Under the pieces are notes generated by a model that was not told the DNA's origin, searched no databases, and saw only the letters and a program-made list of their open reading frames with translations. This document shows positions 1-46,735 of a DNA stretch of 46,735 bases, in pieces. The position numbers and the translations under genes are program-made. Source of the stretch: Acidobacteriota bacterium (lineage in GTDB: Bacteria > Acidobacteriota > Terriglobia > Terriglobales > Acidobacteriaceae); the NCBI GenBank assembly GCA_021793405.1, contig JAJYSV010000031.1, forward strand, positions 1-46,735. The letters are read 5' to 3'. How positions within the stretch are numbered: the first letter of the stretch is position 1; the number at the start of each line of letters is the position of its first letter.

Positions 1-104
1 GTAGATTTTCTCTGCAAGTCATTGAATCTTCGTGGCTGTGCATACTTTGTATGGACCATTATAGAAAGTTATGTTATTTATTTCTAGTATTTATGATATA
101 GTTC

Positions 105-129
105 TCATCCTGAGCGAAGCGAAGGATCC
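105..129. repeat. REP-like intergenic element, single arm
   Basis: The stretch reads TCATCCTGAGCGAAGCGAAG followed by GATCC. A related element with two facing arms lies at 20141-20226. Both are outside genes. I infer a dispersed intergenic repeat; copy number in the genome cannot be seen here. Confidence 0.45.
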
Positions 130-167
130 AGAGAGTAATGGCGCAGCTTCCCTGCTGAAGGTGCTGC

Positions 168-218
168 AAAAAACTCTCCAACCGCGAATCATGCGCGATT
201 CGCTTCGGAGCCTTTTTT
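168..218. terminator. Bidirectional intrinsic terminator
   Basis: An inverted repeat pairs GCGAATC (184-190) with GATTCGC (197-203) and, outside a small bulge, CTCC (176-179) with GGAG (207-210). It is flanked by six A (168-173) and six T (213-218), so it can end transcription in both directions. On the minus strand it serves the E1 dehydrogenase gene, which ends at 263. On the plus strand it would end a transcript entering from left of the window. Confidence 0.7.
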
Positions 219-262
219 ACTTGAGCAAATGAAGTAGAGCGTGGCGGAAAATGGGACCTTCG

Positions 263-2464
263 CTAAAAGGCAGCCAGCTCCACCATCGCCTTCCGGATGT
301 CTTCCGGCTGCGGCAGAATTTCATCTTCCAGCAGCGGCTGATACGCGACGAACACGTCTTTTGCGGCGATGCGGCGCACGGGAGCATCCAGGTCATCGAA
401 CAATTCCTCTCCGATGCGGGCCGCGATCTCGGCCCCGTACCCCCAGCTGCGCATGTCTTCATACGCCACCAGCGCGCGACTGGTTTTGCGCACGGAGGTT
501 GCAATCGCGTCCCAGTCGTAGGGATTCAGCGTGCGCAAATCGATCACCTCGACATCCACGCCGTTCTCGCGTTCGGCGCGCTGCGCTGCCTGCAAGGCGC
601 GCGGCACTACCGCGCCAAATGTGATCACAGTCAGATGCTTTCCCAGGCGAAGGATACTTGCCTTGCCAAACGGAATCGTGTAGTCGGGGCCTGGATATGC
701 GGCCCGCCCGAACGTCTCGCGATAGAGCCTCTTATGTTCCAAAAAGAGCACCGGGTCGTCGCAACGGATGGCAGTGCGCAGCAGGCCGTTGGCGTCGAGC
801 GCATTCGACGGGTAGACGACCCGCACGCCAGGCGTGTGCGTGAAGATGCTTTCGCCGGACTGCGAGTGATAGATGGCGCCGCCGGTCAGATAGCCGCCCG
901 TGGGCACGCGAATCACTAGAGGACAGGAGAAGATCCCATTGGAGCGCCAACGAATCAGTGGTAGCTCGTTCCGCAACTGGTGCATGGCCGGCCAGATGTA
1001 ATCAAAGAATTGAATTTCGGCCACTGGCTTCAAGCCGCGCGTGGCCATGCCAATCGCACGTCCAACTATATTGGCCTCGGCCAGCGGCGAATTGAAGACG
1101 CGGTCGGAACCGAAGGCGGTCTGCAGACCGGCTGTCAGCTTGAAGACACCGCCCTTGCCCTTCACCAGCCCGCCTTCCAGAATGGTGTCGCGGCTGCAGT
1201 CGGCAACGTCTTCCCCAAACACCACGACGCGTTCATCGCGGCGCATTTCATCGTGCAGACACGCGTTCATCAGATCCGCCATCGTACGCTCGCGAACCGG
1301 GGATGCGGAATCCTCGACGGCCGGCTGCGGCTCCTTGAGTAGAGACAGTGACGTGGGATCGAGGTCCTCGGAATAAATATGAAGATGAATCGTATCCGTC
1401 GAAGGGGGCGCCGCGCGCAGAGCTGCTTCCGTTGCAACCCGAATCTCCTCGTCTACCCCCTGCTCCAGCCGCGTGATGCCCGCCTCATCCAGAAGACCCT
1501 CCCGCAGCAACCGCATCTGCATTTTGGGCAATGGATCGCGCAGGGCGTCGGCCTCGCGCTCTGCCTCCGATCGGTAAAGACGCTCATCGTCGGAAAAAGA
1601 ATGAGCATAGGGACGGACGACATGGCCATGCACGAACGCAGGCCCCTTTCCGGAGCGGCAATACGCCACCGCCTGCCGCAGAATGTTGTAGCACTCGATC
1701 GGCTCGGTGCCATCTACCTCGGCAAAGAAAAAGTTTGGGAAGTTAGCAACGAGTTTTGAGATGTTGCCGCCCGGCGTATTCACCTCGACCGGCACCGAAA
1801 TCGCATAGCCATTGTCTTCGATGACAAACAGCACCGGCAGCTTCAGGTTCGACGCGGAATTCATCGCCTCCCAGAATTCGCCCTCGCTGGTGGCACCGTC
1901 ACCCAGCGAAACATACACCACTTCATCCGCGTGAAAGCAGACATTCTTGAAGGCGCGATAATCCACATCGCCGCCCGTACTGTCCGGCTTCCTGGCGGCT
2001 TTCGGATGGCGACTGAAATAACGTCCCGCTTCGGCGCAGCCGACCGCCTGCAGACATTGCGATCCCGTCGCAGAGGATTGCGTAACGATATGCAGGCTCT
2101 GGCTGGCCCAGTGTGAAGGCATCTGTCGCCCGCCGCTGCTGGGATCGGACGCAGCACCCACGCCCTGCAACAGCATGTCCTCCGCCGTCATGCCCAGCGT
2201 CAGACACAGCGCCCGGTCGCGATAGTACGGATAGAACCAATCATAGCCGGGCTGAAGCGCCATCCCGGCAGCCACCATCAATGCTTCATGTCCAGCGCCC
2301 GAGATTTGGAAAAATATCTTCTGCTGCCGCTTGAGCATGATCTCCCGGTCGTCGATGCGGCGGGAAAGATACATGAGCCGGTACATCTGGATCATTCGCT
2401 CAGACGATATTCTATGCGTATCGACAATCGTTGTTGCGGCGGAAACGGTGCGGGTGACTGCCAT
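263..2464 (-). CDS. 2-oxoacid dehydrogenase E1 component, fused alpha-beta subunits
   Basis: A 733-residue protein joins both halves of the thiamine-diphosphate E1 of branched-chain 2-oxoacid or pyruvate-type dehydrogenase complexes, which decarboxylates the 2-oxoacid and passes the acyl group to E2 lipoyl domains. The N-terminal half has the ThDP motif: GDGATSEG near residues 188-195 and the distal Asn in EDNGYAIS near 218. The beta-type half starts near residue 394 with a FGEDVAD motif and ends with the transketolase C-terminal domain. Fusion of the two halves is known in several phyla; elsewhere they are two genes. I chose ATG 2464 because GAGG precedes it; an ORF reaching 2557 would swallow the promoter. 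No E2 or E3 gene is adjacent, so the substrate (branched-chain versus pyruvate) is unresolved. Confidence 0.9.
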
Positions 2465-2534
2465 GTTGGACCCTCTTTGGATCGGGCTGCTTCGATTGGC
2501 TCTGTCATACGAGGCAATCGTATGGCGACTTTGT

Positions 2535-2564
2535 ATTGTAGCGACCTTCCTATCCACTTGTCAG
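2535..2564 (-). promoter_or_regulatory. Sigma70 promoter of the E1 gene
   Basis: On the minus strand a -35 CTGACA (2559-2564) and a -10 TACAAT (2535-2540) are separated by 18 bases; each matches five of six consensus bases. Transcription would start near 2528, giving a leader of about 60 bases before ATG 2464. Confidence 0.6.
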
Positions 2565-2649
2565 CCAGTTGGTTCTGGTTACCAGATTGATTCGATGCCG
2601 GGTACTCCGAGCCCTACTCGAGCCGACCCGATCCAATCGCCAACCATCG

Positions 2650-2678
2650 TTGACAAAGACTGGGCAATGCAATAGAAG
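2650..2678 (+). promoter_or_regulatory. Sigma70 promoter of the riboswitch-DUF190 transcript
   Basis: A perfect -35 TTGACA (2650-2655) is followed after 17 bases by TAGAAG (2673-2678). The predicted start near 2685 lies about 13 bases before the riboswitch aptamer, the expected geometry for a riboswitch leader. Confidence 0.6.
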
Positions 2679-2697
2679 GAGGATTCAACAGACATTC

Positions 2698-2776
2698 AGG
2701 TGAAGGAGTTCACCTCGAACCGCTGTCCCTACCAATAGGCCGGACATATGATGACTCCTGACAGGGAATCCTGTCG
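2698..2776 (+). ncRNA. Fluoride riboswitch (crcB motif)
   Basis: The RNA follows the fluoride aptamer layout. P1 pairs GGTGA (2699-2703) with TCACC (2710-2714). The loop AGGAGT (2704-2709) can form the pseudoknot with ACTCCT (2754-2759), six perfect pairs. AACCGC follows P1, then a helix TGTCC/GGACA, then the conserved UGAUG directly before ACTCCT. Just downstream, GACAGG (2760-2765) pairs with CCTGTC (2770-2775), and CTCC (2755-2758) with GGAG (2778-2781). That hairpin would compete with the pseudoknot and could be the expression platform. A further inverted repeat, AAACGCGC (2807-2814) with GCGCGTTT (2873-2880) running into seven T, could be the controlled terminator. The ORF served is a DUF190 gene starting at 2982; DUF190 genes commonly neighbour fluoride exporters. 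Confidence 0.82.
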
Positions 2777-2806
2777 CGGAGCTATGCCCCGACCCGATCC
2801 ACTGTA

Positions 2807-2884
2807 AAACGCGCGGCTGCGGGAATTGCCCATGCACTGCTACGCATGATTCGGAGAGCTATGCGCGAACAGGCGCGTTTTTTT
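2807..2884 (+). terminator. Possible riboswitch-controlled terminator in the DUF190 leader
   Basis: AAACGCGC (2807-2814) is complementary over eight bases to GCGCGTTT (2873-2880) and is followed by T to 2884. A nested hairpin CATGC/GCATG (2831-2835, 2844-2848) shortens the enclosed loop. The element sits between the fluoride aptamer and the DUF190 start, about 97 bases before ATG 2982. The remaining part of the 2465-2981 interval shows no other gene. Confidence 0.45.
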
Positions 2885-2981
2885 GAGGCGTCCACCTAAG
2901 TTGTCGTCAGCATCTTCCTCGGGCTCGCCGCGATATGGTGTGGCTCACTGATTGCAGAAATTATCTCGTAACGGAGGGCAT

Positions 2982-3391
2982 ATGTCGCATGCGGGCAAGG
3001 CCGTCAAAGTCACCATTTATGTGAGCGAGGGATCCGAGGGCAAAGCCAAACTGATGCGCATCCGCGTCGACGGCGAAGATAAGTGGAAGAATAAGCCGCT
3101 GCATCAGGCCCTGGTGGAGCCGATGCGCGCCAACGACTTCGCCGGAGTCACCGTATATCGCGGCGCATCCAGGGTTATCGCGGCCATCGGCGTGCCAGCA
3201 GCGACAAGCCGCTACAGCTGTCGCGCGATCAATCCATCATGCTTACCGTGATCGATACGGAAGAAAAGCTGCAAGCGTTCCTTCCGCTCGTCGAACAAAT
3301 GGTGCTGGAAGGTTTGGTGGTACTGTCGGACGTGGATATCATCAAGTATTCGTATCGCGAATTGGATGCGGAGGAACCGGCACGATCCTGA
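2982..3391 (+). pseudogene. DUF190 (PII-like) protein, frameshifted
   Basis: The frame from ATG 2982 (GGAGGG ahead of it) encodes the first part of a DUF190 protein up to the GVTVYRG motif. The frame then runs into unrelated residues and stops at 3251. Reading on in another frame from 3167 restores the rest of the family: GYRGH, a Ser-Arg-Asp segment, a VIDTEEKL motif and VDIIKY near the end, stopping at 3391. The shift is explained by two extra bases GC at 3165-3166, inside GGCGC. DUF190 proteins are small PII-like proteins of unclear function, often found beside crcB. The intact paralogue is next at 3417. The frameshift could be a real mutation or a sequencing error; a working protein of about 135 residues would result if GC were absent. 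Confidence 0.8.
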
Positions 3392-3416
3392 AGCGCGGTA
3401 GCAACGGAGATCGACG

Positions 3417-3776
3417 ATGAAAACGCAATTTGAAGCGCGCATGTTGCGCATCCATTTTGGGGAGGACGATAAGTGTCAAGGCAAGCCGTTGCATGAAGCG
3501 ATTCTCGCCAAGTGTAAAGAGCTGGGCGTTGCCGGCGCCACGGTGTACCGCGGTATCGAAGGCTATGGAACCAGCACCCGGATTCGTCACGCGAATCATT
3601 GGACATTTTCTAAGGATGCGCCCATCATGTGCAGCATCATCGATACAGAGGAGCAAATCGGCAGGCTCATTCCTCATCTCGACAAGATGGTCCAGGAAGG
3701 ACTGATGGCGGTATCTCGCGTCGAGGTGATTCGCTACACCCAGGTTCCAGCAACCACTCCGCAGCAACCTGAGTAA
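3417..3776 (+). CDS. DUF190 (PII-like) protein
   Basis: This intact 119-residue protein has the whole family pattern: KPLHEAIL early, GATVYRGIEGYG in the middle, then CSIIDTEEQIGRLIPHL and VEVIRY near the end. The fold predicted for the family resembles PII signalling proteins; the ligand is not established. An ACGGAG site precedes ATG 3417. It begins 25 bases after the broken paralogue and is presumably on the same riboswitch-controlled transcript, so I infer a role in fluoride response. No fluoride channel gene is visible in this window. Confidence 0.85.
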   Translation: MKTQFEARMLRIHFGEDDKCQGKPLHEAILAKCKELGVAGATVYRGIEGYGTSTRIRHANHWTFSKDAPIMCSIIDTEEQIGRLIPHLDKMVQEGLMAVSRVEVIRYTQVPATTPQQPE

Positions 3777-3874
3777 GATTTCCTCAAGGATTCCCTTTTG
3801 GAGCGGCCGTTGGTCGGGGGGCGTACCACAGATTTTTCGTTAGTCATAATTAGGGAGTACGAGGGAGTACGCCG

Positions 3875-4639
3875 ATGGCAATCCTTGATCTTTTTAGCCT
3901 GCAAGGCAAGAACGCGCTGGTTACAGGATCGTCGCAAGGGCTGGGCGCCGGCATGGCTATCGCATTTGCCCAGGCCGGGGCCAACGTGACCCTGCACGGC
4001 TTCGACGAGGTGCTCCAATCCACCGTGGAAGAAGTCCAGCAAACAGGCGTCCGATCCATATCGATGACGGGCGATGTATGCGATCCGGAGGTCTGTGCCA
4101 TGCTCATCGATGAAACTGTGAGCGCCTTTGGGTCCATCGATATTCTGGTGAACAACGCCGGCACCATCCGTCGCGCTCCCGCCGCGGAACATTCGCCGGA
4201 ATTCTGGACGACCGTGATTGAAACCAATCTCAACAGCGTCTTCCGCCTAAGCCAATACGCAGGCAGAAAAATGTTGGCGCAGGGGTCTGGCAAGATCATC
4301 AACATCGCCTCCATGCTTACGTTTCAGGGCGGCATTCTTGTCCCCAGCTATGCCGCGGCGAAGGGCGCGGTAGGCCAATTGACCAAGGCGCTTGCCAATG
4401 AATGGGCAAGCAGAGGCGTCAACGTCAACGCCATCGCTCCCGGCTATATGGCCACCGACAATACCGCGCCTTTGCGGGCGGATGCTGAGCGCTCGAAAAC
4501 CATTCTTGCCAGAATTCCAGCGGGAAGATGGGGTTTGCCGTCGGACCTTGCCGGCGCAGCCGTATTCCTCGCTTCGGCGGCCAGCAACTACGTCCACGGC
4601 CATATTCTGGTGGTCGATGGCGGATGGCTCTGCCGTTAG
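3875..4639 (+). CDS. kduD: 2-deoxy-D-gluconate 3-dehydrogenase-like SDR
   Basis: A 254-residue classical short-chain dehydrogenase. The cofactor motif is TGSSQGLG (17-24), the NNAG motif is at 93-96, and the catalytic triad is Ser146, Tyr159, Lys163. Segments matching KduD closely include ASMLTFQGGILVPSY, NVNAIAPGYMATDNT, IPAGRWGLPSDL and a C-terminal VDGGWL. KduD interconverts 2-keto-3-deoxygluconate and the 2,5-diketo form in pectin and uronate breakdown. No KduI or other pectin gene is adjacent, so the substrate could be another hexonate. A GGGAG site lies seven bases before the ATG. A direct repeat GGGAGTACGA/GGGAGTACG sits in the leader (3853-3871). Confidence 0.8.
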   Translation: MAILDLFSLQGKNALVTGSSQGLGAGMAIAFAQAGANVTLHGFDEVLQSTVEEVQQTGVRSISMTGDVCDPEVCAMLIDETVSAFGSIDILVNNAGTIRRAPAAEHSPEFWTTVIETNLNSVFRLSQYAGRKMLAQGSGKIINIASMLTFQGGILVPSYAAAKGAVGQLTKALANEWASRGVNVNAIAPGYMATDNTAPLRADAERSKTILARIPAGRWGLPSDLAGAAVFLASAASNYVHGHILVVDGGWLCR

Positions 4640-4760
4640 GAAACCGTCCCATAGTGGTTGCACCCAATCCGGCGCCGCGCTGTTTCTGTAGAAAAGTTTT
4701 CCACAGCGTAACTCCAAGACTCTTATTTGCGTCTTAGAATCACCTCGGGAGGCTTCCGCC

Positions 4761-6401
4761 ATGAAACGCATCCTGACAATTGCTGGCGTAGCACTGGGCG
4801 TACTCATCCTCATCCTGCTCGTGCTACCGCTGTTCGTGAATGCCAACACGTTCCGTCCCAAGATCGAAGGCATGGCCTCGCAGGCTCTAGGGCGCAAGGT
4901 GCAGATCGGCAAACTGTCCTTCTCCATCTTCTCGGGCTCGCTCACCGCCGACAATCTCTCTGTCGCTGACGATCCCCGCTTCAGCCAGTCGCCATTCCTC
5001 ACCGCCTCCTCGCTCAAGATCGGCGTAAAGATATGGCCGCTCATCACCTCGAAACAGCTCGAGATCACCGGCATCGCCATTGACCGGCCGATCGTTCACC
5101 TCATCTCGAACTCGGCCAATCAGTGGAACTATTCCACGTTAGCCAGCACCGGAAACTCCGCGCCCAGCCAGCCCAAGGCGCAACCGACCGACAATCTCAC
5201 CGTCGCCAAGCTCAACGTCACCCATGGCGAGGTGACCGTCGCGGAGGCCGGGGCCAAGGCACCCAGCGTCTACAACAATGTGCAGATGGAGACGACCAAC
5301 TTCTCGCTCGCGTCCGCCTTCCCGATCACGCTTTCGCTGGACCTGCCTGGCGGCGGCACTATGAAGCTCAACGGGAACGTCGGCCCTGTCAACTCAACCG
5401 ACGCGACCCTGACTCCCGTTGAAGCCGATGTCAAGGTCGATTCCTTCGACATCGCGAAGAGCGGCTTTGTGGAACCTGCAAGCGGCATCAGCGGCGTCGC
5501 CGACCTGACCAGCCACCTCAGCGCCGCCAATGCGAAAGCCCATCTCAAAGGTGTCGCCACGCTGCATAAGCTCAAGCTGGCCGACAACGGCGCACCCTCC
5601 GGCGTACCCATCGCGATGGACTTCGACCTCGACTACAGCCTTCCCCAGAGCTCCGGCACGTTAAACAGCGGCCTGCTGCATGTGGGCCACGCTCAAGCCA
5701 ATGTCAACGGTACCTTCGCCAGCAAAGCTGAAGTGACCTCGATCGACATGACCGCTGCCGGCCAAGGCATGCCCATCGATGATCTGGTTGCCGCGCTTCC
5801 CGCCTTCGGCGTCATCCTGCCGTCGGGTTCATCGCTCCACAGCGGAACGATGAGCATCAATGTCCACGCGCAGGGTCCCAGCTCGGCCCTGGTTGCCACT
5901 GGCAACATAGGAGCCTATAACACGCGCCTCGCCGGGTTTGACCTGGGCTCCAAGCTCTCCGCCGTCTCCAAACTCACCGGCGGCCACGCCCCCAGCGGCG
6001 ACACGCAGATTCAGCGGCTCACGAGCAACATCAATTACAGTCCGGCAGGAATTCAGGCCTCGAATATCGTCCTCGTGGTAACTGGCATCGGCCAGGTAAC
6101 CGGCAGCGGCACGCTCAGTTCCAGCAACGCACTCAACTTTCACCTAGTGGCGCAGCTCAGTTCCGGCGGCGGGGTGTTGGGCGGTACGCTCGGCAAAACC
6201 GTGTCCATGGCAAAGCTGCCTTTCGCCGTCGTAGGCACGGCCAGCCAGCCGAGAATCATCCCCGATGTGGGCGGCGCAGTCGGCGGCGTGGTCTCCGGAC
6301 TGGGAGGAATGCTTGGCGGCATGACGAAGGGCACTACCGGGAACGCTACCGCGCCTGCGCAAAAGCTGGGCAAGAGCCTGGGCGGTCGCTTCGGCAAATA
6401 G
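4761..6401 (+). CDS. AsmA-family protein
   Basis: A 546-residue protein with an N-terminal membrane anchor (about residues 7-27), then the AsmA N-terminal pattern: FRPKIEGMASQALGRKVQIG, IFSGSLTADNLSVADDP and a PLITSKQLEITGIAIDRP block. The rest is predicted to be periplasmic beta-rich sequence and ends in a Gly-rich tail. AsmA-family proteins act at the cell envelope; relatives take part in lipid transport to, or assembly of, the outer membrane. GGGAGG lies ahead of ATG 4761. The 121-base gap after kduD contains a hairpin (CGCTGT/ACAGCG, 4678-4708), so it may be a separate transcript. The protein has no evident link to the sugar genes. Confidence 0.8.
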   Translation: MKRILTIAGVALGVLILILLVLPLFVNANTFRPKIEGMASQALGRKVQIGKLSFSIFSGSLTADNLSVADDPRFSQSPFLTASSLKIGVKIWPLITSKQLEITGIAIDRPIVHLISNSANQWNYSTLASTGNSAPSQPKAQPTDNLTVAKLNVTHGEVTVAEAGAKAPSVYNNVQMETTNFSLASAFPITLSLDLPGGGTMKLNGNVGPVNSTDATLTPVEADVKVDSFDIAKSGFVEPASGISGVADLTSHLSAANAKAHLKGVATLHKLKLADNGAPSGVPIAMDFDLDYSLPQSSGTLNSGLLHVGHAQANVNGTFASKAEVTSIDMTAAGQGMPIDDLVAALPAFGVILPSGSSLHSGTMSINVHAQGPSSALVATGNIGAYNTRLAGFDLGSKLSAVSKLTGGHAPSGDTQIQRLTSNINYSPAGIQASNIVLVVTGIGQVTGSGTLSSSNALNFHLVAQLSSGGGVLGGTLGKTVSMAKLPFAVVGTASQPRIIPDVGGAVGGVVSGLGGMLGGMTKGTTGNATAPAQKLGKSLGGRFGK

Positions 6402-6708
6402 CGCTTATCACAAAGTGAGCGATCTTCGCGATCGCAGCACGCTGGAATTTCCGCTCGGAGTCCATCACCGCAGCCTCCAGGCGGTCGACTTCGGCGACTG
6501 CGAAAGCACGATCGTCAACCAAGCGCCTGTCAGTCGCGTTGGAACTTTGAGTCGTTCTGGATGACGCGCGATTCCTAGCCCGGGACACGTCAATAATGAG
6601 TGCCGTACCCGTTGCGAAAACGGGGTGATGCACAGGCATGCCGCTCCGGTCGCTGGCCCATCGCCCCCCTCCCGTGAAATATTCGATAGGAACACGAGGA
6701 GACAATGC
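6402..6708. other. Intergenic interval before the sugar operon
   Basis: No convincing gene is seen in these 307 bases. An inverted repeat CCCGTT (6608-6613) / AACGGG (6619-6624), five bases apart, lies about 85 bases ahead of the first sugar gene and could be a repressor operator. I see no clear -35/-10 pair. Confidence 0.35.
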
Positions 6709-7785
6709 ATGCCGCAAAAAGATAGCAAGCGTTTGGGCATCGGCGTCCTGGGAGCAGGACAGATTGCCCAGGCGGCTCACTTTGAGAGCTGCACCAAGGC
6801 GCGGAACGCCGATTTGACCGCCATTTGCGATGTGGCTGACGATCTTCGCGAGCGCATGGCCATCATTCACGGCGTCGAAACGACCTATTCCGATTACGAC
6901 AAGATGCTGGCGGACCCTAGGATTGATGCCGTGATCATCGCGACCTCGGACGCGTTTCACGTACCTGCATCCTTGCGCGCTCTGGCGGCTGGAAAACACG
7001 TGCTCTGCGAAAAGCCGATCGGAGTGACCATCGAAGAGACAGAGACGCTCAAAGAAGCCGTTGTTCGCTCAGGGAAGGTGCTGCAGGTCGGACACATGAA
7101 ACGCTTCGACGCAGGGCTTCAGTCGGCAAAAGCGTTCATCGAGAATGAGATGGGTGATCTGGTCGCCATCAAGGCCTGGTACTGCGACAGTACCCATCGT
7201 TACGCGATGACGGATGCGGTACAGCCGTTGGTAATCACGAGCGCAAACGCGAAAAAGCCGACCACTAACCCGAAAGCAGACTTGCGAAAGTACTATATGC
7301 TCGCGCACGGATGCCACCTCATCGATACTGCGCGTTATTTTGCCGGCGATATCACTGCGGTGCAGGCTCGTCTATCGGAGCGTTCTGGGATATGGTGCTG
7401 GTTTGTCGATGTGGAGTTCGCAAGCGGCGCCCTCGGCCATCTCGACCTTACCGTCGCCGTTCGCATGGATTGGCACGAAGGCTTTCAGATCTACGGCAAG
7501 AATGGAAGCGTCCTCGGAAAAACCTTCAATCCCTGGTATTACAAATCCAGCGAGGTAGATATTTTTCATGAGTCCGATGGCTCGACCCACCGCGTGCTGG
7601 GCGCGGACGGGCACTTCTACCGCCGGCAGCTGGAGGGCTTTGCGGACGTCATCCTCCATGGTGCGCCGCAAACTGGAGCCACCATCGATGACGGAATTGC
7701 CTCCGTGCGCGGTATGGTGGCCATTGCCCGCTCGGTCGAGTCGGGACGTCGTGTCGCACTCGCCGATGTTTCGGGAGGCGTGTAA
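6709..7785 (+). CDS. Gfo/Idh/MocA family oxidoreductase
   Basis: A 358-residue NAD(P)-dependent sugar or inositol dehydrogenase. The N-terminal Rossmann fold has GVLGAGQIAQ, and the EKPIG motif that closes the family's nucleotide domain follows. The C-terminal part is the substrate-binding alpha/beta domain. The family oxidises sugar hydroxyls, myo-inositol or glycosides; the substrate cannot be read from sequence. I chose ATG 6709 because GAGGAGA sits upstream; an earlier ATG at 6625 lacks such a site. Its stop overlaps the next start by one base (TAATG), which indicates translational coupling with the four genes that follow. Confidence 0.88.
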   Translation: MPQKDSKRLGIGVLGAGQIAQAAHFESCTKARNADLTAICDVADDLRERMAIIHGVETTYSDYDKMLADPRIDAVIIATSDAFHVPASLRALAAGKHVLCEKPIGVTIEETETLKEAVVRSGKVLQVGHMKRFDAGLQSAKAFIENEMGDLVAIKAWYCDSTHRYAMTDAVQPLVITSANAKKPTTNPKADLRKYYMLAHGCHLIDTARYFAGDITAVQARLSERSGIWCWFVDVEFASGALGHLDLTVAVRMDWHEGFQIYGKNGSVLGKTFNPWYYKSSEVDIFHESDGSTHRVLGADGHFYRRQLEGFADVILHGAPQTGATIDDGIASVRGMVAIARSVESGRRVALADVSGGV

Positions 7786-8645
7786 TGCGGTTGGGAGTTT
7801 TTGCGAAGACATTCGAGGGAAACAGTCCGTACATGGTGCTGCCGCCCGCTGCTGTAGCAGGATACACCGCGGTGCAGTACAACATGGCATGTTCAGGCTT
7901 GCCTTCCATGCCGGACAACATCCCAACCAAAGTTGTACAAGACATCGCGGTCGCAGCGACAAAGAATCAGATCACCATCGCCGCGCTCTCCGGTACGTAC
8001 AACATGATCCATCCGGATGCCTCTATCCGCGCCAACGGCCACGAGCGATTGGCGAATCTTGCCCGTGCAGCCGCCGGGATGAAGACCAATCTCATCACAC
8101 TTTGCACCGGGACGCGCGACCCGGACGATCAGTGGCGCGACCATCCTGAGAATAGAAGCGTCGCGGCCTGGAAAGACCTGCTCGCATCGATGGAGGTCGC
8201 CATCGGAATCGCAGACAAGCATGACATCTTCCTTGGCATCGAACTAGAACTGTCCAATGTCATCCATTCCGCGCGCACTGCACGGCAGTTGCTCGATGAG
8301 ATCAAGAGCCCTCGTCTCAAGATCGTTCTCGATCCCGCGAACCTCTTCGAAACAGCCTCGCCGGAAGAGCAAAGGCGTCTTGTTGCGGAAGCAATCGACC
8401 TGCTGGCCGACCGTATCGTGATGGGCCATGCCAAAGACCGCACACCATCGGGCGGCTTTACCGCTGCCGGGTGCGGAGTCCTGGATTATCCTCATTATCT
8501 CGCCTGCCTGAAAAGCGCTCATTTCGACGGCCCGATGGTAACCCACGGCCTGTCCGCGAAAGATGCGGGCTGGGTCGCGGCCTTTCTCACCGCCCAAATG
8601 GCACAAGCCGGCTTCAAGGTGGAAACCGCATGTCTGCAGCAGTAA
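7785..8645 (+). CDS. Sugar phosphate isomerase/epimerase, xylose-isomerase-like TIM barrel
   Basis: A 286-residue protein of the AP-endonuclease-2 / xylose-isomerase-like TIM-barrel group. Likely metal ligands are the Glu in GIELELS, the Asp in KIVLDPANLF and the His in MGHAKD. The last usual acidic ligand position reads VTHGLSAKDA, so one ligand may differ. Members isomerise or epimerise sugars, or act on 3-keto-glycosides beside Gfo/Idh/MocA dehydrogenases. Coupling with the gene before by a one-base overlap and with the gene after by 16 bases places it in one operon. Confidence 0.82.
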   Translation: MRLGVFAKTFEGNSPYMVLPPAAVAGYTAVQYNMACSGLPSMPDNIPTKVVQDIAVAATKNQITIAALSGTYNMIHPDASIRANGHERLANLARAAAGMKTNLITLCTGTRDPDDQWRDHPENRSVAAWKDLLASMEVAIGIADKHDIFLGIELELSNVIHSARTARQLLDEIKSPRLKIVLDPANLFETASPEEQRRLVAEAIDLLADRIVMGHAKDRTPSGGFTAAGCGVLDYPHYLACLKSAHFDGPMVTHGLSAKDAGWVAAFLTAQMAQAGFKVETACLQQ

Positions 8646-9442
8646 CAAGGCTAGTTCGGCAGGGTCTGATCCTTCGCGTCGATGATGCAGGAGGTTCCGG
8701 CACGCCTGTCGTTTTCCAGCACGGCCTTTGCGGCGACTCGAATCAAACACGCGAGGCCTTCCCAAGTGATCCCACCTTTCGCCGCATCACCCTCGAATGT
8801 CGGGGGCATGGGCGATCGGAAGCTGGCGACCCAAAAGATTTTTCCATCGCAACCTTTACGGATGATGTCGTCTCTCTCATCGAGAGCCTGGACGTCGGCC
8901 CCGTCATTGTCGGTGGAATTTCCATGGGCGCCGCAATCTCTCTGCGGCTTGCAGTCAAGAGACCCGATCTCGTCCAAGGTCTGATCCTTGCCAGGCCAGC
9001 GTGGGTCACGACCTCGGCGCCGCCCAACATGGAACCCAACGCGTTGGTGGGCGCAATGTTGACTCTCTACCCGCCCGAGGAAGCTCACCAGATTTTCATG
9101 CGGGGTGACGTTGCCCGGCACCTGTCTCAGGTCGCACCCGATAACTTGAAATCGCTCGAAGGATTTTTTCAAAGACAGCCCTGCGAAGTGACCGCTGCGC
9201 TGCTCAAGCAAATTTCCGCCGACGGGCCAGGAGTCGACGACTCTGAAGTTCGCGCATTGACAGCACCCACCCTCGTCATCGGTCACGAACAGGACTTCAT
9301 CCACCCCATCTCCTACGCCCAGGCACTCACGGATCTCATCCCGTCGGCGACATTGAAAACCATCACGTCAAAGGTCATAAGCCGAGATCTTTATGTCTCC
9401 GACTTCCACGACGCCATAGCTCACTTTCTGAGGAGTATCTGA
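8630..9442 (+). CDS. Alpha/beta hydrolase
   Basis: A 270-residue alpha/beta-hydrolase-fold protein. It has the HG oxyanion segment (FQHGLCGDS), the nucleophile elbow GGISMG with the catalytic Ser, an Asp in GHEQDFIHP and a His in VSDFHDAI near the C-terminus. ATG 8630 is preceded by AAGGTGG inside the end of the preceding gene, a 16-base overlap; a longer frame from 8471 lies wholly inside that gene. In this operon it may open a sugar lactone or cleave an ester, but the substrate is unknown. Confidence 0.85.
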   Translation: MSAAVTRLVRQGLILRVDDAGGSGTPVVFQHGLCGDSNQTREAFPSDPTFRRITLECRGHGRSEAGDPKDFSIATFTDDVVSLIESLDVGPVIVGGISMGAAISLRLAVKRPDLVQGLILARPAWVTTSAPPNMEPNALVGAMLTLYPPEEAHQIFMRGDVARHLSQVAPDNLKSLEGFFQRQPCEVTAALLKQISADGPGVDDSEVRALTAPTLVIGHEQDFIHPISYAQALTDLIPSATLKTITSKVISRDLYVSDFHDAIAHFLRSI

Positions 9443-9443
9443 A

Positions 9444-10151
9444 ATGCTTGAGACAACGACATGCTCGCCACACTGGATCGATGCGCTTCCGACGGATCGT
9501 CTCATCGGCGAGTTCTCCGTTTGGTCTGCGGATCTCGTCAACCTTTCCGCCGACATGCGCCGAATCGCCGACCATGCCGATGTGCTGCATGTGGACGTCG
9601 CGGACGGACATTTTGCGCCGACTCTGCTTTTCTGTCCCGACCTGGTGGCCGCTCTGAAAAAAACGTCGAAGCTTCCGATTCACGTCCATCTCATGACGGC
9701 GGACTCGATTCTTCTGTCTCAGATCGAGCAATTTGCCGAGGCCGGAGCCTCGCTGATCAGCATCCACGCTGAAAACGCCGCACCGCGGGAGGCTCTCGAC
9801 CTTTTAGATCATCTCGGCGTGGCCGCGGGCATGGTCTTGAAAGTCGAATCGCCGGTGGAGATGATTGCACCGTATCTCCCACGCATGCGCTTCGTCACAC
9901 TCCTGGGAACCGCGATTGGCGTCAAAGGCAAGGGTCTCGATGAGCGCGCATGTGCCAGGCTTCAAGAAGCGAAGGGCCTGGTCGAAGCAGCAGGTCTTCC
10001 CCGTCGTGTGGTCCTGGCGGCGGATGGTGGCATTCGGGAGCACACAGTACCGCTGCTGCGGCAGGCGGGCGCGGAAACCGTCGTCCTGGGATCCCTTGCA
10101 TTCGGTGCATCCAATCTCGGCGACCGCATGGCTTGGCTCCATAGCCTCTAA
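9444..10151 (+). CDS. Ribulose-phosphate 3-epimerase family protein
   Basis: A 235-residue TIM-barrel protein of the ribulose-phosphate 3-epimerase family. It keeps the active-site blocks SVWSAD, HVDVADGHFAPT (metal His49, Asp51), VHLM (His82) and AADGGI with the second catalytic Asp. The usual phosphate-loop sequence with a PGFGGQ-type core is replaced by LLGTAIGVKGKGL, so it is not an ordinary housekeeping Rpe. GAGGAG precedes ATG 9444, one base after the previous stop. Next to a ROK kinase it resembles the E. coli allose pair AlsE/AlsK, which is inference only. Confidence 0.8.
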   Translation: MLETTTCSPHWIDALPTDRLIGEFSVWSADLVNLSADMRRIADHADVLHVDVADGHFAPTLLFCPDLVAALKKTSKLPIHVHLMTADSILLSQIEQFAEAGASLISIHAENAAPREALDLLDHLGVAAGMVLKVESPVEMIAPYLPRMRFVTLLGTAIGVKGKGLDERACARLQEAKGLVEAAGLPRRVVLAADGGIREHTVPLLRQAGAETVVLGSLAFGASNLGDRMAWLHSL

Positions 10152-10171
10152 AAGCCAGGGAGGTCTCGCTC

Positions 10172-11143
10172 ATGGACAGGTTCGCAGTCGCCTTGGATTT
10201 AGGCGGCACACAAGTACGCGCTGCGCTGGTGGATCGTCGCGGTCAAATCCTGAACCGCATCGCTGTCCCAACTGCGGCGACCGAGGGCCCCGAGGTTGTC
10301 CTACATCAGTTGAGCGACGCAGCGCGCGCCATGATGAGTGGTGTCGAAACCGATCGCGTTCTCGGTGTCGGCCTTTGCGCGCCCGGCCCTTTGAATACTC
10401 AGGAAGGTATCGCGATCTCGATGCCAACGATTGCCGGCTTTGAGAACATCCACCTTCGAGAGCGTCTGGAGCAGTCTCTCAACCTTCCTGTCTGGCTTGA
10501 AAACGATGGTACCGCGGCTGCCTTAGGCGAGTGGCGCTTCGGAGCTGGCGCAGGCTTGCAAAACTTCGTGTACATCACCGTGAGCACAGGCATCGGCGCC
10601 GGGATCGTCGCCGACAACCGGCTGCTGCGTGGCCGATTGGGCCTCGCCGGCGAACTCGGACACATGACCATCGTCCGCAACGGAGATACCTGCTCCTGCG
10701 GCAACAAGGGCTGCTGGGAAGCCTACGCTTCAGGGACAGCGTTTACTCGACGAGCCCGCCAGCGGGTCGCACTGCATGGCCATGGTCTTCTCGCCGAAAG
10801 TGGGAAGACTGTCGACGGGAAAGCTGTCTTTGCGGCAGCTGCGCAGGGAGACCCATTAGCAATCGACCTGGTTGCGGAGGAAGCTGAGTTTTTGGGCATC
10901 GGAATTGTCAACCTGCTCCACCTTTTCAGCCCGGAGACAATCGTCGTTGGCGGCGGCATGTCGTCGAACTTAGATGTTCTTCATCCAGGAATCTCGTCCA
11001 AGGTCCGAGACACGGCCATGAAAGGTTTTGAAAATGTACCCATCGTCAGGGCCGCACTGGAAGGCAACTCAGGTTTGATCGGAGCGGCGGCCTTGGTCTA
11101 TGACGCCGGTCCAGCGGTCAGTCCCAGCTCGCACACAGCGTAG
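10172..11143 (+). CDS. ROK family sugar kinase
   Basis: A 323-residue kinase with the phosphate-binding motif ALDLGGTQVR at the N-terminus, the catalytic Asp112 in ENDGTAAALGEW, VSTGIGAGIV and a zinc site of His164, Cys174, Cys176 and Cys181 in the CSCGNKGCWE motif. It has no N-terminal DNA-binding domain, so it is a kinase rather than a ROK repressor. Members phosphorylate glucose, fructose, allose, ManNAc or related sugars with ATP. It is the last gene of the five-gene sugar operon, 20 bases after the epimerase. Confidence 0.88.
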   Translation: MDRFAVALDLGGTQVRAALVDRRGQILNRIAVPTAATEGPEVVLHQLSDAARAMMSGVETDRVLGVGLCAPGPLNTQEGIAISMPTIAGFENIHLRERLEQSLNLPVWLENDGTAAALGEWRFGAGAGLQNFVYITVSTGIGAGIVADNRLLRGRLGLAGELGHMTIVRNGDTCSCGNKGCWEAYASGTAFTRRARQRVALHGHGLLAESGKTVDGKAVFAAAAQGDPLAIDLVAEEAEFLGIGIVNLLHLFSPETIVVGGGMSSNLDVLHPGISSKVRDTAMKGFENVPIVRAALEGNSGLIGAAALVYDAGPAVSPSSHTA

Positions 11144-11226
11144 ATATTCCGGATGGACCGCGCGCCTTGGCAGTCGTAGATTTTCGCGCCGATAGCTGTG
11201 CGGCCCTCGTCTGTGACTTCGATGGA

Positions 11227-11256
11227 TTGGCACACTATATCGTGTCACGATATACT
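11227..11256 (+). promoter_or_regulatory. MarR promoter with embedded palindromic operator
   Basis: A -35 TTGGCA (11227-11232) and -10 TATACT (11251-11256) are 18 bases apart. Between and over them lies the perfect palindrome TATATCGTGTCACGATATA (11236-11254, nine-base arms and one central base). A repressor bound there would block RNA polymerase. The expected start lies near 11263, so the message may be leaderless or nearly so, since the ATG is at 11264. Confidence 0.7.
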
Positions 11257-11263
11257 TTGCATT

Positions 11264-11734
11264 ATGAATTCCAGAGTCGCTGCGCAAGACCCCAACAAGC
11301 CTCTCCATCAGGCCTTAGCCGAGTTCAGGCGCCAGCTACGGAAGTTTTTACTGGCCAGTGAAAACGCTGCATTCGAGGCGGGTCTGCAACCACAACAACA
11401 CCAGCTTCTTCTCGCCGTGGCCGGCGCGCCAGCAGGCCGTTCTCCCTCGATTGCCTACGCGGCAGACACCCTGGGGCTAAAACACAACAGTGCGGTCGAG
11501 TTGGTGGATCGTTGCGAAGGAGAAGGATTGCTCGAACGTGCGGAGGACTCCGAAGATCGACGTCGGGTATGCCTTCGGATTACACCGCGCGGTCGGAAGC
11601 TTCTTGACCGCCTGTCGCACGTTCATTTATTGGAACTCAATTCGCAGGGGCCGCAATTGATCGAATCGCTCGAAAACGTTTTGCGAAACCAGCACCGGCA
11701 ACGCAAGCGTACCGGCAGAAAACAACTTGGATAA
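11264..11734 (+). CDS. MarR family transcriptional regulator
   Basis: A 156-residue winged-helix regulator. It has the MarR pattern: QPQQHQLLLAV, then a helix-turn-helix with LGLKHNSAVELVDRCEGEGLL and the wing EDSEDRRRVCLRITPRGRKLL. ATG 11264 lies eight bases after the promoter -10 and ten after the operator palindrome, with no Shine-Dalgarno sequence, consistent with leaderless translation. I infer self-repression through that palindrome. The ClC channel gene starts ten bases after its stop, so it is probably co-regulated. The ligand is unknown. Confidence 0.88.
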   Translation: MNSRVAAQDPNKPLHQALAEFRRQLRKFLLASENAAFEAGLQPQQHQLLLAVAGAPAGRSPSIAYAADTLGLKHNSAVELVDRCEGEGLLERAEDSEDRRRVCLRITPRGRKLLDRLSHVHLLELNSQGPQLIESLENVLRNQHRQRKRTGRKQLG

Positions 11735-11744
11735 GAGAGCCGCG

Positions 11745-13544
11745 ATGGCCGAAACTACAGCGACAAAACCGAATGTAAAGTTAGGCGCTCGACTCATTGA
11801 GCATCCGCTCCTCCGCAAGTATTTTCCCATGGTCTCTGAAGACCTGGCAGCCACCTATACGCGAGATCTGCATAAGTGGCTGCTCATCGCGCCCATCATC
11901 GGTATTACGACGGGTCTGGCAGTCACTGCCATCGCCATCGTTATCCTGAAGAAACTTTGGCCCCCGCTGCTGCAATGCTTTCTGCGCCATCCCTGGACAA
12001 TTCTCCCTATTATGACGGCGGCATTTGCGGTCACGGGTCTCATTATGCAATTTTTGACGCCCGATCCAGACGAACATTCGACAGAAGAAATTATCCGTTC
12101 CTACCATGAGCATCAGGGCGACATCGAGGTTCGTTCATTCTTTCCGAAAATATTGGCGGCCATCACCACGGTTGGATTTGGCGGCAGCGCGGCGCTCGAA
12201 GGCCCCAGCATTTACGGGGGGGGAGCCATTGGATCGTGGCTGTGGACGAAGTTGCGGCGCGTTCGACTAGAGCCACGAGACCGTCGCATCATGCTGATCA
12301 GCGGAGCCGCAGCCGGCATGGCAGCCGTGTTTCGCGCGCCCATGACCGGTCTCGTCTTTGCGCTGGAAATGCCCTACAAAGATGACCTTGCGCATGAGGC
12401 GTTGCTGCCCTCTCTGATCGCCTCAGTCGTTTCTTACGTGACACTGGCATTCTTTCTTGGCGCCACTCCACTGTTCGACTTCGCCAGCGCTACCTCCTTC
12501 ACCGGCCGCGATCTGCTATGGTGCGCGTTGCTCGGGGTTCTTATCGGGCTGATCGCCATGGCCTTCACCATCACCTTTCGCCGCACGCGCGTTTTCATGG
12601 TTCACTGGCCCATCCCGCATTGGCTCAAGCTGACCATGGGCGGCTTTCTTACAGGAGTTTGTGGACTCGCATTCCTGTCGATGTATCACGGATCTCTGGT
12701 TCCTCTGGGCCCGAATTACGAGGCGGTCGGAGAAATTCTCGGTCACCATCATGGCTCGCTGGAACTGGTCGTCTTCGGGGTGCTCAAGCTTGCCGCAACG
12801 CTTTGTACCCTGGCCAGTGGCGGCGTCAGCGCAATGTTCGTTCCTCTATTTCTGACTGGAGGCAGCTTTGGGACCGCCTTTGCCCAGTCGATTGTTCATT
12901 CAAATTCTGTTGAGCTATACGCCGCGGTTGGCATGGCGTCTTTTATCGCTGCGGGATACAAAACACCGCTGGCCGCAGTCGTCTTCGTTGCCGAAGCCAC
13001 AGGCGGCCATGCCTTCATCGTCCCGGCTCTCATCGGCGCCGCCGTTGCTTACGCGATTTCCGGCGAGGCATCCGCATCCGGCGATCAGCGTCTGCACGAA
13101 GGCGTGCGCATCCATGAACTAAAGAATATTTCGGTGGCGGAAGTGATGCAGCAAAGCGTGGTTTCCGCCGTGGCCTCCTCGACTTTGCGTGAATTTGCGG
13201 ACGACGTTAGCAGACATCACAGGCACATTGCATTTCCCGTTTTGAAAGATGGTGCCATTGTTGGAATCATGTTGGTTTCGTCGCTGGGGAGCATTCCTCC
13301 CCGGGAGTGGACAATCAGGAAGGTTGAAGACGTCGCCGAAAGAAATATCAAGAAAATCCCCCCCGATTGCGACGTTGCGGAAGCCCTGCGGCTGCTGCTC
13401 AGCGAGCAGGACTATCACATGCTTCTCGTGACTTCCGAGGATGGCAACCTGACAGGCATTTTGACGAAGACCGACATTTTGTCAGCCTTGAAGATGCGCG
13501 GCGGCGGAGCCAAAGAGCTGGCGTATGAGCCCGCTAGCACTTGA
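11745..13544 (+). CDS. ClC family chloride channel/transporter with CBS domains, divergent filter
   Basis: A 599-residue membrane protein with the ClC fold followed by a C-terminal CBS pair (about residues 465-590, ending in LLVTSEDGNLTGILTKTDIL). The gating-glutamate motif is present as ALEGP (Glu152) and the third motif as SGGVSAMFVP. The first selectivity motif, GSGIP in the best known members, is missing: the equivalent stretch reads HSTEEI (111-116). Ion specificity is therefore uncertain. ATG 11745 is preferred; a TTG at 11727 would overlap the MarR gene. Confidence 0.85.
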   Translation: MAETTATKPNVKLGARLIEHPLLRKYFPMVSEDLAATYTRDLHKWLLIAPIIGITTGLAVTAIAIVILKKLWPPLLQCFLRHPWTILPIMTAAFAVTGLIMQFLTPDPDEHSTEEIIRSYHEHQGDIEVRSFFPKILAAITTVGFGGSAALEGPSIYGGGAIGSWLWTKLRRVRLEPRDRRIMLISGAAAGMAAVFRAPMTGLVFALEMPYKDDLAHEALLPSLIASVVSYVTLAFFLGATPLFDFASATSFTGRDLLWCALLGVLIGLIAMAFTITFRRTRVFMVHWPIPHWLKLTMGGFLTGVCGLAFLSMYHGSLVPLGPNYEAVGEILGHHHGSLELVVFGVLKLAATLCTLASGGVSAMFVPLFLTGGSFGTAFAQSIVHSNSVELYAAVGMASFIAAGYKTPLAAVVFVAEATGGHAFIVPALIGAAVAYAISGEASASGDQRLHEGVRIHELKNISVAEVMQQSVVSAVASSTLREFADDVSRHHRHIAFPVLKDGAIVGIMLVSSLGSIPPREWTIRKVEDVAERNIKKIPPDCDVAEALRLLLSEQDYHMLLVTSEDGNLTGILTKTDILSALKMRGGGAKELAYEPAST

Positions 13545-13671
13545 TTTCAGCAGTTTATGCAGATGGTTATCCGTGCGGTGGAGATGAAAATCTGTCGTGG
13601 CGAATGCGAATCAAGGGCTGGTCACACTGACAAGCAGAAAACCGTCGTAGCTTGATGGACGGAGGTCTTCG

Positions 13672-15501
13672 ATGGCCGACTTATCTGACTCCAATACTAC
13701 GGTCCCCGCCGATGAAAAGCTGTCTAAGAAAGGCTTCTTCGGCGTGGCCCTGGAGCCGGAAGTCGTCAAAGTGTCTGCTTACGCGCTTCTGGTGGGCCTG
13801 ATTGGGGGCCTAGTTGCGCAAGGGCTGCTGGAACTCATCTACCTCTTTACCAACATATTCTTTTACGGCAGGCTGTCGTTCGCCATCACCTATCCGGCTC
13901 ACAATCATCTTGGTCTGTGGGTCATCCTCATTCCTCCTATTGGCGGGTTGGTCGTTGGTTTTATGGTCCATTACTGGGAACCGACGCTGAAGGGTCATGG
14001 CATTCCAGAAGCCATGGAAGCTGTTCTTTTTGGCCAGAGCCGAATGCGCTTGCGTGTTGCGATTCTGAAGCCTCTCGCCACCGCGTTCGCCATTGGTACC
14101 GGCGGACCTTTTGGGGCGGAGGGTCCCATCATTCAAACCGGAGCGGCCTTTGGGTCGCTGTTCGGGCAAGCCATCGGTCTCTCGCCGTATTACCGGCGCG
14201 TTTTGCTGGCTGCCGGTGCAGCGGCGGGCATGGCGGCTACGTTTACAGCTCCCCTTGCGGGGATTCTGGTAGCAGTGGAGCTTTTGCTGTTTGAATTTCG
14301 TGCGCGCTCCTTCATTCCAGTCGCGTTCGCCGCTGCTGTGGCCACGAGCGTGCGCATTCACTTTGCGGGGTGGACTCCGCTGTTTCCAACGCCCGCTTTT
14401 AAGCTCGTCAACATGAATGAACTATGGCTGTTCGCGCTGATGGGCATTTTGATGGGCGTGATCGGCATCGCCATGATTCGCTCCTTGTTCTGGCTGGAAG
14501 AATTCTTCGATCATTTACCCATTCGACGTCCGCTTATCTGGGCGCCCGCCATTGGCGCATTGATTCTCGGCGCGATCGGATATTTTTATCCGCAGGTGTT
14601 TGGCACCGGATACGACACCATTCGCAGCATGTTGAATGACCGCCTCACGGTCGCGAATTTGATTGGCATTTCGGTGGCGAAGTTCTGGGCCTTGGTGATC
14701 TCTCTCGGCTCAGGCACCACGGGCGGTGTGTTTGCTCCATCATTGATTGATGGCGGCGGCATTGGCGCAGTCTACGCAATGTTCTGGCAGCATTTCTTTC
14801 CCCACTTCGTAAGCGACCCGGCCTTTTATTCGCTGGTGGCCATGGCCGCGGTCTTTGCCGGCATCGCGCGCGCACCGTTCACCAGCATTGTGTTTTTGTT
14901 TGAGTTGAGCCACAATCCGAATTCCTTGTTGCCGCTCATCGTCTGCGTCATGGTTGCCGACGGATTCGTGCGCCTGTTCAGTCCAGACTCGATCATGACC
15001 GGCAAGCTAGTGAAGCGCGGACTGATTGTGTTGCAGGACTACTCCGTGCCAGTGCTGATGCGCGCGCGGATTGACGAGGTCATGCATAAGAATTTCAGCG
15101 TCATCCCCGCAGACGCCGAGCTAAGGACAGTCCTGCGCGACTTTGCGCCGCAGGGGCTGGATTTACTTCCCGTTGTCGAGTCAGATGGATCTCTGGTCGG
15201 CATCGTCGAATCCCACGATCTTCTGCGGGTTGAGCCTCCCGATCATCACTTCAAAATGCGGGAACTGGCGCGGAAGGATTACGTGTTGGCCCATCCTGGC
15301 GAACTGGTTGACCGGGTAAGCCGAAGCATGTTGTTGCAGGATGTCGAGAACGTGATCATCGTGGAGCCGCACGGAATTTTAAAACCGATCGGAATCGCGC
15401 GCGCGAATGACATCCTGCAACTGCGGCGATGGTTGGTAGACGAAGAAAGCAAGGGATTGCCCAGAGACTGGAAAGGCAACGAGAAGGGAGGGGGTCAATA
15501 G
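13672..15501 (+). CDS. ClC family chloride channel/transporter with CBS domains
   Basis: A 609-residue ClC protein with about ten or more membrane segments and a C-terminal CBS pair (about residues 460-590). All three filter motifs are recognisable: GHGIPE (108-113), GAEGP with the gating Glu150, and GTTGGVFAPSL. The His in GHGIP stands where Ser (chloride) or Pro (nitrate) is usual. GGAGG precedes the ATG. It lies 127 bases after the first ClC gene and differs from it throughout, so it is not a recent duplicate. Confidence 0.9.
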   Translation: MADLSDSNTTVPADEKLSKKGFFGVALEPEVVKVSAYALLVGLIGGLVAQGLLELIYLFTNIFFYGRLSFAITYPAHNHLGLWVILIPPIGGLVVGFMVHYWEPTLKGHGIPEAMEAVLFGQSRMRLRVAILKPLATAFAIGTGGPFGAEGPIIQTGAAFGSLFGQAIGLSPYYRRVLLAAGAAAGMAATFTAPLAGILVAVELLLFEFRARSFIPVAFAAAVATSVRIHFAGWTPLFPTPAFKLVNMNELWLFALMGILMGVIGIAMIRSLFWLEEFFDHLPIRRPLIWAPAIGALILGAIGYFYPQVFGTGYDTIRSMLNDRLTVANLIGISVAKFWALVISLGSGTTGGVFAPSLIDGGGIGAVYAMFWQHFFPHFVSDPAFYSLVAMAAVFAGIARAPFTSIVFLFELSHNPNSLLPLIVCVMVADGFVRLFSPDSIMTGKLVKRGLIVLQDYSVPVLMRARIDEVMHKNFSVIPADAELRTVLRDFAPQGLDLLPVVESDGSLVGIVESHDLLRVEPPDHHFKMRELARKDYVLAHPGELVDRVSRSMLLQDVENVIIVEPHGILKPIGIARANDILQLRRWLVDEESKGLPRDWKGNEKGGGQ

Positions 15502-15597
15502 ACGAGATAGATTACGCAGGCATCCCTCACCGCATACCCCAGAAAGTTAGCGGCCCCAGCGCAACCAGAAGAGCTGCGGATTCTAACCCAACGCCTG

Positions 15598-16305
15598 TTA
15601 CTTGGGGGCTCGGGCAAGCAACGCGTATTGGCCGCCAAACGATATCTTACTGAGCAATCCTTCCACTTGACCTACTCGATTGAAAATCCTCTCAGGAAAA
15701 TAGAGGAAATAATCCACGCGCGGTGCTTCAAACCCGGCCAGCAGAAGCAGCCTCTTCGTGTCTGGTGCTGTGAGAAGTTCGGCCTCCACATCGACCGGAC
15801 ATCTCCGTACAATTGCACGCGTAATGGGATTCAGAGGATTGTGTTCGATGATGCAACACAATCCGCCCGGTACCAGCACACGCTTGATTTCCCTACTTAG
15901 CGACATTCTGGCCGCCCCATGCACGTGATGATAGACGCACACGGCTGTTACAAAATCCACCGAGGCATCGTCGAAGGGCAGTTCCGATAAGGAGGGCTGA
16001 TGCATCCTTCGATATGCATCTGATTGGGAGATCATGCCTGCGGATGGATCGCATCCCATGGCCTCCGCGAAGTTGTGACCCGCCAACTCCAGTAACTCCC
16101 CCCGTCCGCAGCCAACGTCAAGCCATCTTTGTTTTGCGATCGACACGTTGGCGCGTCTCAAGATTCGCTGCAGGAGAAGCCATTTTCTGCGGTGAAAATG
16201 GAGCGGATCCTGCGCGAAACGATTGCGGATGGGATCGTCGAGCAGGTCACTATAGGCGGGAGCATAGTGGTCAAATTCACATTGTGTCTGATCAATGACC
16301 GGCAT
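15598..16305 (-). CDS. Class I SAM-dependent methyltransferase
   Basis: A 235-residue methyltransferase. Motif I is LDVGCGRGELLEL, followed by an acidic end of strand 2 (MGCDPSAGM), the LPFDDASVDFVTAV block and the LVPGGL turn, the methyltransferase-11 pattern. The target is not known; a sugar or lipid-linked glycan is possible because the two genes upstream are glycosyltransferase-like. ATG 16305 has AAGGCGG ahead and overlaps the end of the preceding gene by 14 bases, so translation is likely coupled. Confidence 0.82.
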   Translation of the reverse strand: MPVIDQTQCEFDHYAPAYSDLLDDPIRNRFAQDPLHFHRRKWLLLQRILRRANVSIAKQRWLDVGCGRGELLELAGHNFAEAMGCDPSAGMISQSDAYRRMHQPSLSELPFDDASVDFVTAVCVYHHVHGAARMSLSREIKRVLVPGGLCCIIEHNPLNPITRAIVRRCPVDVEAELLTAPDTKRLLLLAGFEAPRVDYFLYFPERIFNRVGQVEGLLSKISFGGQYALLARAPK

Positions 16306-17923
16306 GGTCGTCCGCCTTTCGTTCCATGATGCGCACGCCATCTACGTCCTGCACGACCCGATAGTGCGATTCCAGGTAGGGTTCGAGAATGAAACCGCCG
16401 ACAGGCCGGTACATCGTCGAGGAATAGAAATTGGCAGCCGCCTTTGTCTGAAAGCTCGCGTCCCACAGGACATATTTGACCTTGTGTTGGTCCAGGATCT
16501 GGATGACCTCTTGAAACTGGGAGGGAGTGTTGTAGTTATAGATCAGAAGGCTGTAGCGTGTCGGATTTGTTGTGGCGGAGAGGAAGTAATACATCGGGCA
16601 ATACGGGTAGGAGAAGATCTCTGTCCCAGGGGCGACATGGCTATCCAGAAACATGAGCACCGGATCCGGCTTGAACATGGCGACCGGTCCCACGCGGGTG
16701 GGTACGGAATACGCACAGAGGACAATGAACAGGTTGACGACAGCCAATGCACAAGCACTGATCGTAAGAAGCTGCAGCGTCAATTCAGTGATCTTTCCCC
16801 GATATTCACCCAGGAAGTACACGCATAGAATAATCAGCAACGGGGAACCAGATGTGAGATGAGCTATGTCCCGTCTGTGAAACTCAGACAGCCACAAAGC
16901 CCACCCGCAAAACCAATACAGCAGAATCTCCGGTCTCAGGTTCTCTTTGCCACGGGGAATGCCAAGGAGGGGTACCAGCGCAGGAAGCGCCGCGACAAAG
17001 AGGAACGGCAGGATCAAGACCACTCCCAGTGGAATTAACCATCGGATGCCGTGGACCGGGACAATCCAATGAGTCCAAAACTGCGAGATGCCCGTCGCAT
17101 ACGGTACGGCATTCACTGCGCTGTAGTGCTGGGAGGGCCATACGAAGTTCATGTACGTCAGATCCCGTAGGGCCCCCTGGCCCCAGAAATAGAGAAGAAC
17201 AAGCGCAACCACTGCGCTATAGCTCGCAAGAACGATGCCCAGCGCTGATAGCGAGGCTGACCGCCGCTGGCGCTGTATCCAGAGCCATGCCAGGAAAGCA
17301 AACAGCAGCAGCAACCCCTTGGGCTGCAGGATGCAGGTTGTCACGGCCACTCCGGCGCCTGCGGCGACCAGCAGAATGTTCCGGTGTGTGTCCTGCCATA
17401 GCACGATGCAAACGATCGACAGCAGCGCGAAGAAGTTGCTGTCTACGTGATGGTTCACCATCGGCCATATCGTGCTGAAATAAACACCCACCAACAGGAC
17501 GGGAGGGAGAAGCCGGTATCTTCCGCATACCCGGCGTGACAGAAAGTACATCGACAGAAACGTCCCAAGGGATGTCACATAGAGGCAGATACGCTCCGCC
17601 AGAAAGGTTGCGCCGAACAGCTTGAAAAATGCCGCCAGCCAGTAGAAGCTGCCTGGCCCCATCACCTCAAAGAAGTCGCGGGCGAAAACCTGGCCGTGAA
17701 TGATCCTCACCGCACCGTAGACAATTGTTCCCTCGTCGGTTGCCTTCCAGATAACTCGCAGGAATGGCAAGAAATAGATCGCGGCGCAGAGAGCAAACAG
17801 AAAATAACGGATGTAGGGCCGAGCAGACGAGGTCTTGCCCGGCGCGTGAATGGGCGCGGGAGCAGCGCTCACTTCGCGGTCGCCGCGATGCGTGTCGGGC
17901 AGCTCTTGGAGGCTTACTTCCAC
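16292..17923 (-). CDS. Multi-pass membrane protein, GT-C glycosyltransferase-like
   Basis: A protein of 543 residues with about ten hydrophobic segments and no homologous soluble domain recognised. The pattern DEGTIVYGAVRIIHGQVFARDFFEVMGPG after the first membrane helix resembles the first periplasmic loop of lipid-linked-sugar glycosyltransferases (GT-C/PMT type), with the acidic D-E pair. A late segment MYYFLSATTNPTRYSLL is typical of this group. I take a GTG at 17923 as start; a frame to 18043 exists but would overlap the GT2 gene by 83 bases. It sits between a GtrB-like GT2 and a methyltransferase, which suggests one glycan-transfer pathway. Confidence 0.65.
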   Translation of the reverse strand: MEVSLQELPDTHRGDREVSAAPAPIHAPGKTSSARPYIRYFLFALCAAIYFLPFLRVIWKATDEGTIVYGAVRIIHGQVFARDFFEVMGPGSFYWLAAFFKLFGATFLAERICLYVTSLGTFLSMYFLSRRVCGRYRLLPPVLLVGVYFSTIWPMVNHHVDSNFFALLSIVCIVLWQDTHRNILLVAAGAGVAVTTCILQPKGLLLLFAFLAWLWIQRQRRSASLSALGIVLASYSAVVALVLLYFWGQGALRDLTYMNFVWPSQHYSAVNAVPYATGISQFWTHWIVPVHGIRWLIPLGVVLILPFLFVAALPALVPLLGIPRGKENLRPEILLYWFCGWALWLSEFHRRDIAHLTSGSPLLIILCVYFLGEYRGKITELTLQLLTISACALAVVNLFIVLCAYSVPTRVGPVAMFKPDPVLMFLDSHVAPGTEIFSYPYCPMYYFLSATTNPTRYSLLIYNYNTPSQFQEVIQILDQHKVKYVLWDASFQTKAAANFYSSTMYRPVGGFILEPYLESHYRVVQDVDGVRIMERKADDHAGH

Positions 17924-17960
17924 GGTTGTTCCATCCCAGAGATTCGCATGGCCAAGCTGG

Positions 17961-19025
17961 TTACGCCCGGACGCCGGCAAACGGCTGGATCGAGATCGAG
18001 GCGGCAACTTCCGGAACAGGGCGCTCAGTGTCGTCGATCGCAATGCAAGCGATTGCGGGAACGGACTCGGCCAGGATGACGGCGCGCGGCAGAGAAATTT
18101 CAGCCAGGGAAACGTTGCGCGCTTCCGTCACAACGTACAGCGGCCGCTTTTTCGCTTCTTCGTAATTTTTGGCGACATAATCGCCGATGGCGCCAAGCGC
18201 CAGCAATATCATTCCGGAGAAAACGCATTGCAATGCAACCACGGAAGCCCATCCGGGCACAAGCGCATGGGTCCAGATCGCCAGATACATCACTCGCAGC
18301 AGATATAGGAACCCGGCACCACTGAGTATGCAGCCCGCCCCAATGCTGATGCGCAACGGAAAGGCAGAGAACGAAGTGATCCCGGTCCAGGCGAATCGCA
18401 GCATCTTCAGAAATGGATAATGGGTTTGTCCGGCGGCCCGCGGCTGCCGGTCGAACGGAAGCATCGCTTCCTTCAACCCCAGCCATGCCACCATGCCGCG
18501 CATATACCGGTGTTGCTCCCGCAGAGAGCGGATGGCCAGCACGGCCCTGCGGCTGAACAGGCGAAAGTCTCCCACGTCGGGAGTCAGCGGCTGCTCTGCC
18601 ATGCGCGACAGAACTCGATAGTAGAGCTTCGATGTCCACTGCTTGAACCGCGTCTCTCCTTCGCGGGAGTTACGCCGCGGCGATACGATATCGTAGCCTT
18701 GTTCGAACAGATCGAGCATTTGCGGCAGCAATTCCGGAGGGTCCTGCAGGTCCGCATCCATCACCACCACGGCATCTCCGTTGGCGAAATCCAACCCTGC
18801 CGTCACCGCGGCCTGGTGGCCAAAGTTGCGGCTGAACCGGAGCAGCTTGACACGCTCATCTCTCCATGACTCGCGTCCCAGGATCTCCGGCGTTGCATCC
18901 GTGCTGCCATCATCGACAAAAATCGCTTCCCACGCCACTTCGCGGAGCGTGTCGCGGAGACGCTCCAGCATCAGAGGCACTGTCTGCGCCTCATTCAGGA
19001 CCGGAATGACGATGGAAAGTAGCAT
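17961..19025 (-). CDS. GT2 family glycosyltransferase, polyprenyl-phosphate type
   Basis: A 354-residue membrane-anchored GT-A glycosyltransferase of the DPM1/GtrB/ArnC group, which moves a sugar from a nucleotide donor to polyprenyl phosphate at the inner face of the membrane. It shows VFVDDGSTD near 40, NFGHQAAVTAGLDFA, the metal-binding MDADLQDPPELL near 95-105, and two C-terminal membrane helices (about 230-305). ATG 19025 is better placed behind AGGGA than a GTG at 19031. It is followed by a GT-C-like protein and preceded, 126 bases away, by the pilin genes. Confidence 0.85.
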   Translation of the reverse strand: MLLSIVIPVLNEAQTVPLMLERLRDTLREVAWEAIFVDDGSTDATPEILGRESWRDERVKLLRFSRNFGHQAAVTAGLDFANGDAVVVMDADLQDPPELLPQMLDLFEQGYDIVSPRRNSREGETRFKQWTSKLYYRVLSRMAEQPLTPDVGDFRLFSRRAVLAIRSLREQHRYMRGMVAWLGLKEAMLPFDRQPRAAGQTHYPFLKMLRFAWTGITSFSAFPLRISIGAGCILSGAGFLYLLRVMYLAIWTHALVPGWASVVALQCVFSGMILLALGAIGDYVAKNYEEAKKRPLYVVTEARNVSLAEISLPRAVILAESVPAIACIAIDDTERPVPEVAASISIQPFAGVRA

Positions 19026-19094
19026 ACCCACATCCCTGTAGAAAGCTTGTGAAGCAACGCAGAAAAAGAGCCTGCAATCCGAGTCTTCTCAAAT

Positions 19095-19123
19095 CTTCTC
19101 TGCCCGAAAGAACGACAGAGAAG
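19095..19123 (-). terminator. Hairpin downstream of the first Flp pilin
   Basis: CTTCTCTG (19095-19102) and CAGAGAAG (19116-19123) form an eight-pair stem with a 13-base loop. It lies just after the pilin stop at 19152 on the minus strand. There is no clean T run, so it may slow or protect the message rather than end it fully. Confidence 0.4.
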
Positions 19124-19151
19124 TTGTTGCACCGACCTTACCTCGCGACAA

Positions 19152-19367
19152 CTAACCGAGGGCGCTGATTATGGCTGCGCCCATTGTGCTGAAAGTCGTG
19201 TTGAGCACCCCGGCCAGCGTCGTCATCCCGGCAGTCATTGCGAAGGCGACCGTCGCAATCGCCAGCCCATACTCGACCAGGTCCTGGCCTCTCTCGTCCT
19301 TGAGAAGATGCCACTTTGCAATCAGTTTGATAAAGACATTCTGCGTGTGATAGGTTCCCGGTTTCAT
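19152..19367 (-). CDS. flp: Flp family type IVb pilin
   Basis: A 71-residue prepilin. After a leader of about 27 residues comes the Flp core: DERGQDLVEYGLAIATVAFAM, with the G/Q-D processing region and the Glu-Tyr pair (E5-Y6 of the mature pilin), then the hydrophobic assembly helix. The prepilin peptidase of this locus (34609-35124) would cleave it. The second pilin at 19600 lies upstream on the same strand. A GGAGG-like site (GTTGGAGG) precedes its ATG. A weak sigma54-like site (CGGCACACACTGCGC on the minus strand, 19415-19429) is possible. Confidence 0.88.
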   Translation of the reverse strand: MKPGTYHTQNVFIKLIAKWHLLKDERGQDLVEYGLAIATVAFAMTAGMTTLAGVLNTTFSTMGAAIISALG

Positions 19368-19599
19368 TAGATGGGTCCTCCAACCGTGGCCCGCGCTTGG
19401 TACCGTATTTCAAGGCGCAGTGTGTGCCGCCGAATTATCTCTCCGCCGATAGAAATCTCGCACCGTTTGTACGTCATGCGATGCCAGAGTCAACGGAAGT
19501 CAAGGTGGGAGAAGACGCCTGGTGCCTGGCTGAGTCAAGCGTCTCTCCCGAAAAGTAGGACAGAGTTGCTGCTGTTGTACAGCCTTATTTCGGTGGTAA

Positions 19600-19806
19600 T
19601 TACGCAATGGCGGTGGTCAGATTGCCGCCGATGGTCTTGAAAGCAAGGTTGATATCGGTGGCCAGCGTAGTCATGCCGGCCGTCACTGCGAACGCGACAA
19701 ACGCGATCAACAGGGCGTACTCGATCAGGTCCTGTCCCTCTTCGCCCTTGACTGCATCCTTCAGTAGGTCCATCTTTACTGACAGTTTGATAAGTAGATC
19801 TTTCAT
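19600..19806 (-). CDS. flp: Flp family type IVb pilin
   Basis: A 68-residue prepilin with KGEEGQDLIEYALLIAFVAFAVTAGM: cleavage after the G in EEG, then mature QDLIEYALL with Glu and Tyr at the expected places and the long hydrophobic helix. It resembles the pilin at 19152 through the core and both genes end with a related sequence, indicating duplication. A sigma54-type promoter (19872-19887) lies upstream. Having two pilins may give a major and a minor subunit; which is major cannot be seen. Confidence 0.9.
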   Translation of the reverse strand: MKDLLIKLSVKMDLLKDAVKGEEGQDLIEYALLIAFVAFAVTAGMTTLATDINLAFKTIGGNLTTAIA

Positions 19807-19871
19807 GTGACATGTTCTCCCGTTCTATTTGGATTGGTGTTCCAGCCATAGGCTGGTGTTGCCCTATCTAA

Positions 19872-19887
19872 TGCAAACGGAGAACCA
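19872..19887 (-). promoter_or_regulatory. Sigma54 (RpoN) promoter of the Flp pilin
   Basis: The minus strand reads TGGTTCTCCGTTTGCA. GG and GC are separated by exactly ten bases, as required for -24/-12, and the -12 half TTGC is perfect; the -24 half (TGGTTC) departs from TGGCAC at two bases. The expected start near 19860 gives a leader of about 55 bases before ATG 19806. An NtrC-type activator gene is present at 35697. Confidence 0.55.
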
Positions 19888-20140
19888 TTTGCCCGAATCC
19901 CTGTAACGCAATCAATCCAACGATTTACGAATTTCATGATTGCTCGTGGATGTGAACGGCAGTTTACGGGTGATCTGGGCAGATACCCCCCGTATACACG
20001 GTACGAAACGGTTACCATTGGCGTGGGCTCACGTATGTCATTGATTGAATAGGAGTTCCAACCATACAAGAAGTCTTCGCGGGAGCTTCGCCGAAGTGAT
20101 GTCGATGGGAACCAAATTCGGGAGCGAATAGAACAGTTTT

Positions 20141-20226
20141 GTCATCCTGAGCCGCAGGCGAAGAACCTCGCGGTTGACTGCCAAAACGCGAGATCCTTCG
20201 CTTCACTCCGCTCAGCTCAGGACGAC
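20141..20226. repeat. REP-like inverted element
   Basis: Two facing arms, GTCATCCTGAGC at the left end and its near complement GCTCAGGACGAC at the right end, enclose a GC-rich centre with CGCG at both sides. The right arm contains GATCCTTCGCTTC, the reverse of the element at 105-129. It lies 30 bases beyond the last gene (DUF192) of the cpaB operon and could fold into a long hairpin that ends or protects that transcript. Confidence 0.6.
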
Positions 20227-20255
20227 AAACCGTAGGTTGGCAGGATGTGAGCAAA

Positions 20256-20666
20256 TCAATCGGCGGGAGAGAATTCAAGCTGGTCTCCCGCTTTCGTCTG
20301 CGTGTCGCGAACCGCGCCGGAGGCAAGCTCGATGACAGAATGCGCGGAGAGACAGGCCGACAGGCGCCACGCCGGCACATGGCTCCTCACCTTTTTCACT
20401 CGATGCTTGCGGTCGATGTAGACCAGATCGATCGGGAAGCGCATGCCGAAGGTATGCACGGCTTCACAGGGAACGATCCAGAGGCCTTCTCCCGGATCGA
20501 GGCCCTTGCGTCCCAGCAAGCCTTTGCCGCGCCTGGCGCCGCGGTCCGCCACTTCCACCCGTTCGGCAAGCACCGCCTGGCGGGTCAGATTCAAAATCTT
20601 CAGCCGGACACCGGGTTTTGCATGGCGTCTGGCACGACGGTCCGATATCCAACGAATCAGATTCAT
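20256..20666 (-). CDS. DUF192 family protein
   Basis: A 136-residue protein covering the DUF192 domain: GLLGRKGL, GEGLWIVPCEAVHTFGMRFPIDLVYIDRKHRV and the C-terminal VIELASG with GDQLEF. The biochemical role of the family is not established. It lacks an obvious signal peptide. It is the last gene of the cpaB-cpaC-BIG2 group, 24 bases after the BIG2 gene. A second DUF192 gene occurs in the other Tad block at 29224. Confidence 0.85.
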   Translation of the reverse strand: MNLIRWISDRRARRHAKPGVRLKILNLTRQAVLAERVEVADRGARRGKGLLGRKGLDPGEGLWIVPCEAVHTFGMRFPIDLVYIDRKHRVKKVRSHVPAWRLSACLSAHSVIELASGAVRDTQTKAGDQLEFSPAD

Positions 20667-20690
20667 TCGGTTGCCTTGGATCGTCGCGTC

Positions 20691-21707
20691 TCAGTTGAAG
20701 ATTGCGCCGACAGTGACGTTACCAATAGTGCCGGTTTGAGGATTGGGCGCGGGCATCGCTATTGTGCAGGAGTATGGGTCGCCTGTCACTGGGGTGCAGT
20801 TACTCGACCAACCTCCAAACGACGGGGCTGGTGAAGGGCTCCGATTCGGCGTAGTTAAGGTGACTGTAACGCCGACGGGAACGTTCGCCGTGCATAAGGA
20901 AGCTGAGGCTCCTACAGAACAATTGATCGCGGTTACGATAGAGGTGCTTCCGGGCAAAATATAGGACGCAGTGACTGACGCGAGAGACTCGTTCGCTCCC
21001 ACCTTGTAGACGGTGAGGGTTGGGAGAGTGACGGTGCCAGGGGAACTTGCGCTTATAAAGGTGGCGGTTGCACTTACGGTCGGATTGGTCGATGGTGGCG
21101 TTGCTGGCGGCGTGTACAGTGCCGTGATCGTGGTGGTTCCCGAGCTTATGGCCGTTGCGAGACCGGATGAATCGATCTTCGCTACGAAGACATCGCTTGA
21201 ACCCCATGTAACCAAGCTTGTCAGATCTTGCGTCGCGGGACTTCCAGTGTAGGATCCGATCGCGATGTACTGGCTAGTCTCTCCGATATTACCGACCTCT
21301 TGAGAACCCGGCAGGATAGTTATCGAGGTGAGGGTATGAGCGGTCGTACCTGAACCTGTAACTGCGAGGGTTGCGCTGGAGCTTACAGGGCCATTGAACC
21401 CCGTTGCGCTGGCTGTGATCGTTGTTGTGCCCGCCCCGACAGCCGTTGCTACTCCGGAAGCGCTGACGGTTGCCACGGATGGAGTGCTGGAGGCCCAGGT
21501 CACCGTGCTCGTTATAGTCTGTGTCGAAGGGTGGCTCGCATTGCCGTATTTCCCGACCGCGGTGAATTGCGCAGTCTGACCCACCGTCAGAGATTGAGAT
21601 GTTGGCGTAACCTGAACGGAATCCAGCCCGGAAGGGTTCCCGCATCCGGCAAGGAGCAGAATCAGGCAACTGAGCGAAAACGCCTTGAAATGACGGTAAT
21701 ATAACAT
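20691..21707 (-). CDS. Lipoprotein with BIG2 Ig-like domains
   Basis: A 338-residue predicted lipoprotein. The signal ends with lipobox LLLAGC (Cys22). Two BIG2-type Ig-like domains follow (about 30-118 and 125-225), recognised by VTPTSQSLTVGQTAQFTAVG, TWASSTPSVATVSASGVATAVGAGTTTI and the parallel TWGSSDVFVAKIDSSGLATAISSGTTTI. The C-terminal part (about 245-338) contains four Cys and a GGWSSNC segment like InlB B-repeats. It is likely on the cell surface. ATG 21707 has GGGAGG ahead; a longer frame does not. Its place between cpaC and DUF192 suggests a pilus-linked or adhesive role, which is inference. Confidence 0.82.
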   Translation of the reverse strand: MLYYRHFKAFSLSCLILLLAGCGNPSGLDSVQVTPTSQSLTVGQTAQFTAVGKYGNASHPSTQTITSTVTWASSTPSVATVSASGVATAVGAGTTTITASATGFNGPVSSSATLAVTGSGTTAHTLTSITILPGSQEVGNIGETSQYIAIGSYTGSPATQDLTSLVTWGSSDVFVAKIDSSGLATAISSGTTTITALYTPPATPPSTNPTVSATATFISASSPGTVTLPTLTVYKVGANESLASVTASYILPGSTSIVTAINCSVGASASLCTANVPVGVTVTLTTPNRSPSPAPSFGGWSSNCTPVTGDPYSCTIAMPAPNPQTGTIGNVTVGAIFN

Positions 21708-21738
21708 GTATGCCTCCCGAGGCATTTCTAGTCTTAGA

Positions 21739-21756
21739 GGGCCGCATCCGCGGCCC
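21739..21756 (-). terminator. Intercistronic hairpin after cpaC
   Basis: GGGCCGC (21739-21745) and GCGGCCC (21750-21756) form a perfect seven-pair stem with a four-base loop between cpaC and the BIG2 gene. No T run follows on the minus strand, so it is more likely an attenuator or RNA-processing/stability element than a full stop. Confidence 0.45.
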
Positions 21757-21826
21757 CATCCCAAGATGGATTTCTCAGCAATCTTGCAAAAATCCGAGAG
21801 CCTTGTGGCGCTCGCTATTACGGCAT

Positions 21827-23392
21827 CTACTGCATTCCACCGCCGCCGGACATGCTAGCGCCGGAACCGCCGCCGCTACCACCACTCCCGCTGCCGTACC
21901 CTGTTCCTACCGTTAGCGGTGTTTCTGGCTTCATGCTCTCGATCAATTTCTCAATAGGCATGGTAGGGGGCGAGGGCGGAAGTGGCTTGGCGCCGGTTAC
22001 ATTCGCGCCCGGCGTCGTCATGGGCATATTAGAATTAGACGGCAGGAACGATCGCGGATAATGCAACGCTGGAAGCGGTTCACCCGCAGGAATCGGAGCG
22101 ACGATTTCCGCCGTCACTATCACCATGAGTTCAGTGTTTGTCTTGGTCTTGGAGACCGACTGGAAGAATTTGCCAAGAATGGGGATATCTCCGATGAACG
22201 GGATCTTCTGAAAGGTATCGGATTCACGATTATCTAGCAGTCCACCAATAGCAAAGCTCTGCCCATCTCGTACCTCAACCTCCGTGTTCACGTTACGGAC
22301 GTCTATGGCCGGAATCGTAAACCCAGAAACCTGCACGGCATTGGTAAAATCCAGGGAACTGACCTCAGGAGCGACCTGGAGACGGATCGTGTTGCGAGGG
22401 GTAACGGTGGGGATGAAGTTCAGTCGTACTCCATATTCCTTGAACATGATGGTAACTGCGGCTCCGGCGCCTCCGGTGACTCCCTGCACCACTGGATACG
22501 GATATTCTCCACCGGCCAGAAAGCTTGCCTGTTTGCCGTCCTCCGCCAACACGTTTGGCTCGGCGAGGACCTGCACCACCCCCCTGCTTTCCAGAGCCTG
22601 GAGGGTAGCCCCCAGATTGATGTCCGGTCGGAAAAAGAAGAGGTTCAGCGCATTCGATACAATTGTACTGGCGGGTTGGCCCCCACCCGGAGGGTTCACC
22701 GTTGGCGGACTGAACTGCCCCGTGGTCACCGAGCCGATGGTATTGGTCGCGCCGGTACTGAACAGATTCATGCCGAGCTGGTTGGTCAATGTTCGATCCA
22801 CGCTGGCAAAGCGCACCTTCAAGAGAATCTGCGGCTTCGACGCCGGAACATCCACATAGAGCAGATTGACGACTTTGCCCGCGGTGGATGCGATTTGGAC
22901 CGCGCGCTGCGAGCTATTGAGGTCCTTCACCGTGCCACGCACGAAGACGATGCCGTCCTCGGAGTCTACTTTCACGTGCTGTCCAGGAAGCTCCATCCGC
23001 AGCTCACGCCGTATCCCGGTCAGCGCGTCGTTCTGCGCAGAGGAACTCGGACGCACCACGACCTTGAAGAATTGCCGTCCGCCTTGTGCTTCCCAAACAA
23101 TCAGGCTCGTGACTCCGGGGGCCTTTCCATTCACCATGACCTCGGTTGGACTGGTCGCGCTTGCCTCGGCGATATCGCCAAAGCCAACGGCGATCCGCAC
23201 AATCGGCTGGGTAGTGTCGACCAGCACCGATTGTCCCACCGTGACGAAGAGCTCATTGGCCAAGTCCTGGCTGGCGACCTGGGTCGGTTGTTGAGCAGCA
23301 GGTTGGGCCTGCGCCCCAATTTCGGGTGCCGCGCAGACCGCGCACGCCAAGAGACAAAAAGAAATAAGGATGAAGCCGATTCTCGCTCTCAC
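21827..23392 (-). CDS. cpaC: Tad pilus secretin CpaC/RcpA
   Basis: A 521-residue outer-membrane secretin that forms the exit channel of the Flp pilus. A signal peptide ends near AQA (27-30). The N-terminal pilus-assembly domain (about 45-110) contains VTVGQSVLVDT; a BON-like stretch follows (about 110-185), then the secretin domain (about 190-440) with the VEVRDGQSFAIGGLL and FIGDIPILGKFF signature. The C-terminal tail is Gly/Ser-rich, which is unusual. It overlaps cpaB by four bases (ATGA). Transcription likely comes from the sigma54 promoter ahead of cpaB. Confidence 0.93.
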   Translation of the reverse strand: MRARIGFILISFCLLACAVCAAPEIGAQAQPAAQQPTQVASQDLANELFVTVGQSVLVDTTQPIVRIAVGFGDIAEASATSPTEVMVNGKAPGVTSLIVWEAQGGRQFFKVVVRPSSSAQNDALTGIRRELRMELPGQHVKVDSEDGIVFVRGTVKDLNSSQRAVQIASTAGKVVNLLYVDVPASKPQILLKVRFASVDRTLTNQLGMNLFSTGATNTIGSVTTGQFSPPTVNPPGGGQPASTIVSNALNLFFFRPDINLGATLQALESRGVVQVLAEPNVLAEDGKQASFLAGGEYPYPVVQGVTGGAGAAVTIMFKEYGVRLNFIPTVTPRNTIRLQVAPEVSSLDFTNAVQVSGFTIPAIDVRNVNTEVEVRDGQSFAIGGLLDNRESDTFQKIPFIGDIPILGKFFQSVSKTKTNTELMVIVTAEIVAPIPAGEPLPALHYPRSFLPSNSNMPMTTPGANVTGAKPLPPSPPTMPIEKLIESMKPETPLTVGTGYGSGSGGSGGGSGASMSGGGGMQ

Positions 23393-24234
23393 TCTGATTC
23401 CCCGTGCGAGGCAAATTTTGATTCACTTTTTTTCGATCCATTGAAGACTTCGATCACGTAGACATGAGAAGCAGGAGTCCGGCGGACCCTCCGCGGACCG
23501 GGCGGCCCCACTGGATCGCTAGTGTGTCCGTAGAGTTGGGCCAAGTCTGTTCCCGCTGTCTTGGCCAGTTTCGTATCCAGAGGATTCCGCAAGACAAGCT
23601 GAATTTTTGTTTGATTGCTGGCGAGGCTCAGCGCCTCCGCCTGCTCCGGAGTCACCAGCAGGTTGACCACCTGGACCTGTTGCGGCTTCCCTTCCGCGTC
23701 CCGCTGTATGTCCGTCCCGGCGGAAAGGACCTGAATGTTCTGCAGCAGCGTCCTTACTTGCCACGCTTGTGTTGAATTGTTCTGCGTCCCCGGAGGATTG
23801 CCGGAGATCAGCACGTCAACCCGCAACCCTGGCGTTACGAACCCCGCCACGCCCACGACTTGATCGACTTTCACCGCGCAAGCGCGCATTCCGTCGGGAA
23901 TCGTTGCCGCGAGTCCGCCGCCGGACCCCTTCGGGGCCAGCCGGTTTTCCAGAATAGGCTCACCTTTGTAAATTTCGGAGATCACGCCTCGGCCAATCAC
24001 GTCCGCTGGCTTGAGGATGGCGCCTTGCGGAGCCGCTCCCACCACGTCGATGGTCGTCAGATCGGCATTGCGAAGAACGGTCCCCAGTTTGATATCCGTT
24101 CCAGCGGCGACCACCCGTGTGGTCTTTTGCGGCGCCGCTCCGAGGCGGCCCCCGACAACCCGGTAGACGAGATAGCTGCATGCAATCGCAATGACGAACG
24201 CGATCAATAGAATACCTGTTAATCTTCGGTTCAT
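23389..24234 (-). CDS. cpaB: Flp pilus assembly protein CpaB/RcpC
   Basis: A 281-residue periplasmic protein anchored by an N-terminal helix (about 7-27). The SAF domain (about 38-100) has VVAAGTDIKLGTVL and an IYKGEPILENRL block. The RcpC domain follows with the MRACAVKVDQVVGVAGFVTPGLRVDVL signature and VNLLVTPEQAEALSLA. It is thought to stabilise or position the secretin. It is the first gene of the minus-strand cpaB-cpaC-BIG2-DUF192 group and has a consensus sigma54 promoter 57 bases upstream. Confidence 0.92.
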   Translation of the reverse strand: MNRRLTGILLIAFVIAIACSYLVYRVVGGRLGAAPQKTTRVVAAGTDIKLGTVLRNADLTTIDVVGAAPQGAILKPADVIGRGVISEIYKGEPILENRLAPKGSGGGLAATIPDGMRACAVKVDQVVGVAGFVTPGLRVDVLISGNPPGTQNNSTQAWQVRTLLQNIQVLSAGTDIQRDAEGKPQQVQVVNLLVTPEQAEALSLASNQTKIQLVLRNPLDTKLAKTAGTDLAQLYGHTSDPVGPPGPRRVRRTPASHVYVIEVFNGSKKSESKFASHGESE

Positions 24235-24601
24235 TCAGGCACCTGCTGGAACTGGATGTGAAGTCAGACTGGATTTCTACACAACCCACCGCAATTGTTG
24301 TGCCAAAAGAAGCAGGCCCGCCGAATGAGGGGTTTAGCGGCCAAGCGGGAAAACAGGTGTGAACACGTGTATACCACTCAGCATTGCTGTGTAGCCGCGC
24401 AGACACGCCTGAGACGGCGCGCTCCAAGTTTGCAGGGACTTACGGCCAAATCAGTTGGTCTGAGAATTGCTGTTGTATCTTGCTGAGTCCTGGCGGGAAG
24501 ATGTATCCACGCTTGCAGTCGCAACAAAGTGCCTCTTTCTGCCTGAGACGACGAGTCACAGCCACTGGAACGCGCGTCCTGGAGTGGGAGTTTACTCTGC
24601 A
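24235..24601. other. Divergent control region between cpaB and the TonB-like gene
   Basis: The 367 bases hold the cpaB sigma54 promoter (24291-24305) and, 61 bases further upstream, a GTATACACG motif on the minus strand (24366-24374) that is also found upstream of the pilin. No convincing promoter was recognised for the plus-strand gene. Confidence 0.5.
24291..24305 (-). promoter_or_regulatory. Sigma54 (RpoN) promoter of cpaB, perfect consensus
   Basis: The minus strand reads TGGCACAACAATTGC, an exact match to the RpoN consensus TGGCAC-N5-TTGC. The predicted start near 24279 gives a leader of about 45 bases before ATG 24234. Confidence 0.8.
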
Positions 24602-26038
24602 TTGACCTATTCACGAATCAACACGATATTTACGAGTCAACCGCGGTCGCGCACGGAACCTGGTTTCTTCATGGTCTCTGTCCTGACGCACGGTTTAGTG
24701 CTTGGCATCGCGGCGCTTACAGTCATGGACACGCCCCAAGTAGTGGATCCGGCAATTGCCCGGCGATATACCACCCGCACTGTGCAGATGCAGGCAGATC
24801 AACCGCAATTGCATTGGTCTCCAACAGGCAGCGCGGCGCAACCCACCCCGCAAGCCGTCACGCACTCGGCTCGGTCTGGTGGACGGCCGGCAGCGGCGGC
24901 CGCTCCCCGTTTGCTTGCAGATCGAACGTCAGCACCCATCACCCTGGTGCAGCCGGATGTCCCACCGAATACACTCCTGCCGCTAAACACTCCAATTCCG
25001 CTGGTGGTGATGTGGAGCCCGCTGGCGCTTCCAGTCAAGAAAATTGTCCCGCCTCCCCGGCAACAGGCCGCGGTGAGTAATGTACGGCCGTCGCTGACCG
25101 CCCCAAACCACGAGTCTACCGTCGCCGACGTCAAGCTTGCCTCCAGCCCAACTGTTTCGCAAACAATCCCACTCACTGCAAGCACGACCACGCCTATCGT
25201 AGTGCCCGGAGCTGAAATGCCGCAGCTCCCTCAAACGGCGACGAACTCGTCGGCGCAACCGATGCCGGCGGCTGTCATGTCCGTTTCCAACGTCCTCTTG
25301 GCGGAAGGGACCATTCTACTGCCTCCGATCAACCAAATTGCAGCGACACCCGGTTCGGAATCTTTGACGCCCGGTCAGCCAGACAGCACTGCGGAAACGG
25401 GCCACGGGACCACGCCCGGCAAGCAGAATGGGAATGGCCCAGGCATAATTTCCGGCGAACAAGACGTGCCGGGCAACCGGCCCGCGGCTGCAACCGGGTC
25501 CGGCGTAGAGAGCGCTGCAACCACGGGATCGAACTTCGGGTCGGACTCGGGATCTTTGTCAGGAAACGCGCCGCCGGTTGACCGCATCACCCGCCCAAAA
25601 GACGGCCACTTCGGGGTCGTCGTGGTGGGAGATGCAGTGGCGGAAGAATATCCCGAAGCATCTGGAATATGGGCTGACCGGCTGGCGTATACGGTTTACC
25701 TGCATGTAGGCGCGGCAAAAAGTTGGATTCTGCAGTATTCCCTGCCTCGCGCCGCGCAAGCCGGAGGGAACGACATCCGCCCCGACGCGCCCTGGCCCTA
25801 CCTCCTCGAGGTGCCCCATCTCGATGCTGACAACTCCGACTCAGACGCCCTGCTGGTACACGGCTTCATCAATGCCGCAGGCCGCTTTGAACGCTTGGCC
25901 ATCGTCTTTCCGCCACAATTTCCGCTGGCCAAATTCGTGCTGGATGCACTCCAGAAATGGGAATTTCGGCCCGCGGCGCAAAATGAAAAATCAACCGCCG
26001 TCGAGGTACTGCTCATTATCCCCACCGAATCAGAATAA
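24602..26038 (+). CDS. TonB C-terminal domain protein with low-complexity spacer
   Basis: A protein of up to 478 residues. A membrane helix near the N-terminus (MVSVLTHGLVLGIAALTV) is followed by a long Pro/Thr/Ala/Gly-rich periplasmic spacer of about 300 residues and a folded C-terminal part ending in LLVHGFINAAGRFERLAIVFPPQFPLAKFVLDAL and VEVLLIIPTES, like TonB C-terminal domains. Such proteins may link the inner membrane to outer-membrane components. The start is uncertain: TTG 24602 has a weak GGAG upstream, ATG 24671 has none. It is the only plus-strand gene inside the Tad region, divergent from cpaB and convergent with tadE. Confidence 0.65.
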   Translation: MTYSRINTIFTSQPRSRTEPGFFMVSVLTHGLVLGIAALTVMDTPQVVDPAIARRYTTRTVQMQADQPQLHWSPTGSAAQPTPQAVTHSARSGGRPAAAAAPRLLADRTSAPITLVQPDVPPNTLLPLNTPIPLVVMWSPLALPVKKIVPPPRQQAAVSNVRPSLTAPNHESTVADVKLASSPTVSQTIPLTASTTTPIVVPGAEMPQLPQTATNSSAQPMPAAVMSVSNVLLAEGTILLPPINQIAATPGSESLTPGQPDSTAETGHGTTPGKQNGNGPGIISGEQDVPGNRPAAATGSGVESAATTGSNFGSDSGSLSGNAPPVDRITRPKDGHFGVVVVGDAVAEEYPEASGIWADRLAYTVYLHVGAAKSWILQYSLPRAAQAGGNDIRPDAPWPYLLEVPHLDADNSDSDALLVHGFINAAGRFERLAIVFPPQFPLAKFVLDALQKWEFRPAAQNEKSTAVEVLLIIPTESE

Positions 26039-26155
26039 TCCGCTCACTTCAGTCGCTTGTTTTCGATTTAGGCGCGATTGGGCAAGCTCTGATTATGTCT
26101 GGCATTGAAGGGAACGGGCTTCATCGGCTGCGGAAAAACTCTGCTTTGTATAAGG

Positions 26156-26218
26156 GCACGGCTTCCGCCGTGCTGTAAATGGCTGGAAATCCGTAGGGCT
26201 TTAGTCCCTGAGGGATTT
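26156..26218. repeat. Twin-hairpin intergenic element
   Basis: The first hairpin is GCACGGC/GCCGTGC (26156-26162, 26167-26173, four-base loop). The second joins AAATCC (26187-26192) to GGATTT (26213-26218). It lies between the convergent TonB-like and tadE genes and could end transcription from either side. The tandem layout suggests a dispersed element, but no second copy is in this window. Confidence 0.5.
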
Positions 26219-26256
26219 TCTATCGGCTTAATCGGAGCTTCTCTCAGTGATAAGCA

Positions 26257-26847
26257 CTATTGAGAGATCACCATGGCGGAGGTGCTGGTCATGTTTAGCG
26301 TTTGGGCCGGAAGAAACGGAATGTTCAGGTGAAATGTATAGGTCGCCGTCACCGTAACCAGGTCTCCCGGACCATCGCAGCCAAGCGTTTTACAAGTCCC
26401 TCCCGCTGGATAGGCCGAATATACCGGGGTAACGGTCATGTTCGACGGATCGATTCCCGGAAACCCGAGATCCCGAACGTACGTCTGAATTTGGGCTGCT
26501 GAGACTGTGCATGAAGTGCCGGAAACCGTACATGTCGCTCCATGAACGATGGCGTAGCGACTCCCTTCCCGCGCTGCATCGGAAACGAAGTGAAAGCTGT
26601 AGAGCGCCAGGCAGCCGAAAAGAACGCCGAATATGATGGTCAAAAGGATGACCATGGAAAGCGCCATTTCCACCATAGCAGCGCCCTCTTCCCCGCGCCC
26701 GCGTCCTCGCCTCTGAAAACGTTGCGGAGAAAAGCTTCGCTTAAACCGAAATCGGGTCGCCGCGGCGACTGTTCGATCGGGCGCTCGCCCAGCCGCTGCA
26801 TCCGCCTCCTGCGGGAATGCGCTCCTGCCTGTTGTTTGCGGCGTCAT
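26257..26847 (-). CDS. tadE: TadE-like pseudopilin
   Basis: A 196-residue protein. A basic N-terminal region of about 55 residues precedes the TadE motif EEGAAMVEMALSMVILLTIIF, a processing-like Gly followed by a hydrophobic helix with the conserved Glu. A periplasmic domain with Cys pairs follows (TCTVSGTSCTVS, TCKTLGCDG), perhaps disulfide-bonded. ATG 26847 overlaps the stop of the previous gene by one base (TGATG). The frame is open upstream to 27345, but that part overlaps the first tadE gene and is rejected. It is the last gene of the minus-strand tad operon. Confidence 0.82.
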   Translation of the reverse strand: MTPQTTGRSAFPQEADAAAGRAPDRTVAAATRFRFKRSFSPQRFQRRGRGRGEEGAAMVEMALSMVILLTIIFGVLFGCLALYSFHFVSDAAREGSRYAIVHGATCTVSGTSCTVSAAQIQTYVRDLGFPGIDPSNMTVTPVYSAYPAGGTCKTLGCDGPGDLVTVTATYTFHLNIPFLPAQTLNMTSTSAMVISQ

Positions 26848-27380
26848 CACTGTTGTTCCACTCGCATAATTGCCTGCCCGGTCAACGTAAATGTGCTGGG
26901 CAATCCTGGGTAATGAAACAGGGGATCCACCGTGGCCGTGGTATTTACCTGCACGTATTCCTGAATCCGCGCCGGGCTCGGGCACGGCGTAAGAGCGGTC
27001 GTACAGTCGGGAGTTGCCGCGCCAGAAGAGCATGTGCAAAAATTCGTGGCCGTCGCCGTGACTCCCGAAACGTTCGGCGCATCCTGGGTCGCCGCCAGCT
27101 CGATGTTCCCAAAGTCCGATGCGGTAATGTTGGTCTGCGCGCCATAGGCTGCCCCGGCGCGCGCGGCATTGGAAATTTCGATGGCGGCATACGCCAGGCG
27201 CCCGAATTCCGCCGCTCCAAGCAGCAGTAGAATGAAAAGTGGGAACACCAGAGCAAGCTCCACCAGCGCCTGCCCCGCGTCGTGACGCATTCTCGCGCGA
27301 GGCGCGGGCACGCACCCCCGAGGTCTCGCGGAATGTGCCGTGCAATCGTTCCGTGAATGGTTGTTGATAACGTTTGTCAT
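26847..27380 (-). CDS. tadE: TadE-like pseudopilin
   Basis: A 177-residue protein. The TadE motif is DAGQALVELALVFPLFILLLLGAAEFGRLAYAAIE (about residues 34-68), with the Gly before a Gln-Ala-Leu-Val-Glu stretch, typical for prepilin-like processing by the Tad peptidase. The C-terminal periplasmic part contains a CTCSSG segment and further Cys. It starts three bases after tadG ends and overlaps the second tadE by one base, so the three genes form a unit of minor pseudopilins. The N-terminal 30 residues are basic and rather long for the family. Confidence 0.85.
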   Translation of the reverse strand: MTNVINNHSRNDCTAHSARPRGCVPAPRARMRHDAGQALVELALVFPLFILLLLGAAEFGRLAYAAIEISNAARAGAAYGAQTNITASDFGNIELAATQDAPNVSGVTATATNFCTCSSGAATPDCTTALTPCPSPARIQEYVQVNTTATVDPLFHYPGLPSTFTLTGQAIMRVEQQ

Positions 27381-27383
27381 GGT

Positions 27384-28664
27384 TTACTCCACCAGCGCAA
27401 CTTTGATCGCCGGCGAATATCCGGTCGCTTGCGAATAACTCGTGATATTGAGGGTCGCAGTCTGGTCGTACAGGGTGCCCACGATTAAATCGGTAATGAG
27501 CGAAATTCCGCCGCTCTTGTCGCCGCCGCTATCATGCAGAAACAACTGGGCGCTTGGCGCATAGATAATTCCGTCAATTGTTCCCGTGGAATTGCCAAAC
27601 TCAAGCGTTATCGTGTTGGTGTTGGCAGGGGGTTGCATGATGGCAATCGCCCCGTAACCATCCCCGCAAGGCGGCGCAGTACCCAAAGCACAAGGCGACG
27701 GCGCGGTAAGATTGATATTTGTAGCGGCGGTTCCCTCCGTCAGCGCTCCGTTATAGATATCCAGGGTTGTACCACCCGCGCCGGTCGTCACGTTGCCGTT
27801 GAGACTTACATTTCCCTCGAAAACATAGGTCCCCGTCAGGGTCGTAGTACCGCTGATGTTCAGTGTCCCCAGGGCCCCCTTTGCGCCAGCAGGCGCGATG
27901 TAGCACCCAGGGGCGATCGCTCCCGTCAAATTGCCGCCGGTGGACGTCGTATCCGTACAGCTCATCGTTGAGGGATCAGGCCAGGTCATACCGGCATACG
28001 GATCGCTTACCTGAGCGACCTGCGTGACCGGAGCCGGGGTGCTATCGCCGGACTGGCCGCAATCGCCGCCTGCGACACCGACCGATCCGGCGGTCAACGT
28101 ACCGGCCCCGCCTGTGAACTGCATGGCGCAAGAGTTGCTGGAGTCGACAACCACGCCGCAATTTGGTGCATCCACATTGAACGACCCCTGCAAATCCATT
28201 GCGCCGGAAGCATTTTGGTTTAATACGTAGATGCAGTCGCTGGACACGCCTCCGGCGTAGGCCACGGCCCTGGCCGCGACCGTCATGGACGTGAAGTGGA
28301 AAATCTTCATGAAGAACGTCGGCTGGTCCTGAGAAACGATCGCTTCGACATACCCGCCCTTCAGCCCCGCATAGGGGCCGGCCGTTGGCGGGGAATTCAC
28401 GGTAACCGTGCCGCCGTTCACTCCGACAACGACGCCGTTCTGGGCCGCGGCAGCATCGGCCGCCGTCGTCATACCCCCATATGTCAGCTCCGCAGCGCCC
28501 GCGATGGCGGCGCTGTCGGCTGCGATCTGCATATTTCTTTTGGCGCGCAGCAGTGTCCCCACATCCGCCGCGAACCCTACAAAACCAAGCAGGCATGTCA
28601 TGCACAGCAGCGTAATGATCGTCGCCTGGCCGCTTTCGTCTTTCAGCTTTCTCGCGAATTTCAT
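27384..28664 (-). CDS. tadG: TadG-like pilus assembly protein
   Basis: A 426-residue protein with a single N-terminal helix (about 15-37) in the pattern DESGQATIITLLCMTCLLGFVGFAADVGTLLRAKRNMQIAADSAAIAGAAEL, the TadG/Tad-like N-terminal signature. The remainder is a large extracytoplasmic domain, rich in Gly, Thr and Asn, with several Cys and ending VALVE. No von Willebrand A motif was recognised. ATG 28664 has a strong GGGGAGGAAG site; a longer frame to 28790 would overlap the PilZ gene. Confidence 0.83.
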   Translation of the reverse strand: MKFARKLKDESGQATIITLLCMTCLLGFVGFAADVGTLLRAKRNMQIAADSAAIAGAAELTYGGMTTAADAAAAQNGVVVGVNGGTVTVNSPPTAGPYAGLKGGYVEAIVSQDQPTFFMKIFHFTSMTVAARAVAYAGGVSSDCIYVLNQNASGAMDLQGSFNVDAPNCGVVVDSSNSCAMQFTGGAGTLTAGSVGVAGGDCGQSGDSTPAPVTQVAQVSDPYAGMTWPDPSTMSCTDTTSTGGNLTGAIAPGCYIAPAGAKGALGTLNISGTTTLTGTYVFEGNVSLNGNVTTGAGGTTLDIYNGALTEGTAATNINLTAPSPCALGTAPPCGDGYGAIAIMQPPANTNTITLEFGNSTGTIDGIIYAPSAQLFLHDSGGDKSGGISLITDLIVGTLYDQTATLNITSYSQATGYSPAIKVALVE

Positions 28665-28786
28665 GACTTCCTCCCCGGACGCTGCGGGCCTGTATACCCG
28701 GCCCTGCAATCCCGACGCTCCGTAAAAATATTTCTCTAAATCTCCTTCAGACTTCCGTGATTTGTGCTGTTCGCCCCATATTTGGA

Positions 28787-29227
28787 TCACATATTATCTC
28801 GACTGGTCTGGAACCAGCGATGAATAAATTCGTCGATGGTCCTTTTGTCCGCCGCATTGCTCTCGGCACCGCCCCCGCCATCCGTGGGTTTCGGCCCATC
28901 GGCCCCGACGAAAGCGAGCCCGACGCCATCCGCGCCCACCTGGGCCACCTTGGCTCGGACTGTAATCGAACGGTAAGGGTCGTCATTCGCGCTGTCGTTG
29001 TTTTGCAGCGTGATCATCATCAATGTGCCCAGATACCAGCGCTGTTCTGTCAACAAATATATTCCGCTGGAACTGATGTCCCGAATCTTGCGCGGTGCGG
29101 GATTGCCACCGTCCCAGTAATGCGCAACCAACCCTGGAAGAGCACTCCGTTCGGCCCTTCGACGTTCCGAGTACTCCCGGCCCAACAGTACTCGCAAAAT
29201 ACGCTTCCCTAGTCCCCCTGCTGTCAT
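28787..29227 (-). CDS. PilZ domain protein
   Basis: A 146-residue protein with the two cyclic-di-GMP-binding motifs of PilZ: RRRAERS (RxxxR) and, later, RDISSSGIYL (DxSxxG type). A C-terminal acidic and Gly-rich tail follows. It likely senses cyclic di-GMP and may tie pilus assembly to the surface-attachment signal. It overlaps the DUF192 gene before it by four bases (ATGA) and lies ahead of tadG, so it belongs to the pilus operon. Confidence 0.85.
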   Translation of the reverse strand: MTAGGLGKRILRVLLGREYSERRRAERSALPGLVAHYWDGGNPAPRKIRDISSSGIYLLTEQRWYLGTLMMITLQNNDSANDDPYRSITVRAKVAQVGADGVGLAFVGADGPKPTDGGGGAESNAADKRTIDEFIHRWFQTSRDNM

Positions 29228-29676
29228 GCTCGGCTCAGTTCCTTTGGCTGGTCCAATATGCAGACGGCCTCCTGACTTTTGTCGGAGACTTCCCTGCCCA
29301 ATAGCTTCTCTATCTCCTCCGCCGGGCCGATGACCAGTTGATCTCCCGGCTGCGTTTGCGACGAATAGATCGTGTGGGTCGGCAACTCCAGCACGCTCGC
29401 AGCACGGATTCTCAATGGCGCAATCTTAAATACCGGGAAGTGCTCCTTCACGTAAATCACACGCAGATCATCATCCAGATAAATCAGATCGACAGGAAAC
29501 AATACCCCCCACGTATGAACTCCGCTCGACGGCACGACCCAGAGTCCTTCGTCGGACCTTATCTTCATCCTTCCAATAAGCCCTTTGAGCCGCGCAAATG
29601 TGGTGTCGGCGGGGACGACACCAAAGCTTAGAAAGCATTCGCGCGTCTGATTGTATACACAATACGTCGGTTTCAT
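29224..29676 (-). CDS. DUF192 family protein
   Basis: A 150-residue protein with the DUF192 core: ARLKGLIGRMKI, EGLWVVPSSGVHTWGVLFPVDLIYLDDDLRVIYV and VLELPTHTI with GDQLVIG. It ends in an extra 30 residues with no match. ATG 29676 lies eight bases behind GGGGA. It is related to the protein at 20256 but diverged. Function is unknown; two members in one pilus locus suggest a role in envelope maturation or pilus assembly, which is inference. Confidence 0.82.
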   Translation of the reverse strand: MKPTYCVYNQTRECFLSFGVVPADTTFARLKGLIGRMKIRSDEGLWVVPSSGVHTWGVLFPVDLIYLDDDLRVIYVKEHFPVFKIAPLRIRAASVLELPTHTIYSSQTQPGDQLVIGPAEEIEKLLGREVSDKSQEAVCILDQPKELSRA

Positions 29677-29958
29677 GATGTTGTTCCCCGCCAGCGGTAG
29701 CTGCCCGCAATCGGCATTCAGTTTTCCGGCCCGCATTCAACACGCAGACCGGGGCAATCCATGCAATTTCTTCCTTTGACGTCGAGAAATACGCAACGCA
29801 CGCTGCTTCCGATAGAGACAGGTGCGCCGCTCCTCCCGTTACGGAAGAATGTGGAGACCTACTTTTCCCAACGGCGTCCGGTATCGCGACGCCCCAAATC
29901 CAGCACGCAAAGACCACATTCAGGGTCTCGCGTGCATCGCATGCGCAACGGCAAAAGC

Positions 29959-30054
29959 TTAGTGGGCCTTTGTCCGCCGGCGCTGAATCAGGATGAACAG
30001 TACGATGACAGCGCAGGCGGCGGCAACTATTCGGATAATCGTTACATGATCCAT
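29959..30054 (-). CDS. Small membrane peptide, 31 residues
   Basis: A short frame beginning MDHVTIIRIVAAAC has one predicted membrane helix (about residues 5-23) and a basic end (QRRRTKAH). A GGGAG site lies seven bases before the ATG, which supports translation. It sits in the tad operon, 16 bases after tadC, and is too short for routine gene calls. No known family. The following 282 bases to the DUF192 start contain no gene I can support. Confidence 0.6.
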   Translation of the reverse strand: MDHVTIIRIVAAACAVIVLFILIQRRRTKAH

Positions 30055-30070
30055 GGCATTCTCCCTTCTC

Positions 30071-30982
30071 TCAATGTTTGAGCAGCTTTTGAAAGGCCTC
30101 GGACATCGTAATGACGGCGGGGCCTAAAGTTACAAGGAACAGGGCCGGAAAAATGAAAAAAACAAGCGGAAATACCAACTTGACACTGGTTTTTGCTGCT
30201 TGCTCCTCCACTTTCTGGCGGCGCTGAACTCTTAGCGTATCGGAATGGACACGCAAGGTTTTCGCGACGCTGGTCCCAAACTTTTCCGATTGCACCAGTA
30301 CCGATGCCAGATTGCGGACGCTATCGACACGGCAACGTTCGACAAAATGCTGCCACGCATCGGCGCGAGGGCGACCGGCACGCTGTTCCAGAACGACGAC
30401 ATTCAATTCATCGCAGAGTGCCGGTTGGGCCAGGCGCATTTCCTCTGCAGTGCGCTGTGTCGCCTGGTCCAGGCTCTGGCCGGCTTCGATACAAATGATC
30501 AGGAGATCCAGTACATCCGGCAGGCCGCGCCGGATGGAGGCTTGGCGCTTGGAAATCTGTCTTCCCAACCAGAAATCCGGCGCCATAAATCCGACTCCCA
30601 GCACCAGCATATAGATCATGACTGGGCTGTGGTGACCGATACCGGTCACCGCGACAAGCACACACAAGAGCACAGGAATCATCACCTTTGCGCCATAGAA
30701 GTTCTTGATTGCCGAATCTGTGCGGAAGCCGGCACTGATCAGACGCTGCTGCGCCACCGAGACTTCCGCCTGGCTCTTCGGCAGCACGCGCTCGACTTGC
30801 CCAACCATTTCGCCCAGTGCGCGACCGGTGTGCTCAATCACCTCTGTCAGACTCGCCTGCTTTGGCTCCGGCGTGACGATGGCATGAATCCGCTGCATCA
30901 TCGCTTCCCGATAGAACAGGAGGAGGCCGCCGCTCAGGAACAATAAGAAAATCACCAAAAATGCAAAGACTGCGATTCCCAT
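30071..30982 (-). CDS. tadC: Tad pilus inner-membrane platform protein TadC
   Basis: A 303-residue member of the type II secretion F / Tad platform family. An N-terminal helix, then a T2SSF domain (about 160-290) with the pattern LPDVLDLLIICIEAGQSLDQATQRTAEEM and a pair of C-terminal helices in KLVFPLVFFIFPALFLVTLGPA. It works with TadB to pass motion from the TadA ATPase to the growing pilus. AAGGTGAG precedes the ATG. The gap to tadB is ten bases. Confidence 0.92.
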   Translation of the reverse strand: MGIAVFAFLVIFLLFLSGGLLLFYREAMMQRIHAIVTPEPKQASLTEVIEHTGRALGEMVGQVERVLPKSQAEVSVAQQRLISAGFRTDSAIKNFYGAKVMIPVLLCVLVAVTGIGHHSPVMIYMLVLGVGFMAPDFWLGRQISKRQASIRRGLPDVLDLLIICIEAGQSLDQATQRTAEEMRLAQPALCDELNVVVLEQRAGRPRADAWQHFVERCRVDSVRNLASVLVQSEKFGTSVAKTLRVHSDTLRVQRRQKVEEQAAKTSVKLVFPLVFFIFPALFLVTLGPAVITMSEAFQKLLKH

Positions 30983-30992
30983 AAACTCACCT

Positions 30993-31964
30993 TCAAACGT
31001 CCATGTTGACGATCTTCCGAATGATCAGCGAGCCGATGACCATCAGCGTGGCCGCAGCGTAGAGTAACTTGATGCCAATCGCACGATGCCACAAAAGGCT
31101 CATGCCCTTGGGATTGACCATATACAAAACGAATCCAAGCGCTATGGGAAGAATTGTCAGTATCCATCCTGTCATTCGTCCCTGAGCGGTACGGGTACGG
31201 ACCTCCCGCTTCAAACGGTACCGCTCGCGAATTACATACGCCGTCTTGTCCAGCACCTCAGCGAGGTTTCCGCCGCTGTCCTTCTGAATCAGAATCGCCG
31301 TCACCACGATTCTCAGATCCTGCAGCGGGGCCCGCGTTATCAGGTTGCCCATGGCAGTTCTCAGATCAAGTCCATAATTCTGCTCCTCGTAACAGGTGCG
31401 AAACTCCATCCCAATGGGATCCGGAGATTCGTGGGCGATCAGGCCCAACGCGGAGACTAGACTGTGACCGGCCCGAAGGGCGCTCACCATTAAATCCAGC
31501 GCCTCGGGCAACTCCTGCTCAAACTTATTGAAGCGCTGACTGCGCTTGAAGCGCACGAAGAAAAAGGGCAATCCCGCGGTAAACAAGCCGATCAACATCC
31601 CGAGGGCAACCGTCCCGGTCCGCAGATAAACCAGATAAGCCGGGACCACAAAAAAGCCCGCGGACATAAGAAGCAAACCGCCAGCGGTCCATTTCAAATT
31701 GGCCTGATACAAAAGAGTGCGCAGACGCGGCGCAATCTCGAGTTTCAGCAGCCAACGATTGATCCAGGGAATCGCGCTCAGCAGTTCATTTTTGCGGACA
31801 TCGACGATCGGGTCTTTTGATCCCGATGACTCCACGGCAAGCACCGACTCCAGTACCATCAGGGTCTGTTTGGTTCGCTGCGAGGCACCTGAGCCGCTCG
31901 CGACCAGGAGCAGTGTCAGCAATCCAAACACGCCGATAAATACCAGAACCAGCACCAATAGCAT
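30993..31964 (-). CDS. tadB: Tad pilus inner-membrane platform protein TadB
   Basis: A 323-residue membrane platform protein. After an N-terminal helix and a cytoplasmic stretch, paired helices (about 90-135) lead to the T2SSF domain (about 150-280): FEQELPEALDLMVSALRAGHSLVSALGLIAHE and VTAILIQKDSGGNLAEVLDKTA, and two final helices. It is a sister of TadC and part of the motor base. It lies 23 bases after tadA and ten before tadC. Confidence 0.93.
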   Translation of the reverse strand: MLLVLVLVFIGVFGLLTLLLVASGSGASQRTKQTLMVLESVLAVESSGSKDPIVDVRKNELLSAIPWINRWLLKLEIAPRLRTLLYQANLKWTAGGLLLMSAGFFVVPAYLVYLRTGTVALGMLIGLFTAGLPFFFVRFKRSQRFNKFEQELPEALDLMVSALRAGHSLVSALGLIAHESPDPIGMEFRTCYEEQNYGLDLRTAMGNLITRAPLQDLRIVVTAILIQKDSGGNLAEVLDKTAYVIRERYRLKREVRTRTAQGRMTGWILTILPIALGFVLYMVNPKGMSLLWHRAIGIKLLYAAATLMVIGSLIIRKIVNMDV

Positions 31965-31987
31965 GTCTCGCCTCTCCCTCGGCTCGC

Positions 31988-33268
31988 CTACTGCACTTCC
32001 ATCGTCTGATCGAACAGGCCCGGCGCCAGGAAGATGCCCGAAATCCGGAGCTGTTCAAGGAACTTGGGACGGATGCCGGTCGGTTGAAATGCACCAATCA
32101 CCCTGCCGTCCGGTCCAATGCCTTTTCTTTTGAAGGCAAAAATCTCGTGCATGCTGATCACGCTTTCTTCCATGCCGGTGATCTCGGAAATACTGGTCAC
32201 CTTGCGACTGCCATCGCTGAGCCGGGTCACCTGGATCACAATAGCGATGGCGGAAGCTATCTGCTGGCGCACACTCCGCTCCGGAATGTTCATGTTGCCC
32301 ATCGCGACCATGGATTCGAGTCTGGACAGCGCATCGCGCGGCGTATTGGCGTGAATCGTCGTCATCGACCCCTCGTGGCCGGTGTTCATGGCCTGGAGCA
32401 TGTCGAACGCTTCCTCTCCGCGGATTTCACCCATGATGATGCGGTCTGGACGCATACGAAGACTATTGATCAGCAATTGGCGCTGCCGAATCGCCCCGGC
32501 ACCTTCGATATTGGGCGGGCGGGTTTCCAGCCGGACGATGTTCTCTTGTGCGAGTTGTAGCTCGGCCGCATCTTCGATGGTGACAAGGCGCTCATTCGGT
32601 GGAATATACCGCGACAGGATATTGAGAAAGGTCGTCTTGCCGGAGCCGGTGCCTCCCGAGATCAGCATGCTAATCTTCGCGCGCACAGCGGCGGCCAACA
32701 TTTCCATCATCTCCGGCGAAATTGTTTTCAATTCCACTAACTTCTTGGCTGTAGTTGGGCCTGTCCCAAAGCGTCGTATGGACAATGCGGGGCCATCGAG
32801 CGCCAACGGCGGTATGATGGCGTTCACGCGAGAACCGTCGACCAGTCGTGCATCGACCATAGGGGAGGATTCGTCCACCCTGCGGCCAACACGGGACACG
32901 ATGCGGTCAATGATCTGCTGTAGGTGGCGGTCGTCGCGAAAACTCGCCTCAATCCGCTTTAGGATCCCGTCACGCTCAATAAACACATGATCTTTGCCGT
33001 TTACCAGAATTTCGGATACCTTGGGATCCCGCAACAGCGGTTCTAACGGACCGAGGCCGAAAACCTCATCGAGCAGGTCGGACTGGAGTTTCTGTTGCTC
33101 ACCAAGACTTAACGGCACTCTCTGGTCACTGATGATCTGGCTCACCATCCCTGCCACGGCCTGGCGCGCCTGCGTAGAATTGACGCGCGACAGCTTCTCC
33201 AAATCGAGCTTGGAGATCAGGATGCGGTGTGTTTCCGATTTGAACTTTTCGAGATTCAGCGGTTCCAC
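31988..33268 (-). CDS. tadA: Tad pilus assembly ATPase TadA/CpaF
   Basis: A 426-residue secretion ATPase. The N-terminal domain (about 1-165) leads to the RecA-like core with Walker A GGTGSGKT (205-212), an Asp box (IEDAAELQL, 231-239), Walker [10 protein letters not shown] (about 276-284, Glu281) and the His box ([13 protein letters not shown], 298-310). It powers extension, and in this family probably retraction, of the Flp pilus. The start is GTG 33268, behind AGGTGG. Confidence 0.95.
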
Positions 33269-33304
33269 AGCTATGCCACCTGTCCGATCATAAAAAAAAT
33301 ATTT

Positions 33305-34570
33305 TCACAGCCCTCTGCCGAACAGACTAAAACTCTTCTTCTTCTCCGGATTGTCTCGCAAACCACACGCAGTTCTGGCCATTTGCCGGATCACCCGCGA
33401 AATGGGAGAATCTTCCAACGCGAGCGGGCTAGCTGTGTTCTGTGCGCGCGAGGCGACCCGATAGTCGCTGGGAATCTTCCATTGCGGCGGGATGGTCAGC
33501 GCCTTTCCGATGTCCTTTTCATCAATCCCGAGTGGACGCTGCGTAAAGCGATTGAGCACAATCTCAGGCTTGAATCCTGTGGGAGTAAAGAACTCGGCGA
33601 TGAGGCGATTCGAATTGCGCAATCCGGGAATACTGACCTCCGTGACCAGATAGACGACGGAGGCTTCCTTGAAAAGGGAATTGCTGGTCGGACCCATGTT
33701 TGAACCGGCGTCTACGATCACATAATCAAAAGCCTGCCGAGCCACAGTCAGCAATCGCTCGACGGCCTCAACCGTAGCTTGAATGGGAACGTAGCCGTCT
33801 GGTGCGGCCAGAACGGAAAGCCCCGAGCTATGCTTGCTCAGCAACTTCGAAAAGAAATTTGAATCCAGTCGGTTGAAATTCTCGAGGGCGTTGGCCACCG
33901 AAAACTCGGCGCGTATGCCGAGGCCAAGCGCCACATCCCCGATCGGCAGACCGAGATCGATCAACAGGGTGGTCTGATGGGATTCCTGGGCGACCACGAC
34001 CGCGAAGTTGGTGGCGACGGTGGTAACGCCGGAACCGCCTTTCGCCGCGATAAACACCAGCAACTTTCCCAGCGCCTTCTTGGCAGGGCGATCAACTGGA
34101 CGGCGAACCATCGCGCGCACCAGGGCTTCCTCAATCGCTCCCGGCGCGATGGGCAGCGACAGAAACTCACGGGCACCAGCTCGCATACAGCGGACCAGCA
34201 TGGCTGAATCCGCCCGCGCGGAATAGACCATCACAGTGACAGAGCTGCTGGTGGCGCAGATAGCTTCTACCAGATCGAGAGCGTGTTCCGCATCGCTGTC
34301 CAGCTCAATAATGACCACATCGTAATCGGACTCCAACAGCCGCGGCACATCGTCAAGGCCGGGATACGACGTCAGCTCCCGCGTTACACGCGCCTGAGAT
34401 CCAACCAGGGCATCTGCGATAGCGTTGCGGCGCAGCTCATCTGGGCCAATCAACGCAACCGTCAAGATGTCGGCGCCAAGCGAATCGCGGTCCTGAGTTC
34501 TGGTTGCCATCTGCAATTCGCGATTCCCTTCTGCTTGCGGCGTCCTTTTCACTTGAGTTGGAATTCGCAT
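33305..34570 (-). CDS. cpaE: TadZ/CpaE-like pilus localisation protein
   Basis: A protein of about 421 residues. An N-terminal receiver-like domain (about 35-150) lacks the phosphoacceptor: the strand reads VVIIELDSD, with Glu where Asp is usual. The C-terminal part is a MinD/ParA-like ATPase with KGGSGVTT (177-184), where the usual P-loop Lys is Val as often in CpaE, and a DYVIVDAGSNMG motif. It is thought to place the pilus machine at a cell site. Start is uncertain: ATG 34570 and ATG 34510 both lack a good ribosome site. Confidence 0.87.
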   Translation of the reverse strand: MRIPTQVKRTPQAEGNRELQMATRTQDRDSLGADILTVALIGPDELRRNAIADALVGSQARVTRELTSYPGLDDVPRLLESDYDVVIIELDSDAEHALDLVEAICATSSSVTVMVYSARADSAMLVRCMRAGAREFLSLPIAPGAIEEALVRAMVRRPVDRPAKKALGKLLVFIAAKGGSGVTTVATNFAVVVAQESHQTTLLIDLGLPIGDVALGLGIRAEFSVANALENFNRLDSNFFSKLLSKHSSGLSVLAAPDGYVPIQATVEAVERLLTVARQAFDYVIVDAGSNMGPTSNSLFKEASVVYLVTEVSIPGLRNSNRLIAEFFTPTGFKPEIVLNRFTQRPLGIDEKDIGKALTIPPQWKIPSDYRVASRAQNTASPLALEDSPISRVIRQMARTACGLRDNPEKKKSFSLFGRGL

Positions 34571-34608
34571 GTTATTTTGTGAAATCGCCTTAATATGTAC
34601 ATCTGTCC

Positions 34609-35124
34609 TCAACGAGAAAAGAACGAGATGAGTGTGCCGATTGCAATTGCTGGAGCATAGGGCATTTTGCGCGTCAGCGGATTGTCGAGTATCAGTTCAG
34701 GATGGGGACGAAGTCCGCGCTTTCTCAGCCCGAAAATCAAGTCTCCCGTCCCACTGAACAGCTCGCCTACGAATCCACCGCCAATTGCCCAACAAAGCGC
34801 CATGATCCCGCCGGCAATTCCTGTTAGAACCAATGCCACCAACAACTGCGCCGGTCCAATCCACGCCCCCACGGCGGCACACAGCTTCAAGTCACCCATT
34901 CCCATGCCGCCCATCCAATAAAAAAATCCGAGAACAACGGTTCCCAAGCCAATTCCGAGCAAGCTCTGCCCGACTCCGTGCCAGCCGTGCATCCAGCCCG
35001 AGACTGCGATCCCCGCCACCAGGAACGGCAATACCAGCCAGTTTGGAATGCGGCAACTGCGCACATCTGTAAAAGTTGCGATGGCGAGAACAATAAGAGT
35101 CGGCCACCAGGCAATCGAATGCAT
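34609..35124 (-). CDS. cpaA: Prepilin peptidase TadV/CpaA
   Basis: A 171-residue polytopic aspartic protease that cleaves the Flp and TadE/G prepilins. The first catalytic Asp is in TFTDVRSCRIPN (Asp20), the second in the GxGD motif GGMGMGDLK (Asp78). Six hydrophobic segments are seen. ATG 35124 is chosen over a frame extending to 35181. It is the first gene of the minus-strand operon tadV-tadZ-tadA-tadB-tadC, and a sigma54-like promoter lies about 42 bases upstream. Confidence 0.9.
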   Translation of the reverse strand: MHSIAWWPTLIVLAIATFTDVRSCRIPNWLVLPFLVAGIAVSGWMHGWHGVGQSLLGIGLGTVVLGFFYWMGGMGMGDLKLCAAVGAWIGPAQLLVALVLTGIAGGIMALCWAIGGGFVGELFSGTGDLIFGLRKRGLRPHPELILDNPLTRKMPYAPAIAIGTLISFFSR

Positions 35125-35165
35125 ACACCAGCTCTTTCTTCCCTTATGGGAACACTGACGGAAGT

Positions 35166-35180
35166 GCAATCGTCCGTCCA
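35166..35180 (-). promoter_or_regulatory. Sigma54-like promoter of the tad operon
   Basis: The minus strand reads TGGACGGACGATTGC: TGG and TTGC are correct and GG/GC are ten bases apart, but the -24 tail (ACG for CAC) is off consensus. The start would be near 35154, leaving a leader of about 30 bases to the peptidase ATG. Confidence 0.45.
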
Positions 35181-35475
35181 AATCGCCCGGAGCCGGGAAC
35201 TGTCTGAATTCAAGGCGTTATAGGCGTCGTCACCCGCGTGGGTGTGCACGGTTGTTTACAGGCTGTGCCAGTAAAGTGACGGGGCGGATACACCCCGCGC
35301 GGCCTGCGCCGCATTGGGAGACATGCATCCCAAGTCGAGATTGTGCTGGCATAGAGTTGTGATCTGGCAGGCGAGCTATCCGTGAGATCACGGGCGTCGG
35401 CCCCTGCAAGGGATTGCTCGATAGTCTGAAACATGATTTGGGGTACCTAGTCTGCTAACCGTGATATCGTCTACT

Positions 35476-35576
35476 GGTTACTAACGTTTCTAGACGCTTC
35501 TACCAGTTTTAGGCCCGCCAGTGGAGGGCGTCTGCTATATCCAAGACAGATAGCAGGTTACTAAAGTTTGCTAGAC
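35476..35576. repeat. Direct repeat upstream of the regulator gene
   Basis: GGTTACTAACGTTTCTAGAC (35476-35495) recurs 80 bases downstream (35556-35576) with one A/C change and one inserted G. Eighty bases is close to eight helix turns, so two identical proteins could bind the same face. It may be an autoregulatory site for the adjacent NtrC-type regulator. Confidence 0.5.
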
Positions 35577-35696
35577 CTGTTACCGGATTTCTGCTACAAA
35601 CGCTTTACCTCAATGAATTTTCTGGCTTGAGACTCCTCCGCGCCCGCATGGAGCAGTTTCGTCGCCTGTACGTGTGAGATTCAGGAGATTACAAAT

Positions 35697-37091
35697 ATGA
35701 TCCGAATTGCACTGTATTCGGAGGACCGAAAGCTTCAGCAGCTATTGTCCTCTGCCTTGGGAAAAGAATTTCAAATCACCTTAGAACCGGCTGAAGAAGA
35801 AATCCATCAGTCGTTCTCCGCGGGCGAATGCGATGTTGTCGTCCTCGACCTGGATAGTAATCAGGCGTCGCTGCAAGAGCGAATTGCCTGCTCAGGGCGA
35901 ATCGTCGGATCGAAGGTTTCCCCGGTAGTACTGGCCGACGACGGCCTTCGTTCTACCGCGCTTGAGTTGGTACGGCAGGGCGCGCACAGCTACTGCCGCA
36001 AGCCGCCTTCCATTGTCGAACTCAAAGCGATGTTGCGGCGCGCCCATGAGAGCCGCTCGCTGAAGCGGAAACTGGAGGCCGTGCAACATCAACTGGAAGC
36101 AGTCAACAGTTGCGATCGACTGATCGGATCCAGCCCGCAAATACGCCAGGTTTATGAACTGGTGCGCCGCGTCGCCAACGTCAACACGTCCGTGCTGGTC
36201 ACTGGAGAAAGCGGTACCGGCAAAGAATTGACCGCCCGCGCAATCCATAACCTGGGCAACCGCGCTGACCAGCCATTTGTCGCTGTTTCCTGCGGAGCCA
36301 TCCCGGAGACGCTCATCGAAGCCGAGTTGTTCGGTCATGAGAAAGGCGCCTTCACTGGTACGGTCGGCCTGCGGCAGGGCTATTTGGAGCAGGCGGGCTC
36401 CGGCACGCTGTTCCTGGACGAAATCGGTGAACTTAGCTTGAGCACCCAAGTAAAGCTTCTGCGAGTCTTGCAGGAACGCGAATTCAACCGGCTCGGTAGC
36501 ACCCAGCTGATTCCCTTGCGGGCACGCGTGGTTTTCGCCACCCACCAGAACCTGGCTGAAATGGTCGCGCAGGGGACTTTCCGGCAGGACCTTTATTACC
36601 GCATCAATGTAATGAGAATCGATATACCACCTCTCCAGGAGCACCCGGAAGATATCCCCCTCATCGCCAGACATTTCCTGCGACATTATTCCGAGATGCA
36701 CGAAAAAGACATTGAGGAGATCGATCCAGAAGCGATGTGTCTGCTACAAGCGTATTCCTGGCCGGGAAATGCGCGCGAACTGGAGAACGTGATTCAGCGG
36801 GCCATCATCGTCGCTCGCGATAACATCATTCGTCCGGAAGATTTGCCGGAGGACCTTCAGGAAGAAAGCGTCGTCAACATTGCCGATTACCGTTCAACGG
36901 GATCGTTCGAGCGACAACTTCACGACTATAAGATCAAACTTGCTACCGCTGCCGTGCGCGAAAATCAGGGCAATAAGACCATGGCGGCCCGCAGTCTGCA
37001 AATTTCACGCGCCTATCTCCATCGTCTGATTCGGCTTGCGGAAGAAGATTCCTTGCAAGTACGAGGGGGCCAAGAGGTAGGGACTGCTTGA
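35697..37091 (+). CDS. Sigma54-dependent NtrC-family response regulator
   Basis: A 464-residue enhancer-binding protein. A receiver domain (1-115) keeps Asp51 and Lys102. The AAA+ domain (about 140-370) has Walker A GESGTGKE (170-177), the sigma54 contact loop GAFTGT (217-222, GAFTGA is usual), Walker B TLFLDEIGEL and the arginine-finger region. A Fis-type helix-turn-helix (about 420-455, NKTMAARSLQISRAYLHRLIRL) ends the protein. AGGAG precedes ATG 35697. No histidine kinase is beside it. Its place between the tad operon and sigma54 promoters suggests it controls the pilus genes. Confidence 0.9.
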   Translation: MIRIALYSEDRKLQQLLSSALGKEFQITLEPAEEEIHQSFSAGECDVVVLDLDSNQASLQERIACSGRIVGSKVSPVVLADDGLRSTALELVRQGAHSYCRKPPSIVELKAMLRRAHESRSLKRKLEAVQHQLEAVNSCDRLIGSSPQIRQVYELVRRVANVNTSVLVTGESGTGKELTARAIHNLGNRADQPFVAVSCGAIPETLIEAELFGHEKGAFTGTVGLRQGYLEQAGSGTLFLDEIGELSLSTQVKLLRVLQEREFNRLGSTQLIPLRARVVFATHQNLAEMVAQGTFRQDLYYRINVMRIDIPPLQEHPEDIPLIARHFLRHYSEMHEKDIEEIDPEAMCLLQAYSWPGNARELENVIQRAIIVARDNIIRPEDLPEDLQEESVVNIADYRSTGSFERQLHDYKIKLATAAVRENQGNKTMAARSLQISRAYLHRLIRLAEEDSLQVRGGQEVGTA

Positions 37092-38632
37092 CCGCAGCAA
37101 CACGGATACATGAGCGCACCCCCGGGCATGCACAAACTGCTGTGCTGAGAAGAACACTTTCCTTTCCCGTCGCGACCTCGGGCCTGCTCTCTGTGCTCGC
37201 CGTGCTGACGGTGCGCTCGCGTTTCGACGATCCCGACATGTGGTGGCATTTGAAAACGGGCCAGATTATCTGGACCACCCACACCATTCCAACAACAGAC
37301 ATTTTTTCCTATACAACGAATCACCATGCCTGGGTGCCACACGAATGGCTCTCTCAAACCCTCATATACGGCGCTTATCGGTTCGGCGCCTACTCCGGTA
37401 TGATGCTGTGGCTGTGTTGTCTCACCGCTGCCATCCTGATCGCTGGGTATGTGTTGTGCACGCTCTATTCCGGCAATGCCAAGGTGGCTTTTATCGGGGC
37501 CATGGCGATTTGGTTCTTCGCGACCGCTGGCCTCGCGATACGGCCACAGATGATCGGATATCTCCTGCTCGTCATCGAGTTGCTGCTAATGCAACTGGGA
37601 CGTACTGGCAATCCACGTTGGTTTTTCTTGTTGCCGCCGCTATTTGCGGTGTGGGTCAACTGCCACGGATCTTTTTTCTTTGGATTTCTGCTGGCAGCGC
37701 TGTTTCTTCTCTGCTCGTTCTTTGATTTCCGGATGGGCTCATTGGTATCCTCGCGCTGGCCGCCTCACCGTCGCAGGCTGCTGATGATAGCGATTGTCCT
37801 TTCGGCAATCGCGTTGTTTCTCAATCCGGTCGGGGTGAAACAGATCCTGTACCCGCTGAATACCCTGCTCCATCAGTCGATACAGATGAGTTCCGTCCAA
37901 GAGTGGATGCCGCTCGCGATGAATGGCGGCCGCGGGCTTGGACTTCTGGTCGTGCTGGGATGCATTTTTCTGCTGGTCATCGCCCACCGGTCGGAACTGT
38001 TTTTGGATGAACTGGCGGTGCTAGCCGTGGGTACGTGGCTTGCGGTCAGTCACCAGCGAATGATATTCGTGTTCGGCATATTGGCGGCCCCTGTATTGTC
38101 AAGGCTACTTGCAAATTCCTGGGACGGATATGATGCCGCTCGCGATCGCCCATTACCTAACGCAATCCTCATCGCAGTGTCTCTGCTGGCAATCATATGG
38201 GGATTCCCGAATCGTCAGAACCTAGCAAAGCAGGTTACCGCCAAGAGTCCGGTGAAGGCGGTCGAGTTTATCCAGACCCACCATCTTTCCGGGCGCATGC
38301 TGAACGACTATGGATATGGCGGATACCTGATCTGGGCGGCGCCGGAATACCCGGTGTTCGTCGATGGTCGCGGCGACGTTTTCGAGTGGACAGGTGTGCT
38401 CGCACAATTTGGCAAGTGGGCGCTGCTGCAGAGCAACCCAAATACTCTTCTAGACAAGTACGCCATCAATTTTTGCCTGTTGACGCGGACATCACCCATG
38501 GCGCATGTACTGCCGTTACTCCCCAACTGGAGAACGGTCTATTCCAGCAATAAGTCGATGATCTTTGTTCGAACTTCGGACCTAGGCCAAACAGCCCAAC
38601 GCATCACTCCTGTGTCCGGTAGCAAAAAATGA
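37088..38632 (+). CDS. Multi-pass membrane protein of unknown function
   Basis: A 514-residue protein with about ten hydrophobic segments. The start is TTG 37088, overlapping the regulator stop by four bases (TTGA), so it is translationally coupled to the NtrC-type gene. After the first helix a soluble loop reads SRFDDPDMWWHLKTGQIIWTTHTIPTTDIFSYT, a pattern of lipid-linked glycosyltransferase-like proteins, with PHEWLSQ later. The C-terminal part (about 385-500) has GYGGYLIWAAPEYPVFVDGRGDVFEW. No catalytic role can be assigned; I infer an envelope glycan or pilus-linked function from position. Confidence 0.7.
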   Translation: MTAATRIHERTPGHAQTAVLRRTLSFPVATSGLLSVLAVLTVRSRFDDPDMWWHLKTGQIIWTTHTIPTTDIFSYTTNHHAWVPHEWLSQTLIYGAYRFGAYSGMMLWLCCLTAAILIAGYVLCTLYSGNAKVAFIGAMAIWFFATAGLAIRPQMIGYLLLVIELLLMQLGRTGNPRWFFLLPPLFAVWVNCHGSFFFGFLLAALFLLCSFFDFRMGSLVSSRWPPHRRRLLMIAIVLSAIALFLNPVGVKQILYPLNTLLHQSIQMSSVQEWMPLAMNGGRGLGLLVVLGCIFLLVIAHRSELFLDELAVLAVGTWLAVSHQRMIFVFGILAAPVLSRLLANSWDGYDAARDRPLPNAILIAVSLLAIIWGFPNRQNLAKQVTAKSPVKAVEFIQTHHLSGRMLNDYGYGGYLIWAAPEYPVFVDGRGDVFEWTGVLAQFGKWALLQSNPNTLLDKYAINFCLLTRTSPMAHVLPLLPNWRTVYSSNKSMIFVRTSDLGQTAQRITPVSGSKK

Positions 38633-38733
38633 CTGACCTGACCGGGAGAAATCCTTCCCGAACTTTTCCGTGCGGGAATGGGGGTGAAACAGCGGGGGTA
38701 GTCAGGAGCAATTGCGCGGTTCAACAGAAGCAA

Positions 38734-38768
38734 GCATACTGCACTGCGAATCTGCGCTTGCAGTATGC
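38734..38768. terminator. Inverted repeat between convergent genes
   Basis: GCATACTGCA (38734-38743) and TGCAGTATGC (38759-38768) form a ten-pair stem with a 15-base loop. It lies between the stop of the membrane protein gene (38632) and the stop of the small Lys-rich gene (38783). The plus-strand side is followed by AT-rich sequence but no unbroken T run. It could end both transcripts. Confidence 0.5.
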
Positions 38769-38782
38769 AGTTGAATTAATTT

Positions 38783-39001
38783 TCAATGGACCATTTTGTA
38801 ACTCTTCCTCAATTTTGTTTGCGACTTTTTCTGCGCTTTTCTCAGCTTCTTTTGTTGCTTCTTCTGGTTTTTCACATACGCTTTTCTTGACTTGGATGAG
38901 CTGGTTCGCGATGCGTGCTGGACAGGGTTTGCTGCGGCATTGGCAACGATCGGCACAGCGACCGCCAGAGAGAAAAACAGGACATAAGCTGGAAGTTTCA
39001 T
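38783..39001 (-). CDS. Small secreted Lys-rich protein
   Basis: A 72-residue protein with a clear signal peptide (MKLPAYVLFFSLAVAVPIV, cut near ANA-AN) and a mature part of about 48 residues that is extremely basic, rich in Lys, Gln and Ser (KNQKKQQKKLRKAQKK). No family was recognised. ATG 39001 lies seven bases behind GGGGA; the ATG immediately before it is less well spaced. The protein is likely periplasmic and could bind anionic polymers. Confidence 0.65.
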   Translation of the reverse strand: MKLPAYVLFFSLAVAVPIVANAAANPVQHASRTSSSKSRKAYVKNQKKQQKKLRKAQKKSQTKLRKSYKMVH

Positions 39002-39204
39002 CATAAGTTCCCCATGAAAGAAGCTTAGATTGCTTAAGAATATGCCATCAACCGCATCGAAGAGCTGCTGCCCTGGAACCTCGCTGCCTCGCTCCAAACC
39101 GAACCATCCCAGGCAAGCGGGGATCTCAGTACGCTTACGGAGTTGCCAGCCATAACTCCAGAACATGCTCAAGTTTAATTCCAGCTCTATAGATTATGAC
39201 TACA

Positions 39205-40314
39205 CTATCCGTCAATCCGCTCTATTATCTGCTCGCACTGAGGGATGGCCTGTCCGGTTTGCAATATCGTGTCTTTCAGTCGGTGATTCCAGATCTCCAA
39301 CAGCGATTCAGCTGCGGAAAAGATGACGGGGCCCAGGACTAGGCCGGAGATTCCAAATAACCAGACACCGCCCAGCAGCGACAGGAAGATGGAGGCAGTA
39401 TGCTGTCGCAATTTTGCTCCGACCAGCACAGGATACAGAACGTTGTCCAGCGTACTGATGACGAGAGAGCCGACAGCGATCAGGATTGTCATTCTGATCC
39501 AATGGCCGGTCATGGCAAAGTAAATGGCAACCGGGACCCAGACTACGTACGCGCCGAAATACGGAACAATGGCGACGATCGCCGTTATCACCCCTAGAAT
39601 CGCGGCGTCGCGAATTCCTAGAGAGGCGAACATAACGCCGGCGGCCAAGCCCTGGATGGCCGCCACAACGAAGTGTCCGAGAAAAGTAGCGCGAATCGTC
39701 TCCTCGATTCTTTCCAGCAGATAATGTATTTCGGAATCGACAAGCGGGAACAGGTTGTAAAGAAAGCGAAGGGCCACTTCCTCGTCGCGATAGAGGAAAA
39801 AGAGGAGAAACAGCATGATGATCGTTTGCGTGAGCGCGGCGACGGAGCCGCTGAGCATCGCGACCAGGCTTCCGGCCAGAAATTCCGCGCTCTTCTGCGC
39901 AGCCTGGCTGAGAGAAAGAACCTCAGAGCTGCGCTGCAGGACGGAGGAGAGATAAGGATACCGCTCCAGAAACGCACTCACGCCCTGCTCGACGCTGCCA
40001 CCCTGCAGCAGACGAGCAGCCGTGATGGCATACTGACCGATAATCTGCACGAGAAAGAGAGAGGGCACGATGATGCTGAGGGTGGCGAGTAACAGCGCCA
40101 GCGAGGCCGTCCCGGTCGGGTTGCCGATCTTGCGGCGCAGCCAGCGATGCGGACGGCGCGTGACCACGGCCATTACAATTGCGCCCACAATGGCGGGCAT
40201 AAAGGGGCGAAGCATCAGCAGACAGACTGCGAGAATCCCGAGCGTGACGATGAAAAGAGAAATGCCTTTCCATGTGAACTGAACCGGCGCCGTTCCCGCA
40301 ATATCGTTCTCCAT
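39205..40314 (-). CDS. AI-2E family transporter
   Basis: A 369-residue membrane protein of the AI-2E family, related to TqsA and PerM. Eight or so membrane segments; the family signature near the C-terminal half is GLAAGVMFASLGIRDAAILGVITAIVAIVPYFGAYVVWVPVAIYFA and a second block TLDNVLYPVLVGAKLRQHTASIFLSLLGGVWLFGISGLVLGPV. Members transport autoinducer 2, or act as Na/H antiporters; the substrate here is unknown. ATG 40314 is preferred behind AAAGG; ATG 40332 directly abuts the ATPase stop. It lies 18 bases after the ATPase. Confidence 0.87.
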   Translation of the reverse strand: MENDIAGTAPVQFTWKGISLFIVTLGILAVCLLMLRPFMPAIVGAIVMAVVTRRPHRWLRRKIGNPTGTASLALLLATLSIIVPSLFLVQIIGQYAITAARLLQGGSVEQGVSAFLERYPYLSSVLQRSSEVLSLSQAAQKSAEFLAGSLVAMLSGSVAALTQTIIMLFLLFFLYRDEEVALRFLYNLFPLVDSEIHYLLERIEETIRATFLGHFVVAAIQGLAAGVMFASLGIRDAAILGVITAIVAIVPYFGAYVVWVPVAIYFAMTGHWIRMTILIAVGSLVISTLDNVLYPVLVGAKLRQHTASIFLSLLGGVWLFGISGLVLGPVIFSAAESLLEIWNHRLKDTILQTGQAIPQCEQIIERIDG

Positions 40315-40332
40315 GCCTGCCAGCCTTTCCAT

Positions 40333-43152
40333 TCAATGCGCAATTGCTCCATGTTGTTTCACTAGAAATCTGCGAAACAGCTTCTCGACTTCCACAATCC
40401 ACAGAACACTGCTGGCCACTACAGTACAGCGTAGCCACTGTGCAGCCGAAATAGCTGTGACGCCCATCGCCCTTTGAAAGACCGGTACATCCAAAATCAT
40501 CAACTGCAACGCGAGAGATATGGCAATTGTCCCCCAAAGCCACCGATTTCGGAAGATTCCGCGAAAGGCGCTGGCAAGGCTGCTGCGCGCATTGAGTGCG
40601 TTGAACAACTGGAAAAGGATCAGAGTGGTGAAAGCCAGCGAACGGCGAAGTTCCATCGTTCCCTCGTTGACACCGTAAAAAAATACCCACAAGGTTCCGG
40701 CGGCCATCACCGCCGCCACCAGGCCGATATCCACAATCATGGGGCGATTGACGATGTTTTGTCCGGCGGGAAAGGGACGATGCCGCATGATCTCCGGTGT
40801 TGGAGGGTCAAGCCCCAGGGCCAGGGCTGGCGCTCCATCGGTAATCAGATTGATCCACAGGATCTGCACGGCCAATAACGGAAGGACCAGGTTATTGCCG
40901 GTGTCTCTTTCCAGCGGCACCGCCAGCAGGACGCCAAAAAAGAGCGTCAGGATCTCTCCGGAATTCGAGGTCAACAGGTAGCGCAGGAATTTCCGAATGT
41001 TGTCGAACAGGGTGCGGCCTTCTTCGATCGCCGCCACGATGGTGGCAAAATTATCGTCCGTCACCACCATGTCGGCGGCTTCCTTGGCGACGTCAGTGCC
41101 GGTAATGCCCATGGCAATGCCGATATCTGCCGCTTTCAGAGCCGGGGCATCGTTGACTCCATCGCCAGTCATGGCTACGATTTCGCCATTCCGCTGCAGC
41201 GCGCGAACAATGCGCAGCTTGTGTTCCGGATTGACTCTCGCAAAGACAGAGACGTGGCGCAGCGCGGAGGCCAGCTCCTCCACATCCATGGCTGCCAGCT
41301 GTTTTCCTGTGATCACTTCATTGTCTGCGGCAATGCCCAGGTCGCGCGCAATCGCCAGTGCGGTGGCCGCATGGTCGCCGGTAATCATGATCGTGCGAAC
41401 CCCTGCGGCGGATGCTTTGGCGACCGCCTCTCTGGCTTCGGGGCGCGGTGGGTCGATCATCCCGACCAGACCGAGGAAGGTGAGTCCCTGCTCGAGTTGT
41501 TCTCCTGTTTCTTCTTCTGCGATCACCGTTTTGCACGGCATGGGCTTCATGGCGATGCCCAGCGCCCGCAGCGCATGTGCCGCCATCTCTTCATGCGTTC
41601 GTAGAATCTCGGCTCTTCGCTCTTCCGTCAGAGTCCGTATACTCCCCGCGACTGCCTCATGGGTACATCGCGGCAACAGAACATCCGCCGCGCCTTTGGT
41701 CAGCAATGGGCACGGCCCGAACAAGCCGCCGTCTTCTTCGGCGATAGATTGGTGCAGCGTGCTCATGCGCTTGCGTTCGGAAGAAAATGGAATCTCGCTC
41801 ACGCGAGGGTAGCGGCGGTTCCATTCGGCCAGATCGATTCCTGCCCGGACGGCCGCCGTAAGCAATGCGGCCTCGGTGGGATCGCCTTGAACCTTCGGGC
41901 CGTCGTCTGTCGGCTGAAGCGCGGCGTTATTGACCAGGGCAGCTGCCTGCAGTGTGGCGATCAGTTCATCTCTCAGCGGCGCGGGAACTTCGCCTCCCTC
42001 CGGCAATGACCAGGAACCGCCGGACGCATAGCCGGTTGCGGAAGTGATAGCGCGGCCCGACGCGGTGACCACCAGGCGCACGGTCATTTCGTTCAGCGTC
42101 ATGGTGCCGGTTTTGTCAGAAGCGATGACGGTCGTTTCGCCCAGAGTCTCCACTGCAGTCAGGTGACGAATAATCGCTCCGCGACGCGCCATCCTCTGTA
42201 CACCCAGAGCCAGCACGATCGTGACCACGGCCGCCATGCCCTCCGGCGTGGCTGCTACCGCAAGAGCTACGCCGAAGAGCAGCGCGCGAAGGATCAGGTC
42301 TCCGTCGTGTACCCCGTGCAGCAGCAGGAGCGTTGCCACCACCACGACCGCAATGACGACCACGGCCACACCCAGCCTCTTCCCCAGCCGCTCCAACTCC
42401 TTCTGCAGCGGAGTTTCCCGTTCCTCGGTCTGGTGCAAGAGAGCCGCGATCTTTCCGAACTCTGTGTGTACCCCCGTGGAAGTGACCAGCGCCCTGGCGT
42501 GGCCGCTGATGGCAATGGTGCCGGAAAAAATCATGTTGTGTCGATCGGATGGAGCGGTGTCGTGGGGCAGCACTGCCGTGGTTTTCAATACCGGCAGACT
42601 TTCTCCGGTGAGTGCTGCTTCCTGTGTGTGGAAGGCAGTCACTTCCAGCAGGCGCGCGTCGGCTGCAATCCGATCCCCCTCGCGCACTATCAGCAAATCT
42701 CCGGGCACCAGCCGGCTTGCTTCGATGCGCTGCACCTGTCCGTCGCGCATCACTGATGCCTCAGCCGGAGTCATGGAACGCAGCGCCGCCAATGCCCGAT
42801 CGGCACGTTCCTCCTGCAGAAAGCCGAAGACAGCATTCAGGAGGATGATGGCGAAGATGGCCAGCGCTTCGTACGGCAGAGTCTCTTCATGTTCCAGCGA
42901 CCACACCAGCAGCGAAACGACTACCGCCGCCAGCAGCAGATAGACCTGGACGTTGCGGAACTGACGCAGAAAGCGCAGGATTGTCCGTCGTTTTGCAGGT
43001 CTGCTCAGCGAATTCGGACCATACTGTGCGAGGCGATTCCGAGCCTCCTGCGAGCTCAAGCCCAGTTGGAGATTTCCGTGATAATGCGCCAGGGCCTGCG
43101 TCGGACTGAGTTCGTGCGGCACGTCACGGAGTTGATGTAGCGCCTCTGCCAT
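40333..43152 (-). CDS. P-type cation ATPase, SERCA-like (P2A)
   Basis: A 939-residue P-type ATPase. TGES lies at 182-185, the phosphorylated Asp346 in SDKTGTMT, and the hinge motif reads TGDGVNDAPALKAADIGIAMG. Membrane ion ligands resemble the calcium pump: PEGM in M4 (303-306), NSGEI in M5 and NLITDGAPALALGLDPP in M6. It most likely exports calcium, using ATP; magnesium or manganese is possible. A GAGG site lies seven bases before ATG 43152. Followed immediately by the AI-2E gene (TGA-ATG). Confidence 0.9.
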   Translation of the reverse strand: MAEALHQLRDVPHELSPTQALAHYHGNLQLGLSSQEARNRLAQYGPNSLSRPAKRRTILRFLRQFRNVQVYLLLAAVVVSLLVWSLEHEETLPYEALAIFAIILLNAVFGFLQEERADRALAALRSMTPAEASVMRDGQVQRIEASRLVPGDLLIVREGDRIAADARLLEVTAFHTQEAALTGESLPVLKTTAVLPHDTAPSDRHNMIFSGTIAISGHARALVTSTGVHTEFGKIAALLHQTEERETPLQKELERLGKRLGVAVVVIAVVVVATLLLLHGVHDGDLILRALLFGVALAVAATPEGMAAVVTIVLALGVQRMARRGAIIRHLTAVETLGETTVIASDKTGTMTLNEMTVRLVVTASGRAITSATGYASGGSWSLPEGGEVPAPLRDELIATLQAAALVNNAALQPTDDGPKVQGDPTEAALLTAAVRAGIDLAEWNRRYPRVSEIPFSSERKRMSTLHQSIAEEDGGLFGPCPLLTKGAADVLLPRCTHEAVAGSIRTLTEERRAEILRTHEEMAAHALRALGIAMKPMPCKTVIAEEETGEQLEQGLTFLGLVGMIDPPRPEAREAVAKASAAGVRTIMITGDHAATALAIARDLGIAADNEVITGKQLAAMDVEELASALRHVSVFARVNPEHKLRIVRALQRNGEIVAMTGDGVNDAPALKAADIGIAMGITGTDVAKEAADMVVTDDNFATIVAAIEEGRTLFDNIRKFLRYLLTSNSGEILTLFFGVLLAVPLERDTGNNLVLPLLAVQILWINLITDGAPALALGLDPPTPEIMRHRPFPAGQNIVNRPMIVDIGLVAAVMAAGTLWVFFYGVNEGTMELRRSLAFTTLILFQLFNALNARSSLASAFRGIFRNRWLWGTIAISLALQLMILDVPVFQRAMGVTAISAAQWLRCTVVASSVLWIVEVEKLFRRFLVKQHGAIAH

Positions 43153-43328
43153 CCGAGTTCCTCAGTGATTCTGCGATTGCAGGTGCCTTGCGAGACAAAT
43201 GACAAGCGAACAGGTTCATTATTGGCCAATTCGAACGATTTCGCTGTGATGTCGCTCTGGCGCGTGCGTGATTACTGCGAATGAGATGCCGGTAGCGACC
43301 GCCGGTGACATGGAAAGATATTCCCCCC

Positions 43329-43342
43329 GTGATTCGAATCAC
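43329..43342. promoter_or_regulatory. Palindrome in the divergent promoter region
   Basis: GTGATTCGAATCAC is a perfect 14-base palindrome between the divergent ATPase and efflux genes, about 50 bases before ATG 43392. Shortly downstream is a possible promoter, TTGCCA (43348-43353) and TAGATA (43370-43375), 16 bases apart. It may be a repressor site for the efflux operon. Confidence 0.4.
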
Positions 43343-43391
43343 TGCGATTGCCAGGGCGAAGCATGACTATAGATATGTCTGGAGTGGGTCG

Positions 43392-44837
43392 ATGGGTACG
43401 GTACCGTCCAAGGTCGGACCCGTCCCGGAGCTGGTGAATCCCAGCCCGGTGCAGAAATCTGTACGTCGTGAACCAGCGAAGTGGCAGCGGTGGGGAATTG
43501 TCACGGGCCTGGTACTTGCTCTGACGGCTGGTGGTCTCTTCTGGCGCAGCCATCGGCAGAATTCGATTGTCTACGAGACTGTTCCCGTGGAACGGGGCGT
43601 CCTGCAGGCGAAGGTGACGGCGACCGGGAACCTGAATGCGGTCGTCGAGGTCATGGTCAGCAGCCAGGTTTCCGGAAACATCAAGGCGCTGTACGCGGAT
43701 TGGAACAGCCGCGTTAAAAAAGGGCAGCTGGTGGCGCTGATCGATCCGGAGGTCTTCCAGGCGCAGGTCGATCAGTCCAGCGCTTCCTCGCGGTCCGCGC
43801 ACGCATCCACGTTGACGGCGGAGGCCCAGCTAGCCAAGGCACGGGCCGATCGAAGCGCTGCGGTGGCCAACGAAAAGAATGCCCAGGCGCTTGCCGCAAA
43901 GGATATGGCCAATCAGGTGAATGTCAAAGCGCAGTGGGAACGCGCGCAGAGACTATTCAGGGAAGGCATCCTGGCCCGGCAGGATTACGACACGACGCGG
44001 TCAAATTACGGATCAGCGAATGCGCAGGTGATCGCCGATCTGACGCAGATCGTGGCGGCGCAGGAGAATGTTCGTTCCGCCGAGGCTGCGCTGCAGGTGG
44101 CGGGGAGTCAGTTGAGCGCTGCCGGGGCACAGGCGCGCGAGGCGTTAGCGTTGCTGCGTCAGGCGCAGATCAATCTCGATCGAACACGCATCACCGCACC
44201 CGTCGATGGAACCGTCGTCGCACGTCGCATGGATGTAGGCCAGACCGTGGCCTCGACTCTGAATCCGCCGACGATCTTCGAAATTGCTCAGGACCTGACC
44301 AAAATGCAGGTGGACACCAACGTCGATGAGTCGGACATCGGCAAGATCGAACGGGGCCAGCATGCCACCTTCCTCGTGGACTCCTATCCGAACACCGCTT
44401 TTCAGGGAGTGGTCGCCGAGATACGCAAGGCGCCGATCGTCACGCAGAATGTGGTGACCTACGATGTGGTGATCTCCGTCGACAATTCCGATCTTCGACT
44501 TTTTCCCGGCATGACGGCCAACGTGACGATTCTGACGGCGAAGTTGGACAATACGTTGAAGGTTCCCAACTCGGTCCTGCGTTTTCGACCCTCCGCAGCC
44601 GTCCTGAAAAAAAATGGACTGTCGCCGGCAAAGCCGGATGCGTCGCAAGTCTACGTGCTTACCGGCGGGAAGCTCAAGTCGATGCCAGTTACATTCGGAC
44701 TCTCGGATGGCCGGTATACAGCTTTTTCTTCCAGCGAGATTCAGCCAGGGGAACAGGTTGTAGTGAGAGCGACGACGAAGGAGAATTCGTCGAACGGAAC
44801 GCAGTCTCCTGCAAGGCCGATGATGCCAAGGATGTAA
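43392..44837 (+). CDS. MacA/HlyD-type efflux periplasmic adaptor
   Basis: A 481-residue membrane fusion protein. One N-terminal helix (about 34-54), a barrel-sandwich (biotinyl-lipoyl-like) domain split by a long coiled-coil hairpin (about 115-235, Ala/Gln-rich), the GTVVARRMDVGQTVAS block, and the beta-barrel and membrane-proximal domains. It bridges an inner-membrane ABC pump to an outer-membrane channel. ATG 43392 has GGAG eight bases ahead; the longer frame from 43305 does not. It is directly upstream of the MacB-like ATPase and permease genes. Confidence 0.9.
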   Translation: MGTVPSKVGPVPELVNPSPVQKSVRREPAKWQRWGIVTGLVLALTAGGLFWRSHRQNSIVYETVPVERGVLQAKVTATGNLNAVVEVMVSSQVSGNIKALYADWNSRVKKGQLVALIDPEVFQAQVDQSSASSRSAHASTLTAEAQLAKARADRSAAVANEKNAQALAAKDMANQVNVKAQWERAQRLFREGILARQDYDTTRSNYGSANAQVIADLTQIVAAQENVRSAEAALQVAGSQLSAAGAQAREALALLRQAQINLDRTRITAPVDGTVVARRMDVGQTVASTLNPPTIFEIAQDLTKMQVDTNVDESDIGKIERGQHATFLVDSYPNTAFQGVVAEIRKAPIVTQNVVTYDVVISVDNSDLRLFPGMTANVTILTAKLDNTLKVPNSVLRFRPSAAVLKKNGLSPAKPDASQVYVLTGGKLKSMPVTFGLSDGRYTAFSSSEIQPGEQVVVRATTKENSSNGTQSPARPMMPRM

Positions 44838-44845
44838 GGAGAGCG

Positions 44846-45589
44846 ATGCCGGAACTGATCGAAACGAGCGAGCTCACCAAGACGTACAGTCTAGGGGAAG
44901 TGACTGTGAATGCCCTGTGCGGCGTCACGTTGACGGTGAAGCGAGGTTCGTTTGTCGCCATCATGGGGGAGTCGGGCTCAGGCAAATCGACTCTGATGAA
45001 TCTTCTTGGCTGCCTGGATCGCCCGACCTCGGGACGCTACTGGCTGGATGGCACCGCGGTGGAAGGGCTTGATCGCGATCGGCTGGCGGAGATCCGCAAT
45101 CAGAAAATCGGCTTCGTCTTTCAGAATTTCAATCTTCTGCCGCGCATGAGCGCCAAAGAGAACGTGCAGTTGCCCCTATTGTATCGAGACGGCGAGCCGA
45201 TCGATGACGAGGAGCGCGCGCTGCGCGTGCTCGCACTGGTGGGGCTGGCGGGAAGAGAGGACAGTCTGCCCACGCAGCTTTCCGGAGGCCAGCAGCAGCG
45301 GCTGGCGATCGCACGGGCGCTGATCAACGAGCCGGAAATTCTGCTGGCCGACGAGCCCACCGGTCAACTCGATTCACACACCAGCGCCGAGATCATGCAC
45401 ATCTTCCAGCGGCTGAATCAGACCGAGGGAATTACCGTGATCGTGGTGACCCACTCGGAGGAGGTGGCGCGCTTCGCACACCGAATCATTACCTTTCGCG
45501 ATGGAAGGATCGAAGGCGACCGAAGAGACCTGGCCCCGTTCGCAGATGCTGCGGAGACCCGTGCGCCGCTGGTGGAGGTGTCGCCGTGA
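44846..45589 (+). CDS. MacB-type ABC transporter ATPase (LolD/MacB family)
   Basis: A 247-residue ABC ATPase. Walker A is GESGSGKS (41-48), the Q-loop is [10 protein letters not shown], the signature is [15 protein letters not shown] and Walker B is [22 protein letters not shown] is the common form. AAGGAG precedes its ATG. It overlaps the permease by four bases (GTGA). With the adaptor and permease it makes a tripartite efflux system for macrolides, peptides or lipid-like compounds; the substrate is unknown. Confidence 0.93.
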
Positions 45590-46735
45590 AGCGCCTGAGA
45601 TCTGCAATGCGCATCGCGTTCCGGGCGCTGCAGGTGAACAAGTTGCGCTCCGTGCTGACCATGCTGGGCATCGTGATCGGCGTGGCGGCGGTGATTGCGA
45701 CGGCTGCCATCGGCTCCGGAGCCAAGCAGCGGATTCAGCAGCAGATTGCGAGCATTGGCAGCAATATCATCATCATCATTCCCGGCAGTCTCACCAGTTC
45801 CGGCATGCGCATGGGTACCGGCAATGCGATCAGTCTTACAGAATCCGATGCGCGTGAACTTTCCCTGCAGTGCCCTGATATCGCGCAGGCCGTGCCCGTA
45901 GTGCGGGGCGGAGCGCAGATCGTTTACGAGAACAGCAACTGGGCCACCATTCTTTTTGGCACCACCCCCGGTTTTCTCCAGGTGCGCGATATCTCAGTTG
46001 CAGATGGCGCGCCCTTCACGCAACAGGATGTCGACTCGGCAAGTAAGGTGGCATTGTTGGGTCCCACCGTGGCCGCAAACCTGTTCGGCGACATCAACCC
46101 GATCGGCCGCTCGATTCGCATCAAGAGCGTCCCCTTCACGGTGGTCGGTGTGCTCGGACGGAAAGGGCAATCCCCGACGGGCCAGGACCAGGATGACGTG
46201 ATTCTGCTGCCCGTTTCCACAGCCAAGCGCAAAGTCATCGGCATCAAATCAGCCAATGCCGATGCGGTGGATGCCATTATGGTGCAGGCCAAAACGGGCG
46301 AACGGATCGATGTCGCACAGGAAGAAGCCAAATCGCTGCTGCGGCAGCGTCATCACCTGATGCCGTCGGAAGAAGACGACTTCTCCATCCGCAACATGCA
46401 GGAGATCTTCGCTGCGCAGGCCGCTTCGTCTCGCATCATGTCCATCATGCTGGCGGCGGTGGCTTCGGTTTCTCTGGTGGTCGGCGGCATTGGCATTATG
46501 AACATCATGCTGGTTTCGGTTCGGGAGAGAACCCGAGAAATTGGCTTGCGCCAAGCTGTTGGAGCCAAGACCCGCGACATTCTCACCCAGTTTCTGGTCG
46601 AGGCGGTCACGCTTTCGATTGCCGGGGGGTGCGCTGGAATCGTTCTCGGCATCGGTGCGTCCGTCATCATTTCTGCGCTGGCGAACTGGAATACGGTAGT
46701 GAGCCCGGGCGCGGTGCTGCTCGCGGTCTTTTTCT
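45586..46735 (+). CDS. MacB-type ABC transporter permease, cut by window end
   Basis: The first 383 residues of a MacB/FtsX-family permease; the stop lies beyond the window. It starts at GTG 45586 with GGAGGTG ahead. The N-terminal helix (ALQVNKLRSVLTMLGIVIGVAAVI, about 15-40) is followed by the periplasmic MacB domain (about 45-270) and the start of the FtsX core, with VVGGIGIMNIMLVSVRERTREIGLRQAVGAKTRDIL (about 300-335). It is the mechanical transmission pump that works with the ATPase at 44846 and the adaptor at 43392. Confidence 0.92.
   Translation, partial: MKRLRSAMRIAFRALQVNKLRSVLTMLGIVIGVAAVIATAAIGSGAKQRIQQQIASIGSNIIIIIPGSLTSSGMRMGTGNAISLTESDARELSLQCPDIAQAVPVVRGGAQIVYENSNWATILFGTTPGFLQVRDISVADGAPFTQQDVDSASKVALLGPTVAANLFGDINPIGRSIRIKSVPFTVVGVLGRKGQSPTGQDQDDVILLPVSTAKRKVIGIKSANADAVDAIMVQAKTGERIDVAQEEAKSLLRQRHHLMPSEEDDFSIRNMQEIFAAQAASSRIMSIMLAAVASVSLVVGGIGIMNIMLVSVRERTREIGLRQAVGAKTRDILTQFLVEAVTLSIAGGCAGIVLGIGASVIISALANWNTVVSPGAVLLAVFF

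Follow-up and report, generated by a model that had tools for sequence, protein, structure and literature searches.

A fluoride-riboswitch leader ahead of DUF190 in an Acidobacteriota genome probably belongs to an eroding copy of a fluoride-island operon

On an Acidobacteriota contig (JAJYSV010000031.1, assembly GCA_021793405.1), a leader resembling a fluoride riboswitch stands ahead of DUF190 genes, and a sequence-only reading had described it as serving two DUF190 proteins without crcB or a CLC-F exporter. Is this locus an operon designed around DUF190, or what is left of another one? We addressed this question in the whole stretch of 46,735 nucleotides (hereafter the window), in the rest of the genome and in related genomes. 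At the 5' end of the leader, the promoter claimed previously was recovered in part: a perfect TTGACA is present at 2650-2655 (+), but the element lying 17 nt further on is a poor -10, TAGAAG (2673-2678), and the pair was absent from the output of the promoter scan. By eye, paralogous enolase leaders also have TTGACA, with TAAAAG or TACAAG 17-18 nt downstream. Using the Rfam model of the crcB RNA motif (RF01734), we observed a match at 2690-2767 (+) of 28.7 bits, with an E value of 6.2e-6 in a scan of 621 nt and of 1.1e-5 when the whole 4.6-Mb genome was searched. This score is significant, so that the non-significant covariance score named beforehand as refuting the riboswitch call did not occur, but it falls under the curated gathering score of 34 bits, and no RF01734 match was obtained at the gathering threshold across the whole window. 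A covariance model built from 29 other aptamers (R1, which excludes the window leader and includes its paralogue L005) gave 39.8 bits at the same positions (E 8.7e-9, 511 kb searched). Moreover, the same genome encodes two paralogues of the leader, the enolase leaders of contigs C134 (90.2% identity over 102 nt) and C28 (89.4% over 94 nt), and each of these two leaders reaches 39.6 bits with RF01734, above the gathering score. A chance resemblance, with no riboswitch at all, would fit the lack of a match at the gathering threshold, but it is hard to reconcile with the E value in the 4.6-Mb search or with such identity to above-threshold leaders that have fluoride-island genes behind them; we give it practically no credence and regard it as ruled out by homology. 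Judged by this homology, the leader is a true fluoride-leader paralogue, even though it scores below the threshold.

To describe the aptamer, we aligned 15 leaders, 14 of them distinct, and counted pairs on structures drawn from the window row. P1 (2699-2702/2711-2714), the pseudoknot (2705-2710/2753-2758) and P3 (2723-2728/2742-2747) were paired in 97.8% of cells over the 14 distinct leaders, and the two strands of the pseudoknot form pairs in each of the 15 rows. In the window leader, 4/4 P1 pairs and 6/6 pseudoknot pairs form, one of them as G-U. P3, next to the UGAUG strand, keeps 5/6 pairs, its basal pair being C2723-U2747 whereas the other 14 rows have C-G. The pseudoknot register was set by the numbering of known aptamers, which we take to be transferable and which presumably makes A2751 the equivalent of A40 and U2759 that of U48. 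The six-pair pseudoknot proposed earlier at 2704-2709/2754-2759 was correct in its strands but presumably not in its register; its extra pair A2704-U2759 would consume the U48-equivalent base. In known fluoride aptamers, U48 and A40 form the linchpin pair (PMC8752731), and both letters are kept in the window leader (A2751 and U2759 in the RF01734 alignment). Folding of the whole leader (z -1.10) gave no support by itself. The fluoride-aptamer layout reported from the sequence is borne out by the RF01734 match and the paralogue identity, with a score below the gathering cut-off and a broken basal P3 pair as reservations. These same two features, the second found in the window row only, would suit a leader that has become a passive remnant and no longer senses fluoride. 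However, the pseudoknot, P1 and linchpin letters are kept, R1 gives 39.8 bits, and island leaders ahead of intact genes score lower with RF01734, such as the one before the dynamin-like gene of C28 (26.8 bits); we therefore consider a passive leader unlikely. Among the aligned leaders, only that of the phosphoesterase gene (23.2 bits) scores below the window leader.

A second structure overlaps the aptamer. A rival hairpin at 2752-2784 (+) takes the 3' strand of the pseudoknot by pairing ACTCC with GGAG, with GACAGG/CCTGTC as inner stem. Its 13 pairs were paired in 95.5% of cells over the 14 distinct leaders, compared to 35-46% in slid controls, and five pairs showed changes on both sides, a number reached by 2 of 500 shuffles. 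At 2754/2782, the weakest of these pairs, 5 of the 13 distinct rows with letters there have A-C, the window row being one of them. Because both use the same ACTCC strand, the hairpin and the pseudoknot are mutually exclusive, and the hairpin is the presumed expression platform. When fluoride is absent, it would sequester the 3' pseudoknot strand and hold expression down; fluoride with Mg2+ would stabilise the pseudoknot, free the downstream strand and raise expression. Directly behind the platform we found no T-run and no ribosome site at a suitable position, and the off step could therefore depend on Rho, on leader translation or on another process. A terminator-like hairpin with a T-run is present further on, at 2861-2884, upstream of the DUF190 gene. 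A switch through an upstream ORF was rejected for the window leader, whose ATG at 2784 is only 2 nt after GGAG. Other leaders of the genome differ in this region. By eye, the ACTCC strand of the C28 dynamin leader is complementary to GGAGGAGT before the start codon, and its sequence reads like a translational switch. In the phosphoesterase leader (L009:3990-4085), the pseudoknot strands have co-changed, from A-U to G-C at pair 2707/2756; its rival strand is GGGGAGTC, with which GACCCC could pair only if an A is bulged, appearing as one mismatch in the fixed alignment. In the MutS leaders (L009:12420-12505 and L011:2550-2635, with flanks), the ATG behind GGAG opens by eye an ORF whose stop adjoins or overlaps the MutS-like start codon, a possible translational coupling.

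We then analyzed the genes behind the leader. A tblastn search with the C134 CrcB protein recovered its C-terminal 20 residues at 2909-2968, 14/20 identical (E 1e-8 in a search of 801 nt, and 8.5e-5 when searched among 30 loci). The locus has no intact crcB and only the last 20 codons and the stop remain (2909-2971, +). Searching the genome with PF02537, we found two crcB genes, on C28 and C134. The description of the locus as lacking crcB consequently overlooked both this relic and the genes elsewhere. The first of the two reported DUF190 proteins also proved not to be encoded intact: its gene is a broken tandem-DUF190 gene (2982-3391, +), composed of a short ORF from an ATG (2982-3251) and a remainder in another frame (3167-3391). 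Compared to the C28 copy, 318 bp (106 codons) are missing in frame at 3034/3035 (L009 18537/18218), the reading frame shifts near 3165 and an internal stop is present. PF02641 gave no full-length match on it, only two partial ones of 33.3 and 50.1 bits, each in its own frame. The frameshift may be a sequencing error, but this would leave the 318-bp loss and the crcB stub unexplained. The pieces of the broken gene show dN/dS values of 0.126 and 0.139 against C28, with dS > 1, suggesting that they were under selection until recently. Only the next gene (3417-3776, +; 119 aa) is intact. Its product matches PF02641 with 113.7 bits (cut-off 23.4) over profile positions 2-97 of 97, and the P-II profile with 27.1 bits (cut-off 25). 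Its dN/dS is 0.078 against the C28 copy and 0.087 against the C134 copy, with dS > 1 and near saturation, and 0.078-0.119 against the 5 of 9 copies for which dS is estimable. It departs from 2 of the 48 positions invariant in orthologues, the same number as G003a and G006. The low dN/dS across both DUF190 genes, which weighs against the erosion reading, indicates a copy that was long kept by selection and broke late. Decay is certain in the case of crcB and of the first DUF190 gene, but not in that of the second one.

The source of these pieces became apparent in the rest of the genome (4.6 Mb, 137 contigs, the window being contig 7). We observed 14 RF01734 matches at E <= 1e-3, 9 of them above the gathering score: seven on C28, three on C26, three on C134 and one in the window. 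The next highest of 60 relatives has 6. The list ran to E 10, where 14/14 control genomes also match, and only E <= 1e-3 was used, a level at which 4/14 control genomes still match. C28 (L009, L010) carries a fluoride island, and C134 (L012) and C26 (L011) hold second copies of parts of it, with 82-94% identity by segment. On C28, aptamers precede enolase and a dynamin-like gene, behind which come crcB, one tandem-DUF190 gene and one single DUF190 gene. They also precede hydrogenase/complex-I-like genes, a pyrophosphatase gene, an MFS gene, MutS-like genes and a phosphoesterase gene; a cyclopropane-fatty-acid-synthase-like gene follows the last of these and, two genes on, another dynamin-like gene. 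The island crcB and DUF190 genes stand behind aptamers of the same family as the window leader. Taken together, these results make it very probable that the window carries a further, eroding copy of the island operon, whose order is enolase-type leader, enolase, dynamin-like gene, crcB, tandem DUF190 and DUF190. In this copy, the leader now lies directly ahead of the crcB stub, the broken tandem-DUF190 gene and the one intact DUF190 gene.

The same site was compared in a same-genus set of 10 genomes, including the present one (G000), four of which have the neighbouring kduD at E <= 1e-80. In G009 (KduD 94% identical), only the last 36 residues of DUF190 are found before kduD, on a contig that starts 334 bp before them. 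In G008 (KduD 85% identical), about 360 bp separate the dehydrogenase match from that of kduD, and neither DUF190 nor a leader is present. For G006 (KduD 85%), the 1.5 kb before kduD gave no match to the dehydrogenase, DUF190, CrcB or dynamin proteins. R1 detected no aptamer on the kduD stretches of these three genomes. Fuller arrangements were present elsewhere: leader-crcB-DUF190 in G002, where the contig ends, leader-dynamin remnant-crcB-DUF190s in G006 and leader-dynamin-crcB-DUF190s in G004 and G007. We reject a purpose-built crcB-free DUF190 operon on three grounds: the stub of crcB, the damage to the tandem gene and what G009 and G008 retain at the orthologous site; "DUF190 without crcB" is, at the window locus, erosion and not design. 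A CLC exporter behind the leader was likewise discarded, none being present in the cluster.

Could the eroded copy still work as a slimmed-down fluoride operon? The RNA would then switch on one PII-like DUF190, acting in trans on the island CrcB or on another fluoride-stress target. The intact gene 3417-3776 with its low dN/dS agrees with this, as do arrangements in other genomes. At three loci (L171, L193 and L031 of G042), an aptamer lies directly before DUF190 with no CrcB between; in L171 a Na/H exchanger is encoded next, and in L193 a MutS-like gene accompanies a divergent aptamer. DUF190 is preceded by an aptamer at 89 nt in G046 and at 81 nt in G048, with crcB behind DUF190 in both, and a 6-kb stretch of G043 contains a DUF190 cassette but no CrcB, with fluoride aptamers beside it. 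However, L171, L193 and L031 are all cut by contig ends, the sister genome G009 keeps just the tail of the DUF190 gene, and the window aptamer, alone of 15 in its broken basal P3 pair, has a lower-scoring counterpart in the alignment only in the phosphoesterase leader. The terminator-like hairpin and T-run at 2861-2884 also stand ahead of the gene. On balance, a working slimmed-down operon seems to us possible but doubtful.

Since the earlier reading had placed the DUF190 family directly under fluoride control, we examined DUF190 neighbourhoods more widely. Among 61 genomes including the present one, DUF190 is matched in 36 and RF01734 in 44. Taking in all 77 DUF190 rows, a same-strand RF01734 match lies upstream of DUF190 within 2 kb in 25/40 contigs and within 5 kb in 30/40; without the present genome, the counts are 24/37 and 27/37. 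In the 30 loci of this search, CrcB is a same-strand neighbour of DUF190 in 21. The nine others are the window, the G009 relic, three loci cut by a contig end (L022, L031, L039), and those of G043, G045, G047 and G039; no CrcB was found in the 6-, 5- and 8-kb stretches around the DUF190 genes of G043, G045 and G039, respectively. As a separate observation, the DUF190 cassettes of L200 (G043), L201 (G039), L202 (G045) and L031 (G042) lie close to dynamin-like genes and to fluoride aptamers, with no CrcB found in the stretches covered. In a phylum sample, 51/149 genomes have DUF190. Of the 30 loci obtained from it (L090-L119), 29 have CrcB next to DUF190 on the same strand, as scored with a CrcB model trained on ORFs from those same loci, and 5 have an RF01734 match, above the gathering score in 4 of them. 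In named genomes, we took the best 80 of 560 confirmed DUF190 loci; 74 of them have a same-strand CrcB, adjacent in 72. The count of 74 is biased upward by this choice of the best loci, by the share of Bradyrhizobium and by a query drawn mostly from crcB-linked loci. An aptamer is upstream in 35 of these 80, 22 of them from Bradyrhizobium. This set of 80 consists largely of Planctomycetota, Verrucomicrobia and Bradyrhizobium (23), with two loci titled Blastocatellia or Acidobacteria; excluding Bradyrhizobium, CrcB is present in 51/57 and an upstream aptamer in 13/57. Taken side by side, these counts indicate that the primary association of DUF190 is with crcB, and its secondary one with the riboswitch. 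Overall, the link between DUF190 and fluoride holds in general, although the window locus is not the purpose-built crcB-free operon it had appeared to be. The literature searched yielded no mention of a DUF190-fluoride link, nor of PII-like proteins joined with CrcB.

To which function does this association point? An AlphaFold model of the 3417-3776 product as a single chain has a mean pLDDT of 78.2, with residues 49-66 below 50. Its Foldseek matches were PH1503 (2dcl) and TM0021 (1o51), then CPII (E 4.5e-6) and the SbtA-SbtB complex (1.0e-4). The full-length profile match and the predicted fold agree with the DUF190/UPF0166/COG1993 family (PF02641) to which these first two structures belong; unlike the window gene, which lies behind a fluoride leader, 1o51 and 2dcl have entry titles without a fluoride role. 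With the PII-like regulators SbtB, CPII and GlnK, DUF190 shares the predicted fold and a gene that is mostly beside that of a membrane transporter, but it is a different sequence family, and the fold is here that of a predicted single chain. These PII-like matches of the model suggest that DUF190 is a transporter regulator. AmtB is controlled by a PII-type protein. Most likely, DUF190 would tune CrcB as PII-type proteins tune AmtB or SbtA; to our knowledge, protein-level control of a Fluc channel has not been reported. The window DUF190 could act only in trans on the island CrcB, or is being lost. A more specific version is conceivable, although we hold it to be less likely than not: DUF190 would be a dedicated PII-like regulator, a trimer sensing the fluoride state of the cell through a nucleotide or metal-fluoride ligand and gating or assembling CrcB (Fluc) as SbtB does with SbtA. 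In some lineages it would lack an adjacent crcB, standing directly behind the riboswitch or by dynamin-like GTPases, and the DUF190 of the window would be such a trans-acting unit. A PII-like regulator has already been guessed, in a passage of PMC3543383, for DUF190 adjoining other channel-like genes of Pelobacter.

Compared to known systems, the window leader shares with the fluoride riboswitch (RF01734) P1, the pseudoknot, the UGAUGACUCCU core and a position upstream of fluoride-resistance genes; it differs by its sub-threshold score, its broken basal P3 pair and the crcB stub and DUF190 genes behind it. The FRM operon of Enterobacter cloacae is ppaC-uspA-eno-gpmA-crcB-orf5249, with eno, ppaC and crcB among the genes named in PMC5533749. 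The gene sets of the crcB motif named in PMC2864571 include mutS and formate hydrogen lyase, and the review PMC11139923 names enolase, pyrophosphatase and formate hydrogen lyase among others. The island matches these sets in its enolase, pyrophosphatase, crcB, MutS-like and hydrogenase/complex-I-like genes behind aptamers. It differs in adding dynamin-like GTPases, DUF190s, the cyclopropane-fatty-acid-synthase-like gene and the MFS gene, and the window copy has lost nearly all of the set. By itself, the window locus is of minor importance and illustrates the erosion of a duplicated fluoride operon. More broadly, DUF190, a widespread family of unassigned function, has a positional link to fluoride defence in several phyla, and the fold it shares with regulators of membrane transporters raises a testable question, namely a PII-like control of the Fluc channel.

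Two further observations concern the rest of the window. Two adjacent CLC-family genes are present at 11727-13544 (605 aa) and 13672-15501 (609 aa), with no aptamer nearby according to Rfam at the gathering threshold or R1. On the other side of the leader, a 764-aa gene at 263-2557 (-) combines E1 dehydrogenase, transketolase pyrimidine-binding and C-terminal domains, and its product resembles a fused alpha-beta 2-oxoacid dehydrogenase E1.
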